NCBI GenBank assembly: GCA_016208975.1
Contig: JACQXA010000004.1
Span: 2,077,941 to 2,141,940, forward strand
DNA: 64,000 nucleotides
Reading direction: 5' to 3'
Source: Nitrospinota bacterium
Lineage (GTDB): Bacteria > Nitrospinota_A > UBA7883 > JACRLM01
In this document: positions 1-64,000 of the stretch, one piece after another
Layout: each line of letters begins with the position of its first letter
Numbering within the stretch: position 1 is the first letter of the stretch
The notes under the pieces: generated by a model
What the model was told of the DNA's origin: nothing
Seen by the model: the letters and a program-made list of their open reading frames with translations, nothing else
Databases searched by the model: none
Position numbers and translations under genes: made by a program

Positions 1-467
1 GCGGCGCGTACATATCCACCGGCCTGGAGCACGCGGAATCTTCCGCGCCACGCTACACGGCGGACAATCGCACGGCCATGATGGACAAACGGTTCAAGAA
101 ACTCGACAACCTGGAAGATTTCTTCCAGCCCACCGAGGCGGATTACCAGGATGGGGCGGAAATAGGCGTCATCGCCTGGGGCTCCACCATTGGTGTGGCC
201 CGCGAGGCTGTGAACGAAGCCAGGGCCGCCGGGTTGAAAGTTTCTGCGCTTTATCCGAAGCTTGTATGGCCGTTGCCTTTGAAGGCCATAAACAAGTTCA
301 TCGGCAAGCACAAAAAGATACTCATACCCGAGGTGAACAAGCAGGGCCAGCTGGCCAAGCTTATAACCGGCGAGACCGGCTGTGTCCCCATAAGCTACAC
401 CATCTACGGCGGCATGCCCTTCACCCCGGCCATGATCGCCGAGAAGATAAAGGAGATATCCAAATGA
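1..467 (+). CDS. korA: 2-oxoacid:ferredoxin oxidoreductase alpha subunit, C-terminal part
   Basis: Partial at the left edge; the first complete codon is at base 3 and 154 residues remain. The fragment starts GAYISTGLEH and ends in the domain typical of the alpha chain of 2-oxoglutarate (or related 2-oxoacid) ferredoxin oxidoreductases, which bind thiamine diphosphate with the beta chain and oxidatively decarboxylate the oxoacid to acyl-CoA while reducing ferredoxin. Identity rests mainly on the partner: its stop overlaps the start of the beta gene (ATGA at 464-467), so the two are translationally coupled. The substrate (2-oxoglutarate versus another oxoacid) is inferred, not shown. Confidence 0.85.
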   Translation, partial: GAYISTGLEHAESSAPRYTADNRTAMMDKRFKKLDNLEDFFQPTEADYQDGAEIGVIAWGSTIGVAREAVNEARAAGLKVSALYPKLVWPLPLKAINKFIGKHKKILIPEVNKQGQLAKLITGETGCVPISYTIYGGMPFTPAMIAEKIKEISK

Positions 468-1339
468 CGACCACCGCCACCGAACCTTTGAAATCGAAAG
501 ATTACAAGAGCGAAGTTCCGCCCACATGGTGCCCCGGTTGTGGCGACTATGGCGTGCTCAACGCTCTTCTTAAGTCGTACGCAGACCTTCAGCTGGACAT
601 CAACAATACAGTGATGGTGTCGGGCATCGGCTGTTCGTCGCGGATACCCTATTTCGTGAAGACCTACGGCATGCACACCGCCCACGGGCGTGTTCTGCCA
701 GTGGCCTCTGGCGTAAAAGTCGCCCGGCCCGACCTGGAGGTTATAGCATTCGGCGGCGACGGGGACGGGTTCTCCATCGGTGGCGGGCATGTGCCCCACG
801 TGGCCCGGAAGAACACCGACATCACCTATATCGTTATGGACAACTCCATATACGGCCTTACCAAGGGGCAGATGTCGCCCACCAGCCCGCTGGGCATGGT
901 GACCTCCACCACGCCCTACGGTGTGCCGGACAATCCCTTGAACCCCCTGTCGTTCTGCCTTACATACGGCGCCACTTTCGTGGCCCAGGCTTACAGCTCA
1001 CAGGGCAAGGTTCTTACGGACCTCATAACCAAGGCTATCAAGCACAAAGGATTCGCCTTCATAGACGTGGTGAGCCCATGCCCCACGTTCAACAAGGTGA
1101 ACACTTTCGACTCTTACAAGGGCCATGTGGAGGACGTGCCTGCGGACCACGACGTGACGGACGTGAACGCCGCCATTAAGCTGGCCAACCAGAGCCGGGC
1201 AGAGGGCAAGGTGCTTACCGGCGTGTTTTACCAGGTGGAGAAACCCACCCTGCTGGACAGGCTGGGAGAGATCCGCAAGAAAGCTGGCGGGTCGGCTGAT
1301 TTTGACGTGAACAGCGTCATCAACGGTTACGTTCCGTAA
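464..1339 (+). CDS. korB: 2-oxoacid:ferredoxin oxidoreductase beta subunit
   Basis: 291 aa, a normal KorB length. The ATG at 464 overlaps the korA stop by 4 nt; the same frame stays open upstream, but only as a shadow of korA. Visible family motifs are [10 protein letters not shown] near residue 24 and GIGCSSRIP near 60, which supply Cys ligands for the [4Fe-4S] cluster. The thiamine-diphosphate stretch [12 protein letters not shown] is followed by [11 protein letters not shown]. Together with KorA it would make the low-potential 2-oxoglutarate:ferredoxin oxidoreductase used in anaerobic or reductive TCA metabolism. Which direction it runs cannot be read here. A strong intrinsic terminator follows at once. 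Confidence 0.93.
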
Positions 1340-1356
1340 AGAGTCTAGAGGCAAGC

Positions 1357-1397
1357 AAAGCGCCGGCGGATGGCCGAAAGTCCAACCGGCGCTTTTT
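1357..1397 (+). terminator. Intrinsic terminator after korAB
   Basis: Perfect 10-bp inverted repeat AAAGCGCCGG / CCGGCGCTTT (1357-1366 and 1386-1395) with a 19-nt loop, running into TTTTTATTTTTTT. It lies 17 nt after the korB stop and before ndk, so it should end the korAB transcript. Confidence 0.85.
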
Positions 1398-1421
1398 ATT
1401 TTTTTAAGGAGAGCTAGAAAG

Positions 1422-1835
1422 ATGTCACGCACGTTCGCAATTGTGAAGCCCGACGCCGTGGAGCGGGGCCTTACCGGAAGGATTTTAAGCAGGATTGAGA
1501 GCGAGGGGCTGAAAGTTGTTGCCCTGAAACGCATCCACATGACCAAATCACAGGCCGAGGGGTTTTACATCGAGCATCAGGCGCGGCCCTTCTTTGCCTC
1601 GCTGACCGGCTACATGAGCTCCGGCCCCTGCGTGGTTGCGGTGCTGGAAGGGGAGAACGCCCAGCCCAAATGGCGCGACATCATGGGGGCCACTAACCCG
1701 GCCAACGCCGCCCCAGGCACCATAAGGAAAGAGCTGGCGGTGGATTTGGAGAAAAACTCCGTCCACGGGTCCGACTCCGAGACTTCCGCCGCGCGGGAGA
1801 TAGGCTATTTCTTCTCCGAGACGGAGATAGTGTAA
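1422..1835 (+). CDS. ndk: Nucleoside diphosphate kinase
   Basis: 137 aa, the usual length. It moves the gamma phosphate of ATP to other nucleoside diphosphates through a phospho-histidine. The start [13 protein letters not shown] and the active-site segment NSVHGSDS (His115) are both present, as is the kinase-specific loop [14 protein letters not shown]. An AAGGAG ribosome site sits 10 nt before the ATG. It is separated from korAB by a terminator and probably forms its own unit. An imperfect 12-bp hairpin lies just after the stop (1837-1882), without a T run. Confidence 0.97.
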
Positions 1836-1947
1836 GGCGGGGTTTCCGCTAAATCGGTAATCCGCAAAGCCGGAATCCCCGCTGGGCGTTAAAGCCATGC
1901 AGGGTGGTAAGAAAGCGGAAGGTCACTTGCCGGTGAGAACTATTTTA

Positions 1948-1975
1948 TTGAAAAATAACCGGCAGGTGATAGTAT
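1948..1975 (+). promoter_or_regulatory. Sigma-70 type promoter for tRNA-Pro
   Basis: TTGAAA at 1948-1953 and TAGTAT at 1970-1975 are separated by 16 bp. The -10 box ends 31 nt before the tRNA, a sensible distance for a short processed leader. Called from sequence match only. Confidence 0.5.
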
Positions 1976-2006
1976 TTTAGTTTCTTTGGAATAGCCCTTT
2001 TGCAGT

Positions 2007-2083
2007 CGGGATGTGGCTCAGCCTGGTAGAGCACTCGCTTCGGGAGCGAGGGGTCGGAGGTTCAAATCCTCTCATCCCGACCA
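2007..2083 (+). tRNA. tRNA-Pro (anticodon CGG)
   Basis: A 77-nt cloverleaf. The acceptor stem is CGGGATG / CATCCCG, the anticodon stem CTCGC / GCGAG closes the loop TTCGGGA (anticodon CGG, reading CCG), the T arm contains GTTCAAAT, and CCA is encoded at 2081-2083. An integrase relic lies 154 nt downstream, marking this tRNA as a former integration site. Confidence 0.95.
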
Positions 2084-2200
2084 TTTAAAATCAAACAAAT
2101 CCCTTGATAATAGCCACGATGGACGCGGTTTCTCTCGCATAGTACAATCCATCACAACACGCACAATCAACACCTGAACACCCCACAAAACACCCCATTA

Positions 2201-2223
2201 GGTGGGGAGTACGGTGGGGAGTA
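2201..2223 (+). repeat. Two direct repeats, possible integrase arm-type sites
   Basis: GGTGGGGAGTA occurs at 2201-2211 and again at 2213-2223, a 12-bp period, between tRNA-Pro and the integrase relic. Short, helically phased repeats beside an attachment site are typical of integrase arm-binding sites. The assignment is by position only. Confidence 0.4.
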
Positions 2224-2236
2224 AGGGGAGGGAGAA

Positions 2237-2418
2237 ATGCCGGATTTCAAACGCCACACCACGGCTTACCCAGGCGTCTGCTACATCTTAGCCAAGGACG
2301 GTTCCAAAATCTTTTATCTGCGCTACAAACGCGGCGGTAAATCGGTGGAGGAAAAGCCTGGCACTCCGTGCGCGACGCCATGACGGCGGCCAAGGCGGCC
2401 CAGATAAGAGCCCGGCGC
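2237..2418 (+). pseudogene. Frameshifted N-terminal remnant of a tyrosine integrase
   Basis: From the ATG at 2237 the frame reads MPDFKRHTTAYPGV, then YFLRYKRGGKSVEEK-like sequence, then stops. In a shifted frame from about 2356 it resumes as VRDAMTAAKAAQIRARR. Both halves match the order of the N-terminal arm-DNA-binding domain of phage-type integrases (YPGV...FYLRYKRGGK...MT.AKAAQIRA). The core-binding and catalytic domains are absent. It sits just after tRNA-Pro, as expected for the leftover of an excised or decayed element. The only open frame across it on the other strand looks like a chance shadow. Confidence 0.7.
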
Positions 2419-2878
2419 TACCCCATATATGCGCCACAGAAAATAGTGATAAAAGTTTCTTACGGAGTTTATCGCAAAGCCAGCATTATCCCCCCTTGCG
2501 CGCAAGAATGCCGGTGGTGAAGGGATGCGGCTAAAAATACCAGCATCGTTGGAAACTGGAGCGGGATTTTTAAGGAAGGATCCGGGTGAGGTCTTGTCTT
2601 CCCCACCCGGAAACCTGAAGGCTGTCCGGATAGGGGGATCCGCCAGCCCTTTTGAGGCATAAAAAAAGTAGGACGAAACAAACCGGCCAATAGCCTCCGA
2701 AAGCTCCGCTTCCACAAGGCTCCGGCAAAACCGGCGAAGAATAGGGATGGTTACTGCTTTAACCCCCTGCCGTGTTCCGTCCACATAAAGGCTCATCACC
2801 TTCACGCTAATTTAGATGCCGGTATAGCGCTAAAAGATTCAAGCGTGGCCGGAAAAGAGGTTTCGGATAGGCGATAAA
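2419..2878. other. 460-bp region without a recognisable gene
   Basis: Lies between the integrase relic and the DUF3187 gene. No conserved frame, RNA fold or mobile-element end was recognised; it may be decayed material of the former tRNA-Pro element. A minus-strand open frame of 160 codons covers it but also runs antisense through the relic and resembles nothing known. Confidence 0.5.
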
Positions 2879-3862
2879 TCAGTTAAAAACAACGTGTTCC
2901 AGCGACAGGTGAAAGGTGAAATCGGGCGCGGTCTGGTTCAGGTTTTCCGACAAGCCAAAGCTTGCCACATATCCCCCCGCAATCAGGTATTTTAATCCGA
3001 GTGTAACTTCTATCCATTCGCGGCTGAACTGGTAAATGTCCGCCGATTTTAGGGGGGAGGTGTTGAACATGCTTTGTCCTATAAGGTGTAAATCGCCGGT
3101 TACCGGAATCTCCAGCGCCACAAAGCCCGCGTACATTGGCTCCATCGGGATGCCCTGGCCGCCGCTGTTCAACTGGCCTGGGAATGTCACTCCTCCTCCG
3201 GCGTGGGCGATTATGGATTCCGATTCCATTGACGCCAGTATCCTCCCACCCCATTCCCAGGTGGACGAGCCGGTTCCGGTATTCGGGGACCCCGTGGGAG
3301 CCTGGGCAAGCAACTGTCCAGCCACTTTCACTTTTTCCCCGTCATGCAGAATGGTTTTCAGCCACAAGCCGGTATCGCCAAACATGGCGCCTTTTTCCCC
3401 CGAAACGATTTTTTCGCCGTCGTGGTAAATAGCGTCTTCGTAGCGGTAATCTCCCGTTTCAGCCTGGCCTCGATAGCCTCTCACGCCAAGTCTGCCGTGC
3501 CACCAGCGTATCAGCCCGTCCAGAAAACCCTCGGAAGAGCCATACACCGCCGCGTTGAACCCCACTTCCAGTTTTCCCGGAGTTATGGGGACAGACAGGT
3601 TCACATCCGCTTCGGTCAGTTCCCTGTCAATTGCCGCAAGCCATCGTTTGCCGCCGTTATAAAGATAGATGTTGGTGTGGTTCACATCTATCCGCCAGCG
3701 GAAAGATTGCGCTGTCAGCGCGGATTCCGGAGAGGGGTAGAGAAGCGACACGTATAACGGATGGTGGTTCTTCATGGGTATTGGGCCCATATAAGCCGGT
3801 TCCGCCGCCGCCGTGGCCGCGGAGAGGAGGATTATAAAATGGAGACCCCAAAAGCCACGCAA
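2879..3862 (-). CDS. DUF3187-family outer-membrane protein
   Basis: 327 aa with an N-terminal signal peptide (hydrophobic run up to AAAEPAYMG). The rest is rich in alternating amphipathic strands and ends HVVFN, an aromatic-terminated barrel-like C-terminus. The pattern (opening GPIPMKNHHPLYVSLL, then a long barrel) matches DUF3187, an uncharacterised outer-membrane family. The only good start is a TTG at 3862, directly after the TGA of the permease gene, so it is probably translated by re-initiation from that upstream gene. Function unknown; a link to export through the neighbouring permease is only positional. Confidence 0.7.
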   Translation of the reverse strand: MRGFWGLHFIILLSAATAAAEPAYMGPIPMKNHHPLYVSLLYPSPESALTAQSFRWRIDVNHTNIYLYNGGKRWLAAIDRELTEADVNLSVPITPGKLEVGFNAAVYGSSEGFLDGLIRWWHGRLGVRGYRGQAETGDYRYEDAIYHDGEKIVSGEKGAMFGDTGLWLKTILHDGEKVKVAGQLLAQAPTGSPNTGTGSSTWEWGGRILASMESESIIAHAGGGVTFPGQLNSGGQGIPMEPMYAGFVALEIPVTGDLHLIGQSMFNTSPLKSADIYQFSREWIEVTLGLKYLIAGGYVASFGLSENLNQTAPDFTFHLSLEHVVFN

Positions 3863-4675
3863 TCAGATCTCTTCCGCGAAAGTTTCCTTGCCCTGGTCAA
3901 ACCAGTACAGCCCCAAAAAGGAAAGGGCCATTCCTGTAATGGCAATCACCGCCACCACCAAAAGGTCGGGCGTTTTGCCATATAAGAACATGTCCTGATA
4001 ACTCACCGCCAGCATGGCCATGGGATTTATATAGAACACGAAACGCCAGTCTTCCGGCGTTTGGCTGATGGGATAAAGTATGGGGCTTACGAAGAACCAG
4101 AGCGTTATGAAGTTGCCCAGAATGTGCTGGGTGTCCCGGAACTTCACGTTGAGCGCCGCCAGAATATAGACCGGCCCAAGGGTGAAAAGCGTCTGCGATA
4201 TCATAACTATTGGAAGCCACAGCGCGGCCCAGCGGAGAGGCACCCCGTAGGCGAACATGAATATCAGCAGAAGCGGCAGGCTCAGCGCGTAATTGGCCAG
4301 GTTGGAGAGGATCTTCACCATGGGCAGTATCTCCGCGGGGAACATGGACTTTGTTATAAGGTTCCCGGCGCTGGTGATGCTGTTCACCCCGTCCAGAAGC
4401 GAGGATGAGAACCATATCCAAGGCAGAAGCCCGGCGAACACGAACACGGCGTAGTTTTCCACTTGCGCCCGCATGTACACGGAGAATACCAGTGAATATA
4501 CCAGCAGTAACAGAAGGGGATTCAGGAACGTCCACACCACGCCAAAGAAAGAGCCCCGGTAGCGCGCCTTCAACTCTTTTACCACCAGCGCCCATATAAG
4601 CTCCCGGCGGCGGTAGAGGGTCTTGATATTGTCCAGAACCTGTCCTTTCATGATCATCGGATTTTGACGGATCAA
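3863..4675 (-). CDS. ABC-2 type polysaccharide export permease (Wzm/TagG-like)
   Basis: 270 aa with six hydrophobic segments. The N-terminal signature YRRRELIWALVVKELKARY followed by GSFFGVVWTFLNPLL is typical of membrane subunits of polysaccharide or O-antigen ABC exporters (Wzm, TagG, RfbA). These flip or export undecaprenyl-linked glycans with a separate ATPase. No ATP-binding subunit (Wzt) or glycosyltransferase lies nearby, which is unusual, so the partner must be elsewhere. The next gene on the strand encodes an outer-membrane protein. A second ATG at residue 7 is an alternative start. Confidence 0.87.
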   Translation of the reverse strand: MIRQNPMIMKGQVLDNIKTLYRRRELIWALVVKELKARYRGSFFGVVWTFLNPLLLLLVYSLVFSVYMRAQVENYAVFVFAGLLPWIWFSSSLLDGVNSITSAGNLITKSMFPAEILPMVKILSNLANYALSLPLLLIFMFAYGVPLRWAALWLPIVMISQTLFTLGPVYILAALNVKFRDTQHILGNFITLWFFVSPILYPISQTPEDWRFVFYINPMAMLAVSYQDMFLYGKTPDLLVVAVIAITGMALSFLGLYWFDQGKETFAEEI

Positions 4676-4748
4676 AAGTCAAAACGGGGTTTATTATAAC
4701 AGGCCCGTGGCGTGTGTTGGCCGGGCTTTTATTTTTATGGAGTGGCGC

Positions 4749-5210
4749 TCAGCCGCCGATGAGGGCGTTGTGCTCGATCTTTATGCACTTGTCCTGGACC
4801 ACGGTTATCCCAGCCTTGCGGAGGATGGCCGCCACCGGATTATTCACTATCCCCAGTTGAAGCCAAACTACCCGGGGTTTTTTAGCGAGGATATCTGCGG
4901 CCAGTTCGCCTATGGAGTCCGCCCGGCGGAAAAGGTCTATTATGTCCACCTCACCGGGTACCTGGGCGATTGTGTTGTACGCTTTAATACCCTCCCAGCC
5001 CTTTTCTTCCAGGGCAGGGTTTACAGGGATAACCTTGTAACCATGGTCGGCGAGATATAAGGCCACCCGGTATGAGTCGCGATTAGGTTTGTTGGAAAGC
5101 CCAACAACCGCCACAGTTCTGCAATTTTCCAGAATCCCCCTTATCTCCTCGGGAGATGGATTGCCTTCAGGCTTTTCGGGCCGTTGGCTTATGTCGCATG
5201 CGTCGTTCAT
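4749..5210 (-). CDS. CoA-binding domain protein (YccU family)
   Basis: 153 aa. After a short polar N-terminus comes a Rossmann-type CoA-binding fold: TVAVVGLSNKPNRDSYRVA, then GYKVIPVNP, VDIIDLFRR and PRVVWLQLGI, all hallmarks of the YccU/CoA_binding_2 family. These small proteins resemble the CoA-binding part of succinyl-CoA synthetase; their physiological role is not established. It follows the anti-sigma gene by 9 nt on the same strand, so it is probably part of the sigma/anti-sigma operon. Confidence 0.88.
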   Translation of the reverse strand: MNDACDISQRPEKPEGNPSPEEIRGILENCRTVAVVGLSNKPNRDSYRVALYLADHGYKVIPVNPALEEKGWEGIKAYNTIAQVPGEVDIIDLFRRADSIGELAADILAKKPRVVWLQLGIVNNPVAAILRKAGITVVQDKCIKIEHNALIGG

Positions 5211-5219
5211 GGGACAGCC

Positions 5220-5468
5220 TCATTCGGCCCCGGTTTTGAGCTCTTTCTTTAGAAATTCCATAAGGTTTGAGGATACTGCCCCTGGAATAGACTTGGCAGT
5301 GGTGTCCTCCACTTTCCTGAACACCTCCACAGTTTTCCGCAAGGTGTTCAAAAAGGCCACGCAAGGCTCGCAATCCTTGAAGTGGGCTTCTATCTCGTGG
5401 CAGATGGATGGATCCAGCTCCCTGTCTATATATTCGCTGATCCGATCAAATATTTCATGGCATTTCAT
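5220..5468 (-). CDS. Zinc-finger anti-sigma factor
   Basis: 82 aa. The N-terminus carries the putative zinc-finger of anti-sigma factors: a Cys/His pair at the start (KCHEI) and HFKDCEPC, the HX3CX2C signature. There is no obvious membrane segment, so it would be a soluble, zinc-binding (ZAS-type) anti-sigma, a class often redox-sensitive. It starts 4 nt after the sigma gene, the usual arrangement for a co-expressed sigma/anti-sigma pair. Confidence 0.85.
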   Translation of the reverse strand: MKCHEIFDRISEYIDRELDPSICHEIEAHFKDCEPCVAFLNTLRKTVEVFRKVEDTTAKSIPGAVSSNLMEFLKKELKTGAE

Positions 5469-5472
5469 GGTG

Positions 5473-6141
5473 TTATCCCCGGCCCTTCAAGGTTTTGGAT
5501 GCCCCTACAATCCCGTTGAAGTAGTTTGTTAGTTCCTCTCGCATTATCAGCCTTGCCCTGTGCAGGCGCGATTTTACCGCCGCCACCGACATGTTCAGGA
5601 TTTGCCCTATCTCTATGTTGGAGAAGCCCTCCACGTCTTTCATTATTAGGACGATCTTTTTGTCCTCCGGCAGTTCCGATATTATCCTGTCCAAAACCGT
5701 CCGTATCTCCTCGTTTCCATGCATAAGCGCCGGGTTTTTGGACCAGTCCACAATTTCCCTTTGAATGGATGACCCGTCAAACTCCATCGGTTTGTCTATG
5801 GATACAAGGTCCACCTTCTTCTTCTTCCTTATCCTCATAAGACAGCCGTTGGTGGCTATCTTGAACAGCCAGGTCGAGAAGGCCGAATCTCCCCGGAACG
5901 AGTCCAGCGAGCGATAGACCTGAAGGAATGTTTCCTGCAACACGTCCTCGGCATCCTCCTGGCTATTGAGGAATTTCAAGCAGTGATTGTAAATGCGCGA
6001 CTCGTACTTCTTGACAATCCGCTCAAATGCGCCAAACGAGCCTCCTTTGACCTGTTCTATTAAAGACAGGTCCTCGCTCTTGCTTTCCTCGCCGTATAAG
6101 GGCGATTCGGCGTTGTCCCCCGTGACTTTTTCAGCTGTCAT
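5473..6141 (-). CDS. ECF-type RNA polymerase sigma factor
   Basis: 222 aa. Region 2 is seen in YESRIYNHCLKFLNSQEDAEDVLQETFLQVYRSL-type sequence near residues 45-80. Region 4 is LPEDKKIVLIMKDVEGFSN followed by the helix-turn-helix VAAVKSRLHRAR near 165-200. The layout fits the RpoE-like ECF group that initiates transcription of stress regulons. It is followed immediately by its presumed anti-sigma and is divergent from the NtrC-type regulator, with a 166-bp shared upstream region. Confidence 0.93.
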   Translation of the reverse strand: MTAEKVTGDNAESPLYGEESKSEDLSLIEQVKGGSFGAFERIVKKYESRIYNHCLKFLNSQEDAEDVLQETFLQVYRSLDSFRGDSAFSTWLFKIATNGCLMRIRKKKKVDLVSIDKPMEFDGSSIQREIVDWSKNPALMHGNEEIRTVLDRIISELPEDKKIVLIMKDVEGFSNIEIGQILNMSVAAVKSRLHRARLIMREELTNYFNGIVGASKTLKGRG

Positions 6142-6307
6142 TTAGATGTCAAGGCTTTAAGAAAGGTTCCTTGGTGGATTCTGGCTACATGCTACCAACA
6201 GCCGGAGCCCCGTGGCAACACCCTAATTAATGATTCTTTCGGGACTCCTCTTTTAAATGGCTGAATTTTATGGCGCCCAAACAGCTCTTTAATGCAAAAT
6301 TGAGCCC

Positions 6308-7780
6308 ATGAGTGAAAGAAAGATACTGATTGTTGACGATAACAGGGAAAACCTGGAGTTCCTCGGCGTACTGCTGGAGCGGTACGGATGGGAAAGCGAC
6401 CCGGCCGACAGTGGCGCCGCCGCCCTCAGGATGCTGGAAAAAACCCATTACGACATCGTGATAACAGACCTCATGATGCCCGCCATGAACGGCATCGAAC
6501 TGCTGGGCCGTATCAAGGAGGAATTCCCAGGGGTGGAGGTGGTGATTGTCACCGCCTACGGCTCCATACCCACGGCCATAGAGGCCATAAAAAGGGGAGC
6601 GTACACCTATCTTCTCCGGCCCTTCGAGCCGGAAGAGGTGGCCCTTACCGTAAAGAAGATTTTCGAGCTTATAGATATCCGGTCGCAAAACAGCCTGCTC
6701 AAAGAAGAGCTTAGCAAGGCGTTAAAATATGACAAGCTTGTTGGCTCCGGACTGGCAATGCAGAAAGTGTACAGACTGATAGACAGCGTGGCCGTCACTA
6801 ACTCCACGGTGCTTGTGATGGGGGAGTCCGGTTGCGGCAAGGAACTGATCGCCCGGGCAATCCACATGAAAAGCCAGCGGGCCGAAGGGCCTTTCGTTAA
6901 AGTATCCTGCGCCGCCTTACCGGAGACACTGTTGGAAGCCGAGCTTTTCGGTCACGAAAAAGGGGCCTTCACCGGCGCGGTGGCCCAGCGCAAGGGAAGG
7001 TTTGAACTGGCCGACAGGGGAACGCTTTTTTTAGACGAGATAGGCGAGATACCGCTATCCATCCAGGTAAAACTGCTCCGGGTCATTCAGGAGCGGGAGT
7101 TTGAAAGGCTCGGCGGGACCAAGACCATAAAGACAGACACCCGCATCATTTCCGCCACCAACCGCAACTTGAAGGAAGAGGTGGAGAAAGGCAATTTCCG
7201 GGAAGACCTTTACTACCGCCTGAACGTTATTACCATAGAAGCCCCCACGCTCCGGGAACACAAACAGGACATACCCACCCTGGCCTACCATTTTCTCAAC
7301 AGGGCCGCCGCCGAGGCCGGCAAGGAGATAAACAGCGTTTCAGACACAGCCCTGGCGGCGCTGGCCGCGTATGACTGGCCTGGCAACGTGCGGGAACTGC
7401 AAAACATCATGGAAAGGGCGGTGGTGCTTTGCCGGGGAGTTGCCATTGAAATGCCAGACCTGCCCGATTTCGTCCGTGAACCCGAAGGCGCCCCCTTTGT
7501 TCCGGAGGAACTGGAGCCCCGGGAGCCAGAAGCAAAACGCGCCGCAACGGATTACGTTGTTACCGATGAACCAGATTCCGGGGAATACCTCCTTCCCCTC
7601 CGGGTGGCCAAGGGCGCATGGGAGAAAAACTATATTGAGCGCGCGCTGGCCAAATTCTCGGGAAACATCTCCCACACCGCCGACGCCATAGAGATAGCCA
7701 GGAAAAATTTGCAGGAAAAGATAAAGGCCTATGATATAGACACTCAGAAATTCCTTGGCCGCAAGACCGCTGGCGATTGA
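6308..7780 (+). CDS. Sigma-54-dependent response regulator (NtrC family)
   Basis: 490 aa in three parts. A receiver domain (1-120) has phospho-acceptor Asp54 in [12 protein letters not shown]. An AAA+ domain (about 145-380) has Walker A GESGCGKE (172-179) and the sigma-54 contact loop GAFTGA (219-224). A Fis-type helix-turn-helix lies at the C-terminus ([16 protein letters not shown]). It should open sigma-54 promoters when phosphorylated. One oddity: the normally invariant Lys of the receiver (KPF) is Arg104 (LLRPF), which could alter phosphorylation-driven switching. No kinase is adjacent; the PAS kinase at 21.6 kb is a possible but unproven partner. Confidence 0.95.
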
Positions 7781-7896
7781 CCTCTTTCTTCCCCGTATGA
7801 TAGCTTAATTACGGCCTTAAGCCGGAAATTGGCTGGCCGGAGGGCGGTAACGCCCCTAAAAATTAAAAAAATTTTGGCTAATGGGGAATTTTTATC

Positions 7897-8967
7897 ATGA
7901 TTAAAGTAATGGTTTTCATAGATGGAACCTGGCTTTACTCCAACCTCCGCCACCTCGCCAAGGAATCCAACCAGCCAGGCTTTTATATAGATTACGGCTT
8001 GCTTCCCCAGGCTCTTATGCGCGAGCTGGAAAGACGGGAGAAGTTAAAAGAACTGGATCTGGCGCGCACTTTCCTCTTCGGCAGTTATCCGGTTAACTAT
8101 GACGTTATAGACGAGGACCGGGCCAAACGCCGCAAGGATTTCTTCGCCCTGCTAAGGGAGGATTACCATTACGAGGTGGAGTCTTTCCCCATCGACTATC
8201 AACGCAGGAGGATCCTGCACGACGACCGGAGCGGTGAAGACACCTTCTCCCCCCGTGAAAAATGTGTGGATATCGCCTTGGCCTCCTCAATGCTCTACTA
8301 CACGGCAATCCCCGACGGGTTTGACATCGCCATAGCCGTCATCGGAGACAAAGACTATTTCCCGCTCCTGCAAAAGGTGCGGATGCTGGGCAAGAGGGTT
8401 GCGGTGGCTTCAATCCGCCAGTCTTGCGCCAAGGTGTACGCCGACAGGCAGGACGACAACCGGCTGAAGGATTATCACATCATGTGGCTCAACGACATGA
8501 TCGAGGCCATCGCGTGGAAACCGGAGGAGTGGCTGGTGGAATGCAAGTCCCCCCTCCATGAAGGGCCCCGCGAAAGGATAACCACCGTGCGCTTGCGGGA
8601 AGGCCAGCCCTTCTTTTGCGACGAGTGCCGCGCCAAGTTCGCCGAACAAAAGGCCGAGCAGATGCGTGAATATACCAGCGCCGGGCTGGAGAATACGAAT
8701 GGAACCTCCGCCGGGGTGGAAGACGTGGAGCGGTTCGAGGGAAAGATGTTTGATGGGATTATAGACAACCTCAAGCCCGATAGGGGGTTTGGTTTCATCC
8801 GCCGGGAAGACGGGCAGAGCTTCTTCTTCCACGTTACCCATCTTACAAACGCCGAGTGGTCGTCTCTACAGACAGGCCTTAAGGTGCGGTTCGCCATTAC
8901 CAAGCTTCCTGCGGGGGCAAAAGCCGGATCCGCCACCGAAGTGGCGGTAATGATGGAAGAGGAATAA
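7897..8967 (+). CDS. NYN (PIN-like) nuclease domain fused to a cold-shock domain
   Basis: 356 aa. The N-terminal 190 residues look like an NYN/LabA-type PIN fold: VFIDGTWLYSNL (first acidic residue), KCVDIALASSM and AVIGDKDYFPLL, the spaced acidic residues of metal-dependent RNases. A middle segment has a single CDEC knuckle. From about residue 280 there is a cold-shock domain with RNP1 GFGFI and RNP2 FFFHV. The pairing of a PIN-like nuclease with a single-strand nucleic-acid binder suggests an RNA-processing enzyme; activity is inferred from the folds only. It stands alone, convergent with the DUF2851 gene (3-nt gap). Confidence 0.82.
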   Translation: MIKVMVFIDGTWLYSNLRHLAKESNQPGFYIDYGLLPQALMRELERREKLKELDLARTFLFGSYPVNYDVIDEDRAKRRKDFFALLREDYHYEVESFPIDYQRRRILHDDRSGEDTFSPREKCVDIALASSMLYYTAIPDGFDIAIAVIGDKDYFPLLQKVRMLGKRVAVASIRQSCAKVYADRQDDNRLKDYHIMWLNDMIEAIAWKPEEWLVECKSPLHEGPRERITTVRLREGQPFFCDECRAKFAEQKAEQMREYTSAGLENTNGTSAGVEDVERFEGKMFDGIIDNLKPDRGFGFIRREDGQSFFFHVTHLTNAEWSSLQTGLKVRFAITKLPAGAKAGSATEVAVMMEEE

Positions 8968-8970
8968 GGT

Positions 8971-10503
8971 TTAATCCAGCTTCGCCAGGTATTTTGCGAA
9001 CCGGCAATCCTCGCAACCTTTTTCGTTAGCCGAGCAAAAATCGGTATGGATCTGAATCAACCCCTGCTGGCGCGGCGCGGTTTTCACCAGCGCCCTTGCC
9101 TGGACGGGCGCCGGGGCCAGTCTTTGGGCCATGAACCGGGCGATGGAGTTTGGTTGGCCGGGAGGGATGGAATGGTATAGCTCCCTGACCCGCTCCTCCA
9201 ACTGGCGGTTACTGTTGCGCCGGGCTTTAGCCAGAAAATATGGCGCCACCACGTTTATCAATATCGCCGCCACCCGTTCGGGACCAATCAGTTTTCTCGG
9301 CTGGGCAAGCCTCCTGCCGCCGAAGGTGTACCTGGTGGTGAAATAACCCCCTTCTTTGGACTGGAAAAGTCCCATCGCTTTTTCAAACTTCCCTTGCGCC
9401 CCGTTTTCCCCGGCGGAATCGGTAAGCCTGGCCAACAGCGCCTCCAGGTCGCTATCCAGATGGATGGATAGAAAATCCGCCACCCCCGCAAGCCTGCCCA
9501 TGGGGTAGTTGGCGGGACGGGTACCAGCCAGACGCCAGTCCTGGACGGAAAACCCGGGGCTAACCGGCAGGGTTGAAGACGCACGGCTCCAGGCTTCGCT
9601 TAACTTGCCTATGTATTCTACGGTTTCCGCGTCCCAGTTTTTTTCCCTACGCAGTGAAGGCTCCGGCAACAGCCCGGCCACACCGAAAAAAGCTCCTTGA
9701 AGGGCCATGGAACGGTTCCGCCATTCCACACCATCCAGAACGCTCTTTAACCTATCCAGCGAAAGCCAGCCCGCAAGCCTTGCGAAATTGGTTTTGAACG
9801 CGCTGTAACCCAACGCCTCCAGTATCCCCCGGTACAGCTCCTCGGGGCCGGATTCATGGGCCATGGCCGTGGCGTATCTGCCGGATTTTAATTCGCACCG
9901 CCCTTCACCAGCCGCCTCCAGAACCTCTATTCCCTTTTCAGGCCCAAGCCGCTCGAACTGACCGCCACAACGCCCCGTCACCTTGGCAGGATCCACGGCC
10001 AACGATGGGGAGGTCACCTCCGCCCTTATCCTATCTATAAAAGAAGCGCATACAGGAGCAAGCTCTATCTCAATGAGCGCCGCGCCGGAGTGTTTGGAGG
10101 GCCGGGTTTTTTGACCAAGGTCGCTGTAAAGGGATACGTGTAGCCTGGTTTTATCGTAACCAGGGTCCAGATGGTGTTTGTGGGCCATCCAGTCCGACGA
10201 TCGTACGTGGATCTCCACATCCCCTTTCTCAACAGGGCCGCCGTTTAGCCTGAAAAGGGCGTCCTTAAAATCCGGGCCGAAGGATCCGTTAAGCCAGCCC
10301 GGAGAAATTATCTCTATCAAGTTCCCGGCGATGTCCCGTATGGGGCTTGCGCCCCAGGGTTGTTCCATCCACAGGGCTTTAACCATGTCTTCCCTGACGC
10401 GAGGGGAATGGCGCTGGGGAACAGGCTTGTCCCCACGGTTCTCCTTTTCCCTTACGAAAAGGGATATGGAGCTTGTCATGTCCAGGTAGAGTCTGGAAAA
10501 CAT
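8971..10503 (-). CDS. DUF2851 family protein
   Basis: 510 aa. Recognised from the characteristic early block LWMEQPWG, then GPDFKDALFRLNG and GDVEIHVRSSDW, and the late block IHTDFCSANEKGCEDCRFAKYL with clustered Cys. DUF2851 has no established biochemical role. The GDVEIH-type block (acidic residues after a short strand) is reminiscent of nuclease-like folds, but this is only an impression. The start is uncertain: ATG 10503 is used, and ATG 10479 is an in-frame alternative. No operon partner. Confidence 0.8.
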   Translation of the reverse strand: MFSRLYLDMTSSISLFVREKENRGDKPVPQRHSPRVREDMVKALWMEQPWGASPIRDIAGNLIEIISPGWLNGSFGPDFKDALFRLNGGPVEKGDVEIHVRSSDWMAHKHHLDPGYDKTRLHVSLYSDLGQKTRPSKHSGAALIEIELAPVCASFIDRIRAEVTSPSLAVDPAKVTGRCGGQFERLGPEKGIEVLEAAGEGRCELKSGRYATAMAHESGPEELYRGILEALGYSAFKTNFARLAGWLSLDRLKSVLDGVEWRNRSMALQGAFFGVAGLLPEPSLRREKNWDAETVEYIGKLSEAWSRASSTLPVSPGFSVQDWRLAGTRPANYPMGRLAGVADFLSIHLDSDLEALLARLTDSAGENGAQGKFEKAMGLFQSKEGGYFTTRYTFGGRRLAQPRKLIGPERVAAILINVVAPYFLAKARRNSNRQLEERVRELYHSIPPGQPNSIARFMAQRLAPAPVQARALVKTAPRQQGLIQIHTDFCSANEKGCEDCRFAKYLAKLD

Positions 10504-10796
10504 CGGGATATTGTATTTCCAGCAATGAGGCTGGTAAAGGTATTTATACCGGAGGAATCCGGAATATGTGAGGGCAATGAAGGGTTTTTAGCTTTTGCAA
10601 GCCTGCGGATGATTTATAATGGAGGTTGACAACTGTGTCGCTTTCAGACGGGCCTGCCGACAAGTTTGTCAGAAAAATCTTTGTTGATATTGGCAACGCC
10701 AGTAAAATCAGCCTGTTTTTGCAAGGCTTATATTGGCCCGTTTGTTGCTGTCATACAGCCAAAAGGCTTATGGCTCAATTATATAGGAGTGTTTTC

Positions 10797-11414
10797 GTGA
10801 GTATGGATACCAATTTCGGGTATAGCGATACGGTGATGGATCATTTCTCCAACCCCCGCAACGTGCTAAAGACGGCGGAGGAGGAGTATGAGCCCAGCGG
10901 CGTGGGTATGGTTGGAAACCCCACCTGCGGCGACATGATGAAGGTTTGGATAAAGGTGGATGAGCAGGAGCGCATTTACGACCTGAAATGGAAAACTTTC
11001 GGATGCGCCTCGGCCATTGGCTCCACCTCCATGATGTCCGTGATGGTCACCGAAAACGGCGGCATGCGAATAGACGACGCCTTAAAGCTCAAACCCGACG
11101 ATATTATGGACAGGCTCGGTGGCCTTCCCTCCATAAAAATCCACTGCTCGGTGCTGGGGGACAAGGCCCTGCGCGCCGCCATATACGACTATTTCGCCAA
11201 AACCGGCCAGGAGCACAGGATTGTGGAGAAAAAGGCCGTGCTGATTTGCGAATGTCTCAACGTCACCGACCATGAGATAGAAGAGCAGGTGCTGGAGGGT
11301 GTGGCCGATTTTGACACCCTACAGGAGCGCACGAAAATATCCACCGGTTGCGGCAGGTGCAGAACCCGCGCCATTGAGACCCTGGAGCATTACCGGGCCA
11401 AGTATTTCGGTTGA
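10797..11414 (+). CDS. NifU-like Fe-S cluster scaffold protein (IscU domain plus BFD-type [2Fe-2S] domain)
   Basis: 205 aa from GTG 10797, chosen because a GGAG lies 7 nt upstream; ATG 10803 is possible. The N-terminal IscU domain has the three scaffold cysteines (NPTCGD, TFGCAS, KIHCSV). The C-terminal part has ICECLNVTD and STGCGRCR, the four-cysteine bacterioferredoxin-like [2Fe-2S] site. This is the NifU layout without the third (thioredoxin-like Nfu) domain. It would assemble Fe-S clusters for the many Fe-S enzymes. No cysteine desulfurase is adjacent. def follows after 7 nt, probably in the same transcript. Confidence 0.9.
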   Translation: MSMDTNFGYSDTVMDHFSNPRNVLKTAEEEYEPSGVGMVGNPTCGDMMKVWIKVDEQERIYDLKWKTFGCASAIGSTSMMSVMVTENGGMRIDDALKLKPDDIMDRLGGLPSIKIHCSVLGDKALRAAIYDYFAKTGQEHRIVEKKAVLICECLNVTDHEIEEQVLEGVADFDTLQERTKISTGCGRCRTRAIETLEHYRAKYFG

Positions 11415-11421
11415 TCCGGCT

Positions 11422-11976
11422 ATGGCCATTCTAAAAGTAGCCCAGCTTGGCAACCCCGTGCTAAGGCTCAAGGCAGAAGCGATACCTCAGGATGTAATCC
11501 GTTCCGCCGACGCCCAGTCGCTGATAGATGACATGATCGAGACTATGCGCGAATATAACGGCGTGGGGCTGGCGGCGCCGCAGGTTCACGAGTCTGTCCA
11601 GCTTATCGTGGTGGAGGCGGACGTGAACCCCCGCTATAAGGACGCCCACTCCATACCCCAGACGGTAATAATAAATCCGAAGATTGCAAGCTTCTCCGAT
11701 GAAATGGAGGAGGGGTGGGAAGGGTGCCTTTCCCTGACAGACCTTTGGGGCAAAGTGCGCCGGGCCAAAAACGTTCGGGTGACGGGGCTGGACCGGAACG
11801 CAGAGCCTTTAACCCTGGACGCCGAGGGTTTTTTCGCCCGGGCGTTACAGCACGAGATAGACCATCTCCACGGAAAAGTGTTTATAGACAGGATGAAAGA
11901 CCTGGCCACACTGTCTTTCGGCAAGGAATACGCCCGTTACGGGCATTTGCACGAGGAAGACGGCGAGGCGTTGTAA
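11422..11976 (+). CDS. def: Peptide deformylase
   Basis: 184 aa. All three deformylase motifs are present: GVGLAAPQV (motif 1), EGCLSL (metal-binding Cys, motif 2) and QHEIDHL (motif 3). It removes the N-formyl group from nascent proteins using an Fe2+-type metal centre. The ATG at 11422 is 7 nt after the NifU-like stop. The stop codon lies in a GC-rich hairpin shared with the convergent queF gene. Confidence 0.97.
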   Translation: MAILKVAQLGNPVLRLKAEAIPQDVIRSADAQSLIDDMIETMREYNGVGLAAPQVHESVQLIVVEADVNPRYKDAHSIPQTVIINPKIASFSDEMEEGWEGCLSLTDLWGKVRRAKNVRVTGLDRNAEPLTLDAEGFFARALQHEIDHLHGKVFIDRMKDLATLSFGKEYARYGHLHEEDGEAL

Positions 11977-11984
11977 CGCCTCGC
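11963..11984. terminator. Hairpin at the def/queF convergence
   Basis: GCGAGGCGTT and AACGCCTCGC form a perfect 10-bp stem with a 2-nt loop, covering the def stop codon. It has no T run on either side, so it may slow polymerase or protect mRNA 3' ends rather than act as a classic terminator. Confidence 0.4.
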
Positions 11985-11997
11985 GGCCGCGACACGG

Positions 11998-12435
11998 TCA
12001 GTCTTTTTTCCCGTATTCGGCCTTTGGCCAGAATGAAATGCCACCCCTGGGGGTGAACCGGCCCTCAACCTTCAGCCAGCGTGGTTTTAAAAGGCTCGCC
12101 AGGTCGTTGGCGATCCTGTTTACGCATTCCTCGTGGAACCCGCCGAACATCCGGTATCCGGTGAGATAAAGCTTCAGGGATTTGCTCTCCACCAGTTTCC
12201 TGTCCGGCGTGTAATCTATCACTATGGTGGCGAAATCCGGCTGGCCCGTAACGGGGCAGAGGGTAGTAAACTCCGGCGCTTCGATGTGGATTGTCCCTGT
12301 CGCCCCGTTGGGATTTTTCGAAGGGTCGGCGAAAGGATTATCGAACGCCTCCAGGACGCCCGCGTCCGGCGAGACATAATTATATTGTGTGGCCCTTCCC
12401 TGGCCCAGGGCCTTTAATCTGTATTCTTCCGTCAA
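11998..12435 (-). CDS. queF: NADPH-dependent 7-cyano-7-deazaguanine reductase (QueF)
   Basis: 145 aa, the short unimodular QueF type. It reduces preQ0 to preQ1 in queuosine synthesis. Diagnostic features are [14 protein letters not shown], carrying the catalytic Cys that forms the thioimide, and ESKSLKLYL, the QueF signature, followed by FHEECVNRI. No other queuosine genes (queC, D, E) are in the window. Convergent with def. Confidence 0.95.
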
Positions 12436-12632
12436 TTTCAGTTCACCTTATGGTTTCAGCGCCTCCGAAGCGGAGCTGGGGCTATTGTAACGGCGCCGGA
12501 TTCATATTACTATAAAACCCGGTGGGATTATCAGGGTGCGCGCGTCATGATTTGTCCCTTTTCTTCTCTCAACAGTCACCGCGCCATTTATGCTGGGCTT
12601 AACGCGGAATTACGGGTTTTAGCGGGCGGAAC

Positions 12633-13292
12633 ATGGGCGTTGTCATGGTTTCTAAAATGAGGCCCGGCTTTAAAGACGAGAGCCTGGCCGGGGCCGGTGG
12701 AGCCCCTGATGAACAAACACGCCGCATCTTCTTCGCCATAGACCTTCCAGATGAGCTTACAACCCGCGCGGAAAACGTCATAAGCGGGTTTGGCGTGCCT
12801 TCGGGGCAGGTGCGGTGGGCCCGGGCGGGGAACATGCACATCACCATGAGGTTTTTGGGAGACGTCAGCGAAAAGGCCATTCCCGGCCTTTGTGACGCCG
12901 CTGGCCAGATAGCCGCTACTTTCCGCCCGTTCCGGATAACGGTGGAAGGGCTTGGCGTGTTTCCCAATCAGGAACGCCCCAGGGTGGTGTGGTTCGGCGT
13001 GGGCGGGGATGTGGAGAATCTAAAAAATATCGAAACAGCACTGTCGGCGAGGCTTGAGGGCATGGGTTTCCCCCCCGAAGAGCGGGCCTTCAGCGCGCAC
13101 CTCACCATCGGCCGGGTGAAGAGCGACAACGCCCGGGGGAAAATAGCCCGGCTTGTGCGGCAGTACCGAAGATATTACATCGGTGACGCCCCGGTGACCG
13201 AGATAGCGTTGTACGAAAGCAAGCTCAACCCCCAGGGTTCCATATACACCAAACTTGGCTCCTTCAAGCTGTTGAAGGCGGCCAAACCGTAA
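12633..13292 (+). CDS. thpR: RNA 2',3'-cyclic phosphodiesterase (2H family)
   Basis: 219 aa. Two HxT motifs define the 2H phosphoesterase fold: MHITMRFLG near residue 69 and AHLTIGRV near 150, with RIFFAIDLP at the domain start. ThpR/LigT enzymes open 2',3'-cyclic phosphate ends of RNA and can join tRNA halves in vitro. About 25 extra residues precede RRIFFAID; a later start is possible. lepB follows 57 nt downstream. Confidence 0.92.
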   Translation: MGVVMVSKMRPGFKDESLAGAGGAPDEQTRRIFFAIDLPDELTTRAENVISGFGVPSGQVRWARAGNMHITMRFLGDVSEKAIPGLCDAAGQIAATFRPFRITVEGLGVFPNQERPRVVWFGVGGDVENLKNIETALSARLEGMGFPPEERAFSAHLTIGRVKSDNARGKIARLVRQYRRYYIGDAPVTEIALYESKLNPQGSIYTKLGSFKLLKAAKP

Positions 13293-13349
13293 GGCCGCCC
13301 GCTTTGTGGTATCATTTCCGTTAGCCATGAAAGTTGCCGGGATTCCCAA

Positions 13350-14006
13350 ATGATTGCTTTGGAAAAAATTGGCGCCGCCGCCTTCGAGATGTTCAAGGGC
13401 GCCATTGTGGCCTTGCTTCTGGTGGTGTTCCTCAAAGGCTCCATGGTGGAAGCCAACCAGATAGTTTCAGGCTCCATGATCCCCACCCTGATGGAAGGGG
13501 ATTTCATAATCGTAAACAAGATAAAGTACGGTTTGCATCTGCCTTTCGTGGGCAAGATGGTTTACGTATGGTCAAGCCCCGACAGGGGTGACGTGGTGAC
13601 ATTCCAGCCCCCGGCCGGCTCCTTCGACGGCATAGGCAAGATATTCGTAAAGCGCATCGTGGCCATTCCCGGCGACAGGGTGGAAATTGTGGACTCCCGC
13701 CTGTACATCAACGGCCAGCCTGTGGAAACCAGCAGGTCGCTGAACCATACGGGAGAATACCTGGAGTCCATGGGCGACAAGAAATATAAAGTAATCAAGC
13801 GTGACCCTCATTACTTTTTCGGCCCGGTGGTGGTGCCCGAGGGTTATGTTTTCGCCGTTGGCGACAACCGGGACAACAGCCTGGATTCCCGCTCCTGGGG
13901 CCCTCTGCCCATAGAGAACATAGAGGGTAAAGCCGTGTTCATATATTTTAGCAGGGCTTGGGACGCGGGCGTTTCGGCTATCGAACGAATAGGAAGCCTG
14001 CTATAA
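13350..14006 (+). CDS. lepB: Signal peptidase I
   Basis: 218 aa with one N-terminal membrane anchor (AIVALLLVVFLKG). The catalytic Ser is in SGSMIPTL and the Lys general base in FVKRIVAIPGD. The later family block GDNRDNSLDSRSWGPL is present. It cleaves Sec and Tat signal peptides at the outer face of the inner membrane and would process the exported cytochromes and barrels encoded here. It may be co-transcribed with thpR and pabB. Confidence 0.97.
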   Translation: MIALEKIGAAAFEMFKGAIVALLLVVFLKGSMVEANQIVSGSMIPTLMEGDFIIVNKIKYGLHLPFVGKMVYVWSSPDRGDVVTFQPPAGSFDGIGKIFVKRIVAIPGDRVEIVDSRLYINGQPVETSRSLNHTGEYLESMGDKKYKVIKRDPHYFFGPVVVPEGYVFAVGDNRDNSLDSRSWGPLPIENIEGKAVFIYFSRAWDAGVSAIERIGSLL

Positions 14007-15415
14007 CGTTTCCCCGCCGTCCGGTCAGCATCCTTGAAAGACCATGGGTGGAGCCCTCATCCATTTTCCGCGCCCATGGCAATGGAGAGGGTTTTGTGTG
14101 GCTGGACAGCTCGCTTGAATCCGGCCCTTACGCCAACTGGTCGTTCATCATGAATGAGCCTTCGTTCCTCATAAAGGGCGGTGGCGGCTCTTTTGTCTTT
14201 ACCGGCGCTGATGGAAAGAAAACCGCCATTGACGGCAATCCTCTGGGTTTCATCGAAAAAATACTGGCGCGGTATAAAACTGAAAAGAGCCCTAGTGTGA
14301 AGTATCCACCCTTCACCGGCGGGATGGCCGGGTTTTTCGGTTACGGTCTCACACGATACACGGAGCCTTCGGCGCGGATAAACTGGGACAGGGATTTTGC
14401 GCCCGAAGGCGACTTGTGGCTGGGATGTTATTTGCGCCTTATTGCTTTCGACCACGCCCGTAAAAAAACATTCCTGGTGGTAAACCATGCCCATGATGAA
14501 AGCCCCGAACCGGCTTTAGAAGAGCTGGAGCGGTTAATGGGGCCTTCTCAAGCCTATGGGGCCGGGGCTCCGGTATCCGTGGAAAATCCATTGGACATAG
14601 CTCCCGTCAAGGAATTCACCCGGGAAGAATACATCGAATCGGTGGAAAAAATCAGAGAGTACATCGCCGATGGCGATTGTTATCAGGTGAACCTTTCACA
14701 AGCCTTTGAGTCGGCCATGGGGGCGGACGCCAAAACCATTTACGAAAAACTCCGCGTATTAAGCCCGGCCCCCTTCGCCTCATATCTGGACTGTGGCCGG
14801 TTCCAGATCCTTTCCTCCTCGCCGGAGCGGTTTGTAAGCGTCCGTGATGGATCGGCCCAAACCAGGCCCATAAAAGGCACCCGGCCCCGGGGAGCCACCG
14901 AAGAGGAAGACCAGCGCATGCGTGGCAACCTTTCGGCCAGCCAGAAAGACCGGGCGGAGAACGTGATGATAGTAGATTTGATGCGCAACGACCTTTCGAA
15001 AGTGTGCGAGCCATTCTCGGTGACTGTCCCGGAAATTTGCGCCGTGGAGGAATACGCCACGGTGTATCATTTAACATCCACCGTGGAGGGAAGGATAAAA
15101 GAGGGCGTAGGGCCAATCGGAGTTTTAAATGCCGTATTCCCTCCGGGCTCCGTTACCGGGGCTCCCAAAACCAGGGCGCTGGAGATTATAGACGAACTGG
15201 AGCCAACCCCGCGCGGCGCCTATTGCGGCGCCATCGGCTATGTTGGGTTCGACGGCGATATGGATTTGAGTGTGGCCATCCGCATAATGGTATGCTCGGG
15301 CCGCCAGGCTCGGTTCCATGCGGGGGGTGGCGTTACATATTCCTCCAGCGCGGTAAAAGAATACGAGGAGACGTTGCACAAAGCCAAAGCAATCATGGAA
15401 GCGTTGAACCGGTGA
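13958..15415 (+). CDS. pabB: Aminodeoxychorismate/anthranilate synthase component I
   Basis: Up to 485 aa of a chorismate-binding enzyme. Visible blocks include YIADGDCYQVNLSQAFE, SSSPERFVSV, TRPIKGTRPRG, NVMIVDLMRNDLSKVC and FPPGSVTGAPKTRA, all typical of PabB/TrpE. PabB is preferred because pabC overlaps its stop by 4 nt, so the pair would make 4-aminobenzoate for folate. The start is unclear: TTG 13958 overlaps lepB by 49 nt with a poor ribosome site, while GTG 14048 would cut into RPVSILERPWVEP, which looks like conserved N-terminus. The glutaminase PabA is not in the window. Confidence 0.9.
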   Translation: MGRGRFGYRTNRKPAITFPRRPVSILERPWVEPSSIFRAHGNGEGFVWLDSSLESGPYANWSFIMNEPSFLIKGGGGSFVFTGADGKKTAIDGNPLGFIEKILARYKTEKSPSVKYPPFTGGMAGFFGYGLTRYTEPSARINWDRDFAPEGDLWLGCYLRLIAFDHARKKTFLVVNHAHDESPEPALEELERLMGPSQAYGAGAPVSVENPLDIAPVKEFTREEYIESVEKIREYIADGDCYQVNLSQAFESAMGADAKTIYEKLRVLSPAPFASYLDCGRFQILSSSPERFVSVRDGSAQTRPIKGTRPRGATEEEDQRMRGNLSASQKDRAENVMIVDLMRNDLSKVCEPFSVTVPEICAVEEYATVYHLTSTVEGRIKEGVGPIGVLNAVFPPGSVTGAPKTRALEIIDELEPTPRGAYCGAIGYVGFDGDMDLSVAIRIMVCSGRQARFHAGGGVTYSSSAVKEYEETLHKAKAIMEALNR

Positions 15416-16251
15416 AAGCCATTCTAAACGGCGTCGTGACGGAGAACCCGGCCGTTTCAGTTATGGACAGGGGGTTTACCCTGGGAGACGGCCTGTTCGA
15501 GACCATACCTCTATATGGTGGCAAACCGTTCCTGCTGGAAAAACATCTGGAGCGGATACGCCAGGCATCGGAGGTTATCGGTCTTCAAATTACCTTTGTG
15601 GACGCCGCCGTGGCCGGAGGGATAGCCTTTCTGGCGAAGGAGGCTGGCGTTAGCCGGGGTGTAGCGCGGCTCACCGTAACCCGGGGTGAGGGGCCCAGAG
15701 GGTATGGTTATTCCGGGGCCGTGAACCCTACGTGGGTTCTCACGGTCGAGATGTATGAGCCCATGGCGGAGTCCAAACGGCAAATCGGTTTTACGCTGGC
15801 TCCGTCATCAATTATCAAGAACAGCCGCTCGCCGTTGTCGGGCGTAAAATCCACCAGCGCGCTGGAGCGGGTGATGATGAAAGCTGAAGCGGAACGGGCT
15901 GGCGCTGACGAGGCTTTTACATTGTCCGACGCGGGACATGTGGCTTGCGGCGCGGCGGTGAACATTTTCTGGGCGCGCCAGGGCAGGCTTGAAACTCCGT
16001 CAATAAATTGCGGCATACTTCCGGGCGTCACCAGGGGCGCCATAATATCCCTGGCCAGGCAAAACGGGATGGAAGTGGCCGAAGGCAGTTTCGAGCCATC
16101 AAGTCTGGCGGAGGCGGACGAGGTATTCGTCACCAACTCGCTTTTAGAGATTGTCTCGGTGAGACAGATAACAGGCTTGGGCCGATGGGATAAAACACAT
16201 GGCCCGGTGGTTGAGCGGTTGACCGCCTCATACCGGGCCTTGATACGCTGA
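15412..16251 (+). CDS. pabC: Aminodeoxychorismate lyase / class IV aminotransferase
   Basis: 279 aa from a GTG overlapping the pabB stop (GTGA). Fold-type IV PLP enzyme: SVMDRGFTLGDGLFETI near the start, VKSTSALERVMMKAEAE after the catalytic-Lys segment, and ITGLGRWDK-type C-terminus. Class IV members include PabC (releases 4-aminobenzoate and pyruvate) and branched-chain or D-amino-acid aminotransferases. The overlap with pabB argues for PabC. It is convergent with the membrane protein that follows. Confidence 0.88.
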   Translation: MKAILNGVVTENPAVSVMDRGFTLGDGLFETIPLYGGKPFLLEKHLERIRQASEVIGLQITFVDAAVAGGIAFLAKEAGVSRGVARLTVTRGEGPRGYGYSGAVNPTWVLTVEMYEPMAESKRQIGFTLAPSSIIKNSRSPLSGVKSTSALERVMMKAEAERAGADEAFTLSDAGHVACGAAVNIFWARQGRLETPSINCGILPGVTRGAIISLARQNGMEVAEGSFEPSSLAEADEVFVTNSLLEIVSVRQITGLGRWDKTHGPVVERLTASYRALIR

Positions 16252-16259
16252 CTTTACCG

Positions 16260-16769
16260 CTATTCTTTAGTGAAAGCCCACTGGGCCGCTATTATCAACG
16301 CCCCCAATATACCCAACAGACCGAACATTGCCCCGGCCTGGGCCATGATAGCCAGCGACTCCTTGGCCGCATGCCCGCCCATTCCCGCCGCCCGTATGGC
16401 GGTAAGCGTCCAGAACAAAGGGTAGAGGACGGCGCCCAGCCCCGCCGATGTGGAGGCGGCGGTTTTCAACCATGGCGCGACGGGAGACAGGCCAATGAAA
16501 AGGCACAATCCCAAGGCCACTGCCCCAAGCCCCATGAAATGCTCATGGGCGCGTTTTAAATATTTCCAGGCGTCCTCTTGGGCTTTTATAACTTTTTCAG
16601 GCCCGCCCAAGGCCGCTTCAGCCGCTTCGGAAGAGGCTTTAAAAGATTGCTTTATGGCGTCTTCTTTGGCGCCGAAAGCCATTCCGTGCAGTTCCCCGGT
16701 TAGAAGCGCTAAAAGAGCAAGAAAAACGCCGAAAATCACCTGTTTAAAAGCAAAAGCGTTTCTATCCAT
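16260..16769 (-). CDS. Hypothetical membrane protein with four predicted helices
   Basis: 169 aa, family not recognised. Hydrophobic segments lie at about 8-32, 78-98, 105-125 and 138-165. Between the first two is a soluble stretch rich in Ala, Glu and Lys (EAAEAALGGPEKVIKAQEDA) and then AHEHFMGLG. The His-containing HEHFMGLGA motif at the start of the second helix could suggest metal or heme ligation, but nothing confirms it. It lies between pabC and the OmpA-type gene, divergent from the latter. Confidence 0.65.
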   Translation of the reverse strand: MDRNAFAFKQVIFGVFLALLALLTGELHGMAFGAKEDAIKQSFKASSEAAEAALGGPEKVIKAQEDAWKYLKRAHEHFMGLGAVALGLCLFIGLSPVAPWLKTAASTSAGLGAVLYPLFWTLTAIRAAGMGGHAAKESLAIMAQAGAMFGLLGILGALIIAAQWAFTKE

Positions 16770-16833
16770 GCCCGTCTTCCTTTCTGATACAGCCTAATGT
16801 TATGAAGATGTCCGCGAAGATAGAGATTAAATG

Positions 16834-16861
16834 TTGCAAATGGGATTTCGTTTGGTATTAT
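16834..16861 (+). promoter_or_regulatory. Sigma-70 type promoter of the OmpA-type gene
   Basis: TTGCAA (16834-16839) and TATTAT (16856-16861) are spaced by 16 bp. The ATG at 16955 is about 93 nt downstream of the -10 box, giving a leader with GGAGG just before the start. Confidence 0.5.
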
Positions 16862-16954
16862 ACCCTAAAAAAAGAGGAAGTTAGGCAGGGGGCGGCCGCT
16901 TTTTCCTGGCTGTCCACGCGGCAACATATATTTCCAATCCGGATCGGAGGCTGT

Positions 16955-18220
16955 ATGTTTAACGGCAGGCGGTTTTTGGCATGTCTCGTGGCGATGGTTT
17001 TCGCCGCTGTTTTCCCTGTAAGCGCTTCCGCTCAGGTTGCGATTGACGGAGGGAGCGGCCTTTTCCACATGCAAAAGGCGAGAACCCTGGGGCATCTGAA
17101 CTTTGGCGTCGGGCTTTATTACGAAAGCGACAATCACGACCTCACCGCGCCCACCGGCAAAGGGAACGAAACCGATTTCGGTTACATGCCCATTTCGGCC
17201 ACTTTAGGCGTGGGGGATAATCTGGAGTTCTCCGTTTCGGCCCCTTACAGCCGGGTGGAAGTTAAAAAAGGAACCAGCGAGTCTGGCATGGGCGACGGCA
17301 TAGGCCGCGTTAAGTGGAACTTTTTAACCTCCGAGAATTTCGGCGTGCGCATGTCCGCGCTGGCGTTTACCACCCTGCCTTTTGGCGACAAAGACAAAGG
17401 GCTGGGGACCGGCAAGACCAATCCCGGCGCGGGCCTTGCCCTGGATAAAGAATATGAGAGCGTAACCTGGCACGCCAGCGTTGGGTATCAATCCCGCCAG
17501 GAAGATGGGCTGGATCCGCAGGTGCAATATGGCGCCGGGGTGGAATACATGCCCATGGACAACCTAAGCTTCATCGCCGAAGTGGGCGGCTACAACTGGA
17601 CTAAACAGGTGGCCGGAAGGGATGACCAGACCATGGTCACCGGCGGCGTAAGATATTACATAAGCGACTGGGCCAGCCTGACCGTGGGTTACAGCTCCTG
17701 GGGTGGCGGCACAGGTGAATCCAGCCCGAACTACATGTATCTTGCAGGCATCACCGTTGGCTCGGGGCTTGGCCAGCCGCGAGGGAAGCTGGGTGTTAAG
17801 GAAGCGGCGGCAATGCCGGGCGCTGGCGAGGCTGGCGCAGGTGAAGCTGGCGCCGGGGAAGCCGCAGGCGGCGAGAAAGTCACCATTGTCCTTGAAAGCA
17901 TACATTTCGAGTTCGACAAATCGCGTCTTACCAAGGAAGCCCAGGAGATCCTGGTGGGCACCGCCGAGAAACTCAACGCCAACCCGAATGTGGAATTGGT
18001 CATTGAAGGGCACACCTGCTCCATAGGCTCCAACGGTTACAACCAGGCCTTGGGCATGCGCAGGGCCAACTCCGCCCGGAAATTCCTGGTGGAGCATGGG
18101 GTGAAAGGCGAGAGGATCGACGTTATAAGCTACGGAGAAGAAAAGCCTGCCCACACCAACAAGACAAGGGAAGGCAGGAAGATGAATCGAAGGGCTGATT
18201 TCGTCATCAAAGTGAAATAA
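16955..18220 (+). CDS. Outer-membrane beta-barrel protein with C-terminal OmpA peptidoglycan-binding domain
   Basis: 421 aa. A GGAGG at 16946-16950 fixes the ATG. A signal peptide ends near SASAQV. Residues 25-285 look like a transporter-type barrel (FGVGLYYESDNHD, alternating strands, aromatic girdle). A flexible linker of repeated GAGEA units follows at about 288-305. The last 120 residues are an OmpA domain with IHFEFDKSRLT, VIEGHTC and NRRADFVI. It should anchor the outer membrane to peptidoglycan. The GHTC in place of the common GHTD is a small deviation. It is not obviously part of the cytochrome operon, which starts 237 bp later. Confidence 0.88.
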   Translation: MFNGRRFLACLVAMVFAAVFPVSASAQVAIDGGSGLFHMQKARTLGHLNFGVGLYYESDNHDLTAPTGKGNETDFGYMPISATLGVGDNLEFSVSAPYSRVEVKKGTSESGMGDGIGRVKWNFLTSENFGVRMSALAFTTLPFGDKDKGLGTGKTNPGAGLALDKEYESVTWHASVGYQSRQEDGLDPQVQYGAGVEYMPMDNLSFIAEVGGYNWTKQVAGRDDQTMVTGGVRYYISDWASLTVGYSSWGGGTGESSPNYMYLAGITVGSGLGQPRGKLGVKEAAAMPGAGEAGAGEAGAGEAAGGEKVTIVLESIHFEFDKSRLTKEAQEILVGTAEKLNANPNVELVIEGHTCSIGSNGYNQALGMRRANSARKFLVEHGVKGERIDVISYGEEKPAHTNKTREGRKMNRRADFVIKVK

Positions 18221-18457
18221 ATTTGATGGCGGGGTTTTTCCCGGAAGTCTTTCTGACCGTTTGAGGAAGGCCGCCATATTTGGATCGGCCAATCGGTATT
18301 CATGATCCGGCGTTGCCCCCTGTCCGGGGGCGCGCCGGATTGTCTATGAAAAGCCTTTCTGGGTTTTTCCGGGCAAATGCCGTGGAGCCGGGGGAAGTCG
18401 GGTTCGCTCGTTTTAGGGGCGCTCCCGGGGGGACAAATAGACGGAGTAGCGGCTAAA

Positions 18458-19801
18458 ATGATCCAGTTACGCGCCAGCGGCCTGAAAGATACGTCAAAAA
18501 TTATCCCATCGTTATTTATCGCTATTTCGGCGGTTCTCTCCCTGCCCACAAGCCTTTGGGCCCAGGCCGCCCCGGCGTCCGCCCAGGTACAGTTTTTGGC
18601 GGGGGACAAAGCGGCCATCCCGCCAAATTATCTCTGTGTTAATTGCCATCTGGAAATGGCCGATGAGCGATTGACCCCGCCTGTCAATGATTGGATGGAT
18701 TCGGTCCATCGCCAGGCCGGGGTGCGTTGCGCCGACTGCCACGGGGGGGATCCGTTCGACGAGGCCATGATAAAAGAGCCTTCGGCGGGGTATATAGGCA
18801 AACCAAAGACGGAAGACATACCCAAGCTTTGCTCCAAATGCCATTCCGACCACACCAAAATGCGCGAGTACAACCTTCGGGCGGACCAGTTCACGCTTTA
18901 TTCCGACAGCGTCCACGGCCGCAAACTGCAGGAAGGGGATACCGAAGCGCCCACCTGCGTCAGTTGTCATGGCATGCACAAAATTTTGAAGGTCAAAGAC
19001 CCCAACTCCCCCACCGCCCGGAAGAACATTCCCGAAACCTGCGGCCAGTGCCACGCGAAAAAAGAGGTGTTCGAGAAGCGGGGCAGGCGGTTCGACCAGC
19101 TGGCGCTATACAAAACCAGCAGGCATTACGAGCTATACGCCAAGGGCGATCTTCTGGTGCCGACCTGTTTCGACTGTCATGGCAACCATGGCATCCAGCC
19201 GGTGATGAACGAGCGCACACAGACAGTGTGCTTCAACTGCCATGCCCAGCAGGCGGAATATTACAAGGCCAGCAAACACTACGACGCTTTCAAGCGGTCA
19301 GGCTCGCCGGTGTGCCTGCATTGCCATAGCAACCACGGCATATTAAGGCCCACCCCGGCGGATTTTACCGGAGACAGGGATTTAGATTGCGTGGGGTGCC
19401 ATGAGGAGGGTTCGGCGGCCTATTTGCTGGGCAAGGATATCCAGCAGGTGGCTGTGGCGGCCACCACCGCAGTGGAATCGGCCATGCGCGGGTTGGAAGA
19501 TATCGAGAACAACGCCCATGGCGGGTTTGAGATAGGCGAGCTGAAAGAGAGGATGGCCAAGGCCTCCGACGGGTTGAAAGAGCTTCACTCCCTCACCCAC
19601 AAAATGGACATCGAGGCGCTCAAGAAACAGTCGGAAGGGTTGATCCAGATATCCCAGTCGGTCAGCGCCCAGGTGGACCAGATGTGGGGTGAGGTGCGTA
19701 AACGCCGTATCGGGCTTGTGATGGCGTGGCTTGTGTTCATTGGTTTCATGACTGCCCTGTGGTATAAGTCCAAGGAATTGGAAAAAGGGCGGGAGGATTG
19801 A
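18458..19801 (+). CDS. Nine-heme c-type cytochrome with C-terminal membrane anchor
   Basis: 447 aa from ATG 18458. A signal peptide ends around SLWAQA. Nine CXXCH sites follow: CVNCH, CADCH, CSKCH, CVSCH, CGQCH, CFDCH, CFNCH, CLHCH and CVGCH. The last 130 residues are a helical stretch without hemes, then one membrane helix (IGLVMAWLVFIGFMTALWY) and a short charged tail. It is thus a periplasmic electron-transfer protein tethered to the inner membrane, resembling cytochrome c3/NapC-NrfB-type multihemes without a clear named orthologue. The next gene begins 2 nt later, so this is an operon with the six-heme cytochrome. Confidence 0.88.
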   Translation: MIQLRASGLKDTSKIIPSLFIAISAVLSLPTSLWAQAAPASAQVQFLAGDKAAIPPNYLCVNCHLEMADERLTPPVNDWMDSVHRQAGVRCADCHGGDPFDEAMIKEPSAGYIGKPKTEDIPKLCSKCHSDHTKMREYNLRADQFTLYSDSVHGRKLQEGDTEAPTCVSCHGMHKILKVKDPNSPTARKNIPETCGQCHAKKEVFEKRGRRFDQLALYKTSRHYELYAKGDLLVPTCFDCHGNHGIQPVMNERTQTVCFNCHAQQAEYYKASKHYDAFKRSGSPVCLHCHSNHGILRPTPADFTGDRDLDCVGCHEEGSAAYLLGKDIQQVAVAATTAVESAMRGLEDIENNAHGGFEIGELKERMAKASDGLKELHSLTHKMDIEALKKQSEGLIQISQSVSAQVDQMWGEVRKRRIGLVMAWLVFIGFMTALWYKSKELEKGRED

Positions 19802-19802
19802 T

Positions 19803-20102
19803 TTGGAGAGCCAGTCGGATGCGATCCGGAGGATAGACTCGGAATCGGCCATGGCGGCGCGGGATGCGCAAGCGGCGCCGGGGCGGGGCGCGTTGGTTTA
19901 TGAGTTACTGGTACCTCCCGTTGCAGTTTTGTTCAGGGTACTGTTTTCTCAAGGCTCCGTCTTCAAGGGCGCAAGCGGCCTGAAAGATGCGGTAAACGCC
20001 TGGGCTGGCGCGTTTGCCCCCGCCGCCAAGCGATACGAGAAGTTCTACGCGTCCAGCGAAGCTTTAAACGCCAAGGCCAGGGATTTCATTGGCGGTTCAT
20101 GA
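19803..20102 (+). CDS. Hypothetical 99-aa protein between two multiheme cytochromes
   Basis: Begins with TTG 19803, 2 nt after the nine-heme stop. A hydrophobic stretch (YELLVPPVAVLFRVLF, about residues 33-48) suggests a membrane segment, followed by an Ala-rich amphipathic helix (FAPAAKRYEKFYASSEALN). There is no CXXCH. Its place between two cytochrome genes suggests a small accessory subunit of the same complex; the family was not recognised. Confidence 0.5.
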   Translation: MESQSDAIRRIDSESAMAARDAQAAPGRGALVYELLVPPVAVLFRVLFSQGSVFKGASGLKDAVNAWAGAFAPAAKRYEKFYASSEALNAKARDFIGGS

Positions 20103-20133
20103 TGTCCCTCCTGCGGAGCGCGGGTTGTTGGAA

Positions 20134-21030
20134 ATGCGCTACTGTCATGGTGTTGTCAAAGTGATGGGGGGCAACCGGGGCTCGGCCCCTCTTATCCTGG
20201 TGCTTGTCATTGGCGCGGCGCTGGCGCTGTATTATGTTGTTAAAGCCATGGCGCCAGCCATATTCGGCGGCGCCCAGCCGGTGGAGTTCTCCCACAAAAC
20301 CCATGCTGGTAGCATGGGCATTTCATGCCTGTATTGCCATTATGAGGCCAGGTTTTCATCCCAGGCTTACATTCCCCAGGCGGCGGCCTGTTTAAATTGC
20401 CATTCCAGCGTGGCGGTTCAATCCCCCGAGGTCCAGAAACTGGGTGTGTATGTGGCCGCGGGGATGGAAATTAAGTGGAGAAGATTGTCCACCCTGCCGC
20501 CCACTGCCCGGTTTACCCATAAACCGCATGTGGACAACGCCACCTCCTGCCAAATATGCCATGGCAAGGTGGAGGAGCTGGAAAACACCATATCGCCCGG
20601 CCCGTTCAGGATGGACGCTTGCTTGAAGTGCCACAACGGTAAAGCCGCATCGGCCGAATGCCTTACGTGTCACGACAAGAATTTCGCTCCGGCGGCGTCT
20701 GCAACCGCCAAGAGCGGTATAAAAGCCAAACCGGCGGCAAAACCTTTGGAGTCGGAGCCGCAGTCTGGGCGGACAAAAACCGCTCCGGCCAGGCTATATA
20801 ACATTTACTGCGCCAACTGCCACGGCGCCACGGGTTTAACCGCCTCCGCCCCGGTGGGCGCAAAGTTCAATCCGCCGCCGCCGGATCTTGCCGGTTCCGC
20901 CATCAGGGACGAGAAGGAAATTGTAAACAGGATTATGAACGGGGGGACGCTGATGCCATCTTATCAAGAGGAGCTAACAGAACAGGAAGCGGCGGATGTG
21001 GCGGCTTACGCCCTGTCGCTGATGAAATGA
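20134..21030 (+). CDS. Six-heme membrane-anchored cytochrome: class III-like domain fused to class I cytochrome c
   Basis: 298 aa from ATG 20134; ATG 20164 and TTG 20089 are alternatives. An N-terminal anchor (APLILVLVIGAALALYYVV) is followed by five CXXCH sites (CLYCH, CLNCH, CQICH, CLKCH, CLTCH) in a c7/c3-like arrangement with FSHKTHAGSMGISC. A Pro/Ala linker then leads to a monoheme domain with CANCH and distal Met in GGTLMPSYQEEL. The layout resembles the pentaheme ActA-type subunits of alternative complex III plus a mono-heme exit domain, but the other Act subunits are absent. It probably accepts electrons from the nine-heme protein. Confidence 0.82.
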   Translation: MRYCHGVVKVMGGNRGSAPLILVLVIGAALALYYVVKAMAPAIFGGAQPVEFSHKTHAGSMGISCLYCHYEARFSSQAYIPQAAACLNCHSSVAVQSPEVQKLGVYVAAGMEIKWRRLSTLPPTARFTHKPHVDNATSCQICHGKVEELENTISPGPFRMDACLKCHNGKAASAECLTCHDKNFAPAASATAKSGIKAKPAAKPLESEPQSGRTKTAPARLYNIYCANCHGATGLTASAPVGAKFNPPPPDLAGSAIRDEKEIVNRIMNGGTLMPSYQEELTEQEAADVAAYALSLMK

Positions 21031-21109
21031 CCTATATTTAATGTGTATTGCCCGGGGATGCGGTGGATTGTATCGTCACTCCGGCAAGGGCTGGATTAAG
21101 GAGGTACAT

Positions 21110-21592
21110 ATGAACAAACTCATTATTGCGTTTGCGCTGGTTGGAGCCGCCATCTTTGTTTCAAAACCGTCAGGGGCGCAAATGATGCCTATGCATGATG
21201 GGATGCATGATGGAATGCATATGGGGCAGGGCGCTTCGGGCCCAGACGAAAGGGTGAAACTGGACGCGCCACCGATGATGAAAACCCATCTCAAGCAGAA
21301 CATGCGGGAACATCTTAAGGCCGTAAACGAAACGTTGCGCGAAATGGGCAAGGGGGATTATAAAGCCGCGTCCAAAATTCTCCGGGAAAAGCTGGGCCTA
21401 ACCGAGCAGATGAAGAAGATGTGCGGCATGATGGGCAACGACACCTACCGCCAGATGGGCATCGCGTTCCATGAAAGCGCGGACAAAGCCGCCGGCGTGG
21501 TAGCTGGAGGCGACGCAATAAAATCCGCCGCCGCCATCAGCTCGGTTCTGGAAAAATGCGTAACCTGCCACGAAGCTTTCAGGGTGGAGTGA
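21110..21592 (+). CDS. Cytochrome c'-like (class II) periplasmic protein
   Basis: 160 aa, ATG 21110 with GGAGG 5 nt upstream. It has a signal peptide (to SGAQ), then a Met/His-rich segment (MPMHDGMHDGMHMGQG) that may bind copper. A four-helix-type region follows, and the only heme site CVTCHEAFR is eight residues from the end. A single C-terminal CXXCH in a helical protein of this size is the class II cytochrome c'/c-556 signature. It is the last gene of the cytochrome cluster. Confidence 0.75.
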   Translation: MNKLIIAFALVGAAIFVSKPSGAQMMPMHDGMHDGMHMGQGASGPDERVKLDAPPMMKTHLKQNMREHLKAVNETLREMGKGDYKAASKILREKLGLTEQMKKMCGMMGNDTYRQMGIAFHESADKAAGVVAGGDAIKSAAAISSVLEKCVTCHEAFRVE

Positions 21593-21621
21593 GCGGGGGG
21601 GCTTTGGGCGCGCCGGATATG

Positions 21622-23625
21622 CTAAAAACCTCCGGTGCGGGGCAGATACAAGGTAACAGAGGTTCCCTTTCCGGGGTTGCTTTTTACCGCGATAGCGCCG
21701 TTCAGTTTTAAAATCACGCCATGCGCTATGGCCAGCCCCATGCCGTTACCTTCTCCCAATGGCTTGGTGGTAAAGAACGGTTCAAAAATCCGTTCCATTA
21801 CCTCCCCAGTCATTCCGCAACCGGTATCAGACACGGTAAGCTCCGCATAAAAATTACTACGCACCGCTCCAGCCAGCACATTAGGCTGGATCCTGACGGA
21901 TTCGGGATCCATTTCCCTGGATATAAGGGTTACAGCAAGCTCTCCACCATTAGGTTTCATTGCGTAAATGGCGTTGGAAAAAAGACTGATGAGAACCTGC
22001 ATTAGGATTAGCGGGTCAGCGTAAATTCCCCAAATGGTTTTTTCCATGATGGTTTTTACGCTGATTGATGGCGGCATGGTCCGCTTCACCTCGTTCAGGG
22101 CCGTTTCAATTATGGCTGGCAGGTCAATTTCCTTATATTCGAAAACTCTTTCCTGGCTGAAAGTTAGAATCTGCTGAATAAGGTCGCTGGCCCGCTGACC
22201 AGCTGTTAGCGCTTGCTTTAAATAGTTGCGCGATTCATTTACTTCAGGAGTGGAAAGTCTGGCAAGCTCAATCAGTCCCATCATCGAGTGGAGGATATTG
22301 TTGAAATCGTGCGCCACTCCTTTCGCCAAAGCTCCCACAGCTTCCATTTTATGGGTCTGTACCAAACGTGTCTCCAGGGCCCGCCTTTCCGTAATGTCCT
22401 GCATCATGAGAATAGCGCCGTTGAAACCGTCGCTGTTAATGATTGGGGCTCCCTTTACGGAAACATGCCTGGGCATGCCAATATCCTGCCGCAACATCCT
22501 TTCAAATGACAGGGTGGAGCCCTCGGCGAGCCGCGAGAGATCCTGTGGCCCGCCTAAAGGCTGGAATGGTTTTAATGCCGTTATTTTGACCCTGGTAGCG
22601 TCTGGCCCAGGATTAAGAGAATCCCCCAGTATTTCCCGGATTTCATGGTTGGCGTACACCACATTGAAATCCTTGTCCAGCGCGGCGATTCCAAGAGGAG
22701 CTTTTTCAAGGAGGTTATTGTTGAATTCCAGCAGTTCCCTGTATTTTTCCTCCATCTCCTTTCGTTCTGTAATGTCGAACGCCATTTCCATCCTCACAAG
22801 GCGTCCATCAACCCACTGGATGGCCCTATCCACAATGTGAAACCAGCGGTTCGTAACCGTGTTTCTAAACTCCCAAATATAAGGCTCCGCGGGAGCGCCC
22901 TGCGGTGTTATAAGCTTGCCGTTGGTGCAAAATTCACAAGGGCCCGTTTGTCCAGATTGAAAAACCTTCCAACATGTTTTCCCCACGGCTTCACCCAGAA
23001 TCCTCACCCCGGCGGCGTTCACATAAAGGACTTCGTATGTATTCATGTCGGCCACATAAACCACAGCCTCCAAGGAGTCCAGAATCGTAAGAAGCCTTTC
23101 ATGATCGCCCTGGTTTTCCGTTGATGCCTTGGCTGAAACGGGACGTTCTTTGCCGGTTAGCAGAAAGCTTTCCATCTGGCCACTGGCGTGATGAATAGGC
23201 TCTATGGTTATGTCCCATAAGCTTTCGGGATGATCTGGAGAATTCTTGTCAAAATGGGGCAATCCGATGCAAGCCGCCATTTCTCCGGCCTCAAGTTTTT
23301 CCCTTAACAGGGCCACCATTTCTATATTGAGCGTGAAATCCCAAAGACATTTTCCAACCAAGTTATCCGGAGCCAAGCCGCAGGACTTGGCCAAGGCATC
23401 GTTGACGAAGGTGAAACTGAAATGATGGTCTATTAAGGCGGCCAGTATTTTTGAGGGAGAACTTACTTTCCCAGGAGTTTTCTGGTTTGAAAGACCATGT
23501 CCTTCAAAAGCAAAACCCCGTCCATCTTTGAGGTTATCGATCGCTATATCTATGTGAGCCAATTCAGTCTTTGGGTAAATTTGTGAAGTCTTACCCCCTC
23601 TCCCCCAGCAAATATAGAAAGGCAT
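21622..23625 (-). CDS. PAS-domain sensor histidine kinase
   Basis: 667 aa from ATG 23625, fixed by AGGGAG 4 nt upstream; the frame also continues into the tRNA-Arg fragment, which must be non-coding. Three PAS domains are seen at about 55-165, 180-290 (with CEFC and ending FDITERKEME) and 300-410 (ending MQDITERRALE). The HisKA segment is MEAVGALAKGVAHDFNNIL. The ATPase has NAIYAMKPNGGEL, DTGCGM and GEGNGMGLAI. No membrane helices, so it is a cytoplasmic sensor. The island insertion lies only 50 bp upstream of its start and has replaced its native upstream sequence. Confidence 0.92.
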   Translation of the reverse strand: MPFYICWGRGGKTSQIYPKTELAHIDIAIDNLKDGRGFAFEGHGLSNQKTPGKVSSPSKILAALIDHHFSFTFVNDALAKSCGLAPDNLVGKCLWDFTLNIEMVALLREKLEAGEMAACIGLPHFDKNSPDHPESLWDITIEPIHHASGQMESFLLTGKERPVSAKASTENQGDHERLLTILDSLEAVVYVADMNTYEVLYVNAAGVRILGEAVGKTCWKVFQSGQTGPCEFCTNGKLITPQGAPAEPYIWEFRNTVTNRWFHIVDRAIQWVDGRLVRMEMAFDITERKEMEEKYRELLEFNNNLLEKAPLGIAALDKDFNVVYANHEIREILGDSLNPGPDATRVKITALKPFQPLGGPQDLSRLAEGSTLSFERMLRQDIGMPRHVSVKGAPIINSDGFNGAILMMQDITERRALETRLVQTHKMEAVGALAKGVAHDFNNILHSMMGLIELARLSTPEVNESRNYLKQALTAGQRASDLIQQILTFSQERVFEYKEIDLPAIIETALNEVKRTMPPSISVKTIMEKTIWGIYADPLILMQVLISLFSNAIYAMKPNGGELAVTLISREMDPESVRIQPNVLAGAVRSNFYAELTVSDTGCGMTGEVMERIFEPFFTTKPLGEGNGMGLAIAHGVILKLNGAIAVKSNPGKGTSVTLYLPRTGGF

Positions 23626-23674
23626 TATACTCCCTATTGAAGAGATTCGATGAATTTTGCGGGGAAAGTGTTTT

Positions 23675-23721
23675 ATGGTGCCCTCGGCGAGATTCGAACT
23701 CACGGCCTACGGATTAGGAAT
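23675..23721 (+). repeat. Attachment-site repeat (displaced tRNA-Arg 3' fragment)
   Basis: 47 bp identical to 38561-38607. It reads as the complement of the tRNA 3' half, from CCA back into the anticodon loop. It diverges at 23722 (T instead of C) where the tRNA anticodon stem would continue, so it is not a functional tRNA gene. Confidence 0.95.
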
Positions 23722-23748
23722 TCGTTTAAATGCCTTTTAGCCTGTTTT

Positions 23749-23846
23749 AAGACCTTTGCGGTCGTCACTAAGACCTTTGATATATAAGGATAATATGCTA
23801 TAAGAAGTCCGAAGGCCGCCTAGTGAGTTTTAATTCTAGTGACGAC
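23749..23846. repeat. Putative integrase arm-type binding sites, left end
   Basis: AAGACCTTTG occurs at 23749-23758 and 23770-23779, 21 bp apart (two helical turns). GTCGTCACTA at 23761-23770 is the exact reverse complement of TAGTGACGAC at 23837-23846. The related TGACGACCA occurs twice at the other island end. Such clustered direct and inverted sites beside int are expected for integrase or excisionase binding and for autoregulation of int. Confidence 0.5.
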
Positions 23847-23877
23847 CCGGCGACTACCACGGAGGCTAAGGCATAGC

Positions 23878-25119
23878 ATGAAAACCAAACTCACCAAGTC
23901 CGTAATTGACAAAATTCCATTCTCGAACGATGGCCGTTTGATGCTCATTGATACCGAGCTCAAAGGTTTCGGTTGTCGTGTGGGGAAATCGTCGAAGGTC
24001 TATTTCGCTGAAAAGCGGGTCAATGGTAAACCTGTTCGTGTCACCATCGGCAAGCATGGCCAAATCACTCCTGAACAGGCCAGAGAGGAAGCCAAAGCGA
24101 TTTTAGGGCAAATGTCTGGCCGAACCGCTTCTAATCCCAATGAGGAGAAGAAACAGGAACGTATCAAGGGGATAACGCTTGCCGAAGCCTTGGAGGAATT
24201 CAAGCGGGCCAGAAGTTATCTGAAAGCCAGAACCATCAAGGATTACGAATACGCGCTTCAAAAATACTTTTCCGATTGGCGGGGGAAGCCATTAACCGCA
24301 ATTACGCGGGAAATGGTTGATAGCCGTCATAAGCTTATTGGTAATGGAAATGGTGGCGCGGCTCAGGCGAATCAGGCTATGCGCTTTCTGCGGTCGCTTT
24401 ATAACTACGCCATTGGGAAATACGGGCGGGAAGTCGTTTCAGTCAATCCAGTGGAAGGATTAACTCTGACCCGCTCCTGGTTCAAGGTAAAGAGAAAGCA
24501 ATCCATAATTCGGCCCCACGAGTTGCCAGCGTTGTTTGAGGCGTTGGAAAAGCTGGTTGCTGAAAGCCCTTATGAAAGCACGCGGACGTTTCGGGATTAC
24601 ATTCTTCTTTTACTGTTTACCGGCTTGAGGCGAAACGAGGCTTTAAAGCTGACCTGGGATATGGTGGATTTCGAGGGGAAGACCTTCAAAATCGCCGACA
24701 CAAAGAACAACGAGCCTTTGATTCTGCCCTTGTCCAGTTACCTTTTCGATTTGCTGAACGAGAGAAGCAAAAACAGGAATGGCAGTGATTACGTTTTCCC
24801 CGGAAGGAATCCAGAGTTGCCATACGCCGATCCCACGCGGCAACTGGACAACCTGAAAAAACTCTCCGGCCTTGAATTTGCCCTTCATGATTTCCGGCGG
24901 ACGTTCATCACGATTGCCGAAAGTATAGATTTGCCTTATTATGCGCTTAAACGGCTGGTGAATCACAAGATGGGAAACGATGTGACTGCGGGATATATCG
25001 TTCACGACGTGGAGCGGTTGCGAAGACCGATGCAACAGATCACGGACAAGATACTGTTCGAGGCAAAGCAAATTGGAATCGGCAACGTCATCGAATTCAA
25101 GAAGGGAACTAGAAAATAG
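23878..25119 (+). CDS. Tyrosine recombinase/integrase of the island
   Basis: 413 aa from ATG 23878. The N-terminal arm-binding domain has GFGCRVGKSSKVYFAEKRV and ITPEQAREEAKAILGQ. A core-binding domain follows (FKRARSYLKARTIKDYEYAL). The catalytic domain shows the Arg near residue 250 (GLRRNEALKLTW), HDFRRTF near 336, HKM near 363 and the nucleophile Tyr near 372 (TAGYIVHDVERLR). It would integrate and excise the island at tRNA-Arg. It lies at the end next to the displaced tRNA fragment, and the catalytic set looks intact. Confidence 0.96.
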   Translation: MKTKLTKSVIDKIPFSNDGRLMLIDTELKGFGCRVGKSSKVYFAEKRVNGKPVRVTIGKHGQITPEQAREEAKAILGQMSGRTASNPNEEKKQERIKGITLAEALEEFKRARSYLKARTIKDYEYALQKYFSDWRGKPLTAITREMVDSRHKLIGNGNGGAAQANQAMRFLRSLYNYAIGKYGREVVSVNPVEGLTLTRSWFKVKRKQSIIRPHELPALFEALEKLVAESPYESTRTFRDYILLLLFTGLRRNEALKLTWDMVDFEGKTFKIADTKNNEPLILPLSSYLFDLLNERSKNRNGSDYVFPGRNPELPYADPTRQLDNLKKLSGLEFALHDFRRTFITIAESIDLPYYALKRLVNHKMGNDVTAGYIVHDVERLRRPMQQITDKILFEAKQIGIGNVIEFKKGTRK

Positions 25120-25122
25120 CGT

Positions 25123-25713
25123 ATGAAAAAACACAAATTGGAAAAAACACCAATAGTTGATTATGCATATTGTGATTATACTAATGCTTTTATATTTGAA
25201 GAAATACCTTGGTATTGGGCGGGTTATATACCTCCACATGAAAGTATAGAATACGATCCATTAGTGATCCCGCCAGAAATTCGGATGAATGAAAGTTTAA
25301 TTGAAAGAGGGATTAGGATGGGTTTTCTTCAGTGGTATACTGAATCTGTAGAAAAAATTGATGATGAAGGCGGGCGCTCAAAATTGGAATACATGTATAT
25401 TCCTAAATATGATCTCATTGCGCTGGCTGAAAAAATTAATGTTAAACCTGCTTTTCTATTTCCTGAAGTAAGAGGAATTTCTTCTTTATCGGATAAGCCA
25501 CTTCGGAATAACCAACGACACCGCGAGCGTTCCAGGGCAATTGCACAGTTGCTCTGGAAGCAAAATCTAAAAATAAAAATTGAAGACATGATTCATAGTG
25601 ACGAGATTAACGGCATTGCTTGCGAAGGCAAAATATATGGCCCCAAAACTCTTCGAAACTGGGTAAACGATCTTTGTCCAAACCGGAATCCTGGTCGAAG
25701 ACCTAAGGAATAA
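25123..25713 (+). CDS. Island protein of unknown function, possible DNA-binding C-terminus
   Basis: 196 aa starting 3 nt after int, so co-transcribed. Strongly A+T-rich codon use at the 5' end. No domain is firmly recognised. The C-terminal 75 residues (RHRERSRAIAQLLW, then GPKTLRNWVNDLCPNRNPGRRP) resemble a helix-turn-helix-like tail common in proteins next to integrases of proteobacterial islands. A regulatory role is plausible but inferred from position. Confidence 0.6.
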   Translation: MKKHKLEKTPIVDYAYCDYTNAFIFEEIPWYWAGYIPPHESIEYDPLVIPPEIRMNESLIERGIRMGFLQWYTESVEKIDDEGGRSKLEYMYIPKYDLIALAEKINVKPAFLFPEVRGISSLSDKPLRNNQRHRERSRAIAQLLWKQNLKIKIEDMIHSDEINGIACEGKIYGPKTLRNWVNDLCPNRNPGRRPKE

Positions 25714-25817
25714 ACTCCCGTTTTCGCTGGAAAACCGTTTTTTACGCAGTATAGGAATTTTCTTGCTCGACTAATTCTTTCAAAATCCCTCTGAAAGTAT
25801 CCAACTTAGGAGGGTTT

Positions 25818-26006
25818 ATGAAAAGTCTTCTTACTACCCAGGAAGCCGCCGATTTTATCGGCATGTCACGCCAGTTCTTGGAACGGGATCGTTGGAAAGG
25901 GGCGACTATCCCGTTTATCAGGGTAGGGGAGCGGGCGGTTCGATATCGCCTTGATGATTTGGAGGCGTACCTGGCCTCCAGAATTACCAAAGCCGTAACC
26001 ATTTAG
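25818..26006 (+). CDS. AlpA/Xis-like helix-turn-helix protein
   Basis: 62 aa: LLTTQEAADFIGMSRQFLER, then FIRVGERAVRYRLDDLEAYL. This is the MerR-like winged helix of the excisionase/AlpA (HTH_17) family, which bends att DNA to steer the integrase toward excision or activates int. A GGAGGG lies 6 nt upstream of the ATG at 25818. It sits directly before the replication gene. Confidence 0.85.
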   Translation: MKSLLTTQEAADFIGMSRQFLERDRWKGATIPFIRVGERAVRYRLDDLEAYLASRITKAVTI

Positions 26007-26019
26007 CCAGAGCCAACCC

Positions 26020-27177
26020 ATGATTGATTGGGTGACGGCGGTGGTTCCATGTTTCAGCGCTGACCCGGATAAGCTGAACGATGGCTTGATATGCCGCATC
26101 CGGCCTGATGGTGAATATGAATGGGCCAAGCACGTTCCCATATCCGTTGTCGGCTCCCATGACGCCAACATGCGCGTTAGTTACCATCCCATAAGCAAAG
26201 GTTCCGGTTATATAGGCCCCGCGCTTCGTATTGATGGCAATCCCGCGAAATGGCTTCAAGGTCACAATATCTTCGGTTCAAGTGACCTAAGTGGCCTTAT
26301 TTACGCCGTACTTGAAAGGCTTGTCGCAATTCTGGAATTACAGCCAGACGAGCAAGAAACAGATTCCTGGAAAAGGGGCATGTATCATATTTATCGCGTT
26401 GATTGCACGGAAATGTGGGAATTTCCAACTCACGCCGATGTGCTGGCATGGCTGAACGCGGCTCAGTTTCAATCGAAAAGCCGCCACGGTAAGCCGATTA
26501 TGACTGGCGGAACGCTATATTTCGGCAAGAACTCACGACGCTGGTCATTAAAGTTTTACAGCAAGGGAGAAGAAGTCAACCGACGAGATAATCCCTTGCC
26601 GGCATCTCTCCCGTTCAGAAATATGTTGCTTGAATTCGCGGACAACAAACTCAGAGCCGAACTGGTTCTAAGAAGACCCCAGCTGGAAAAACTGAACATA
26701 AACATGGCGTTCATCTGGAAGCTTGAAACACCGAAACAACAACTTCTTGAGCATCTTGCGACGCTGGATATGGCGGATCAATTTCTGCTTACAACCAAGC
26801 AGATTGATGGATTATTGCCGAGGCTTCAGCTTGCCTACAAATCTTGGCAACGTGGGGAAGACTTGCGTTCTATGTTCGGCAAAAGCACTTTCTACAGATA
26901 CAGGCGTGAAATGCTAAAACATGGGATAGATATCAGCGCTTCTTGTGAAGATAGGCAAGAGAAGAAAATGGCTCTACGGGAAATTTTCAAGAATGAACCG
27001 GCGCAAATTCCAGAGTGGGCAATTAGAACGGAGATTTTGTTTCAGCCTCTATTGTCAGAAAGTTCTGTGGGAGACAGCGGCCACGACGCAATGGCGATGG
27101 GCGAGCCGCATGGCCGCCCTAGCCATGCGCCCGGCGCCGCCTCCTCCGAGTGCGGGCATAGTAATACCGCACTTTAG
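26020..27177 (+). CDS. Phage/plasmid replication protein, gene II/X type
   Basis: 385 aa. MIDWVTAVVPC at the start and blocks such as YHIYRVDCTEMWEF and YFGKNSRRWSLKFYSKGEE match the replication initiators of filamentous phages and related plasmids (phage_CRI/phage X family). These nick DNA for rolling-circle replication with a Tyr or acidic site. It suggests that the excised island can replicate, or descends from a filamentous-phage-like element. The C-terminal 35 residues (HGRPSHAPGAASSE) are G+C-rich and unlike the rest, perhaps a newer junction. Confidence 0.75.
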   Translation: MIDWVTAVVPCFSADPDKLNDGLICRIRPDGEYEWAKHVPISVVGSHDANMRVSYHPISKGSGYIGPALRIDGNPAKWLQGHNIFGSSDLSGLIYAVLERLVAILELQPDEQETDSWKRGMYHIYRVDCTEMWEFPTHADVLAWLNAAQFQSKSRHGKPIMTGGTLYFGKNSRRWSLKFYSKGEEVNRRDNPLPASLPFRNMLLEFADNKLRAELVLRRPQLEKLNINMAFIWKLETPKQQLLEHLATLDMADQFLLTTKQIDGLLPRLQLAYKSWQRGEDLRSMFGKSTFYRYRREMLKHGIDISASCEDRQEKKMALREIFKNEPAQIPEWAIRTEILFQPLLSESSVGDSGHDAMAMGEPHGRPSHAPGAASSECGHSNTAL

Positions 27178-27241
27178 TGCCAAAATGGATCCTTGATGAA
27201 AAATAAGAGCAAATAATATGAAATATCGCTATTCCAATATA

Positions 27242-27270
27242 TTGACAGACGCTATGGATGGCTATATTAT
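27242..27270 (+). promoter_or_regulatory. Strong sigma-70 promoter for the cargo operon
   Basis: TTGACA (27242-27247), 17-bp spacer, TATTAT (27265-27270): a consensus -35 and a five-of-six -10. It lies 43 nt before the 57-aa gene and would drive the defence-like block. Confidence 0.7.
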
Positions 27271-27313
27271 TGATTTATGAAGTTGGAAATAAATTATAAC
27301 AGAAGGAAGTCCG

Positions 27314-27487
27314 ATGGCAAAGAATAAGCCGTACGGTGATAACGCAAGAATTGGGGCTGTAACTGGCCGTTCGCAGGTGTTCAATCCACATAACGAAAAG
27401 TGGACGAAACGGGATACGGAAAGCGGGCGGTTCATGGATCAAAAGGCTGATGACAAGCCATTCAAAGGCGTTAGCAAGGAGAAGTAG
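27314..27487 (+). CDS. Small conserved island protein (57 aa)
   Basis: Starts ATG 27314 after an AGAAGGAAG ribosome site. The sequence opens MAKNKPYGDNARIGAV and ends DDKPFKGVSKEK. It is strongly basic with the segment SQVFNPHNEKWTKRD, and it looks like a small family often seen in mobile islands; its function is unknown to me. It is followed after 14 nt by the AlbA_2 gene, so it is the first gene of that transcript. Confidence 0.7.
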   Translation: MAKNKPYGDNARIGAVTGRSQVFNPHNEKWTKRDTESGRFMDQKADDKPFKGVSKEK

Positions 27488-27501
27488 GCTGATAGCTCTT
27501 T

Positions 27502-28782
27502 ATGATCTATTCTAAGACGATTGAGGATTTGACTTGGAATGATGTCGAATCCTTTTGTTCCCGTGGTGTCGCGGAAAACGCTTATCTTGATTACAAAGAG
27601 AGCTTTCCAAAAAATCTTGAAAAGACTATTGCCGCCATGGCGAACACCTTCGGTGGAATCATACTGGTTGGGATTGAAGAAGACAAGAATAATAAGCCGG
27701 TACAGCCAATAAAAGGCATTGAGTTAGAACGCGGGCTGGAGGAAAAAGTAATCAGTATCATCCTTTCCAACATTACTCCACCCATTATCCCTGAAATAAA
27801 GGTGTGTCCTGACGGTGAGGCTCAAAAGGCCGTGGTTGTTATTCGAATTCCACAAAGCCAGCAAACACCCCATGCCATAAATCGGAATACTAAAGTTTAC
27901 ATCCGGACTGGAAATAGAAATGAAGCGAAGGAACTTGAAGACTTGGCGACTCTGGATAGAATAGATTGGTTAAAGGAACATCGGAAGAAAAGCGAAGAAT
28001 TAAAAATATTTCTCTATCAACAGGCAGAGCGTAGGGTTGAAAAGTCATATTCTGACAAAAAAGTAGAAAATGACGAAAGCGCCAAACGTTTAAAAGCAAT
28101 GTACGGACGGTTATCCGCTCCGCTGGCGTTGTTTACGCTTTCAATGTGTCCTGTTTTTCCACAAGAGCCATTCCTTAATCCGCCTGCAATTGATAAGCTT
28201 TATTCAAAGATTCGAATCCGTGATTATTATGGAAGTAGTGATGGCGGATTTCCATTGCCTGGGCGTTCGATGGGATTAATAGTAAATGATGGAAGCATAA
28301 ACACCTTGGTATTTAAAGATAGAGACGGTTTTTGGCACACTGAACTGAATATTTTCGGATTGTATTTTTATAGGCAGTCTCTTTTGCATGGTACAAAGAG
28401 AATCGAGGGTAAGGAATATTCCGTTATTCGAACAAGCGAGGTGCTCTGCCGTCTTGATGAATATATTGACTCGGCAGCGCTCTTTTACAAGGAAATTGGA
28501 TTCCAAGGATTATTGGAATTTCGCGTAAACTTGGAAAACTTATTTGATCATGGGAGAATCGCATACCTTGGGAAATATCCGGATGATGGATGCTGGTCTT
28601 CAGGGCCTATTTCCACCTCACTGGATCAATCTGTTTATTTTTCCGATATAGTTCAGGCGGGGGTGTTACACGATATTAAAATGCCTCTTATCTATAATGC
28701 CGCCAAGAAAATTGCATGGGCGTTTGGCTGGGATTTAATAGAGACTGCAATTGATAAATATTATGAAAAAGAGAAGCGTTAA
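27502..28782 (+). CDS. AlbA_2 (Schlafen-AlbA) domain protein, island cargo
   Basis: 426 aa. Residues about 10-160 match the Schlafen AlbA_2 domain: NAYLDYKESFPKNLEKTIAA, then FGGIILVGIEED, then VYIRTGNRNEAKELEDLATL. The domain is linked to nucleic-acid binding or cleavage in Schlafen proteins and is frequent in phage-defence loci. The C-terminal 260 residues were not recognised and are very A+T-rich. It ends 26 nt before mod. It could be an RNA-acting partner of the R-M-like genes; that is inference. Confidence 0.72.
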   Translation: MIYSKTIEDLTWNDVESFCSRGVAENAYLDYKESFPKNLEKTIAAMANTFGGIILVGIEEDKNNKPVQPIKGIELERGLEEKVISIILSNITPPIIPEIKVCPDGEAQKAVVVIRIPQSQQTPHAINRNTKVYIRTGNRNEAKELEDLATLDRIDWLKEHRKKSEELKIFLYQQAERRVEKSYSDKKVENDESAKRLKAMYGRLSAPLALFTLSMCPVFPQEPFLNPPAIDKLYSKIRIRDYYGSSDGGFPLPGRSMGLIVNDGSINTLVFKDRDGFWHTELNIFGLYFYRQSLLHGTKRIEGKEYSVIRTSEVLCRLDEYIDSAALFYKEIGFQGLLEFRVNLENLFDHGRIAYLGKYPDDGCWSSGPISTSLDQSVYFSDIVQAGVLHDIKMPLIYNAAKKIAWAFGWDLIETAIDKYYEKEKR

Positions 28783-28808
28783 AACGGAAAGCGTTGGGGG
28801 ATTTGGGA

Positions 28809-30773
28809 ATGACTGAACAACCGAAGTATGGGCCGGGGAATCCGCACCCGCTTTCCACAATGAAGACGGAACTTGTGTGGGAAGGGAAGTATGACGAGTA
28901 CGGAAACAAGCGGGAGGTGGATATTTCCGGCTCCGCCATGCCTATGCAGAGGATAGAGACCATTGATGAGCCCAGGAGCAGGCTGGAATCCCAAGGGGAG
29001 CTTTTCAACGCCAAGAAAGCGCATACCGATGATTTTAGAAACCGGCTTATTTGGGGTGATAACAAGCTGGTAATGGCTTCCCTCCTGAAAGAATTCAAGG
29101 GAAAGATTGACCTTATCTATATTGACCCTCCATTCGATGTTGGCGCTGATTTCACGATGGATATTCCCATCGGCGATGAAAAAGAAACCATCGAGAAAGA
29201 CCAGTCAACCCTTGAAATGGTTGCCTATCGTGATATGTGGGGGAAAGGAACGGATTCTTACCTACATATGATGTATGAGCGACTTTCTCTAATGAAGGCT
29301 CTACTAAGCGAGAAAGGCAGTATTTACATCCATATAGATTATAGAGTAGCAAGTTTTATTCGCCTCATAATGGATGAGTTGTTCACTAAGGATAATTTTC
29401 AGAACCAAATTATGTGGTGCTATAAAGAGAGAGAAAGAGTTCTGGATAAATACAATCCAAAGCATGACGTAATTCTTTTTTACTCAAGAACAGATTCTAA
29501 GCTAAGGCCATTCAATTGGAAGTTTGCAGCTGAAGAATATTCTGAGATAACTAGAAAGAAATTTAAGTATCAAGATGAAACGGGATGGTACCAAATTCGT
29601 GGTAAGAACAGAAAAGATAGTCCAGTGCAGGCCGCAGATGGACTTACACCGGAGCATGAAGCGAAATACCCAGGTTTAACCTTTAGAGATTACTTGCACG
29701 ACAGAGAAGGGGTTCCCCCACGTGATTGGTGGACGATTGGAATTATTAATAAGGCGGCTGATGAAAGATTGGGATATAGCACTCAAAAACCAGAAGAATT
29801 GATTGAGAGGATAATTCAGGTATCCTCCAACGAAGGCGATCTTGTTGCTGATTTCTTCTGTGGATCAGGGACAACTGGCGCAGTCGCAGAGAAGCTGGGG
29901 CGGCGCTGGATAATGAGCGACTTGGGGCGGTTTGCCATCCACACTTCCCGCAAGAGGATGATAGAAATACAGCGGGACGCTCATGTGAGCGATAAACCTT
30001 ATCGAGCCTTCGACGTTTACAACCTTGGACGGTACGAACGTCAATGGTGGCAAAAAGAGCGGCTCAACGGGGCGGATGAAGAGCATCGGCGGGTGGTGCT
30101 TGAATTCTTCAAAGCCGAAGTATTGACCAAGACACCATCACCTCTTATTCATGGAAAAAAGTCTGGCGATTTTTGCCACGTTGACGGGATAGACAGTATC
30201 TTTACCCGTGAAGAGGCCAAGGAAGTTGCCAAGGCCGTTCAACAGGCTGGCGGGAAAGAGTGCTATTGCCTGGCATGGGAATTTGAAATGGACTTGCGGC
30301 TTGCCACCGCCGCGCTGGAAAAGGAGTTTGGCGTAAAGCTTAAACTAATCCCCATCCCGCGCGAGATAATGGAGAAGAACCGAAAGGAGCCGCCACCATT
30401 CCTTGAAATGGCCGTGCTGGAAGCCGAACCAGTTTATAAAGGCGATGGCAAAGAAAGAACTGTGGACATCAAGATCACCAAGTTCATGCCCTCTTTGCAG
30501 GAAGTGCCCAGCAAGGAACTGGAAGCCCTGAAAGAACGGGCTATAAAAAGCGGAATAGATTTTATAGATTTCTGGGCGGTGGATTTTGCATGGGAGCCGG
30601 GCAAGCCGTTCAACCACCATTGGCAGGATTACCGCACACGAAAAGACCGGAGCCTTAAGACCGTGAGCGACGCTACCCATAAATACGAAACGAAAGGCAA
30701 ATACACCGCCTGCGTGAAAGTGGTGGATACTTTTGGGTGTGACACCAGCGTTACGGTGGAAATAACTATATGA
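28809..30773 (+). CDS. Site-specific DNA methyltransferase, beta class (type III Mod-like)
   Basis: 654 aa from ATG 28809. Catalytic motif IV is DPPF at residue 106 and the AdoMet motif DFFCGSGTTGAVAEKLG lies at 348. The order IV before I is the beta class, used by type III Mod subunits. Between them lies a probable target-recognition region (about 180-300) with different, A+T-rich composition (YNPKHDVILFYSRTD). After residue 400 is a long C-terminal domain ending in a PKD-like strand set (YETKGKYTACVKVVDTFG). It would methylate adenine (or cytosine-N4) at an unknown site and protect host DNA from the Res-like protein downstream. Confidence 0.88.
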   Translation: MTEQPKYGPGNPHPLSTMKTELVWEGKYDEYGNKREVDISGSAMPMQRIETIDEPRSRLESQGELFNAKKAHTDDFRNRLIWGDNKLVMASLLKEFKGKIDLIYIDPPFDVGADFTMDIPIGDEKETIEKDQSTLEMVAYRDMWGKGTDSYLHMMYERLSLMKALLSEKGSIYIHIDYRVASFIRLIMDELFTKDNFQNQIMWCYKERERVLDKYNPKHDVILFYSRTDSKLRPFNWKFAAEEYSEITRKKFKYQDETGWYQIRGKNRKDSPVQAADGLTPEHEAKYPGLTFRDYLHDREGVPPRDWWTIGIINKAADERLGYSTQKPEELIERIIQVSSNEGDLVADFFCGSGTTGAVAEKLGRRWIMSDLGRFAIHTSRKRMIEIQRDAHVSDKPYRAFDVYNLGRYERQWWQKERLNGADEEHRRVVLEFFKAEVLTKTPSPLIHGKKSGDFCHVDGIDSIFTREEAKEVAKAVQQAGGKECYCLAWEFEMDLRLATAALEKEFGVKLKLIPIPREIMEKNRKEPPPFLEMAVLEAEPVYKGDGKERTVDIKITKFMPSLQEVPSKELEALKERAIKSGIDFIDFWAVDFAWEPGKPFNHHWQDYRTRKDRSLKTVSDATHKYETKGKYTACVKVVDTFGCDTSVTVEITI

Positions 30774-30950
30774 AAATGCAATGGTTATTGATATTATGCT
30801 AACAATTATTGAATGGGAAAGCGCATTCTCATATAATAAACGCAGGGAAGAGGATCAATATCCCATAAAAAGCGCAATTGCTCCCCGTTCGACTTGTTTG
30901 AAGGCTGAAAGGCTGGATAACCTCGGACGGGGTTATTTTTTGGGGCCCCT

Positions 30951-31529
30951 ATGGTAACTGAACCTACAGTTAAACGGGCAATCGTATTCTTCGATGGGCA
31001 AAACCTTTATCACTCCGCCAGAGAAGCATTCAACCGTTCTTATCCAGACTTCGATCCTTTGAAGCTCGCAAAGAAGATTTGCGAGATGAAAGGATGGCAA
31101 CTGCATCAGGTTCGTTTCTATACAGGCATTCCCGATGAACAGGATAATGCCCATTGGCATCATTTCTGGATGGCAAAACTTGCCAGCATGGGCAAGCGAA
31201 GGATTTTTACTTTTTCAAGGCCGATCAGGAACGGCAAGGAAAAAGGAATTGATATACGGATCGCCCTTGATATGGTGCGGCTTGCCAGGCATGGCAATTA
31301 TGACGTGGGAGTTGTATTCAGCCAGGATCAGGATTTGACGGAAGCCGTTCAGGAAATAAAAGAACAGGCGTTCATTTCCGACAAGTGGATAAAAATCGCT
31401 TCCGCGTTTCCAGATAGTTCTGTTTCCAAAAATAAAAGAGGAATTAACGGGACAGATTGGATACGTATTGATTCCGCCCTTTATACATCGTGCCTTGATC
31501 CCAACGATTACAGAAAGCCGGGAGTATAG
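30951..31529 (+). CDS. NYN (PIN-like) nuclease lodged between mod and res
   Basis: 192 aa. Spaced acidic residues of the NYN fold are visible: VFFDGQNLYHSA (12-23), KGIDIRIALDMVRLA (about 98-112) and VVFSQDQDLTEAV (about 119-131). NYN proteins are metal-dependent RNases. The stop (TAG) abuts the ATG of res without a gap, indicating coupled translation. Finding an RNase-type gene inside a type III-like mod/res unit is the notable point. The 177 bp upstream hold no recognised gene; an internal promoter is possible. Confidence 0.82.
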   Translation: MVTEPTVKRAIVFFDGQNLYHSAREAFNRSYPDFDPLKLAKKICEMKGWQLHQVRFYTGIPDEQDNAHWHHFWMAKLASMGKRRIFTFSRPIRNGKEKGIDIRIALDMVRLARHGNYDVGVVFSQDQDLTEAVQEIKEQAFISDKWIKIASAFPDSSVSKNKRGINGTDWIRIDSALYTSCLDPNDYRKPGV

Positions 31530-34500
31530 ATGAGCGAAATAATAATCAACAAGTCGGCGCTGGCTCCGCTTTATAAATCATGGGAAGAGCCGAATGCTCA
31601 TAGGGTGCGGTCTAAAGATAAGGACGCCCCGGCGGAAATAGCCAAAGGACGGAGGCCATCATCCATTGTTATCGCTCATAACCTTAGAGCGATGATCAAG
31701 GAGTGGCGGGAAAATGGATATTTTGGCGCAAGCGATACCACCCGGCATCTTTTGAACCACTGGTTTGGCAGAAGCCATATCCGCTCCACTCCCGCTGGGG
31801 AGGAATTTGAGTTTCGTTATTACTTCTGTCAGCGTGAGGCGATTGAAACGCTGATCTATCTCAAGGAAGTCAGGAAACTTGAATATCTTTCCCAGCTTTA
31901 TGACGAATTTGGCGGCGAGAACAGGGAAATTGCCGCATTAGGTATTACCGAAGAAGAAGACGCATGGAGCCGATATGCCTTCAAACTAGCCACAGGTTCG
32001 GGCAAAACGAAAGTAATGAGCCTTGCTATCGTATGGAGTTATTTTCATGCCTTGCGTGAATCTGATTCACCAATGGCGAAGCATTTTGTTGTGATAGCCC
32101 CGAACATCACTGTTTTTGAGCGGCTGAAGGAAGACTTTGGCAACGGGAAAATATTTGATGAAGATCCACTTATCCCTGTCGAATGGAAGGGAGACTGGAA
32201 CCTTTCAACCGTTTTACAGGATGAGGCGGGGCAATCCGTAACAGGAGGGACGCTTTATCTCACCAATATTCACCGCCTTTACGACTTGGAAAAGCGAAAG
32301 AAAAAGCAGGAAGATGAAATGTATTCATGGGCCGGACCTCACGTCTCGAAGGCAAAGGCGCTGGATACCGGAGCCTTGTTGCGTGACAGGATAACCAGCC
32401 ATCGTAATGTGATGGTGCTAAATGACGAAGCTCACCATGTATGGGATCCAGATTCGGCTTGGAATGAAGCAATTAAATACATACATGAGACAGTTAGGAA
32501 AAAGACGGGCGGAGGAATAGTCTCCCAACTTGATTTCAGCGCAACGCCAAAAGATAACAAGGGGAATATTTTTAAGCATGTCGTTTGCGATGCGCCGCTG
32601 GGCGAAGCGGTTGACGGTGGGATTGTAAAAACCCCTGTTATCGGCAGAGGAGGAGAATTAAAAGAAGTCGCCAATGACAGCGCGGCTTATAAATTCGAGC
32701 ATCATTTGCGAATTGGTTATGAACGGTGGCTTAAAAGCTGTGAGGAGTGGCAACCTAGTGGCAAGAAACCACTGATGTTCGTGATGTGTGATGATACGAA
32801 AGCCGCTGATGAAATCGCCCAACGCTTGAACAGTGATGTTATTTTCAAAGATTTGAACGGTCTCGCAATAAACCTGCATACCAATCTCAAAGGAAAGATC
32901 AAGAACGTTGGCAAGGGGGCCACAAAGCATCAAGTGTTTGAGGAGAGTGAAAAGGAAATCAGCGATGAGGATTTGAAAGAACTCCGCAAATTGAGCCGGG
33001 AGCTGGATTCAAATACCAGCCCTTATAAGTGCATTGTTTCAGTCCTTATGCTTCGAGAAGGTTGGGACGTGAGAAACGTAACAACAATAATTCCATTGCG
33101 CCCTTATAGTTCAAAGGCAAATATTTTGCCAGAACAAACGCTTGGGCGCGGTTTGCGGCGAATGACCCCACCAGGGCAGGCAGAAGAACTTGTGACGATT
33201 GTGGAACATCCCGCCTTCGCTAGCCTGTATCAGCAGGAATTGGCTCAAGAAGGTGTTTTGGTGGATGTAGTGGATGTTGATGACGTGCCGCAAACTACAA
33301 TTTCCATTTTCCCGGACGCGGGCAATAAAGATTTAAAAGCGTTGGACATCAAGATTCCAGTTCTTGCCGCCGCCCATAGACCCGTTCCCAAGATTGAGAA
33401 TCTTTCTATCGAAGACATTAAAAAGAAGTTTGCGGGATTATCCAAACTTCCATTGGGGCGCAAGGGTAAGACCGAGATTGAGTATGAGGGCAGGGCGCTT
33501 TTCACTAATGAAGTTGTGGAAAGAATGAAAGTGAATATTCAGCTTTTGGAAAGCGGCCCCGGCGCAATATCCTATTATGTCCATATGCTGGAGCATATTT
33601 GCCGGTTACGAGGAACACATTCCACTCTAGCCCCGTTAGTACAAACATTCTTTGAAGAAATCCTCTTTGAAGTTAAGGCAACCATTTTTGACCAAAATCT
33701 GGTACATCGCCTTGGGGACTCGGATGTTCAGGAACATTTAAGGGCCGTATTCATTCCCCTTATACGGGAAAGGATTATTAAGACAGAAGCTAGAGATAAA
33801 AAGTCGGAATATTATTCATTGGCGGATTGGAAGCCTTATCAAGTAACGCATAGTGAGAGACGGCCAGCAGTAAAAGCAACGGGAACGCTGTTTAACCTTG
33901 TTCCGTGCAATCGGGAACTGGAAGTTGCAATGGCCCAGTTTATTGATAGGGCGCATATCGGAGGGGATGTAGCCGCATTTGCGAAAAATGCCGGGCCGCA
34001 ATGTTTGAGGATAGATTATCTTTCGGATGGTTTCCGGCTAGCCTTCTATACTCCAGATTTCTTTGTTAGAGCGAAGGATGGTAATTACTATCTCATCGAA
34101 ACAAAAGGCCGGGAAGATAGAGATGTTCCACTTAAAGCAAGGGCGGCTGTTGAATGGTGTAAATCTGCCTCATCAAAGGACGCAAAGTGGGAATATGTTT
34201 ATGTCCCACAAGGCGTTTTTAGTGGCGCTTCTTGTAAGACGGTCAGTGAGCTGGCAAGAACCTGTGCGCCTTCGCTAAAAGAGCTTTTAGACGAAAAGGT
34301 TGTTCCCCAACTGCCTTTATTTGAGAATAAGCCAGAAGAGCAAATTCCAACCACAAATGGCATCGTTGATATCTCTATAATTGAAAATATGCCGTCCAGA
34401 TATAAGAAGGCGGCCAGCGAGGCTCTAGAACTATTTGCCTTCCTCAAGAACAAGGAAGGTGTGAATCTTTCTCCCGTATTTCAACCATTGCTGGGTTCAA

Positions 34501-34967
34501 TAGATGACGCGGCGAGGGGCGTAATAATCAAGATGCTGGAGTCTGAAATGCCAACCAGTGGCCCTAAGCAGGCTGATTGGTTCGATCCCTTCTATGGCGA
34601 TATGGGTAGAGCAGACGAGAACAACTTTAAGAACATTGCAAGGAACTTAAAAAAGACGCTTATTTATCGAAATGGGCTGTCTCCCATTGGCCTGCTGAAC
34701 AATTGCATGGAATATGCTCTTAACGATAGCCGTAAGATCGGCGGTGCTTTTGAATCCATAAAGAAGAAATTCAAGGTCAGTGGCAGTCGTGAAGTTTTGG
34801 ATGCTGTCAAAGCTGTAAATGATTTTCGAAACACCTATGTTGCCCATTCTGAGAAGGAATTGCTGGATAGCAAATTAGCCGGAAAGGAACTTAAAACGTG
34901 GATTGAAGGATTGGCTTTGATATCGGGATTTGCCTCATCCGGGCGCATCGTGGAAGAAAAAGGGTAA
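31530..34967 (+). CDS. Res-like SF2 helicase-nuclease with C-terminal HEPN-like region
   Basis: 1145 aa. Helicase motifs are Walker A TGSGKT (155-160), DEAH (299-302), FSATPK (about 336) and motif VI TLGRGLRRM (about 535). The nuclease motif follows: TPDFF with Asp843, then IETKGR with Glu857 and Lys859, a D-x13-ExK site. This is the type III Res order. Beyond the normal Res end, residues about 960-1145 form a helical extension with DFRNTYVAHSEKE; Arg1100 and His1106 make an Rx5H motif like that of HEPN RNases. It should cut or unwind DNA with the Mod partner; the HEPN reading is inference. Its last codons lie in a 45-bp repeat shared with fic. Confidence 0.88.
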   Translation: MSEIIINKSALAPLYKSWEEPNAHRVRSKDKDAPAEIAKGRRPSSIVIAHNLRAMIKEWRENGYFGASDTTRHLLNHWFGRSHIRSTPAGEEFEFRYYFCQREAIETLIYLKEVRKLEYLSQLYDEFGGENREIAALGITEEEDAWSRYAFKLATGSGKTKVMSLAIVWSYFHALRESDSPMAKHFVVIAPNITVFERLKEDFGNGKIFDEDPLIPVEWKGDWNLSTVLQDEAGQSVTGGTLYLTNIHRLYDLEKRKKKQEDEMYSWAGPHVSKAKALDTGALLRDRITSHRNVMVLNDEAHHVWDPDSAWNEAIKYIHETVRKKTGGGIVSQLDFSATPKDNKGNIFKHVVCDAPLGEAVDGGIVKTPVIGRGGELKEVANDSAAYKFEHHLRIGYERWLKSCEEWQPSGKKPLMFVMCDDTKAADEIAQRLNSDVIFKDLNGLAINLHTNLKGKIKNVGKGATKHQVFEESEKEISDEDLKELRKLSRELDSNTSPYKCIVSVLMLREGWDVRNVTTIIPLRPYSSKANILPEQTLGRGLRRMTPPGQAEELVTIVEHPAFASLYQQELAQEGVLVDVVDVDDVPQTTISIFPDAGNKDLKALDIKIPVLAAAHRPVPKIENLSIEDIKKKFAGLSKLPLGRKGKTEIEYEGRALFTNEVVERMKVNIQLLESGPGAISYYVHMLEHICRLRGTHSTLAPLVQTFFEEILFEVKATIFDQNLVHRLGDSDVQEHLRAVFIPLIRERIIKTEARDKKSEYYSLADWKPYQVTHSERRPAVKATGTLFNLVPCNRELEVAMAQFIDRAHIGGDVAAFAKNAGPQCLRIDYLSDGFRLAFYTPDFFVRAKDGNYYLIETKGREDRDVPLKARAAVEWCKSASSKDAKWEYVYVPQGVFSGASCKTVSELARTCAPSLKELLDEKVVPQLPLFENKPEEQIPTTNGIVDISIIENMPSRYKKAASEALELFAFLKNKEGVNLSPVFQPLLGSIDDAARGVIIKMLESEMPTSGPKQADWFDPFYGDMGRADENNFKNIARNLKKTLIYRNGLSPIGLLNNCMEYALNDSRKIGGAFESIKKKFKVSGSREVLDAVKAVNDFRNTYVAHSEKELLDSKLAGKELKTWIEGLALISGFASSGRIVEEKG

Positions 34968-34989
34968 TACCCCTAAAAGGGGGTAATAA
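34945..34989 (+). repeat. 45-bp direct repeat, copy at the 3' end of res
   Basis: Identical to 38326-38370. It covers the last codons and stop of res. In the frame used by fic it reads the fic tail ASWKKKGNTPKRG, so this copy looks like a fic 3' remnant. Weaker similarity continues for about 20 bp. Confidence 0.9.
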
Positions 34990-35084
34990 AGAGGGTAATA
35001 GACTGGCCATATAAGCGATACGGACAAAATCTTAGCAGGGCTATTGGGTTATAATTACAACATCAACTCAACGGGGTTTAAATC

Positions 35085-35318
35085 ATGTTGCAGGCGATAA
35101 GGGGACATTACAGGGATGGCAAAATTGAGCTTTATGAGGAGCCGAAATTGAAGGAAGGCGAAATAATTGTGACTTTCCTGAATTCGGGTGAATCTGTATC
35201 GGTTGATTTGCAGGCTCGAGGAATATCAATAACCGAGGCGGCTGATTTAAAATACAGGCTTAAAACGTTTGAAGCCGACTGGAACGCCGAGGGGATGGAT
35301 ATTTATGACAAAGTATAA
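35085..35318 (+). CDS. Antitoxin of a MazF/PemK-type module
   Basis: 77 aa: MLQAIRGHYRDGKIELYEEP, then EGEIIVTFLNSG, resembling short antitoxins with an N-terminal beta DNA-binding part and an acidic tail (TFEADWNAEGMDIYDKV). It overlaps the toxin gene by 14 nt. A TATAAT box at 35050-35055 lies 29 nt upstream. Such antitoxins bind the toxin and repress the shared promoter. Family placement rests mainly on the partner. Confidence 0.75.
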   Translation: MLQAIRGHYRDGKIELYEEPKLKEGEIIVTFLNSGESVSVDLQARGISITEAADLKYRLKTFEADWNAEGMDIYDKV

Positions 35319-35655
35319 AAAGGGAACGGTTGTATTAGCCCTTTTTCCCAAATCCGACCTTGTAACCGCAAAGCGTCGTCCTGCCTTGGTGGTTCAAGCC
35401 GATACGCCAAATACAGGGCTGGATCAAGTCATTATAGCCATGATAACAAGTAACCTTGCCCGCGAAGGCCATCCCTCCCGTGTGAGGATCAACAAGGATT
35501 CCGATTCAGGAAAACAGGCGGGATTGCTCACCGATTCCGTGATCATGACGGACAATGTGGCCACTGTCAGGCTGGTTGAGATAGACAAGGCGCTTGGCGC
35601 ATTGCCGGATACGAGCTCGGTGGACAAAGCATTGAAGATAACTTTCGGTTTGTAA
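35305..35655 (+). CDS. MazF/PemK-family mRNA interferase toxin
   Basis: 116 aa from ATG 35305. The family start KKGTVVLALFPKSDLVTAKRRPALVVQ-like block, then VIIAMITSN, GLLTDSVIMTDNVATVR and ALGALPD, are typical of PemK/MazF ribonucleases that cut mRNA at short sites. The overlap with the antitoxin gene gives coupled expression. In the island it may stabilise the element or act as an abortive-infection arm. Confidence 0.88.
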   Translation: MTKYKKGTVVLALFPKSDLVTAKRRPALVVQADTPNTGLDQVIIAMITSNLAREGHPSRVRINKDSDSGKQAGLLTDSVIMTDNVATVRLVEIDKALGALPDTSSVDKALKITFGL

Positions 35656-35656
35656 A

Positions 35657-35803
35657 ATGGCTGGATTCGCGGCTAATCGTAAATCCGTCCTAAAACGCCT
35701 CGACGCCAAAGGCGAAAACTGCGAAGCATGGGAACGGGAGATAGGCGGAATTGTGGCGAAGCTGTATGGACTGCCTTCAAGCATGAATCTGTTGTTGTGT
35801 TGA
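35657..35803 (+). pseudogene. Short relic resembling the C-terminus of a type II/IIG methyltransferase-nuclease
   Basis: 48-codon frame from ATG 35657. The stretch CEAWEREIGGIVAKLYGL resembles the conserved end of Eco57I-like enzymes (EIDRLVYELYGL). What follows is short and unlike it. It begins 1 nt after the toxin stop and probably is debris of another R-M gene. The match is short, so confidence is low. Confidence 0.35.
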
Positions 35804-35830
35804 CAAAAAGATAGAGAAATATGTGAGATC

Positions 35831-37288
35831 ATGAAGATACATTTTTCAGATTTTTTTGAAATTGATCCTGAGGATATCGAGAAGTATGGAGCGTTTAATA
35901 TTTCCTTAATTAATGACCTGCCTCTCTTTATTGATCCTTTCCTACTTTTCAATAGTACTAAAGAAGAATATAAGCTTCTTCATTCCGAGATAATACACTA
36001 CATTGCCTTTTTAAGGGATCAAGCTACTTCTGGAAGAATAGATAATGGCCTTCTCAGGAGTTGGTATGAATTCCCTGAGGTCAAACAAAATTGGTTGGGA
36101 TTCAGCCGGGTGGGGAATAGTGGCGCAGGACTTGGCTCCGATTTTGCCAACGCGCTATTTAATAACTTGCATGAGTTGTTCAAAGATTTTGGTGGAGAAA
36201 GAATCACAAGAGGAAGCCACCTTGAAAAGCTATGCCTGATAAAAGAGGGAGTGGGGAAGGACAAAATCAGTGACTTTACAGCAAATCTCATTAAGCAATA
36301 TCTACTTCAATATACACAGGAATTTGGTAAAAGGTATTTAAAGAGCAATCAAAGAAAAGTTGTCGCTGTCAGCAAGGTAAGGTTTAACTATCAGACAAGA
36401 TCATGGGAGAGCGGGCATTTTGAGCTACCTTATCAAGAGGGTGATTACATCATTCTGACTCCAAAGGATATTTTGACAAAAGAAGATACATGGATAAATA
36501 AAGCAGATTTAATACATGATTTCGACGATATCGTTCAGGCCATTCCAAATGATCAACTAAGAGCACAGCTAAGTCATTATCTTCATAGCGTTCTTCCAGA
36601 AAAACCCAAGGAAGCGGATATTCGTGAAGCACGTAGCAAGGTTGTAGCCAAGTATCCTCAGATTGTTGATTACTTCATACGCTACAAAGAGGAAAACGGT
36701 GGGCAAGCGATATCATTAAGTGAGCAAAGGGTAAAGGAAATAGAAAACGTATTTTTCAAGCAACTTCGCGAATTTGTTTCTACCCTCGAAAATTCAAATC
36801 AGTTTTATCCAATTGGGGAAAATACATATGAAGAAGCGAAAAGGAGAGTTCTTTTTCTTAAGGATATAATTGAAAATAAAGGAGGGCACAAATTATTCTT
36901 TGTCAACGGTGAACCAATCCGGCGTGAAAGCGATCTGCAAATATTATTTCGTCTTACATGGTATGCAACACCGTCGGATATCAGCAGAGAGGTAAACGAT
37001 GGGCGAGGGCCTGTTGATTTCAAAGTGTCTAGAGGCAGTAAGGATAAGTCTTTAGTTGAATTTAAATTGGCGAAAAATACACACCTAAAACGCAACTTGG
37101 AAAAGCAATTAGCTATATATGAAAGGGCAAGCGATGCAAAACACTCATTGAGCGTGATTCTATTTTTCTCGGAAGAGGAACTGATTAAGGTCAATGGAAT
37201 ATTGAAAGAACTCGGATTGCAGAAATCCTCAGATATTATTTTGATAGACGCCTCTTCAACAAATAAACCATCAGGTTCAAAAGCGTAA
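35831..37288 (+). CDS. Unrecognised cargo protein with C-terminal PD-(D/E)XK-like nuclease motif
   Basis: 485 aa with the strongest A+T bias of the island. The N-terminal 300 residues match no family I know (start MKIHFSDFFEIDPEDIEKYG; a second block FIDPFLLFNSTKEEYKLLH). Near the end, RRESDLQILFRLTWY leads to GRGPVDFKVSRGSKDKSLVEFKLAK: Asp396, Glu410 and Lys412 fit the D...ExK pattern of restriction-like nucleases. It lies between the toxin module and fic. Could be a stand-alone defence nuclease; function is not shown. Confidence 0.65.
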   Translation: MKIHFSDFFEIDPEDIEKYGAFNISLINDLPLFIDPFLLFNSTKEEYKLLHSEIIHYIAFLRDQATSGRIDNGLLRSWYEFPEVKQNWLGFSRVGNSGAGLGSDFANALFNNLHELFKDFGGERITRGSHLEKLCLIKEGVGKDKISDFTANLIKQYLLQYTQEFGKRYLKSNQRKVVAVSKVRFNYQTRSWESGHFELPYQEGDYIILTPKDILTKEDTWINKADLIHDFDDIVQAIPNDQLRAQLSHYLHSVLPEKPKEADIREARSKVVAKYPQIVDYFIRYKEENGGQAISLSEQRVKEIENVFFKQLREFVSTLENSNQFYPIGENTYEEAKRRVLFLKDIIENKGGHKLFFVNGEPIRRESDLQILFRLTWYATPSDISREVNDGRGPVDFKVSRGSKDKSLVEFKLAKNTHLKRNLEKQLAIYERASDAKHSLSVILFFSEEELIKVNGILKELGLQKSSDIILIDASSTNKPSGSKA

Positions 37289-37305
37289 GCCAGAAAAATG
37301 ATTTT

Positions 37306-38367
37306 ATGATGACGATTAAACGTTTCGCCTCCAAGCTGGACTCCATACCAGTTGGAACCTCGTGGCTTCTGGCTGATTTGGGTGAAGCTCTGGGTAAGCA
37401 GGAGCTTTTCACAAAGCAATCACCGCAAAGGCTTAACGTTTTGCGGGAACATGCCTTGATTGAGAGCGCCGTTTCATCCAATCGAATTGAAGGGGTGACG
37501 ATGGATGACGAGCGTGTTCGCCCGGTCATTCTTGGCAAGTCTCATCTGCGAGATAGGAACGAGGAAGAAATAAGAGGCTATCGGAACGCGCTTAAGATTA
37601 TTCATGAGCAAGGCGCCAAAATGCCGGTATCGGAAGATAGCATCCTCAATCTGCACAAGCTCACGCGGGGTGAAATATGGGACGCTGGGAAATATAAAGA
37701 AAAGAATGTGGACATAATCGAGAAAATGCCCAATGGCCGGGATCGTGTCCGGTTCAAAACCGTTCCGGCGGCTAAAACCCCGGCTTATATGGCCGAATTG
37801 GTAACGCTGTGGCGGCAAAGTATGGATGAACGTTCAGCGCCACCTCTCATACTGCTGGCGGCGTTCAATCTGGACTTTTTGTGCATCCATCCTTTTCGGG
37901 ATGGGAATGGCCGCGTATCCCGATTATTGCTTCTGTTCCAGTTATACCGCCTTGGGTATGAGGCGGGGCGTTACATCAGCATTGAACGCATCATCGAGCA
38001 GAGCAAAGACCGCTACTATGAAACTCTAGAGCAAAGCTCCCAAGGCTGGCATGAGGGCAAACACGACCCGTGGCCTTATATTAATTATGTCCTTTTCACG
38101 CTCAAGACGGCATATCGAGAGTTGGAAGAGAGGGTAGGCCAGGTCAAGAGTCCTCGCGGGGCAAAGACGGAACTTATCGAATCAGCGATTAATTCCTTTA
38201 CGGGTGAATTTACGTTGTCCGATCTGGAGCGGGCCTGCCCCGGAGTAAGCCGGGATATGGTTCGACGAGTGCTTCGAGACCTCCAGAAAGCCAAGAAAGT
38301 GGAGTGCCTTGGCCGTGGGCCTGGGGCATCGTGGAAGAAAAAGGGTAATACCCCTAAAAGGGGGTAA
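37306..38367 (+). CDS. Fic-family AMP-transferase with C-terminal winged helix
   Basis: 353 aa. The Fic active-site loop HPFRDGNGRVSR is complete, near residue 195. An N-terminal SNRIEG (about 58-63) matches the inhibitory (S/T)xxxE(G/N) helix of class II Fic proteins, whose Glu blocks the ATP site. The C-terminal 75 residues (FTLSDLERACPGVSRDMVRRVLRDL) look like a winged helix. Fic proteins AMPylate or otherwise modify target hydroxyls. The end, GASWKKKGNTPKRG, lies in the 45-bp repeat also present after res. Confidence 0.93.
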   Translation: MMTIKRFASKLDSIPVGTSWLLADLGEALGKQELFTKQSPQRLNVLREHALIESAVSSNRIEGVTMDDERVRPVILGKSHLRDRNEEEIRGYRNALKIIHEQGAKMPVSEDSILNLHKLTRGEIWDAGKYKEKNVDIIEKMPNGRDRVRFKTVPAAKTPAYMAELVTLWRQSMDERSAPPLILLAAFNLDFLCIHPFRDGNGRVSRLLLLFQLYRLGYEAGRYISIERIIEQSKDRYYETLEQSSQGWHEGKHDPWPYINYVLFTLKTAYRELEERVGQVKSPRGAKTELIESAINSFTGEFTLSDLERACPGVSRDMVRRVLRDLQKAKKVECLGRGPGASWKKKGNTPKRG

Positions 38368-38370
38368 TAA
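38326..38370 (+). repeat. 45-bp direct repeat, copy at the 3' end of fic
   Basis: Perfect match to 34945-34989, 3,381 bp away. It encodes the last 14 residues and stop of Fic, so this is probably the native copy. Confidence 0.9.
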
Positions 38371-38498
38371 TAAGGATAATAGCAAGCAGGATCACCCTTC
38401 TTTCAATTCTGCCAATCTAGACAAGCAAAATACGATTTCCTTTCCGCTCAATCACCCCAGACAAAGAACCGCCCCTAAATATATTTCCCCGTTTTTGC

Positions 38499-38518
38499 TG
38501 ACGACCATATGACGACCA
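38499..38518 (+). repeat. Putative arm-type sites, right end of the island
   Basis: TGACGACCA at 38499-38507 and 38510-38518, 11 bp apart (one helical turn). The core TGACGAC is also in the inverted repeat next to int at 23839-23845. Confidence 0.5.
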
Positions 38519-38560
38519 GAGGGATTTAAAGATTTGACAGATTGTTTAACTTATTGAAAA

Positions 38561-38607
38561 ATGGTGCCCTCGGCGAGATTCGAACTCACGGCCTACGGAT
38601 TAGGAAT
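38561..38607 (+). repeat. Attachment-site repeat inside the intact tRNA-Arg
   Basis: Right boundary of the island; 47 bp identical to 23675-23721. It forms the 3' 46 nt of the reconstituted tRNA-Arg gene, so integration left the tRNA functional. Confidence 0.95.
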
Positions 38608-38638
38608 CCGGCGCTCTATCCAGCTGAGCTACGAGGGC
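38562..38638 (-). tRNA. tRNA-Arg (anticodon CCT)
   Basis: 77 nt on the minus strand with encoded CCA. The acceptor stem is GCCCTCG / CGAGGGC, the D arm has AGCTCAGCTGGATAGAGC, and the anticodon loop TTCCTAA has anticodon CCT (reads AGG). The T arm has GTTCGAAT. It is the integration target of the island. Confidence 0.97.
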
Positions 38639-38773
38639 GTCGCTTGAATGGACGATTATATCTAAAGAAACCGGCCGAAGGAAGAAATTGTTCCGCCCCA
38701 TATTCCACCCAAACCCGCAAACCGCGGACTTGTTTTCAAAATGACGGTAACACCATCTCTCGGCCCGCCCAGC

Positions 38774-39319
38774 TCAACCTTTCACCTCATTTATGGTGAA
38801 CAACGGCTCGTAACGCACTCCTTTGGCCTTGAACGCTTCCACGCCTCCCATATTCCGGTCCACAATGGAAACAACCCCCGCAATTCGGGCGCCGGCTTCC
38901 AGTATCACGTCTATGGCTTTCAGCGATGACCCGCCGGTGGACACCACGTCCTCCACCACAACCACGTTTGTTCCCGCGGCTATCTTCCCCTCTATTTTTC
39001 TGCCGGTGCCATGGCCTTTGGGCTCTTTGCGCACGATGATGTTAAAAAGCGGCGCCCCTTCCATGGCGGAAACAAGGCTTACAGCGGTGGATATGGGTAC
39101 GGAGCCCAGCTCCATCCCACCAACGGCGTTGGCGCCCCACCCGCGCACGGTCTCAAAAATCACCCGCCCCACCAATAACGAACCCTCCGGATCCAGGGTG
39201 ACTTCCTTCATGTCTATGTAGTAATCGGATTTTAAGCCCGAAGACAGGGTGAAATCCCCCTTGCGGTAAGCCTTCGTCCTGATTGCGGCTAAAAGTTCTT
39301 GTCTATCGTCGTTCACCAT
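38774..39319 (-). CDS. pyrE: Orotate phosphoribosyltransferase
   Basis: 181 aa from ATG 39319; ATG 39382 would add 21 residues. FTLSSGLKSDYYIDMKEVTL is the family opening, and VVVVEDVVSTGGSSLKAID is the PRPP-binding loop. FNIIVRKEPKGHGTG is the flexible catalytic loop. It joins orotate to PRPP in pyrimidine synthesis. It stands alone between tRNA-Arg and the cytochrome-porin gene. Confidence 0.96.
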   Translation of the reverse strand: MVNDDRQELLAAIRTKAYRKGDFTLSSGLKSDYYIDMKEVTLDPEGSLLVGRVIFETVRGWGANAVGGMELGSVPISTAVSLVSAMEGAPLFNIIVRKEPKGHGTGRKIEGKIAAGTNVVVVEDVVSTGGSSLKAIDVILEAGARIAGVVSIVDRNMGGVEAFKAKGVRYEPLFTINEVKG

Positions 39320-39506
39320 AAAACCCCAGTTAAGTAACATATCAACTACCGGCGCCAAATTTTTATAAAAGGCGTTTTCCACGCGGCGTGGAATTCCTTG
39401 ACGAGCCTTCGCGCGCCATGCTAGTTTTCCCTATTGCGCCGAATCGGCCCTAAACTAAACGTGGTATTTTAACCATGTCTCGCAACCGCGATAAGGATTT
39501 TTTAGC

Positions 39507-40862
39507 ATGAATAACAGAATTTGCCTGGTTGTCGCCGCTCTGCTGGTTTTCTTGGGAACCCTGGCTTCAACCCGTACGGCTCAGGCCATTCCCGCTTTTT
39601 CAAAGAAATACGAGATTGCCTGCTCGGCCTGTCACGGCTCTTTCCCAAGGCTTAACGATTTCGGCTCCAAATTCAAACTTAACGGCTTCCAGCTTCCCGC
39701 ATCGGAAGACGGCGGCTCCACCGCCAAGCTGAATCCGGCGGAAAACCTGTTTTTGGACATTGGCAAGGCCAGCCCGCCCATTTCCATTATTCTCGATGGC
39801 GGCGTAACCATTATTCAGGCGGCCAAAGGAGAGTTCGAGGACAAGAACAACAAGTTCTTCTGTTGTGTTAACGGGAACTCCGTTACGGCGGATTTGGGTG
39901 GCACCGTGGCCCCCAATATCGGTTACTGGCTCTCACTGCCCTGGGGTAAGGAAGAAGTGGCCCAAGCCAACATTCGTTTCGTAAACTGGTTCGGCCCAGG
40001 TTATGTAAGTATGGACTTGGGCGCCATGCGGGTGATGGATTACGACGTGGTTTCGCCCGGGCGCGAGTGGTTCGCCGCGCCGTTGGTGGCGTTCCACGGG
40101 CATCCTTACCTCACTTCCTCCACCGAGGAAGGATTTGGCGCCGCCCATAACGACACTGGCGTCAGGATCTACGGCCGTCCTTCATATGGCCCATTTACAT
40201 ACGAAGTGGGCATGTTCACCGGAGCCCAGCTTGTGGGCGCCGGGGATGACGACCAGGAGCATGCTTACACCTTCATGGGCCGGGTGGATGTGGACAAGTT
40301 CTCCACCTCTTTGCGGTTTTGGACCAACAAAACCGGCCTGACCGATGTTTCAACCCCGCTTTCGTCTGGAGAAACCATAAGTTTTCCCGCCAGCGGGCAG
40401 ACACCCGATGAAACCACACAGGAGATGATTGTCTCCGCCTCGTACAAACACCCATATTTCGAGGTGGACGTAACGGTGGACAGGTCCTCGTTCACCTTGG
40501 GCCAGCGCACCGCGTTGGGAACCGATGGCGTGAGCCATACATATTCCCAAAGCTCCCAGAACAGGCTTGGCGCTTCCATAGGGATTGTGTGGCTGGTCAA
40601 CTCCTGGATGGAGACGGGGCTGGCCTACGGTTACTCCAAGATGGAAGATTACACCGTAACTGTGGACGGCGCGGAATCCACCATAAAAGGGAATCCTGTC
40701 AGCCTGGCTCAATGGAGGCTGGACATCCGCCCCACCGCCAACTTGAAAGTGGGTTTTGAGGCGCAGTTAGACACCTCTTCCGCCGATTCTCGGAAAAGAA
40801 GCGACGGAACCGAGTTTGACCCGCAGAACAAGGTGCTCTTAACCTGGAAACTGGCTATTTAA
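39507..40862 (+). CDS. Cyc2-like fused monoheme cytochrome-porin
   Basis: 451 aa. The signal peptide ends at TRTAQA. Directly after it comes a single heme site, CSACH (Cys39, Cys42, His43), inside IPAFSKKYEIACSACHGSFP and followed by LNDFGSKFKLNGF. The remaining 380 residues are barrel-like strands, ending LLTWKLAI. A short cytochrome domain at the mouth of a large porin is the Cyc2 layout, in which a single outer-membrane protein passes electrons from Fe(II) or another extracellular donor inward. Many related barrels have unknown donors, so iron oxidation is only a hypothesis. No electron-transfer partner is adjacent; the nearest multihemes are at 18-21 kb. Confidence 0.82.
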   Translation: MNNRICLVVAALLVFLGTLASTRTAQAIPAFSKKYEIACSACHGSFPRLNDFGSKFKLNGFQLPASEDGGSTAKLNPAENLFLDIGKASPPISIILDGGVTIIQAAKGEFEDKNNKFFCCVNGNSVTADLGGTVAPNIGYWLSLPWGKEEVAQANIRFVNWFGPGYVSMDLGAMRVMDYDVVSPGREWFAAPLVAFHGHPYLTSSTEEGFGAAHNDTGVRIYGRPSYGPFTYEVGMFTGAQLVGAGDDDQEHAYTFMGRVDVDKFSTSLRFWTNKTGLTDVSTPLSSGETISFPASGQTPDETTQEMIVSASYKHPYFEVDVTVDRSSFTLGQRTALGTDGVSHTYSQSSQNRLGASIGIVWLVNSWMETGLAYGYSKMEDYTVTVDGAESTIKGNPVSLAQWRLDIRPTANLKVGFEAQLDTSSADSRKRSDGTEFDPQNKVLLTWKLAI

Positions 40863-40879
40863 GAACCACCCCGGTTTTA

Positions 40880-41551
40880 TTGAACGTGGAAGCGCAGAAG
40901 TTTGATGTGGATGTCCTGGTTTTCGATCTGGACGGCACACTTATAGATTCCAAGCAGGACATAGCCGACTCATTAAACTGGACCTTCGGCCAGTTTGGTT
41001 ATGAACCTTTGCCCATGAACCTTATAGAGCAGTTTGTGGGCAACGGAATAGCCCCACTCATCAATCGCGCTGTGAACCAGGCTGGCCACCCGGAGCGGGA
41101 AACGGAAGTGCTTAAAGTTTTCCGGGCCAGGTATTATGAACACCTGCTGGATCAAACCATGTTTTTCCCCGGCGTCGAAAAAACCCTGAACCTTTTAAAG
41201 AGCCGGTACAAAATGGGGCTGGTCACCAACAAACCCCACCAATTCACCGAAAAAATCGTGGCCAAACTGGGCCTGGACTCATATTTCAACGGCGAGGTTT
41301 ACGGAGGCGACACGTTACCGGTCAAAAAACCGGATCCCGCCTCCATACTGAGAATATCCAGCCGCTACGGAGTCAGTCCCTCCCGCGTCTTGATGGTGGG
41401 GGACTCCTCGGTGGATGTGATGACCGGCAAGAACGCCGGGTCGTTCACCGTGGGGGTCACATATGGATTCAGAAGCGTGGAGGAGCTTATCGAAGCCAAA
41501 CCTGACGCAATGATAGACCGGTTCGAACAATTGACGGGCCTTTTGGCCTAA
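40880..41551 (+). CDS. gph: Phosphoglycolate phosphatase-like HAD hydrolase
   Basis: 223 aa from TTG 40880 (GTG 40886 is an alternative). HAD motif I FDLDGTLIDSKQDIADSL, motif II LVTNKPH, motif III KKPDPASI and motif IV MVGDSSVDVMTGKNAG are complete. The cap and length fit Gph, which removes 2-phosphoglycolate. Its stop overlaps the next start by one base (TAATG). Confidence 0.9.
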   Translation: MNVEAQKFDVDVLVFDLDGTLIDSKQDIADSLNWTFGQFGYEPLPMNLIEQFVGNGIAPLINRAVNQAGHPERETEVLKVFRARYYEHLLDQTMFFPGVEKTLNLLKSRYKMGLVTNKPHQFTEKIVAKLGLDSYFNGEVYGGDTLPVKKPDPASILRISSRYGVSPSRVLMVGDSSVDVMTGKNAGSFTVGVTYGFRSVEELIEAKPDAMIDRFEQLTGLLA

Positions 41552-41874
41552 TGACCATGAAACGATACGGCCAGTGCGTCCAATGCGGCTCCTGTTGCAG
41601 TTTGATGAGAATCACGGGTGTGTTGAGCAACGTGCTTTCCCAGCACGGTTCACTGGAAGAGGCCCGGAAATACTACGGGTTCCGTGGCGTGAAGATTACC
41701 GATGTGGCCCCCGAAGCGGACAGGTTGTGTTTTGAGTTGGAAATCCCCTGCGACAAGCTTACCGCCTCTAATCACTGTGCGCTACATGACAAACCGGAGG
41801 AAAAACCGGTGATATGCCACCGTTATCCCCTGGCTCCGGACGACATAGAAAACTGCGGGTTTTACTTTAAATAA
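41551..41874 (+). CDS. YkgJ-family cysteine-cluster protein
   Basis: 107 aa. The signature CVQCGSCCSLMR near residue 9, later LEIPCDK and NHCALHD with KPVICHRYP, gives the eight-cysteine pattern of the UPF0153/YkgJ family, thought to hold a metal or Fe-S centre. Function unknown. It overlaps gph by one base and is probably co-translated. Confidence 0.88.
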   Translation: MTMKRYGQCVQCGSCCSLMRITGVLSNVLSQHGSLEEARKYYGFRGVKITDVAPEADRLCFELEIPCDKLTASNHCALHDKPEEKPVICHRYPLAPDDIENCGFYFK

Positions 41875-41883
41875 CCCCGTCGT

Positions 41884-42744
41884 TTATACAAGGCTATTCG
41901 CCGCCATAACAAATGGGGCGGCGGTTTTAAGGTTTTCGCAGGCTTTCGCCAAACTCTCCCATGATTCATATATCCCAAATAGAGTGGAGCCGCTTCCGCT
42001 CATTATGGTTTTTAATGGCCCTGGCTTGGTGTCCATCATCCGGTCAAGTAGCGTGACCAATTCCGGATGGGTCTGGACAGCCCAGGGCTGTAAATCGTTA
42101 TCCAAACGGCGCGCCAACCTTGCAGGCTCGCCGGACTCCACATCGTCAATCAACCCTTGTACGTCAGGGTAACCCTTAAAATCGAACCTTGAACCCTGAT
42201 ACGCTTCTTTAGCGGAAATACCGAATAAGGGTTTCACAAGGAGCAGAGGGAATGATGTTCGCGGATTCAACGGTGTGATTTTTTCGCCGATACCTTCAAC
42301 CAGCGCGCAGGTCCAGTCGCCCATGAAAAATGGGGTGTCGGCCCCGATGGATAGGGCTATGGATGTAAGTTCTTTTTGAGGAACGTTCAGCCTCCACAGT
42401 CCGTTCAACGTCCGCAACGTGATGGCGGCGTTAGAGCTTCCCCCACCCAGCCCGGCGGCTATGGGAATCCGTTTTATCAGCGTTATATCCACTCCAGCCT
42501 TTACGCCCGCATGTTTTCTCAACGCTTCGGCGGCCTTTATTATCAGGTTCGCCCCATCCAGAGGCACAACAGGGTTGTCGCAAGCCAGCGTCAGCCTGCC
42601 ATCATCCCTGGGTGTGAAGGACAAGGTGTCGCACAAGTCCAGCTTTTGAAAGACCGACAGGATTTCATGGTAACCATCGGGCCTTTTCCCTACGATTTTA
42701 AGGACAAGGTTTATCTTGGCTGGTGATTTGGATGTAATAGTCAT
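41884..42744 (-). CDS. ispE: 4-diphosphocytidyl-2-C-methyl-D-erythritol kinase
   Basis: 286 aa of the GHMP kinase fold. SPAKINLVLKIVGKRPDGYHE is the IspE start, PIAAGLGGGSSNAAITLRTL is the ATP loop, and MSGSGSTLFGIY is the C-terminal glycine motif. It phosphorylates CDP-methylerythritol in the MEP isoprenoid pathway. Convergent with the YkgJ gene, 9-nt gap. Confidence 0.96.
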   Translation of the reverse strand: MTITSKSPAKINLVLKIVGKRPDGYHEILSVFQKLDLCDTLSFTPRDDGRLTLACDNPVVPLDGANLIIKAAEALRKHAGVKAGVDITLIKRIPIAAGLGGGSSNAAITLRTLNGLWRLNVPQKELTSIALSIGADTPFFMGDWTCALVEGIGEKITPLNPRTSFPLLLVKPLFGISAKEAYQGSRFDFKGYPDVQGLIDDVESGEPARLARRLDNDLQPWAVQTHPELVTLLDRMMDTKPGPLKTIMSGSGSTLFGIYESWESLAKACENLKTAAPFVMAANSLV

Positions 42745-42804
42745 GCCGCAGGATTATATCAGCCCTGGGATGCCTGGCGGTATGGGCTTTAAGCCTTGTG
42801 GCGG

Positions 42805-42978
42805 TCAGACTTGGGAAGCCCTTCCATTAACGAATACAAAGTCCGCAAGAGCCTGGCCGGCGATGGAGGCTACGAACGTTTTGCCCCGGAAGCCCACTTT
42901 CTTCTTCTCGAACAGCCCCATGAGCTTCTCGTAAGCCTCCTGGCTCTTATAGTCCGAAAGATCACGATAGCTGGCCAT
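42805..42978 (-). CDS. Small hypothetical protein (57 aa)
   Basis: Starts ATG 42978 with GGGAG 8 nt upstream. Sequence blocks are MASYRDLSDYKSQEAYEKLM, then GFRGKTFVASIAGQALADFV. It is soluble-looking and helical, with a Gly-rich second half. No family recognised; coding is supported by the ribosome site and regular amino-acid use. It is upstream of ispE on the same strand, 60 nt away. Confidence 0.6.
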   Translation of the reverse strand: MASYRDLSDYKSQEAYEKLMGLFEKKKVGFRGKTFVASIAGQALADFVFVNGRASQV

Positions 42979-43156
42979 GACACGGTCTCCCTTTTTCATA
43001 ACTAATTATCGGCCTGCCTGCTCCAGGGCTTTAGGGAAATTAACATGCGCCCCAAAGCCGGTCGCTGACTTATGTCATATACCATGCAGGCAAAAGGTTC
43101 TAAATTAATATGTAATAACCGAGCAATAAGCTAAACTATTCTTGAAAGGCTGTAAA

Positions 43157-43354
43157 ATGAACGCGATAGCGGAGAACATGACCATCAACGATGTAGTTAA
43201 CCGGTATCCTGAAACCATGAAAGTGTTTAACCGTTACAAAGTGGACTCCTGTTGTGGCGGGGCGCAAAGCATCAAGAACGCGGCGGAACTCAACGGTGTG
43301 AACCTGTCGAAACTTTTAGACGATCTGACCGCCGCCGTAAAAAAGGGGACATAA
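43157..43354 (+). CDS. DUF542 protein (ScdA N-terminal domain)
   Basis: 65 aa from ATG 43157. MTINDVVNRYPETMKVFNRY followed by VDSCCGG is the DUF542 signature, found at the N-terminus of the Fe-S cluster repair di-iron proteins ScdA/YtfE. Here it stands alone, without the hemerythrin-like domain. The CCGG cysteines may bind a metal or act in redox. The next gene starts 3 nt after its stop, so they form a pair. Confidence 0.9.
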   Translation: MNAIAENMTINDVVNRYPETMKVFNRYKVDSCCGGAQSIKNAAELNGVNLSKLLDDLTAAVKKGT

Positions 43355-43357
43355 GCC

Positions 43358-44005
43358 ATGGCCCATACCAAGTGGAAACAGGGGTTTTTCTCTGATGTGG
43401 AGCCTATCTCCATGCGCGATCCTCTGGCCGAAGCCTTGGGGGCTGTAAATCCCGGGGAACTCATCCATTACCATTATACCGATTGCGTGAAAGTGGCGGG
43501 CCATGCCTGCGCGTCGGTGTCTTCGGCTTTCATGATGACCAAGCTGGCTTTGAACGCCCTTTTTGGCGACGAAACCCCAGTGAGGGGTGAAATTTCCGCC
43601 CGCATAGCCGGAGGCCGTGAGGATGGCGCCACGGGGCCCATAGGGCAGGTTATCCAGTTCATCACAGGGGCGGCGGTGGAAACCGGATTCAAAGGGCTGG
43701 GAGGAAGGTTTGCCAGGGCTCATAAGTTCCTTTATGACGAGAACCTTAAAGATGAAGCGGGGCAGGGCATTCTGGCCGAATTCACCCGGCTGGACACCGG
43801 AGTCAAAGTGCGGGTTCGCGCCAATCCTTCGATAATCCCGTTGACCGGAGAAGAAATGGCCGGGGCCCAGCATTTCGCCAAGGTGGTTTCCGGCAAGGCC
43901 AACGAAGAGGAGCGGGAGGCTTTCTTCGCTTACTGGCAGGGCAGGAACAGGAAAATCCTTCTGGAGCAAATACCCGGCTTATTTAGCGTGGAACGGATCG
44001 GGTAA
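43358..44005 (+). CDS. Conserved protein partnered with DUF542, possibly FmdE-like
   Basis: 215 aa. It contains LIHYHYTDCVKVAGHACASV near residue 36, followed by a helix (SSAFMMTKLALNALFG) and RGEISARIAGGREDGATGPI. The His/Cys cluster followed by a helix recalls the FmdE domain (formylmethanofuran dehydrogenase subunit E), but the match is weak. The 3-nt gap after DUF542 suggests joint function, perhaps in metal or Fe-S handling. Role unknown. Confidence 0.6.
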   Translation: MAHTKWKQGFFSDVEPISMRDPLAEALGAVNPGELIHYHYTDCVKVAGHACASVSSAFMMTKLALNALFGDETPVRGEISARIAGGREDGATGPIGQVIQFITGAAVETGFKGLGGRFARAHKFLYDENLKDEAGQGILAEFTRLDTGVKVRVRANPSIIPLTGEEMAGAQHFAKVVSGKANEEEREAFFAYWQGRNRKILLEQIPGLFSVERIG

Positions 44006-44027
44006 AGCCCACCTTTCCCTCCTTTAT

Positions 44028-44555
44028 TTACATGTCCGGCTTGAGCCATTTCAATGTGTTTATAAACACGTCCAGGTCGCCTTTTGTGAACAGGCAAAAC
44101 ACGATGCGGCGCAGGCTCTGGTTCTCCTCCCGCGCAAAATGATCCAGGGCCGTGGATAACATTATCGCCGCGCACCGGTCCACAGGGAAGCCAAACACCC
44201 CGGTGGATATGGCCGGGAAGGATATGGACTGTATTTTAAGCTCTTCGGCCCTTTTCAATGACGCAAGCGTGGCCATGTGAAGCTTGTTGTCTTCATTTCC
44301 CTCTCCCATGCGGGGGCCCACGGCGTGGATAACGTAACGGGCCTTAAGGTTCCCGGCGCCGGTGACCACGGCGTCCCCAACGGGGCATTGGCCGATCTTG
44401 CTCATCTCAATTTGTATGGCGTCGCCGCCCTTGGCCGCGATGGCGCCGGACACCCCCGCGCCGAGTACAAGGCTGGTGTTGGAGGGGTTTACAATGGCGT
44501 CGGTGGCCATCTCCGTTATATCCCCCTGCATAAGCTCAATAGGGCCGCTTTTCAC
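44028..44555 (-). CDS. Macrodomain (ADP-ribose-binding) protein
   Basis: 175 aa from GTG 44555, preferred because CCGGAGAC lies 5 nt upstream; a longer frame would overlap the GHMP kinase gene. IELMQGDITEMATDAIVNPSN is the macrodomain start, VLGAGVSGAIA the ribose loop and ISFPAISTGVFGFP the phosphate loop. The Asn and Gly-rich loops support a MacroD-type hydrolase of O-acetyl-ADP-ribose or mono-ADP-ribose. It is the last gene of the scpA-rluB-kinase run, 16 nt after the kinase stop. Confidence 0.9.
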   Translation of the reverse strand: MKSGPIELMQGDITEMATDAIVNPSNTSLVLGAGVSGAIAAKGGDAIQIEMSKIGQCPVGDAVVTGAGNLKARYVIHAVGPRMGEGNEDNKLHMATLASLKRAEELKIQSISFPAISTGVFGFPVDRCAAIMLSTALDHFAREENQSLRRIVFCLFTKGDLDVFINTLKWLKPDM

Positions 44556-44571
44556 GAGAAGTCTCCGGTTT

Positions 44572-45594
44572 CTATCTGGATTGATTATAAACTTTAAGGC
44601 CGGTCCTGGAAATGCCAAAGGGCAGGTGGGTGGCCCCCTCCGCCGTGACGGCCCGTATAACTTCCTGTTGCCTGTGAGGCTCGGCGGTCACAAAGAAACA
44701 GCCGCCACCCCCGGCGCCGCAAATGCGGGCGGAACGGGCGCCGTTTTTCATGGCTGAGGCTATGGCCCGGTCTATAACGGGGGTGGAAATTTCCGGGAAC
44801 AGGGAACGGCGGGCGTTCCATTCGTCGCCCACGGCTTTTTCGAAAGCGGCGTAATCGTCTTCCCTGAGCGCGATAAGGGCGCGCAGGGCGCAGGTTGTTA
44901 TTTTGTCGAATTTTTTCACCACGGCGTTGTCTTTCTCCACAACCCGTTTGAACATTTCCCAGTTGTTTATGCCGGATGAGCGGGATTTGCCAGAGTAGAA
45001 AAGCAGAACATGGCGGGCCAGCCACGGCCCGGCGTTATCCAGCTTTTCGCGGACCATCCCCCCGGCGGGAAAATGGAAGGCGTTCACCGAGCCATACACC
45101 GCCGCGGCGTAATCCTGTAACCCTGTGGGGGTCCTAAGCAGGGCCGCCTCCACGTCTTTGGCCACCTGGATGAGTTTTTCTTTGGTCACTTTACGTCCGG
45201 TGGCTTTGGCCAGTGCGCCGCACAGGGCTATGTTCAGCGCCGAAGAACCCGCCAGCCCGGCCCCGGCGGGGGCTTCCGATCGGGTTACAATCTGGGCTCC
45301 GGTGTGGTCGTCGTGGGCGAAATGCTCCAGCAGACGCGACAGCAGGCCCAGCGGGTGATGATGGTTAATTGAATCTATGTCGGCAAAATCCACCCGGTGG
45401 TTGGTGTCTTCGGAGACCAGCACTATTTTGCCGTCATCGCGCGGGGTAACGGTGGCGGTGGTTTTTATGGATATGGCCATGTTGATGGTCACCGCCCCTT
45501 CGAAAAACAGGTTCAACGGCCATATATCCAGGGTTCCCCCGGCCAGGTCTATCCGGGTTGGGGCTACGGCGTCCACAGTCTCAAACGGTTTCAT
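44572..45594 (-). CDS. GHMP-family sugar kinase (heptose kinase-like)
   Basis: 340 aa. APTRIDLAGGTLDIWPLN at the start, SEAPAGAGLAGSSALNIAL as ATP loop and RICGAGGGGCFFVTAE near the end are the three GHMP motifs. The RIDLAGGTLD form is typical of D-glycero-D-manno-heptose-7-phosphate kinase and related sugar kinases rather than mevalonate enzymes. It may serve lipopolysaccharide heptose synthesis; the substrate is not certain. Its ATG overlaps the stop of the upstream pseudouridine synthase (ATGA). Confidence 0.83.
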   Translation of the reverse strand: MKPFETVDAVAPTRIDLAGGTLDIWPLNLFFEGAVTINMAISIKTTATVTPRDDGKIVLVSEDTNHRVDFADIDSINHHHPLGLLSRLLEHFAHDDHTGAQIVTRSEAPAGAGLAGSSALNIALCGALAKATGRKVTKEKLIQVAKDVEAALLRTPTGLQDYAAAVYGSVNAFHFPAGGMVREKLDNAGPWLARHVLLFYSGKSRSSGINNWEMFKRVVEKDNAVVKKFDKITTCALRALIALREDDYAAFEKAVGDEWNARRSLFPEISTPVIDRAIASAMKNGARSARICGAGGGGCFFVTAEPHRQQEVIRAVTAEGATHLPFGISRTGLKVYNQSR

Positions 45595-46361
45595 TTCCCC
45601 TTTACCTTGTGGCCAGCGGATTTCATCAGTTTATTCACCGCCTCCACGGGTATATGGACCATATCCCCCGGCTTTATCATTCCCAGGGTTATGTTCCCGA
45701 TGGACACCCTTTTAAGTTTCAGCACCGGGTGCCCCAGCGTTTCCAGCAGACGGCGTATATGACGGTTGCGCCCCTCGGTAAGCACCATCCTCAGCCAGCA
45801 GTTGGAGCCTACAACCTCGGTAACCTCCACCGAGTCTGCCGCCAGCCGCTCACCTTCTATGGTGACGCCGCCTTTTATTTTCTTTAGCGCCTTTTCATCG
45901 GGCGTGTTGCGGGTTTTGACAAGATAAACCCGCTCAACCCGGTTTTTCGGCGAAAGCACGGCCTGGGCGAAAGCCCCGTCGTTGGTGAGCAGTAGAAGCC
46001 CCTCGGACATAATATCAAGTCTGCCCACGGGATACACATTCATATATCCCGGCGGCAGATAATCCATAACGGTGCGCCGCCCCTCCTCATCCGACCGGGT
46101 GGTGACTACCCCCTTGGGCTTGTACATGGCCAGGTATATCTTGCGGGGGGCCTGGGCCAGAACCTTGCCTTCCACCTTGATGATGTCGTTTTCCGGGTCG
46201 GCGGAAACACCTTTAACCCGCACCGTAACGCCGTTTACGGAAACTTTTCCCGACGCGATAAGCGCCTCGGCCTTGCGGAGGGAATATTGCCCCGTGGCGG
46301 CGATTATCTTGTGAAGGCGTACTTTAGCGGGACTGCCGTCCTCACTCTTCTTTTGCGTCAT
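45591..46361 (-). CDS. rluB: Pseudouridine synthase of the RsuA/RluB/E/F family
   Basis: 256 aa from ATG 46361. An N-terminal S4 domain (RLHKIIAATGQYSLRKAEAL) is followed by the catalytic block VGRLDIMSEGLLLLTNDG with the active Asp, and EGRNRHIRRLLETLGHPV. It isomerises uridines in rRNA; RluB (23S U2605) is the likeliest subtype because scpA-scpB-rluB is a common gene order. It overlaps scpB by 20 nt. Confidence 0.9.
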   Translation of the reverse strand: MTQKKSEDGSPAKVRLHKIIAATGQYSLRKAEALIASGKVSVNGVTVRVKGVSADPENDIIKVEGKVLAQAPRKIYLAMYKPKGVVTTRSDEEGRRTVMDYLPPGYMNVYPVGRLDIMSEGLLLLTNDGAFAQAVLSPKNRVERVYLVKTRNTPDEKALKKIKGGVTIEGERLAADSVEVTEVVGSNCWLRMVLTEGRNRHIRRLLETLGHPVLKLKRVSIGNITLGMIKPGDMVHIPVEAVNKLMKSAGHKVKGK

Positions 46362-47178
46362 CCTGTCCCGATTCTTCCGTGTCTTCAATATAACGGGAAC
46401 GCAAGCTTTCCCCTTCGGGGTCTTCTTCCGCCTCAAAACCTTTGGTTATTACGGCAAGGCCGTCTTCCTCCACGCCCCCCTCTTCCACCTCGACGGATTC
46501 CTCATCATTGGAGGGTTCTTCGGCTGTCTCCCCGGCCGGTTCGAGAGTTTCAATTTCCCCCTCCTCGACGGTTTCAACTTCGCCGGAAACGCCGCCTTCC
46601 CCTTCATCGTCCGCAAACTCCAGCGACTGTTGCGGCGAAAGGGACATCATGGCTTCCAGCTCCTCGGCGAACTCGTCCAGCGTTGGCAGGTCCGCCAGGC
46701 GGGCCAGACCGAAATATTCCAAAAACCGCTTGGTGGTGCCGTACATCATTGGTTTGCCGGGGGCTTTTCTCCGGCCCATGGCGCGGAGGAGGTTCTTTTC
46801 CATCAGGCCCCGGAGCGCCGCGCCAGAATCCACCCCGCGGATCTCATCCACCTCCGCCCGGGTGATGGGCTGGCGGTATGCGATTATGGCCAGCGCCTCC
46901 AAGGCGGCCCGGCCCAGTTTTTGCCCCTTTTCCATTTTATAGAACTGGGTTACCCACCCGGCGTATTCCGCCCGGGTCTGCAACCGCCACCCCTCGGCCA
47001 CCTCCACCAGCGTTGTGGGGCGGTTTTCAAAATCCTCCCGCATGGACGAAAGGAACTCCAGCATTTCTTCCCGGGTGAATTCCCGGTCGAAAAGCTCCAC
47101 AAGCCGCTCCACGGTAACGGGGCTGTCCGCTACGAAAAGGATGTTCTCGATTATCGCCTTTACCTGTTGCTGATCCAA
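46342..47178 (-). CDS. scpB: Segregation and condensation protein B
   Basis: 278 aa. IIENILFVADSPVTVERLVELF opens the first winged helix, and LGRAALEALAIIAYRQPITRAEVDEIRGVD is the conserved core. FLEYFGLARLADLPTLDEF ends the folded part. The last 90 residues are an acidic tail (EEGEIETLEPAGETAEE), longer than usual. ScpB forms the kleisin complex with ScpA and SMC in chromosome condensation. It starts 3 nt after scpA. Confidence 0.96.
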   Translation of the reverse strand: MDQQQVKAIIENILFVADSPVTVERLVELFDREFTREEMLEFLSSMREDFENRPTTLVEVAEGWRLQTRAEYAGWVTQFYKMEKGQKLGRAALEALAIIAYRQPITRAEVDEIRGVDSGAALRGLMEKNLLRAMGRRKAPGKPMMYGTTKRFLEYFGLARLADLPTLDEFAEELEAMMSLSPQQSLEFADDEGEGGVSGEVETVEEGEIETLEPAGETAEEPSNDEESVEVEEGGVEEDGLAVITKGFEAEEDPEGESLRSRYIEDTEESGQDDAKEE

Positions 47179-47181
47179 AGG

Positions 47182-48033
47182 TCACTCTCCAAGATTATTT
47201 TCTTCAACGGGCCTTTCGGCCGGCCCCGGCGCCGCCGGGGGATTGGACGGCTCCACGTTTTCCGCCGCGCCGCCCAAGGGCAGTTCGGGCTCCTGCGCCC
47301 CGATGGGGCCTTCATCTTCAATAGCTTTATAGATGACAATTTCCCCGCCCGCCCGGGTTTGGCTGGCCCGGGCCAGCTTAAGCCGCATAACCTCCAGCAG
47401 GGCCAGGAAAGTGGCGATTATCTCCATTTTCACCCTTGAGGTGGCGAAGAGCGAGTCGAACGTTATGAACTCCTCGGTGTCCAGCCGGGTCATCATCTCG
47501 TTTATCTTGTCGGTTACGGACATCTCCTCCAGGGTGACGGTGTATTTGGATTCGGCGCCGAACCGCTGAAGTATCTTCTGGAATGCGCCCAGCAACTCGA
47601 AAACGCTAACTTCCAGAAGTATTTCCCCCTCGTCGGGCATATCCGCCTTGGAAGGTATCCGGGTGAAGGTCTGGGTCTGGTCCAGCTCCATTTCCCTGAG
47701 TTTCAGGGCCGCTTCCTTGAACTTTTTGTATTCCACCAGTTTGTGGATAAGCTCTTCGCGGGGGTCTTCACCCTCTTCCATCGCCTCTTCCTCGGCCACT
47801 TCGGGTTTTGGCAGAAGCATTTTGGATTTTATATAGGTAAGGGTGGCCGCCATAACCAGGAACTCCCCGGCCACCTCCAGGTTGAGCGATTTCATTATCT
47901 CTATATATTCGAGATACCGCTCGGTGATGGTGGCTATGGGGATGTCGTAAATGTCCAGCTGGTTCTCCTTTATCAGGTGCAAAAGGAGGTCCAGCGGCCC
48001 CTCGAAAACATCCAGCTTAACGTTGTAACTCAT
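47182..48033 (-). CDS. scpA: Segregation and condensation protein A
   Basis: 283 aa kleisin. VFEGPLDLLLHLIKENQLDI at the N-terminus binds the SMC neck, and FLALLEVMRLKLARASQ near residue 215 is the C-terminal winged helix that contacts the SMC head. A Pro/Ala-rich tail of about 40 residues follows. First gene of the minus-strand run scpA-scpB-rluB-GHMP kinase-macrodomain. Confidence 0.96.
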   Translation of the reverse strand: MSYNVKLDVFEGPLDLLLHLIKENQLDIYDIPIATITERYLEYIEIMKSLNLEVAGEFLVMAATLTYIKSKMLLPKPEVAEEEAMEEGEDPREELIHKLVEYKKFKEAALKLREMELDQTQTFTRIPSKADMPDEGEILLEVSVFELLGAFQKILQRFGAESKYTVTLEEMSVTDKINEMMTRLDTEEFITFDSLFATSRVKMEIIATFLALLEVMRLKLARASQTRAGGEIVIYKAIEDEGPIGAQEPELPLGGAAENVEPSNPPAAPGPAERPVEENNLGE

Positions 48034-48440
48034 GTCTTTTTATAGTGTTAGGCTATTTGAAGCCCTTTGTTTCCCAATCCGGCCCCGTGTGTAAACTTGC
48101 CATTATAAACCATCAAACCAAAATATGGCCCAAATAAGGTTCCTGTTTTGCGGGTAGCCTTTTTTAACTGTCCGCCAGCCGTAACCGGCCATGAGAGGCA
48201 TGGTAATTCGAAAGACCCGGGGTTTTAACCGAAGGTGGAGGAAAAGGAGAATTTGAGGGATTTGGAGGATTTGAAAAGGATGAAAAATATGGGGCATTTG
48301 TTGGAGTTTTCACCCTGTGTTAGGAGCGAACGATGTACGCGGTATGCGGATCGTTATGACGCCGTACCGCAACCTAAGGAACCGCCCCGGCGAAAGGCTT
48401 CGCCTTCGCCACCCCGCCTTGCCAAGGCGGGGAAAAGGAA
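48034..48440. other. Intergenic stretch without a recognised gene
   Basis: About 400 bp upstream of scpA, before the repeat cluster. It holds the scpA promoter region and low-complexity runs such as GAGGATTTGAAAAGGATG. No conserved frame or RNA was recognised. Confidence 0.5.
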
Positions 48441-48609
48441 TCCGTGGCCGGGAGATATCCAGTAGGGGCGATTTGCAAATCGCCCTGGGTAAGTCAACAG
48501 GTTGCCAGCACAGGAAACCGTGGTCGGGCGACCACGGGGAAGCGTTCATATGGCGACTACGGGGAAGCGGTCATGAGGCGACCACGGGGAAGCGTTCATA
48601 GCGCCACCT
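48441..48609. repeat. REP-like palindrome cluster A
   Basis: Contains GGGCGATTTGCAAATCGCCC (48466-48485), a perfect 20-bp palindrome, and CCGTGGTCGGGCGACCACGG (48518-48537), a 9-bp hairpin with a 2-nt loop. After these come three diverged units of a 25-30-bp repeat built on CGACCACGGGGAAGCGTTCAT. The same order recurs at 51918-52084 and around 55153-55313. Confidence 0.85.
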
Positions 48610-48617
48610 CCTTTATA

Positions 48618-48768
48618 GGTGGTGTCCCAGTTTGAATCCCAAATAATAGACAGATCCTTCACTTCGCTGGCGCTTCGTTCAGGATGACAATGTTATCAAC
48701 GGCTTTTATATTGTCATTCTGAGCGTAAGTGAAGAATCTCCCCTGTACTTTCAAACTGGGACACTACC
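48618..48768 (+). mobile_element. MITE-like element, copy 1
   Basis: 151 bp with terminal inverted repeats GGTGGTGTCCCAGTTTGAA and its complement (one mismatch on the right). It is flanked by a perfect 8-bp direct repeat CCTTTATA (48610-48617 and 48769-48776), the expected target-site duplication. The interior is a long imperfect hairpin containing GACAATGTTATCAACGG. There is no coding capacity, so it depends on a transposase elsewhere. Confidence 0.85.
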
Positions 48769-48776
48769 CCTTTATA

Positions 48777-48860
48777 GCCAAACTTGCTTCATCCGCTTCG
48801 CCGGGGTCGCCCAACCCCGGGAGATATCCAGTAGGGGCGATTTGCTAATCGCCCAGCTTT
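48777..48860. repeat. REP-like palindromes running into the hemL 3' end
   Basis: CCGGGGTCGCCCAACCCCGG (48801-48820, one mismatch from a perfect hairpin) and GGGCGATT/AATCGCCC (48835-48854) lie partly inside the hemL frame. The whole segment matches 55153-55240. Confidence 0.85.
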
Positions 48861-50120
48861 TTTAGCCGCTTCCAGGGTTTTCCAGATGTCTTCCTTGGTG
48901 TGGGCCAGGGACATGAAACCCGCCTCGAATTGGCTGGGGGCCATGTACACCCCGTTTTCCAGCATGGCCAGGAAGAATTTGGCGAACCTGGCGGTGTCGC
49001 AGGTTTTGGCGCTCTTATAGTCGTAAACCTCCGGCGCATCCGTAAGGAACATGGAGAACAGCGACCCGGCGCGGTTGAACACCGCCGGAACGCCCGCCTC
49101 CTGCGCAAGACCCTGCAAGCCGTCGCATAGGGTGCCGGTGAGGTCGTCCAGTTTCCCGTAAACGCCCGGTTCGGCCAGAATCCTGAGCGTCTCCATCCCG
49201 GCCGCCATGGCCAGCGGATTGCCCGAGAGGGTGCCAGCCTGATATATGGGGCCCGCCGGGGCCACCTGTTCCATGATCTCCCGTTTGCCGCCGTAGGCGC
49301 CCACAGGGAGGCCGCCGCCGATTATCTTGCCCATGGTGGTAAGGTCCGGCGTAACATGATAAAGCTCCTGCGCGCCGCCTAAAGCCAGCCGGAAGCCTGT
49401 TATAACCTCGTCGAATATCAGCAGGGCGCCGTATTTGTCGCAAAGGGAGCGGAGCCCTTTTAAATAGCCCGGCTGGGGGAGTATCACCCCCATGTTGCCG
49501 ATGACAGGCTCCACTATCACGCAGGCTATGGATTTGCCTTCGGCCTCGAATTCCCGCTCCACGGCGTCCAGGTCGTTATAGGGGAGCGACCGGGTAAGCT
49601 CCGCCAGGGCTTTGGGCACGCCGGGGGAGTCTGGCAGGCCCAGGGTTTCCACGCCGGAACCGGCCTGCACGAGCATGGAGTCTCCATGGCCGTGGTAGCA
49701 CCCGTCGAACTTTATTATCTTGTCGCGCCCGGTGTATCCGCGGGCAAGGCGGATCGCGCTTATCACCGCCTCGGTGCCGGAGCTTACCATCCGCACCATT
49801 TCCACCGATGGCACGGCTTTAACCACAAGCCCGGCCATCTCGGTTTCCATCCCGGTGGGGGCGCCGAAACTGGTGCCGTTAACCATGGCGCTACCGATGG
49901 CGCCCAGCACCCTGGGGTTGGCGTGTCCGGCTATCATGGGACCCCATGAGCTGACGTAGTCTATATATTCCTTGCCGTCCACGTCGGTGATCTTGCACCC
50001 TTTGGCGCTTTTTACGAACACAGGGGCGCCGCCCACGGCGCGGAAGGCGCGAACGGGGCTGTTGACGCCGCCGGGGATGACTTTCTTGGCCTGTTCGAAC
50101 AGGCGGGAAGATTCGCTCAT
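48789..50120 (-). CDS. hemL: Glutamate-1-semialdehyde 2,1-aminomutase
   Basis: 443 aa. PLP enzyme: [53 protein letters not shown] and Lys265 in [14 protein letters not shown] are the standard blocks. It converts glutamate-1-semialdehyde to 5-aminolevulinate for heme, needed by the many cytochromes here. The last 21 residues ([15 protein letters not shown], then RPRRSG) are translated from the REP-like repeat, not from native hemL sequence. The core enzyme seems complete before it. Confidence 0.96.
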
Positions 50121-50148
50121 TTAGAAAATAAAACTCCAGTGTAATGGG

Positions 50149-50997
50149 TCAGACGTATTTGCCTATTATAAGCTCCAGGTCTTTCCTGGCGCTGGCGGGA
50201 ATCATCGCCGGGTTGGTCATGATGCCGTGTTTGAGCGCGTCTTTGCAACCGCAGTCGCGCTCCTTTTTTATCATGGGCACGCCAGCTTTGATGGCCGCCT
50301 TGGAGTTGGCCACGTTGGCGTTCATTGTGGCGATAACCTGCTCCACGGTGACCACTTCGTTGTGCCAGCAGTCGTAATCGGTGGCAAGGGCGATGGTGGC
50401 GTAACAAATTTCCGCCTCGCGGGCCAGCTTGGCCTCCTGCAGGTTGGTCATGCCGATAACCTCGGCCCCCCAGGAACGGTACAAGCGCGACTCGGCCCGG
50501 GTGGAGAACAGCGGCCCTTCCATGCAGACGTATGCGCCGCCCATGTGGGATGTCCAGCCCACCTTTTTGGTTGCCTCGTGGAGGACACCGGCCAGATAGC
50601 CGCACACAGGGTCGGCAAAAGATACATGGGCCACCACACCGTTACCGAAGAAAGTGTCGGCCCGTTTGCCCCGGGTGCGGTCTATAAACTGGTCTATCAC
50701 CACGGCGTGGCCGGGATGGATTTCCTCTTTGAGCGAGCCCACGGCGGAGACGGATATGATGCGTTCCACCCCCAGCTTTTTCATGGCCCAAATGTTGGCG
50801 CGGAAATTAAGCTCCGAGGGGAGAATCCTGTGACCCCGGCCATGGCGGGGCAGGAAGGCCATTTCAACCCCGTCCAGGGTTCCCGTGACAATCTCGTCCG
50901 AAGGGTCGCCGAAAGGGGTGGGCACCTTTACGGATTTTACGTTCAAAAGCCCTTCCATTTCGTACAGGCCACTGCCGCCGATGATGCCGATGGTCAT
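50149..50997 (-). CDS. mtnP: S-methyl-5'-thioadenosine phosphorylase
   Basis: 282 aa. IGIIGGSGLYEMEGL, TPFGDPSDEIVTG, LPRHGRGHRILPSE and the substrate block GGAYVCMEGPLFSTRAESR mark the family; ATDYDCWHNEVVTVEQV is the later signature. It splits methylthioadenosine with phosphate in methionine salvage and polyamine metabolism. hemL follows 28 nt downstream and may share its transcript. Confidence 0.95.
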   Translation of the reverse strand: MTIGIIGGSGLYEMEGLLNVKSVKVPTPFGDPSDEIVTGTLDGVEMAFLPRHGRGHRILPSELNFRANIWAMKKLGVERIISVSAVGSLKEEIHPGHAVVIDQFIDRTRGKRADTFFGNGVVAHVSFADPVCGYLAGVLHEATKKVGWTSHMGGAYVCMEGPLFSTRAESRLYRSWGAEVIGMTNLQEAKLAREAEICYATIALATDYDCWHNEVVTVEQVIATMNANVANSKAAIKAGVPMIKKERDCGCKDALKHGIMTNPAMIPASARKDLELIIGKYV

Positions 50998-51154
50998 TGG
51001 TGAAAATCTCCAGTTATGGGCGATTTATGGACGGATAACTATCGCATAACGGCGCCCGGCCTTCAAGAGGGGAAATAACCATCCGCTATCGCGTTGACAA
51101 TGGACCGTTCCGGATGCATCATCAAACAAAGACTCCACAATAAAGGCCCATACC

Positions 51155-51904
51155 ATGGAATGCCCCAAGTGCGGCCATAAGCAACCGGATGGCGCGAAAG
51201 AATGCGAACGATGCGGCATTATTTTCAGCAAATGGCGCGAAAGGCAGGAGAGGCAGGAAAGGGGCGAACCCAGCAGGTCAACCAGTAGCTCAATCAAGGT
51301 TCAGCCGTTAAACCCTTACGCCGTCAAAAAAGATTCCAAAGACTGGGTTGGGTACATCCAGCCGGCCATCATTTTAATCGCGTTTCTGGGCGCGGGGCTC
51401 TGGATACATCACGACCTGAACAACTGGCGGGAATTCACGTCGCCCACCAGGGGTTTCACGCTGGAGTTCCCCGGAACGCCGGAATCACAAACCGACAGCT
51501 CCACGGTAAGGCCGGACCCTTCCATAACTGTGTACCTGACTTCGGAGTTCCACCAGGTGGCGCCATTGTTCGGCATACCCGGCATCTATTACGCGGTGAT
51601 GGTTGCGGATTATAAATACCAGTCCAGCCAGCCTGTGGAATGGGACGATGAAAAAGGTTTCGCCGGGTTCCGGGACGGGGTGATAAAGGAGCTGGGGTTT
51701 GCCGCCCGGGTAGAGTCGCAGAGTGATGTGGAAATCGCCGGATACCGGGGCAAGGAATACAATTTTTCCGCCAACATAAGAAAAGCCACCATCCGGGTTT
51801 TCCGCAAGGGGGACAGGATGTACGCCCTGGCGGTGATGCATCCGCCGCTTCTTACCCTGGCCGAGGATAAAGAGCGGTTTTTCGGTTCGTTGAGGTTGGA
51901 GTAG
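51155..51904 (+). CDS. Zinc-ribbon membrane protein of unknown function
   Basis: 249 aa. An N-terminal zinc ribbon MECPKCGHKQPDGAKECERC is followed by a charged linker, a membrane helix near 70-90 (IILIAFLGAGLWIHH), and an extracytoplasmic domain that begins FTSPTRGFTLEFPGTPE. That opening resembles small periplasmic domains seen after zinc ribbons in other bacteria. No enzyme motif is visible. It stands alone between mtnP and a repeat cluster. Confidence 0.75.
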   Translation: MECPKCGHKQPDGAKECERCGIIFSKWRERQERQERGEPSRSTSSSIKVQPLNPYAVKKDSKDWVGYIQPAIILIAFLGAGLWIHHDLNNWREFTSPTRGFTLEFPGTPESQTDSSTVRPDPSITVYLTSEFHQVAPLFGIPGIYYAVMVADYKYQSSQPVEWDDEKGFAGFRDGVIKELGFAARVESQSDVEIAGYRGKEYNFSANIRKATIRVFRKGDRMYALAVMHPPLLTLAEDKERFFGSLRLE

Positions 51905-51917
51905 AACTAGAAGGGAA

Positions 51918-52084
51918 ATGGAACCGTGGTCGGGCGATATCCCCAGTAGGGGCGATTTGCTAATCGCCCAGGGTAAGTCAACAGGTTGCCAGCACAGGAA
52001 TCCGTGGTCGGGCGACCACGGGGAAACGCTCATATGACGACCACGGGGAAGCGTTTATATGACGACTACGGGGAAGCGCTTAAT
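51918..52084. repeat. REP-like palindrome cluster B
   Basis: Includes GGGCGATT/AATCGCCC (51950-51969) and CCGTGGTCGGGCGACCACGG (52002-52021), then units based on GACCACGGGGAAGCGTTTAT. Same order as 48441-48609. It ends close to the lipoprotein gene stop at 52099. Confidence 0.85.
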
Positions 52085-52098
52085 TTGTATATCACCCC

Positions 52099-52530
52099 CT
52101 AATTCTGGTACACCACCGGGACGCTGGAACCGTCGTGGCATCCGCCCGCTGAACAGGCGCCGCTAGTGGGCTGGGTGACCATGGGCATGGAGTTCCCCTG
52201 GACCGTGGCGGAATATCCGCCGGAGGGGGCGCCGCGCTGGGTGTAAAAGTTGCCGCTGGCGTCGGCCACCACTTCTATTACCGACCCGCCGGACTCGGTG
52301 ATAACGATAACAGCGCCAGGGGCTGTTCTGGCCCCGCCATCCTGATACACGCTTCCGGCGTAGGTGGCGCTGTGGCACTCTTTACAGTTGCGTCCCGTGT
52401 TATGGCTGGACTTGCCGGTTCCGCTTTCTCCCAGGCTCCCCCCTAATTCCTCACCGCAAGCTGATAAAGAAATCGCGGAGAGCAATAGGAACGCCGTTGC
52501 CCCGTTGCAAATCATTTTAGATGGGAACAT
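52099..52530 (-). CDS. Lipoprotein with CXXCH and CX4CH heme-type motifs
   Basis: 143 aa from ATG 52530. A lipoprotein signal ends at the lipobox LSAC. The mature part has NCKECHSATYAGSV, a classic CXXCH, and near the end CSAGGCH, a CX4CH spacing known in some c-type cytochromes. Between them is a beta-rich domain (AVIVITESGGSVIEVVADAS). It is paralogous to the next gene upstream. A mono- or di-heme surface lipoprotein is plausible; heme attachment is not shown. Confidence 0.72.
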   Translation of the reverse strand: MFPSKMICNGATAFLLLSAISLSACGEELGGSLGESGTGKSSHNTGRNCKECHSATYAGSVYQDGGARTAPGAVIVITESGGSVIEVVADASGNFYTQRGAPSGGYSATVQGNSMPMVTQPTSGACSAGGCHDGSSVPVVYQN

Positions 52531-52562
52531 CCGGTTCAAACATCCTCCCTTGATGTGAATCA

Positions 52563-52600
52563 CAAAAACGGCCCCCAGCCTTTTTAAGGCCGGGAGCCGT
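52563..52600 (-). terminator. Intrinsic terminator after the upstream lipoprotein gene
   Basis: On the minus strand ACGGCTCCCGGCC and GGCTGGGGGCCGT pair over 13 bp (two mismatches), followed by TTTTTGTG. It lies 56 nt after the stop of the gene at 52656-53150, so the two lipoprotein paralogues are probably separate transcripts. Confidence 0.8.
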
Positions 52601-52655
52601 CTTACAAAACCTTTTACAAATGCAAACCGTTAAACCGGTTTACGCCCGTTACGCG

Positions 52656-53150
52656 TTACCGCAGGGGCAACACGTTGTGGCACGCGGCGCCGCCGGTGGC
52701 GCAGGAGCCGCTGGTGGGCCGGGTGACCATGGTACCGGCCGCTGTGGAGGAGGTGTAACCGCCCGCAGGGTTGCCGGTGACGCAGAAGGCGCCAGTGGAG
52801 TCGGTGGTGGCGGTAAGAACCGTCCCGGAGGTCTCGGTGATGGTGATGGCGGTGTTGGCCGGGCCGCCGGTTATCCAGTAAGAGGTGGCGTCGGCGGTGT
52901 TACAGGCGGCCGGGGTGGGGGCCGGAGCCGGTTCGCCAGAGGTTCCGCCGGAGGTGGAAGTGTCACCGGAAGTACCGCCGGAGGTGGAAGTGTCCCCGGA
53001 CGTGCCGCCGCTGGTGGACGTATCTCCGGAAGTGCCGCCGGAAGTGGACGAGCTGTCACCGGAAGAAGACGAGGAGCCGCAGGCGCTCATCATCACCGGA
53101 GCCACCGCCAGAAGGGCCGCGAAGGCGTAACGGATAAGTGAGTTGTTCAT
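52656..53150 (-). CDS. Repeat-bearing lipoprotein, paralogue of the 52.1-kb gene
   Basis: 164 aa. Lipobox MSAC, then a Ser/Gly/Thr-rich stretch of about four 10-residue units (TSGGTSGDTS), then a domain (ITITETSGTVLTATTDSTGAF, GYTSSTAAGTMVTRPTSGS) closely like the neighbour. The end has CATGGAACH, a CX6CH motif; the CXXCH of the paralogue is missing. The repeats may act as a flexible stalk lifting the domain from the membrane. Confidence 0.72.
   Translation of the reverse strand: MNNSLIRYAFAALLAVAPVMMSACGSSSSSGDSSSTSGGTSGDTSTSGGTSGDTSTSGGTSGDTSTSGGTSGEPAPAPTPAACNTADATSYWITGGPANTAITITETSGTVLTATTDSTGAFCVTGNPAGGYTSSTAAGTMVTRPTSGSCATGGAACHNVLPLR
52942..53061. repeat. Coding tandem repeat, 30-bp period, about four units
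   Basis: Units such as GTACCGCCGGAGGTGGAAGT (plus strand) repeat with small changes within the lipoprotein gene and encode the TSGGTSGDTS stalk. Copy number probably varies between strains. Confidence 0.8.
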
Positions 53151-53662
53151 TTAAAAAAAAGACCTCCAAATGATGTTTTATATTTCCGCAAAGGGCTTCC
53201 CTAAAAGCCCATTGCCATGAACCTTGTTATAGGCTCCCTCTCTCAAGTCTTCGACAGGAAAAGCAGGTTCCATGCCATGAATAAAGATGCATGTTAGTTA
53301 CGTCTCATTTGATAGCTATCCTTATGAAATGTAATGAATTATAATTTTGAGTGCCGGTTACGCCCCCATAACTTTCCCGGCTTATCGAATAGCGGCTAGC
53401 GTCCTGATTCAGGACAAATGTCCATAACGGAGTGTCCTTAAATGAGTCTTTATCAATTATGGTGGGCGAAGATGAATTTATTATTAAAACCTTCGTGATT
53501 ACAATAAGTACACTTGCCCAAAACCCAAATGCCGGGTAATATTTTTAAACACGATCCACGCCATAGGCCGCGCCGCCCTTATTCAAACCTGCATACCGCC
53601 AGCGGGCGCCGGTAAAAAGTGGCTCTAATGTTTTTTGGCGGTGAAGTTTTGGGGGTGTATTG
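53151..53662. other. 512-bp intergenic region upstream of glgC
   Basis: No gene recognised. It is A+T-rich compared with its flanks. It holds the promoter side of both the lipoprotein (minus) and glgC (plus) and a short hairpin GTCCTG-ATT-CAGGAC. No riboswitch or repeat copy was recognised. Confidence 0.5.
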
Positions 53663-54952
53663 ATGTTAAGAGTGTCGTTGTCTGACACGCTGGCGATGAT
53701 ACTCGGTGGCGGCAGGGGCACAAGGCTTTACCCGCTCACCAAGGAACGATGCAAACCGGCGGTGCCTCTGGGCGGGAAGTACCGTTTGATAGACGTGCCC
53801 ATCTCCAACTGCATAAACAGCGGCCTGCGTCAGATATACATCGTATCCCAGTTTAACAGCGCATCCCTTAACCATCATGTGGCCCAGGCTTACAGGATGG
53901 ACTCGTTCACCAACAGTTTCGTGAGCGTGCTTGCGGCCACCCAGACGGATTTCTGGCGGGAAGACTGGTTTCAGGGCACCGCCGACGCGGTTCGCAAATG
54001 CGTGAGCCTGGCCCATCTGCCCGAATACAAGCGGGTGGTGATATTAAGCGGCGACCAGCTTTACAAGATGGATTACCGCAAAATGCTGGAGACCCACGAG
54101 GCCCACGACGCGGACATAACCATCGGCGTCCTGCCGGTGGAGCGGGACAAGGTGGACGCTTTCGGCATCATGCGCATAGACGGCGAAGATTCCATAGTGG
54201 ATTTCGTGGAGAAACCAAAGGACGCCGAGGTGGTGGAGCGTTACCGGGTTTCCGAGGAGTTCGCCGCGAAAACGGGTATAGCCTACACGGATAAAAGATG
54301 GCTGGCCAGCATGGGGATATACGTGTTCGACTCCAGGGTCCTGCTGGAGATATTGAAGGATGAAAGCCAGATAGATTTCGGACGGGACGTTATACCCTCG
54401 GCCCTTTCGCGATATAAAACCTGCGCCCACCTTTTCGACGGGTATTGGGAAGACATAGGAACCATAAAATCATTCTTCGAGGCCAACATAATGCTTGGCG
54501 CCCGCTGGCCGGAATTCGACTTTTACGGTGACGAGGCCAGCAAGATTTTCACCAACCAGCGCTACCTGAACGCCTCCCGGCTGATGGGGGCGCATGTGAC
54601 CGAGTCCATGATAAGCGACGGTTGCTTTATAGACGAGGGGACGGCCATCATAAAATCGGTAATCGGGTTGCGGAGTTCCATAGGGGCCGGGTCGCACATC
54701 GAGGAGGCGGTGATATTCGGGGCGGACTACTACAAACGGCCGGAGATGGAATCGGCCAGGCCGCCCCTGGGCATCGGGCCGAACACGCTTATCAAGAGGG
54801 CGATACTGGACAAGAACGTTACCATCGGCGCCGGGGCGAAAATAGTAAACCGCCACAATACCGAACACGAGGATGGGGAATTTTACCATATCCGCAACGG
54901 GGTTGTGGTTATCCCCAAAGGGGCTGTGGTGCCGCCGGGCGCGGTGATTTAA
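53663..54952 (+). CDS. glgC: Glucose-1-phosphate adenylyltransferase
   Basis: 429 aa from ATG 53663. ILGGGRGTRLYPLTKERCKP is the nucleotide-binding start, and WFQGTADAVR, VVILSGDQLYKMDY and FVEKPKDAEV are the catalytic-core blocks. The C-terminal left-handed beta helix includes ISDGCFIDEGTAI and NVTIGAGAKIVN. It makes ADP-glucose for glycogen. GlgA or branching enzyme are not in the window. A MITE copy lies 41 bp after the stop. Confidence 0.97.
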   Translation: MLRVSLSDTLAMILGGGRGTRLYPLTKERCKPAVPLGGKYRLIDVPISNCINSGLRQIYIVSQFNSASLNHHVAQAYRMDSFTNSFVSVLAATQTDFWREDWFQGTADAVRKCVSLAHLPEYKRVVILSGDQLYKMDYRKMLETHEAHDADITIGVLPVERDKVDAFGIMRIDGEDSIVDFVEKPKDAEVVERYRVSEEFAAKTGIAYTDKRWLASMGIYVFDSRVLLEILKDESQIDFGRDVIPSALSRYKTCAHLFDGYWEDIGTIKSFFEANIMLGARWPEFDFYGDEASKIFTNQRYLNASRLMGAHVTESMISDGCFIDEGTAIIKSVIGLRSSIGAGSHIEEAVIFGADYYKRPEMESARPPLGIGPNTLIKRAILDKNVTIGAGAKIVNRHNTEHEDGEFYHIRNGVVVIPKGAVVPPGAVI

Positions 54953-54993
54953 CAGCGGTATTCGTGGCGCGCAATAGCGCCACCTCCTTTATA

Positions 54994-55144
54994 GGTGGTG
55001 TCCCAGTTTGAATCTCAAATAATAGACAGATCCTTCACTCCGCTTGCGCTTCGTTCAGGATGACAATGTTATCAACGGTTTTTATATTGTCATTCTGAGC
55101 GTAAGTGAAGAATCTCCCCTGTACTTTCAAACTGGGACACCACC
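54994..55144 (+). mobile_element. MITE-like element, copy 2
   Basis: 151 bp. Both terminal repeats are perfect over 19 bp (GGTGGTGTCCCAGTTTGAA). Target duplication CCTTTATA at 54986-54993 and 55145-55152. Almost identical to copy 1, including flanks, so the element and its surrounding REP sequence were duplicated together. Confidence 0.88.
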
Positions 55145-55152
55145 CCTTTATA

Positions 55153-55313
55153 GCCAAACTTTCTTCATCCGCTTCGCCGGGGTCGCCCGACCCCGGGCGA
55201 TATCCAGTAGGGGCGATTTGCTAATCGCCCAGGGGAAAGTCAACAGGTTGCCAGCATAGGAATCCGTGGTCGGGCCACCACGGGGAAGCGTTCATAGCGC
55301 CACCTCCTTTATA
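55153..55313. repeat. REP-like palindrome cluster C
   Basis: Includes CCGGGGTCGCCCGACCCCGG (55177-55196), GGGCGATT/AATCGCCC (55211-55230), and a degraded GGTCGGGCCACCACGGGG copy near 55268. The order matches the hemL-side cluster followed by cluster B. Confidence 0.85.
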
Positions 55314-55452
55314 GGTGGTGTCTCAGTTTGAATCTCAAATAATAGACAGATCCTTCACTTCGCTTGCGCTTCGCTCAGGATGACAATGTTATCAACGGCT
55401 TTTATATTGTCATTCTGAGCGTAAGTGAAGAATCTCCCCTGTACTTTCAAAC
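55314..55452 (+). mobile_element. MITE-like element, copy 3 (right end truncated)
   Basis: 139 bp. The left terminal repeat is present with one change (GGTGGTGTCTCAG). The right end stops after TTCAAAC and is fused to GCCACCACAGGGAAGCG, a REP-type sequence. It has lost 12 bp of its right inverted repeat and should be immobile. Confidence 0.8.
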
Positions 55453-55515
55453 GCCACCACAGGGAAGCGTTAGAGTAGGAATCCGTGGTCGGGCCACCAC
55501 GGGGAAGCGTTTAAA
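55453..55515. repeat. REP-like remnant
   Basis: GCCACCACAGGGAAGCG and a further CCGTGGTCGGGCCACCACGG-type unit near 55482-55502, ending 105 bp before motB. Confidence 0.7.
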
Positions 55516-55619
55516 TCGCCACCCCAATCCTGTCCTCACAACAGCTCCCATGATATGGTATTATTCCAAAGTTTCGCCCAAAGCCAGGCTTTGGAATGTA
55601 TGTTACTGTTACAGGTTAT

Positions 55620-56489
55620 ATGGCTAAGAAAGAAGAGAATGTGGAGCCGGAGATTATCCGGATAGTCAAGAAAGGCCACGGCGGACATCACGGCGGGTCA
55701 TGGAAAGTGGCCTATGCCGACTTCGTTACGGCCATGATGGCGTTTTTCCTGCTCCTTTGGCTGTTAAGCATGGTGTCCAAGGAGAAGAAAATACTGCTGT
55801 CCCAATACTTCAACAACGTGAGCCTTTCCAACGTGAAGGGGGGCTTGCCGTTTATGGAGTCCGGCTCCCGCAACCTTACCGAAGAACAGCACGACCTTAT
55901 AACGTCGCTGTCGGTGGACAGCGAGAAGATCTCCGAAAAGATGCCGGGTGGAAAGCCGGTAATGTCTGAAATTGAAAAGGCGCTGGTGTCCAAACTTATG
56001 GAGATAGCCGACCAGGTGCGGGTGAACTCGGCGGAAGAAGGGGTTCGCATAGAGATAGGCGATACGGAGAAAAGCAGGCTGTTCCAGCCGGGGGGCGCGG
56101 TTCTAACCGACAACGCGAAGAAAATCATCCACGCGGTGGCGGACAACATAAAGGGGCATGTTACCAGGCTTTCCATAGAGAGCCATTCGGAGACTTTCAA
56201 AGACCAGAAAGAGGATAGCGCGTGGGAGATGTCTTTGGCCCGGGCCATGGCCGTTCGCGCGGAGCTGGAAGCCAGCGGGGTGAACCCGTTTTCCATCGAG
56301 AAGATCATAAGTTACGGTGACAGGCTGTTGGTGGACAAGGCAAATCCGGGGAGCGTGGTGAACAACCGGGTGAACATAGTACTGCTGGACAATAGCAGGA
56401 AGGATAAGTCTAAAGAAGACGGCAATGGCGCCCCGGCCCCAGCGCAGGGCGCGGCTGGCGCGGGAGCGCCCGCCCCCGCCACCCACTAG
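55620..56489 (+). CDS. motB: Flagellar motor stator protein MotB
   Basis: 289 aa from ATG 55620. KKGHGGHHGGSWKVAYADF at residues 17-35 carries the stator Asp (Asp34) at the start of the single membrane helix (MMAFFLLLWLLSM). The C-terminal half is an OmpA-type domain (LSIESHSETF, NRVNIVLLD) that grips peptidoglycan. The ion channel needs MotA, which is not adjacent; this isolated motB is unusual. A Pro/Ala-rich tail follows. Confidence 0.92.
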   Translation: MAKKEENVEPEIIRIVKKGHGGHHGGSWKVAYADFVTAMMAFFLLLWLLSMVSKEKKILLSQYFNNVSLSNVKGGLPFMESGSRNLTEEQHDLITSLSVDSEKISEKMPGGKPVMSEIEKALVSKLMEIADQVRVNSAEEGVRIEIGDTEKSRLFQPGGAVLTDNAKKIIHAVADNIKGHVTRLSIESHSETFKDQKEDSAWEMSLARAMAVRAELEASGVNPFSIEKIISYGDRLLVDKANPGSVVNNRVNIVLLDNSRKDKSKEDGNGAPAPAQGAAGAGAPAPATH

Positions 56490-56505
56490 CGGGCGGAGCG
56501 CGTGT

Positions 56506-56691
56506 CTAGAATTTACCGAGCGCTACAAGTATAAGCCCGGCCACCATAAGCATTAACCCGCCCATCCTCAAGGCCGTGCGGGGAGTCTTGAGGAGTATGG
56601 CCGAGACTTTTTTCATTTGTTCCGGCGCCACGAAATACGGGACACCTTCGATAACCATCACCATGCCAACGACCATCACGAAAAGCTTCAT
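56506..56691 (-). CDS. DUF2065 small membrane protein (YjeT-like)
   Basis: 61 aa with two membrane helices: MVVGMVMVIEGVPYFVAPEQ and MGGLMLMVAGLILVALG. The EGxPYFxxP motif and length are those of DUF2065/YjeT, of unknown role. It is convergent with motB (16-nt gap). Confidence 0.88.
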   Translation of the reverse strand: MKLFVMVVGMVMVIEGVPYFVAPEQMKKVSAILLKTPRTALRMGGLMLMVAGLILVALGKF

Positions 56692-56784
56692 TTAAACAGC
56701 GCCTCGGGTGTATATGGAAAAAACCATTATACAAAAAAACGCCCGGTTAAGGATTAATGGGCGGGATTACAGACGAAGCGGTTT

Positions 56785-56959
56785 TTATGGCGCGCTTGCA
56801 CGGCCTGTTACATTATTTGCAGGACGGCGTATTTTACCGGTTCTTCCGTCCAGATACCCAGTCATGGGTTTCCAGTAATATATATTGAAAAGATCCTCAT
56901 CCTTCGTGATCAATCCCACATGCCCGCCGATGGGGCTTTCGCGATATAAAGATTCTTTC
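56785..56959 (-). pseudogene. 3' gene fragment cut by a MITE
   Basis: An open stretch ends at 56785 with readable protein-like sequence (LYRESPIGGHVGLITKDEDL, then FNIYYWKPMTGYLDG), but at 56960 it meets the terminal repeat of MITE copy 4. In the sequence joined across the element, an in-frame TAG occurs soon upstream. It is probably the end of a larger lost gene. No family recognised. Confidence 0.5.
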
Positions 56960-57104
56960 GGTAGTGTCCCAGTTTGGAAGTAAGGGGGGGCACTTACGCC
57001 CAGAATGACAATATAAAAGCCGTTGATAACATTGTCATCCCGGGCGAAGCGCAAGCGAAGTGGAGGATCTGTCTGTTATTTGAGATTCAAACTGAGACAC
57101 CACC
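56960..57104 (-). mobile_element. MITE-like element, copy 4 (inverted)
   Basis: 145 bp in opposite orientation, recognisable from ATTGTCATCCCGGGC and AGCCGTTGATAACATTGTC. Terminal repeats GGTAGTGTCCCAGTTTGGA and TTCAAACTGAGACACCACC are imperfect. Flanks ATTCTTTC (56952-56959) and CTTCTTTC (57105-57112) match at 7 of 8 bases: an independent insertion with its own target duplication. Confidence 0.8.
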
Positions 57105-57250
57105 CTTCTTTCCCTTCCGTTTGATCTCGCCGGCCAACCTAAGGTGTAAACGATGTCCCCGGTCAATGTGTAAATGATGTATCAGGTCTGAACCATCTCC
57201 CTGCCACTCCCTCGAGGGGAGAGGCAAGGAGAAGAGAAATCCCTGACTAT
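57105..57250. other. Possible IS-end remnant between MITE copy 4 and trpB2
   Basis: GTGTAAACGATGT (57144-57156) and GTGTAAATGATGT (57168-57180) are near-identical direct repeats at a 24-bp period, separated by CCCCGGTCAAT. Repeated TGT-type motifs of this kind occur at ends of some insertion sequences. No transposase remains. The assignment is tentative. Confidence 0.35.
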
Positions 57251-58654
57251 CTAAACTTCCACGGCCTCCCTGGGTTTGCCGGTGTAGCCTGCGGGTTTGG
57301 GTAACGGCTCTATGGCTTTCAAGGCCCGTTCCACGCCCGCTTCGTCCATCCGGTCGTCCACAAGCTTGCCTTCGAAATAATTGTCGTATGCGGCCATGTC
57401 GAAATGCCCGTGGCCGGAAAGGTTGAACAGTATCACCCGCTCTTTCCCTTCTTCTTTCGCCCGCTGGGCCTCCACAATGGCGTGGCGGATGGCGTGGGAG
57501 GATTCCGGCGCCGGGATTATCCCTTCGGCGCGGCAGAAGGTGATGGCCGCGTCGAAACACTCCAGCTGGGGATAGGCCGCCGCCTCGATGATGTTGTCCA
57601 GCAACATCTGGCTTGTGATGGGCGACGCCGAGTGATACCGCAGGCCGCCGGCGTGGATGCCGGGCGGTACGAAATCGTGACCGAGGGTGAACGATGGGAT
57701 AAGGGGCGTAAGCTGAGCGGTGTCGCCGAAATCGTAGGCGTATATCCCCTTGGTGAGGGTGGGGCATGAGGCGGGCTCCACCGCCACAATGCGCACGTTC
57801 TTGCCGTGAGCCCTGTCCCGGACGTAGGGGTGGGCGATGCCGCCGAAGTTGGAGCCGCCGCCGCAACAGCCGATGACCACGTCCGGGTACGCCCCGGCCA
57901 TCTCCATCTGCTTTTGCGCTTCCAGCCCGATTACAGTCTGGTGCAATAGCACATGGTTTAACACCGAACCCAGCGCATAGTTGGTGTCCGGATTGGTTGC
58001 GGCCACTTCCACCGCCTCGGATATGGCTATGCCAAGGCTACCGGTGGAGTTGGGGTCACGGGCCAGTATCATCCTTCCGGCGTTGGTGGTGTTTGAGGGG
58101 GAGGGGATAACCTTGCCGCCCCAGCAGTTCATCATGTACCGCCGGTAGGGTTTCTGTTCGTAACTCACCTTCACCATGTACACCAGCACTTCCAGCCCGA
58201 ACATGTTTCCCGCCAGGCTCATGGCGGAGCCCCACTGGCCCGCGCCGGTTTCGGTGGCTATCTTTTTGATGCCCGCCTGCTTGTTGTAATAGGCCTGGGC
58301 CACGGCGGTGTTGGGCTTGTGGCTACCGGCGGGCGAGCCGCCCTCGTACTTGTAAAATATCCTGGCGGGCGTGCCCAGCGCCTTTTCCAGCCTGCGGGCC
58401 CGGAACAGCGGGGAAGGGCGCCACATGGCGTAAATGTCCAGCACCTCCTGGGGGATGTCTATCCACCGCTCGGCGCTTACCTCTTGCTCGATCAGGGCCA
58501 TGGGGAAAAGCGGGGCCAGGTCTTGCGGCCCCACGGGCTGGCCCGTGCCGGGGTGGAGCGGCGGCTGGGGCGGATTTGGAAGGTCGGCCAGAACGTTGTA
58601 CCACTGCCTTGGGATATCCGAATTGTTCAGGAGATACTTGGTTTGCTCAGGCAT
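57251..58654 (-). CDS. trpB2: TrpB2-type tryptophan synthase beta-like PLP enzyme
   Basis: 467 aa from ATG 58654 (GGGGG 8 nt upstream). The longer TrpB2 form: [11 protein letters not shown]-type block [33 protein letters not shown] with the PLP Lys, [11 protein letters not shown] and [11 protein letters not shown] as phosphate loop. TrpB2 turns indole (or a related substrate) and serine into tryptophan without a required TrpA partner. No other trp gene is nearby, which is usual for trpB2. Confidence 0.93.
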
Positions 58655-58810
58655 TTTATTTTCCCCCCGGTTCGTGAAATAAGAGGTTGCGCCCGGAGGT
58701 TTGCGGAAATTTCCCCGGGTAGTGGAGATTTTAGTTGGTTTAGGGAGTTTCAATCAAGAAAGATTAAAGGGCTGGCCGATAGGCCCGGCGTTATCTGTTA
58801 ACATATCCGC

Positions 58811-59248
58811 ATGATTGATTTTTCGGCAACCCTGGCCGGTGGCCCGGCTATCCGAGCGGGGGTGGACATTTGCTCGCAATACCGCATCCGCCATGCGGCG
58901 GAACGGCATGGGGAGCGGTTCATCCATCAGGTGTTCACCGAACGGGAGATAGCGTATTGCTCCACCCAGGCGGACCCGTATCCATCTTATACCGCCCGGT
59001 TCGCCGCCAAGGAGGCGGTGATGAAACTGCTGGGCAAAGGGGTGTGGGTTATCCCCTTCACCAATGTGGAGGTGGGCCGGGGGGCAGAAGGCAGGCCGTT
59101 CATCATCCTCACCGGAAAGGCCGAGGAACTGGCCCGGGAACTGGGGATCAAGAGCATGGACGTAACCATATCCCACGAGAAAGATGGTTACGCCGTGGCG
59201 TTTGTGACGGCGCTGGCGGACCCAAAAAAGCCTTCTTCCGGCCGTTAG
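58811..59248 (+). CDS. acpS: Holo-[acyl-carrier-protein] synthase
   Basis: 145 aa. RAGVDICSQYRIR with the Mg-binding Asp, FTEREIAYC and ARFAAKEAVMKLLG with the Glu/Lys pair, and SHEKDGYAVAFV define AcpS, which puts the phosphopantetheine arm on acyl carrier protein. The N-terminus is about 15 residues longer than usual. Precedes dnaX by 50 nt. Confidence 0.94.
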   Translation: MIDFSATLAGGPAIRAGVDICSQYRIRHAAERHGERFIHQVFTEREIAYCSTQADPYPSYTARFAAKEAVMKLLGKGVWVIPFTNVEVGRGAEGRPFIILTGKAEELARELGIKSMDVTISHEKDGYAVAFVTALADPKKPSSGR

Positions 59249-59298
59249 GCTCCCTTGGTGTTACAATATCGGCTCTGGTTTTCTGATATAAAATTCCC

Positions 59299-60975
59299 AT
59301 GGAACAAAAACACGTAGTATCGGCCAGGAAATTCCGGCCCCAAACTTTTTCCCAGGTGGTGGGGCAACAGCACATCGTGCGCGCCCTGGGCTATGCCTTG
59401 AACTCGGGCAGGATAGCCCACGGCTATCTTTTCGCCGGGACGCGGGGCGTGGGCAAGACCACCACCGCCCGGATCCTTGCCAAGGCGCTCAACTGCATAA
59501 AAGGCCCCACGGCGGAACCCTGCCTTGAATGCGCCAATTGCAAGGAGATAGCCGCAGGGACATCTGTTGACGTAATAGAGATAGACGGAGCCTCCAACCG
59601 TGGCATTGAGAACATCCGGGAGCTGAGGGAGAACGCCCGGTTCTCCCCCACCAGTTCGCGGCACAAGATATACATAATCGACGAGGTCCACCAGATAACC
59701 AAAGACGGTTTCAACGCCCTGTTGAAAACCCTGGAAGAGCCGCCCGCCCACGTGGTGTTCATCTTCGCCACCACGGAACTGGCCAAGGTGCCGGTGACCA
59801 TACTTTCCCGGTGCCAGGTGTTCGAATACCGGAGCATCTCCCTTGCCGACATCGCAAAACAGCTGGAGATGATAGCCGGACACGAGGGGGTGGAGGCGAC
59901 GCCCACGGCCATTCAACTGTTGGCGCGGCGGGCCAAAGGCTCCATGCGGGACGCGCAGTCGCTGTTCGACCAGGCGGCGGCGTATGGCGGCGGAAAAGTT
60001 ACCGAGGAGGACATCCAGCTGATACTTGGTCTGGTCAACAGGTCCACGCTGATAAATGTCATGGACGCGGCGACCCGGCAGGACAAGGCGTCGCTGTTGG
60101 AGCTGTCGGAGATGGTTGCCCAGTCGGGTTACGACCCGGCGCTGTTCGTGGAAGAGCTGTTGGAAACCGTGCGGGACATCATGGCGGTTAAGATAAAACC
60201 GGAAAACGCGGCGCGGCTTGCCGAAGAGGAGCGCGCCCCGGTGGAAAACTGGGCGCGGGCGCTGGATTTCGACGAGATACAAAGGTTCTTCAGCTCCCTT
60301 GTGCAGACAATGGAAGAGATGCGGTATTCCCACATGCCAACGCTGAACCTTGCCATGGGGCTTCTGCGGCTGTCGGAAAAACGTGGCATGGCGCGAATAG
60401 AGGACATTCTGGACAGGGTGGCCCGCGCCGAGGCCATCGTGGAAAAAGGGGTTCCCGGCGCGGAAAGGGCCGCCCCGGCGCCTTTGCGCATTCCGCAGGG
60501 CTCAAACGCCGCTAAAAAGCTGGAGCCAAACCTGGAGCCCGCCCCGGCGGAGATAACCAAAGCCTTCAGCCAGGGCGGCGCGGAAGATTTAAAGAAAGCG
60601 TTCCAGACGGCCCGCCCGGTTCTCATTGGATATCTGCAGAACGCAACCCTGGCCCTGCGGGACATGAACTATACGATAACGGTGGACGACCTGCTCGCCA
60701 GGGAACATCTGGAAGAGCCGGAAACCAGGAAGACACTGGAGGACATCGCCCAGAAAGTCACCGGAAAAGCGTTGCGGCAGGTGGTTGTTTACCAGCCTGA
60801 AAAAAAAAAGGAAACTGACCCCCAGTTAGCAAGGAATAAGGAGATAGAATCCTCCATAAAAAAACACCTCACCGAAACGCCCATCGTGCAGAGCGCACTG
60901 GAGATATTCGGCGGGGACATTGTGGACGTGAAGGTAAGGAAAGACGGCAGGTTAAACCCGCCATCGGATAACTGA
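59299..60975 (+). CDS. dnaX: DNA polymerase III subunit gamma/tau
   Basis: 558 aa. RKFRPQTFSQVVGQQHIVRA starts the clamp-loader domain, FAGTRGVGKTTTARILAKAL is Walker A, and CLECANCKEIAAG is the zinc module. YIIDEVHQITKDGFNALLKT is Walker B plus sensor. The C-terminal 190 residues are a tau-like extension. It loads the beta clamp during replication. dnaX-ybaB-recR is a widely conserved order. Confidence 0.97.
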   Translation: MEQKHVVSARKFRPQTFSQVVGQQHIVRALGYALNSGRIAHGYLFAGTRGVGKTTTARILAKALNCIKGPTAEPCLECANCKEIAAGTSVDVIEIDGASNRGIENIRELRENARFSPTSSRHKIYIIDEVHQITKDGFNALLKTLEEPPAHVVFIFATTELAKVPVTILSRCQVFEYRSISLADIAKQLEMIAGHEGVEATPTAIQLLARRAKGSMRDAQSLFDQAAAYGGGKVTEEDIQLILGLVNRSTLINVMDAATRQDKASLLELSEMVAQSGYDPALFVEELLETVRDIMAVKIKPENAARLAEEERAPVENWARALDFDEIQRFFSSLVQTMEEMRYSHMPTLNLAMGLLRLSEKRGMARIEDILDRVARAEAIVEKGVPGAERAAPAPLRIPQGSNAAKKLEPNLEPAPAEITKAFSQGGAEDLKKAFQTARPVLIGYLQNATLALRDMNYTITVDDLLAREHLEEPETRKTLEDIAQKVTGKALRQVVVYQPEKKKETDPQLARNKEIESSIKKHLTETPIVQSALEIFGGDIVDVKVRKDGRLNPPSDN

Positions 60976-61003
60976 TTATCGAATTTATTGGAGAGTTTAA
61001 GAG

Positions 61004-61324
61004 ATGTCCAAAGGTTTTGGGAACCTGATGCGGCAGGTCCAGCAGATGCAGAAGAAAATGGCGATAACCCAGGAAGAGCTTAACGGCAAAACCATCGAGG
61101 GTGAAGCGGGCCATGGCAAGGTGAAAGTGACCGTCACCGGAGGGCTGGAGATAAAAAGCGTGTCCATAGACAAAGACGTGGTGGATCCGGCGGACACCGG
61201 TATGCTGGAAGACCTGCTGGCCGTGGCGGTGAACGACGCGCTTTCCAAGGCGAAAAAGATGAAAGACGACGAGTTCTCCAAACTCACCGCTGGCCTGCCG
61301 GTGAACCTGCCGGGGATGCTGTAA
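61004..61324 (+). CDS. ybaB: YbaB/EbfC nucleoid-associated protein
   Basis: 106 aa. MRQVQQMQKKMAITQEELNG, EGEAGHGKVKVTVTGGLEI and a C-terminal MLEDLLAVAVNDALSKAK are the family blocks. It binds DNA as a dimer. Lies between dnaX (28 nt) and recR (4 nt) and is surely co-transcribed. Confidence 0.95.
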   Translation: MSKGFGNLMRQVQQMQKKMAITQEELNGKTIEGEAGHGKVKVTVTGGLEIKSVSIDKDVVDPADTGMLEDLLAVAVNDALSKAKKMKDDEFSKLTAGLPVNLPGML

Positions 61325-61328
61325 CAAC

Positions 61329-61925
61329 GTGACAGGCTCCGATTCGCTGGCGCGTCTGGTGGAGCGCCTTCAAACCCTTCCCGGCGTGGGGCGCAAGACC
61401 GCCGAGCGGCTGGCGTTCCATATTTTAAAATCCACGCCGGACGAAGTGGGGAAGATCACCCAGGCCATGACGGATGTGAAGGAGAAAGCGCGGCTATGCT
61501 CGGTGTGCATGTCCATCACGGAGCAAGACCCGTGCGGCATTTGCGCGGACACCGGCAGGGACCACGCCACCATTTGCGTGGTGGAAGAGGCGCACGACGT
61601 TTACGCGCTGGAGAAGATGGGGGAATACAAGGGCGTGTACCATGTGTTGATGGGCGCCCTTTCGCCGCTGGACGGGATCGGCCCCGAAGAGTTAAAGCTG
61701 AAAGAGCTTGTGGCGCGGGTGGAGACGGGCGGCGTGAATGAGGTGATACTGGCCACAAACCCCAACGCCGAAGGGGAGGCCACCGCCATGTACGCCGCCA
61801 AACTGTTGAAACCCGCCGGCGTGGTGGTCACCCGCATAGCCCGGGGCCTGCCCATGGGTGGCGATCTGGAATACGCCGACGAGATGACGCTGAGCAAATC
61901 CCTGGGGGGAAGGCTTAGGATGTAA
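61329..61925 (+). CDS. recR: Recombination mediator RecR
   Basis: 198 aa from GTG 61329. LPGVGRKTAERLAFHIL is the helix-hairpin-helix, CSVCMSITEQDPCGIC the zinc finger, and ICVVEEAHDVYALEKMGEYKG the Toprim domain. It works with RecF/RecO to load RecA at gaps. End of the dnaX-ybaB-recR operon. Confidence 0.97.
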   Translation: MTGSDSLARLVERLQTLPGVGRKTAERLAFHILKSTPDEVGKITQAMTDVKEKARLCSVCMSITEQDPCGICADTGRDHATICVVEEAHDVYALEKMGEYKGVYHVLMGALSPLDGIGPEELKLKELVARVETGGVNEVILATNPNAEGEATAMYAAKLLKPAGVVVTRIARGLPMGGDLEYADEMTLSKSLGGRLRM

Positions 61926-62037
61926 AGGCTATTTCAACCGGATAATAAAATGGCTTAAGCGCAATTAGCAATTGGTCCGGAATTCAATTAGACAGATACA
62001 GATTGATAGACAGGTTTCAAAAGAAGACAATACCCTT

Positions 62038-62298
62038 ATGCCTGAAATATGCAGGTTCTTTGGTATCATTATCGCCATGTATTACAAAGACCACGCGCCA
62101 CCGCATTTCCACGCTCGATATGGCGGGCAAAAGGCGATAATATCCATAGAGAGCCTTTCGGTCATCGATGGATATCTGGCTCCGCGCGTCCTTGGGATGG
62201 TTACAGAATGGGCGTTGGCGCACAGGGCCGAGCTTTACGAGGATTGGGAGTTGGCGCTTGCTATGAAAGGGTTGAAATCCATCGCTCCATTGGAGTAG
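62038..62298 (+). CDS. DUF4160 protein
   Basis: 86 aa from ATG 62038. MPEICRFFGIIIAMYYKDHA followed by PPHFHARYGGQKAIISIE is the DUF4160 signature. DUF4160 genes usually precede a DUF2442 gene, as here (14-nt gap), an arrangement proposed to be a toxin-antitoxin-like pair. No nuclease or other active site is evident. Confidence 0.88.
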   Translation: MPEICRFFGIIIAMYYKDHAPPHFHARYGGQKAIISIESLSVIDGYLAPRVLGMVTEWALAHRAELYEDWELALAMKGLKSIAPLE

Positions 62299-62312
62299 GG
62301 AGGACACATACC

Positions 62313-62594
62313 ATGCTTAAAGATGTCGTGTCTGTGAAGCCGCTTAATGACCACCGCCTTTTTGTCAGGTTCGAGGATGGCGCGGAAGGGGAGATAGATG
62401 TTTCGGCGCTGGTGTCATTCTCCGGTGTGTTTGCCCCGTTAAGTGAAAAAACCGGTTTTGACAAGGTGCGGGTGAACAGTGAACTGGGCTCCATTGAGTG
62501 GGAATGCGGAGCCGACCTTGACCCGGACGTGGTTTATTCCGTCATTACCGGCCAGCCCATACCCGACTACAGAAGCAAAGCCAAGGCTGGTTGA
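62313..62594 (+). CDS. DUF2442 protein
   Basis: 93 aa from ATG 62313. VVSVKPLNDHRLFVRFEDGA, GVFAPLSEKTGFDKVRVN and SIEWECGADLDPDVVY are the family blocks. Partner of the DUF4160 gene; see there. Convergent with the coiled-coil gene. Confidence 0.88.
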   Translation: MLKDVVSVKPLNDHRLFVRFEDGAEGEIDVSALVSFSGVFAPLSEKTGFDKVRVNSELGSIEWECGADLDPDVVYSVITGQPIPDYRSKAKAG

Positions 62595-62600
62595 TAACTG

Positions 62601-63326
62601 TTACATCCCTCCGGCCGGTTTTGCTTTCTGTGACTGGTTCAGGCAGTTTTTGAACCGGCTTACAAAGCCGGAATATTCGGCGAAAAGTTTTTCCTCCTCC
62701 ACGGCGGCTATCGCAAGGGTCCGCTCCAGCTCCACGGTTTCGGAACGGTAAATCGAAAGCTTTTCGAACAGTATTTCCCGTTTGCGCTCGCCGGATTTCA
62801 CGCCGTCATCGGCCTGGCTTGTCTTTTCGGTTAGGCGTTTGCGCTTGTCTTCCATTTCTTTCAGCCGCCCCTCCAGTTCGGAAAAAGCGCCGGAAAGGGT
62901 TGCCAAAAACTGCTCCTTGCGCGCGGCCAGCTCTTCCTTGTCTTTTTCGAACAGCGAATCGAAAGCTCCGTTTATCTCCTCCTTGCCCGTGCCGGGCAGG
63001 CGGCCGGTGAGCATTTCCAGGTATTTCCCTTTTACAACCGTCTCTTCCCGTTTGAGGCGTGATAGCTCCTCGCGGGAACGCAGAAGGTCTTTTTTAAGCA
63101 GATCTATGTTCTTAACCAGCTTTTTTAGCGTGTCGGCGGTCTCTTTGCGCAGAGCGGCCAGCTTGTCCAGCCGTTCCTTCGCCTGCGCTTTGCGGGCTCT
63201 GCTGGTTTTAAGCTTGTCCCGATATCCGCCCAAAGCGCTTTTCAGCGAATCCAGGGTTTGCCCCACCTCTTTTTCAAGGGCGGTAAGCCTCGATTCCATC
63301 ATGTCTCCGCCGGTCTTGTTATCCAT
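62601..63326 (-). CDS. Coiled-coil protein of unknown function
   Basis: 241 aa, dominated by Lys/Glu/Leu heptads from about residue 10 to 230 (for example LKKLVKNIDLLKKDLLRSRE and EGRLKEMEDKRKRL). No membrane helix or catalytic motif. Likely a cytoplasmic structural or adaptor protein; the family was not recognised. A second ATG at residue 9 is an alternative start. Confidence 0.65.
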   Translation of the reverse strand: MDNKTGGDMMESRLTALEKEVGQTLDSLKSALGGYRDKLKTSRARKAQAKERLDKLAALRKETADTLKKLVKNIDLLKKDLLRSREELSRLKREETVVKGKYLEMLTGRLPGTGKEEINGAFDSLFEKDKEELAARKEQFLATLSGAFSELEGRLKEMEDKRKRLTEKTSQADDGVKSGERKREILFEKLSIYRSETVELERTLAIAAVEEEKLFAEYSGFVSRFKNCLNQSQKAKPAGGM

Positions 63327-63464
63327 CGTTCAAAAATCCCGTCATCCAATTGACGCGGACATCCGCGATAAATAACAAGAACACAATCCGTGCCAAACCG
63401 GCGCGTAGATGGATTTTTGACGGGAGGTATGTTGCCTTTCCGGGATAAAGCGGGGGGGCCCGCT

Positions 63465-63551
63465 TCTCCGTGGTCGGGCGACCACGGGGAAGCGTTCGAT
63501 GGGCGACCACGAGTAAGCATTGTCCGCTTCTCCGGGGTCGCCCGACCCCGG
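63465..63551. repeat. REP-like palindrome cluster D
   Basis: CCGTGGTCGGGCGACCACGG (63468-63487) and CCGGGGTCGCCCGACCCCGG (63532-63551), with a further GGGCGACCACGAGTAAGC unit between. The same palindromes occur at 48, 52 and 55 kb. Confidence 0.85.
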
Positions 63552-63619
63552 TTTTCACTACCTCAACTAAGAGCCGTGGTCCGGCCGGGCTGTTGCCCAA
63601 ATAGTTTAGCGCCGTTTCA

Positions 63620-63800
63620 GCGATGTCGTCCCGGGCGTAGCGCAAGCGGAGACCCGGGATCAGGGCCTCTTTTCAAATACAGATAAGGTCGTGGCCCCGG
63701 CTCGCGCTTCGCTTGGCCGGGGTGACATTGCGGGAAACGGTTTGGGCAACAGCCCCCGGCGGCCACGGGGAAGCGCTAGATGGGTGGCCACGGAGTAACC
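63620..63800. repeat. Degraded REP/MITE-type intergenic repeats
   Basis: GTCGTCCCGGGCGTAGCGCA and TCGCGCTTCGCTTGGCCGGG resemble the interior of the MITE family, and GGCCACGGGGAAGCGCTAGA resembles the REP units. No complete terminal repeats are visible, so this is probably a mosaic of old copies. Confidence 0.5.
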
Positions 63801-63971
63801 TTGTCATGGTGAGTTTATCGAACCATGCCCCCCCATCACCCCTCGACAAGCTCGGGTGGCAACTCAACTCTGGTGTTTCATTCCGGCTCTGTCCACGGAC
63901 GCCGTTGAACCATGCCGCCCGCTTGATGTAACATACTGCCTTCATTCATCGCCTGTTGGAGTTTATCCGAA

Positions 63972-64000
63972 ATGAAATTCCCGTGCAGACACGGCGCCAC
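63972..64000 (+). CDS. Possible start of a gene cut by the window edge
   Basis: ATG 63972 with TTGGAG about 10 nt upstream opens MKFPCRHGA. Only nine codons are visible, so no function can be given and it may be chance. Confidence 0.25.

Follow-up and report, generated by a model that had tools for sequence, protein, structure and literature searches.

Does a gene cluster that combines a restriction-modification (R-M) pair with additional nuclease-fold genes operate as a single layered defence, or is it a composite of units that merely travel together? The question is raised by a 14.9-kb integrative element residing in a tRNA-Arg gene of a Nitrospinota genome, which lies within the window analysed here (the whole stretch of DNA, 64,000 nucleotides) and carries the following features.

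23675-23724, no strand assigned: attL-like direct repeat copying the 3' part of tRNA-Arg (50 nt, 98% identical to 38561-38610)
23839-25119, + strand: tyrosine integrase-like gene of the element (ORF adjoining attL; family predicted from sequence)
26020-27177, + strand: filamentous-phage-type replication protein (G2P/CRI; PF05144, E 4e-54; TIGR01629)
27242-27270, + strand: operon promoter TTGACA-17-TATTAT (11/12 match)
27314-27487, + strand: 57-aa protein of the PDC-S38 family (PADLOC E 7e-32, match over the full length)
27502-28782, + strand: SLFN/AlbA_2 protein (PF04326, E 1.9e-18)
28794-30773, + strand: Mod, beta-class adenine/cytosine methyltransferase with a PKD-like C-terminus (PF01555, E 1.8e-42; PADLOC MTase_III, E 5e-235)
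30809-30837, + strand: promoter of the RNA-NYN cassette, TTGAAT-17-TATAAT (10/12 match; TATAAT also in loci L010 and L011)
30874-30944, + strand: structured RNA with a terminator-like U-tail, core stem 30883-30932 (profile R1, 45.4 bits, E 1.7e-8)
30951-31529, + strand: NYN protein with a ribonuclease fold, candidate toxin of the RNA-NYN cassette (PF01936, E 2.4e-14)
31530-34967, + strand: Res, helicase-nuclease of superfamily SF2 extended by 235 aa at its C-terminus (PF04851, E 3e-14; BPTD_3080-like; PD-ExK motif)
34827-34847, + strand: HEPN-like RNTYVAH motif in Res (R, N, T, A and H invariant in 4 homologues)
34939-35001, + strand: 63-nt direct repeat, copy 1, at the 3' end of res (92% identical to 38320-38382)
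38561-38610, no strand assigned: attR within tRNA-Arg (38562-38638, - strand), repeat partner of 23675-23724

The first-pass annotation had described five genes in one direction behind a consensus promoter, with the NYN stop abutting the res start, and this description holds: the ORFs for the 57-aa protein, AlbA_2, Mod, NYN and Res are all intact and co-directional, and NYN ends at 31529 where Res begins at 31530. It had also taken them for one operon, which is correct for their orientation but not for their continuity, since the 177-nt gap between mod and NYN contains a second promoter as well as a structured RNA with a U-tract at its end, neither of them mentioned there. The integrase-like ORF of the element shares 44% identity with one in locus L017. 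The 63-nt repeat was considered as a general cassette insertion site and discarded, no other copies being found in 24 genomes of the phylum.

By sequence, Mod and Res make up a type III-like pair. Mod is a beta-class amino-methyltransferase with a DPPF motif, whose homologues suggest the ATG at 28809 as a likelier start than the TTG at 28794, and Res displays the SF2 helicase and PD-ExK signatures expected of its class (GSGKT, DEAHH, QTLGRGLRR and PD..ETK). The adjacency of mod and res that also characterizes type III systems is lost in the window, where the RNA-NYN cassette separates them, whereas the corresponding site is empty, with Mod and Res abutting in the absence of NYN, in loci L211, L013, L208 and L209. 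The C-terminal extension of Res is shared with L010, L011 and L211. Its HEPN-like motif is conserved but of uncertain meaning, and with a weak Pfam HEPN_AbiU2 match (E 0.15) and an all-helical fold predicted at low confidence (pLDDT 45) we speak of a motif in the sequence and do not claim a HEPN domain. Upstream of Mod, the 57-aa protein belongs, by sequence, to a widespread defence-associated family that accompanies many unrelated genes, its plasmid relatives adjoining other effector-like genes. The link between AlbA_2 and Mod, for which co-occurrence had been anticipated, recurs solely in the nearest relative, L010 (AlbA_2 58% there), and no close AlbA_2 relatives were found in plasmids or viral contigs.

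The RNA in the mod-NYN gap is a covarying hairpin of about 55 nt; at this RNA, 72 nt are identical in L010 whereas the flanks differ. Across 29 RNA sequences, 20 doubly changed cells were counted versus 5.1 in shuffled controls, with 98.9% paired, and a sigma70 signal precedes the RNA (8.39 versus 6.97 ± 0.10). Most loci hold one hairpin copy and a few hold two in tandem (L059, L079 and L247); the U-tract lies 6-100 nt before the NYN start. An Rfam scan in five places returned only noise-level matches, for example ClpQY_promoter at 11.7 bits against a gathering score of 42. A plain terminator was rejected as the identity of this element because its unpaired loop bases and short 5' leader are conserved beyond what termination needs; only R1 hits under about 40 bits resemble ordinary GC-rich terminators.

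This RNA and the NYN gene constitute a widespread two-part unit, made of a promoter, a hairpin RNA with a U-tract and an NYN RNase-fold gene, which recurs alone across bacteria. Of 73 full-length NYN homologues drawn from many phyla, 70 have the RNA immediately ahead of the gene, and the three that do without it are the most diverged; in the phylum of the source genome RNA and NYN coincide in the same 5 loci. Clear NYN genes (E<1e-65) were accompanied by the RNA in all four cases from a sample of 385 alphaproteobacterial genomes and in all five from a sample of 392 planctomycete genomes, three of these nine pairings having been read by eye where a strict filter missed a variant hairpin. More distant NYN relatives (E 1e-50 to 1e-62) in genomes G187, G291, G067, G302 and G203 showed no clear RNA; therefore, the pairing belongs to one subfamily. 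Decay of the unit is asymmetric, with at least 11 broken NYN genes that keep their RNA, part of which could be MAG assembly errors, and no close NYN without it. The NYN protein itself conserves its acidic catalytic residues (D15, D101, D107 and D128) in all of 66 homologues and is modelled by AF2 with a pLDDT of 94.8.

These data bear directly on the view of the first-pass annotation that Mod, NYN and Res work together with AlbA_2 in a single layered system of restriction and RNA degradation. The abutting NYN stop and res start speak for such a joint function, and so does the five-gene order kept in L010, in a different genus and context, together with the Mod-NYN-Res order of L011. Yet Mod and Res stand beside NYN in just 2 of 78 fetched genome loci of the family, both of them these nearest relatives (L032 and L033 being the same loci as L010 and L011), and in none of the other 76. 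Rarity near Mod/Res was what the first-pass annotation had itself named as counting against its view, and for NYN this is largely what is seen. The NYN gene has its own promoter and RNA, a solo RNA-NYN copy exists elsewhere in the source genome, the unit is otherwise found alone, in prophages or within operons of type I R-M systems, and NYN is missing from Mod-Res relatives that belong to the same or a near family. We thus give a joint function little chance of being correct. What survives of the earlier proposal is a type III-like R-M pair accompanied by extra nuclease-fold genes, with NYN assigned to a separate unit; an RNA-degrading or abortive role of NYN is plausible as an RNA-controlled module rather than as a third R-M subunit.

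How the RNA would act is a further matter. Because terminator and RNA are one and the same hairpin, a cis-acting attenuator could explain much: a terminator leader would do no more than regulate how far the nuclease gene behind it is transcribed, possibly by means of self-cleavage by NYN, with no action in trans. The short distance between U-tract and NYN start fits this reading, as does the presence of the RNA ahead of a small number of further genes for nucleases or methylases, namely a YhcG/DUF1016 nuclease in L044 and an adenine-methyltransferase-like gene in L194, so that the RNA is not exclusive to NYN. On the other hand, an attenuator has no evident use for the solitary promoter-bearing RNAs with no gene behind them (L093, L160 and L161), for retention of the RNA after NYN loss, for copies in phage-like contigs or for a conserved loop and 5' leader, and we regard it as a serious but unlikely account. 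Since a structured RNA and an RNase are here strictly paired one to one, it could alternatively be argued that the RNA guides or activates NYN, which would then be an RNA-programmed or RNA-scaffolded effector rather than an inhibited toxin; however, a variable guide segment is absent, the 5' leader is short and conserved, and of the two partners NYN is the one more often lost, which makes this proposal very improbable.

We consider it somewhat probable that RNA-NYN is an RNA-RNase toxin-antitoxin cassette, of the type III or AbiF-like kind, inserted between mod and res, and by analogy we infer an antitoxin role for the RNA. Most transcripts would stop at the hairpin of the RNA, leaving it in excess to bind and silence the NYN ribonuclease, and rare read-through transcripts would yield NYN and, in the window, also Res. 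Once a phage took over the cell, or the RNA was lost, NYN would be released to cleave RNA and bring the infected cell to a halt. Lodged in this operon, the cassette would make Res depend on read-through, with Mod produced first and Res later. The locus as a whole is best explained, with the same modest degree of confidence as this overall reading, as a composite of defence genes carried by an element integrated in a tRNA gene, comprising a pair of the 57-aa protein and AlbA_2, a type III-like Mod-Res pair and the RNA-NYN cassette between mod and res.

RNA copies lacking NYN also occur, in small number, in phage-like contigs, one within a tRNA array and another 20 nt downstream of the gene for a major head protein; loci L228 and L229 may represent one phage type. 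A blastn search of named phage and plasmid records gave one weak partial phage match and none in plasmids. Phage-borne antitoxin mimics have precedents in pseudo-ToxI (PMC5086642) and Racrs (PMC10651486), by analogy with which such copies are as expected. It is tempting, if decidedly tentative, to speculate that RNA-NYN represents a new class of ribonuclease toxins that are controlled by RNA, span phyla and act against phages, that phages answer with solitary RNA mimics, and that entry of the cassette into R-M operons, either between mod and res or between hsdM and hsdS, couples restriction to RNase-driven abortive infection. Be that as it may, a family of NYN ribonucleases in many phyla is coupled almost one to one with a small structured RNA that Rfam lacks and that could readily pass for an ordinary terminator. 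If this RNA is an antitoxin, the RNA-protein toxin-antitoxin systems would be enlarged by an unrelated fold on the toxin side and another on the RNA side, HEC-09-like NYN proteins, uncharacterised so far, would gain a testable function, and phage-borne copies would directly attest to an arms race and supply ready-made inhibitors. The locus also serves as a warning that additional genes within an R-M operon may be independent cassettes that were inserted there.

Among known proteins, VPA0982 (PDB 2qip), of the NYN/LabA type, has the same fold as the window NYN and is its one convincing structural match (E 1e-7, 16% identity); we know of neither a function nor an RNA partner for it. HEC-09, like PDC-S38 a candidate defence family in PADLOC, is matched weakly by the window NYN (E 1e-13) and, to our knowledge, has been described with no RNA partner. 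Type III R-M systems (MTase_III with BPTD_3080-like Res) share the succession of Mod and Res, but in the window the two are split and the Res extension bears the HEPN-like motif. In type III toxin-antitoxin systems (ToxIN, CptIN and TenpIN), for which phage RNA mimics are known (reviewed in PMC5086642), one promoter likewise drives an RNA, a Rho-independent terminator and a downstream endoribonuclease, a likeness seen here at the level of sequence architecture; their RNAs are tandem repeats folding into pseudoknots, in contrast to the mostly single hairpin of RNA-NYN, and their toxins have the ToxN/CptN/TenpN fold instead of NYN. AbiF, an Abi_2 protein whose ncRNA RCd22 (abiF motif, RF03085) is reported to neutralise the toxin directly, offers a similar layout of promoter, short structured RNA with terminator and RNase gene expressed at low read-through, and is phage-borne (PMC12373285). 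The two differ in their toxins, HEPN Abi_2 versus NYN, and in their RNAs, which are unrelated, RF03085 not matching ours; moreover, in AbiF the RNA motifs are distinct from the terminator, whereas in RNA-NYN one hairpin serves as both.

The true finding at this locus is an RNA-NYN unit and not a subunit of a restriction-modification (R-M) system. A structured RNA, missed by the first-pass annotation, fills the 177 nt that separate mod from NYN; the features concerned are, in window coordinates:

23675-38610: integrative element of 14.9 kb in tRNA-Arg
27314-27487: 57-aa gene (sm57)
27502-28782: AlbA_2 gene
28794-30773: mod
30809-30837: promoter of the RNA
30874-30944: hairpin RNA with U-tail
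30951-31529: NYN RNase-fold gene
31530-34967: res

A 72-nt stretch of the gap is identical in L010, one of the two nearest relatives of the operon, while the rest differs; in the other, L011, the RNA is altered in sequence and pairs equally well. It folds into a long GC stem and a small inner stem with a GNRA-type loop; a U-tract comes next, its end lying 6 nt ahead of the NYN start in the window. In an ungapped alignment of 29 copies paired cells reach 98.9%, and double changes occur at five pairs (20 double-change cells versus 5.1 in shuffles), a signal lost once partners slide by one column; conservation extends to unpaired positions, among them the 5' leader and the inner stem's loop side. 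Sigma70-like signals lie upstream (mean best score 8.39; shuffles 6.97, sd 0.10). Their -10 box falls 10-15 nt ahead of the start of the RNA covariance model (R1), and an RNA of about 50-60 nt is therefore predicted. The promoter of the window group lies further upstream, which leaves some 30 nt of leader.

Searching the same genome with the RNA pattern retrieved one additional same-sense copy, directly preceding a solitary NYN gene (67% identical) distant from any Mod/Res. Within the phylum (24 genomes), hits of the RNA pattern coincide exactly with those of the NYN profile, at five loci spread over four genomes; one of these retains an intact RNA and only the first 52 NYN codons. Screening 84,980 species genomes for the NYN family yielded 78 loci, which fall in Pseudomonadota, Planctomycetota, Acidobacteriota, Verrucomicrobiota, Actinomycetota, Chloroflexota, Nitrospinota and others; viral contigs yielded 8 more. 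A recurrent upstream element, ...CTTGCTCCCCGyyyGACACGCCGCAAGGCCTCrrrCGGGGTTATTTTTT, was read by eye, and R1 matches upstream of 70 of the 73 full-length NYN genes, the three exceptions being the most diverged (41, 32 and 31% identity). Sampling of Alphaproteobacteria (385 genomes) and planctomycetes (392 genomes) gave nine NYN genes with E<1e-65, every one of which carries the RNA. R1 detected six of these RNAs; the other three (G353, G722, G572) were recognised by eye, since variant hairpins escaped the stricter filter applied to many genomes. More distant NYN genes lack it.

The five genes are real and as first annotated, with intact motifs, no frameshifts and abutting NYN stop and res start; the promoter ahead of them is near-consensus. 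The proposal of one layered Mod-NYN-Res-AlbA_2 defence is, in its joint Mod-NYN-Res system, mostly wrong, since NYN neighbours are diverse and Mod-Res relatives without NYN exist. Immediate neighbours are for the most part housekeeping or phage genes; several prophage-like Sphingopyxis loci place NYN between terminase and portal genes, and Mod and Res surround it only in L010 and L011 (L032 and L033 in the NYN scan). Three NYN genes lie within type I R-M operons, two of them between hsdM and hsdS (L034, L159); the third operon (L044) holds RNA-NYN plus an extra RNA-YhcG/DUF1016 unit. At L044:6448-6502 and in L165 the RNA directly precedes a YhcG/DUF1016 nuclease within a type I R-M operon where RNA-NYN is present as well. 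Mod-Res relatives without NYN are L013, L208, L209 and, most tellingly, the viral contig L211, whose 1138-aa Res has the same C-terminal extension and directly follows Mod. R1 found no RNA in ten Mod-Res loci lacking NYN. Other genes, too, occupy the mod-res junction, apparently a slot for insertions: a HepT-like HEPN gene (L017:9618-9968) and, named by eye, an ORF6N-like gene (L016) and a DUF488-like gene with another gene (L015). At its C-terminus Mod carries a PKD-like domain (30650-30770; PF18911 at E 2e-4, which is below the cutoff) that its relatives share.

For AlbA_2, L010 alone holds a relative, at 58% versus 78-93% for the other four proteins, which makes the sm57-AlbA_2 pair look like another separate module. 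The 57-aa protein is a member of PADLOC family PDC-S38; on plasmids, its relatives adjoin unrelated effector-like genes. In loci without the cassette mod and res overlap at stop and start or abut, whereas in the window res stands downstream of NYN and hence of the RNA terminator. Production of Res would then depend on read-through and come after, or stay below, that of Mod, which would be useful to an R-M system on arrival in a new host.

All five genes are cargo of the integrative element of this Nitrospinota host. The element carries stacked defence genes, is low in G+C (43-47% versus about 55%), is bounded by 50-bp direct repeats (23675 and 38561, the latter inside tRNA-Arg) and encodes an integrase as well as a replication protein of the filamentous-phage type (G2P). 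Further cargo comprises a PemK/MazF-like toxin, whose upstream ORF (weak AF2212-like match) is a possible antitoxin, a 485-aa PDC-M36A-like protein (35831-37288) without Pfam matches and the Fic protein that it adjoins. This module is bracketed by 63-nt direct repeats, 92% identical, at the 3' ends of res (34939-35001) and fic (38320-38382), with no further copies among the 24 genomes.

The NYN fold is predicted with high confidence, its sole convincing solved match being 2qip, of unknown function, and its acidic residues are kept in all homologues. Loss is one-sided: a broken NYN stands beside a kept RNA in at least 11 loci, and no close NYN lacks the RNA. Promoter-borne solitary RNAs occur in the L093 array, L160 and L161, and phage-like contigs carry the RNA without NYN, 20 nt downstream of a major head gene (phrog_9953) in L223, in an apparent structural module in L228 and L229, and between tRNA-Trp and tRNA-Ser of a nine-tRNA array on an 80-kb viral contig (L230:173-228). 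Phages deploy RNA mimics against CRISPR (Racrs, PMC10651486) and, as cited in PMC5086642, against ToxIN (pseudo-ToxI). The one-sided loss, the solitary RNAs and the copies in phage-like contigs fit an RNA antitoxin. Each can be read otherwise, since MAG errors or the use of the hairpin as a terminator by phages can produce the same picture; the phage-contig copies score 47-59 bits versus <40 for ordinary terminators. We therefore only infer, from sequence, that the RNA probably acts as antitoxin of NYN.

Promoter-borne RNA arrays also lie near hslV/hisB in L194 and L093 (8650-9742), one arrayed copy preceding an adenine-methyltransferase-like (NPPW) gene. At L248:82-140 (reverse-complement coordinates) the RNA precedes an uncharacterised gene by about 40 nt, and roughly 1 kb away lies an AlbA_2-like gene.

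No Rfam family corresponds to the RNA, and the literature, incompletely covered, yielded no description of it or of an RNA-controlled NYN toxin. In its order of promoter, RNA, terminator and RNase gene the cassette resembles both type III toxin-antitoxin (TA) systems (PMC5086642) and AbiF/RCd22 (PMC12373285), but it lacks the repeats and toxin fold of the former and both defining sequences of the latter. We therefore file RNA-NYN as neither; the claim extends no further than a build shared with type III TA and AbiF.
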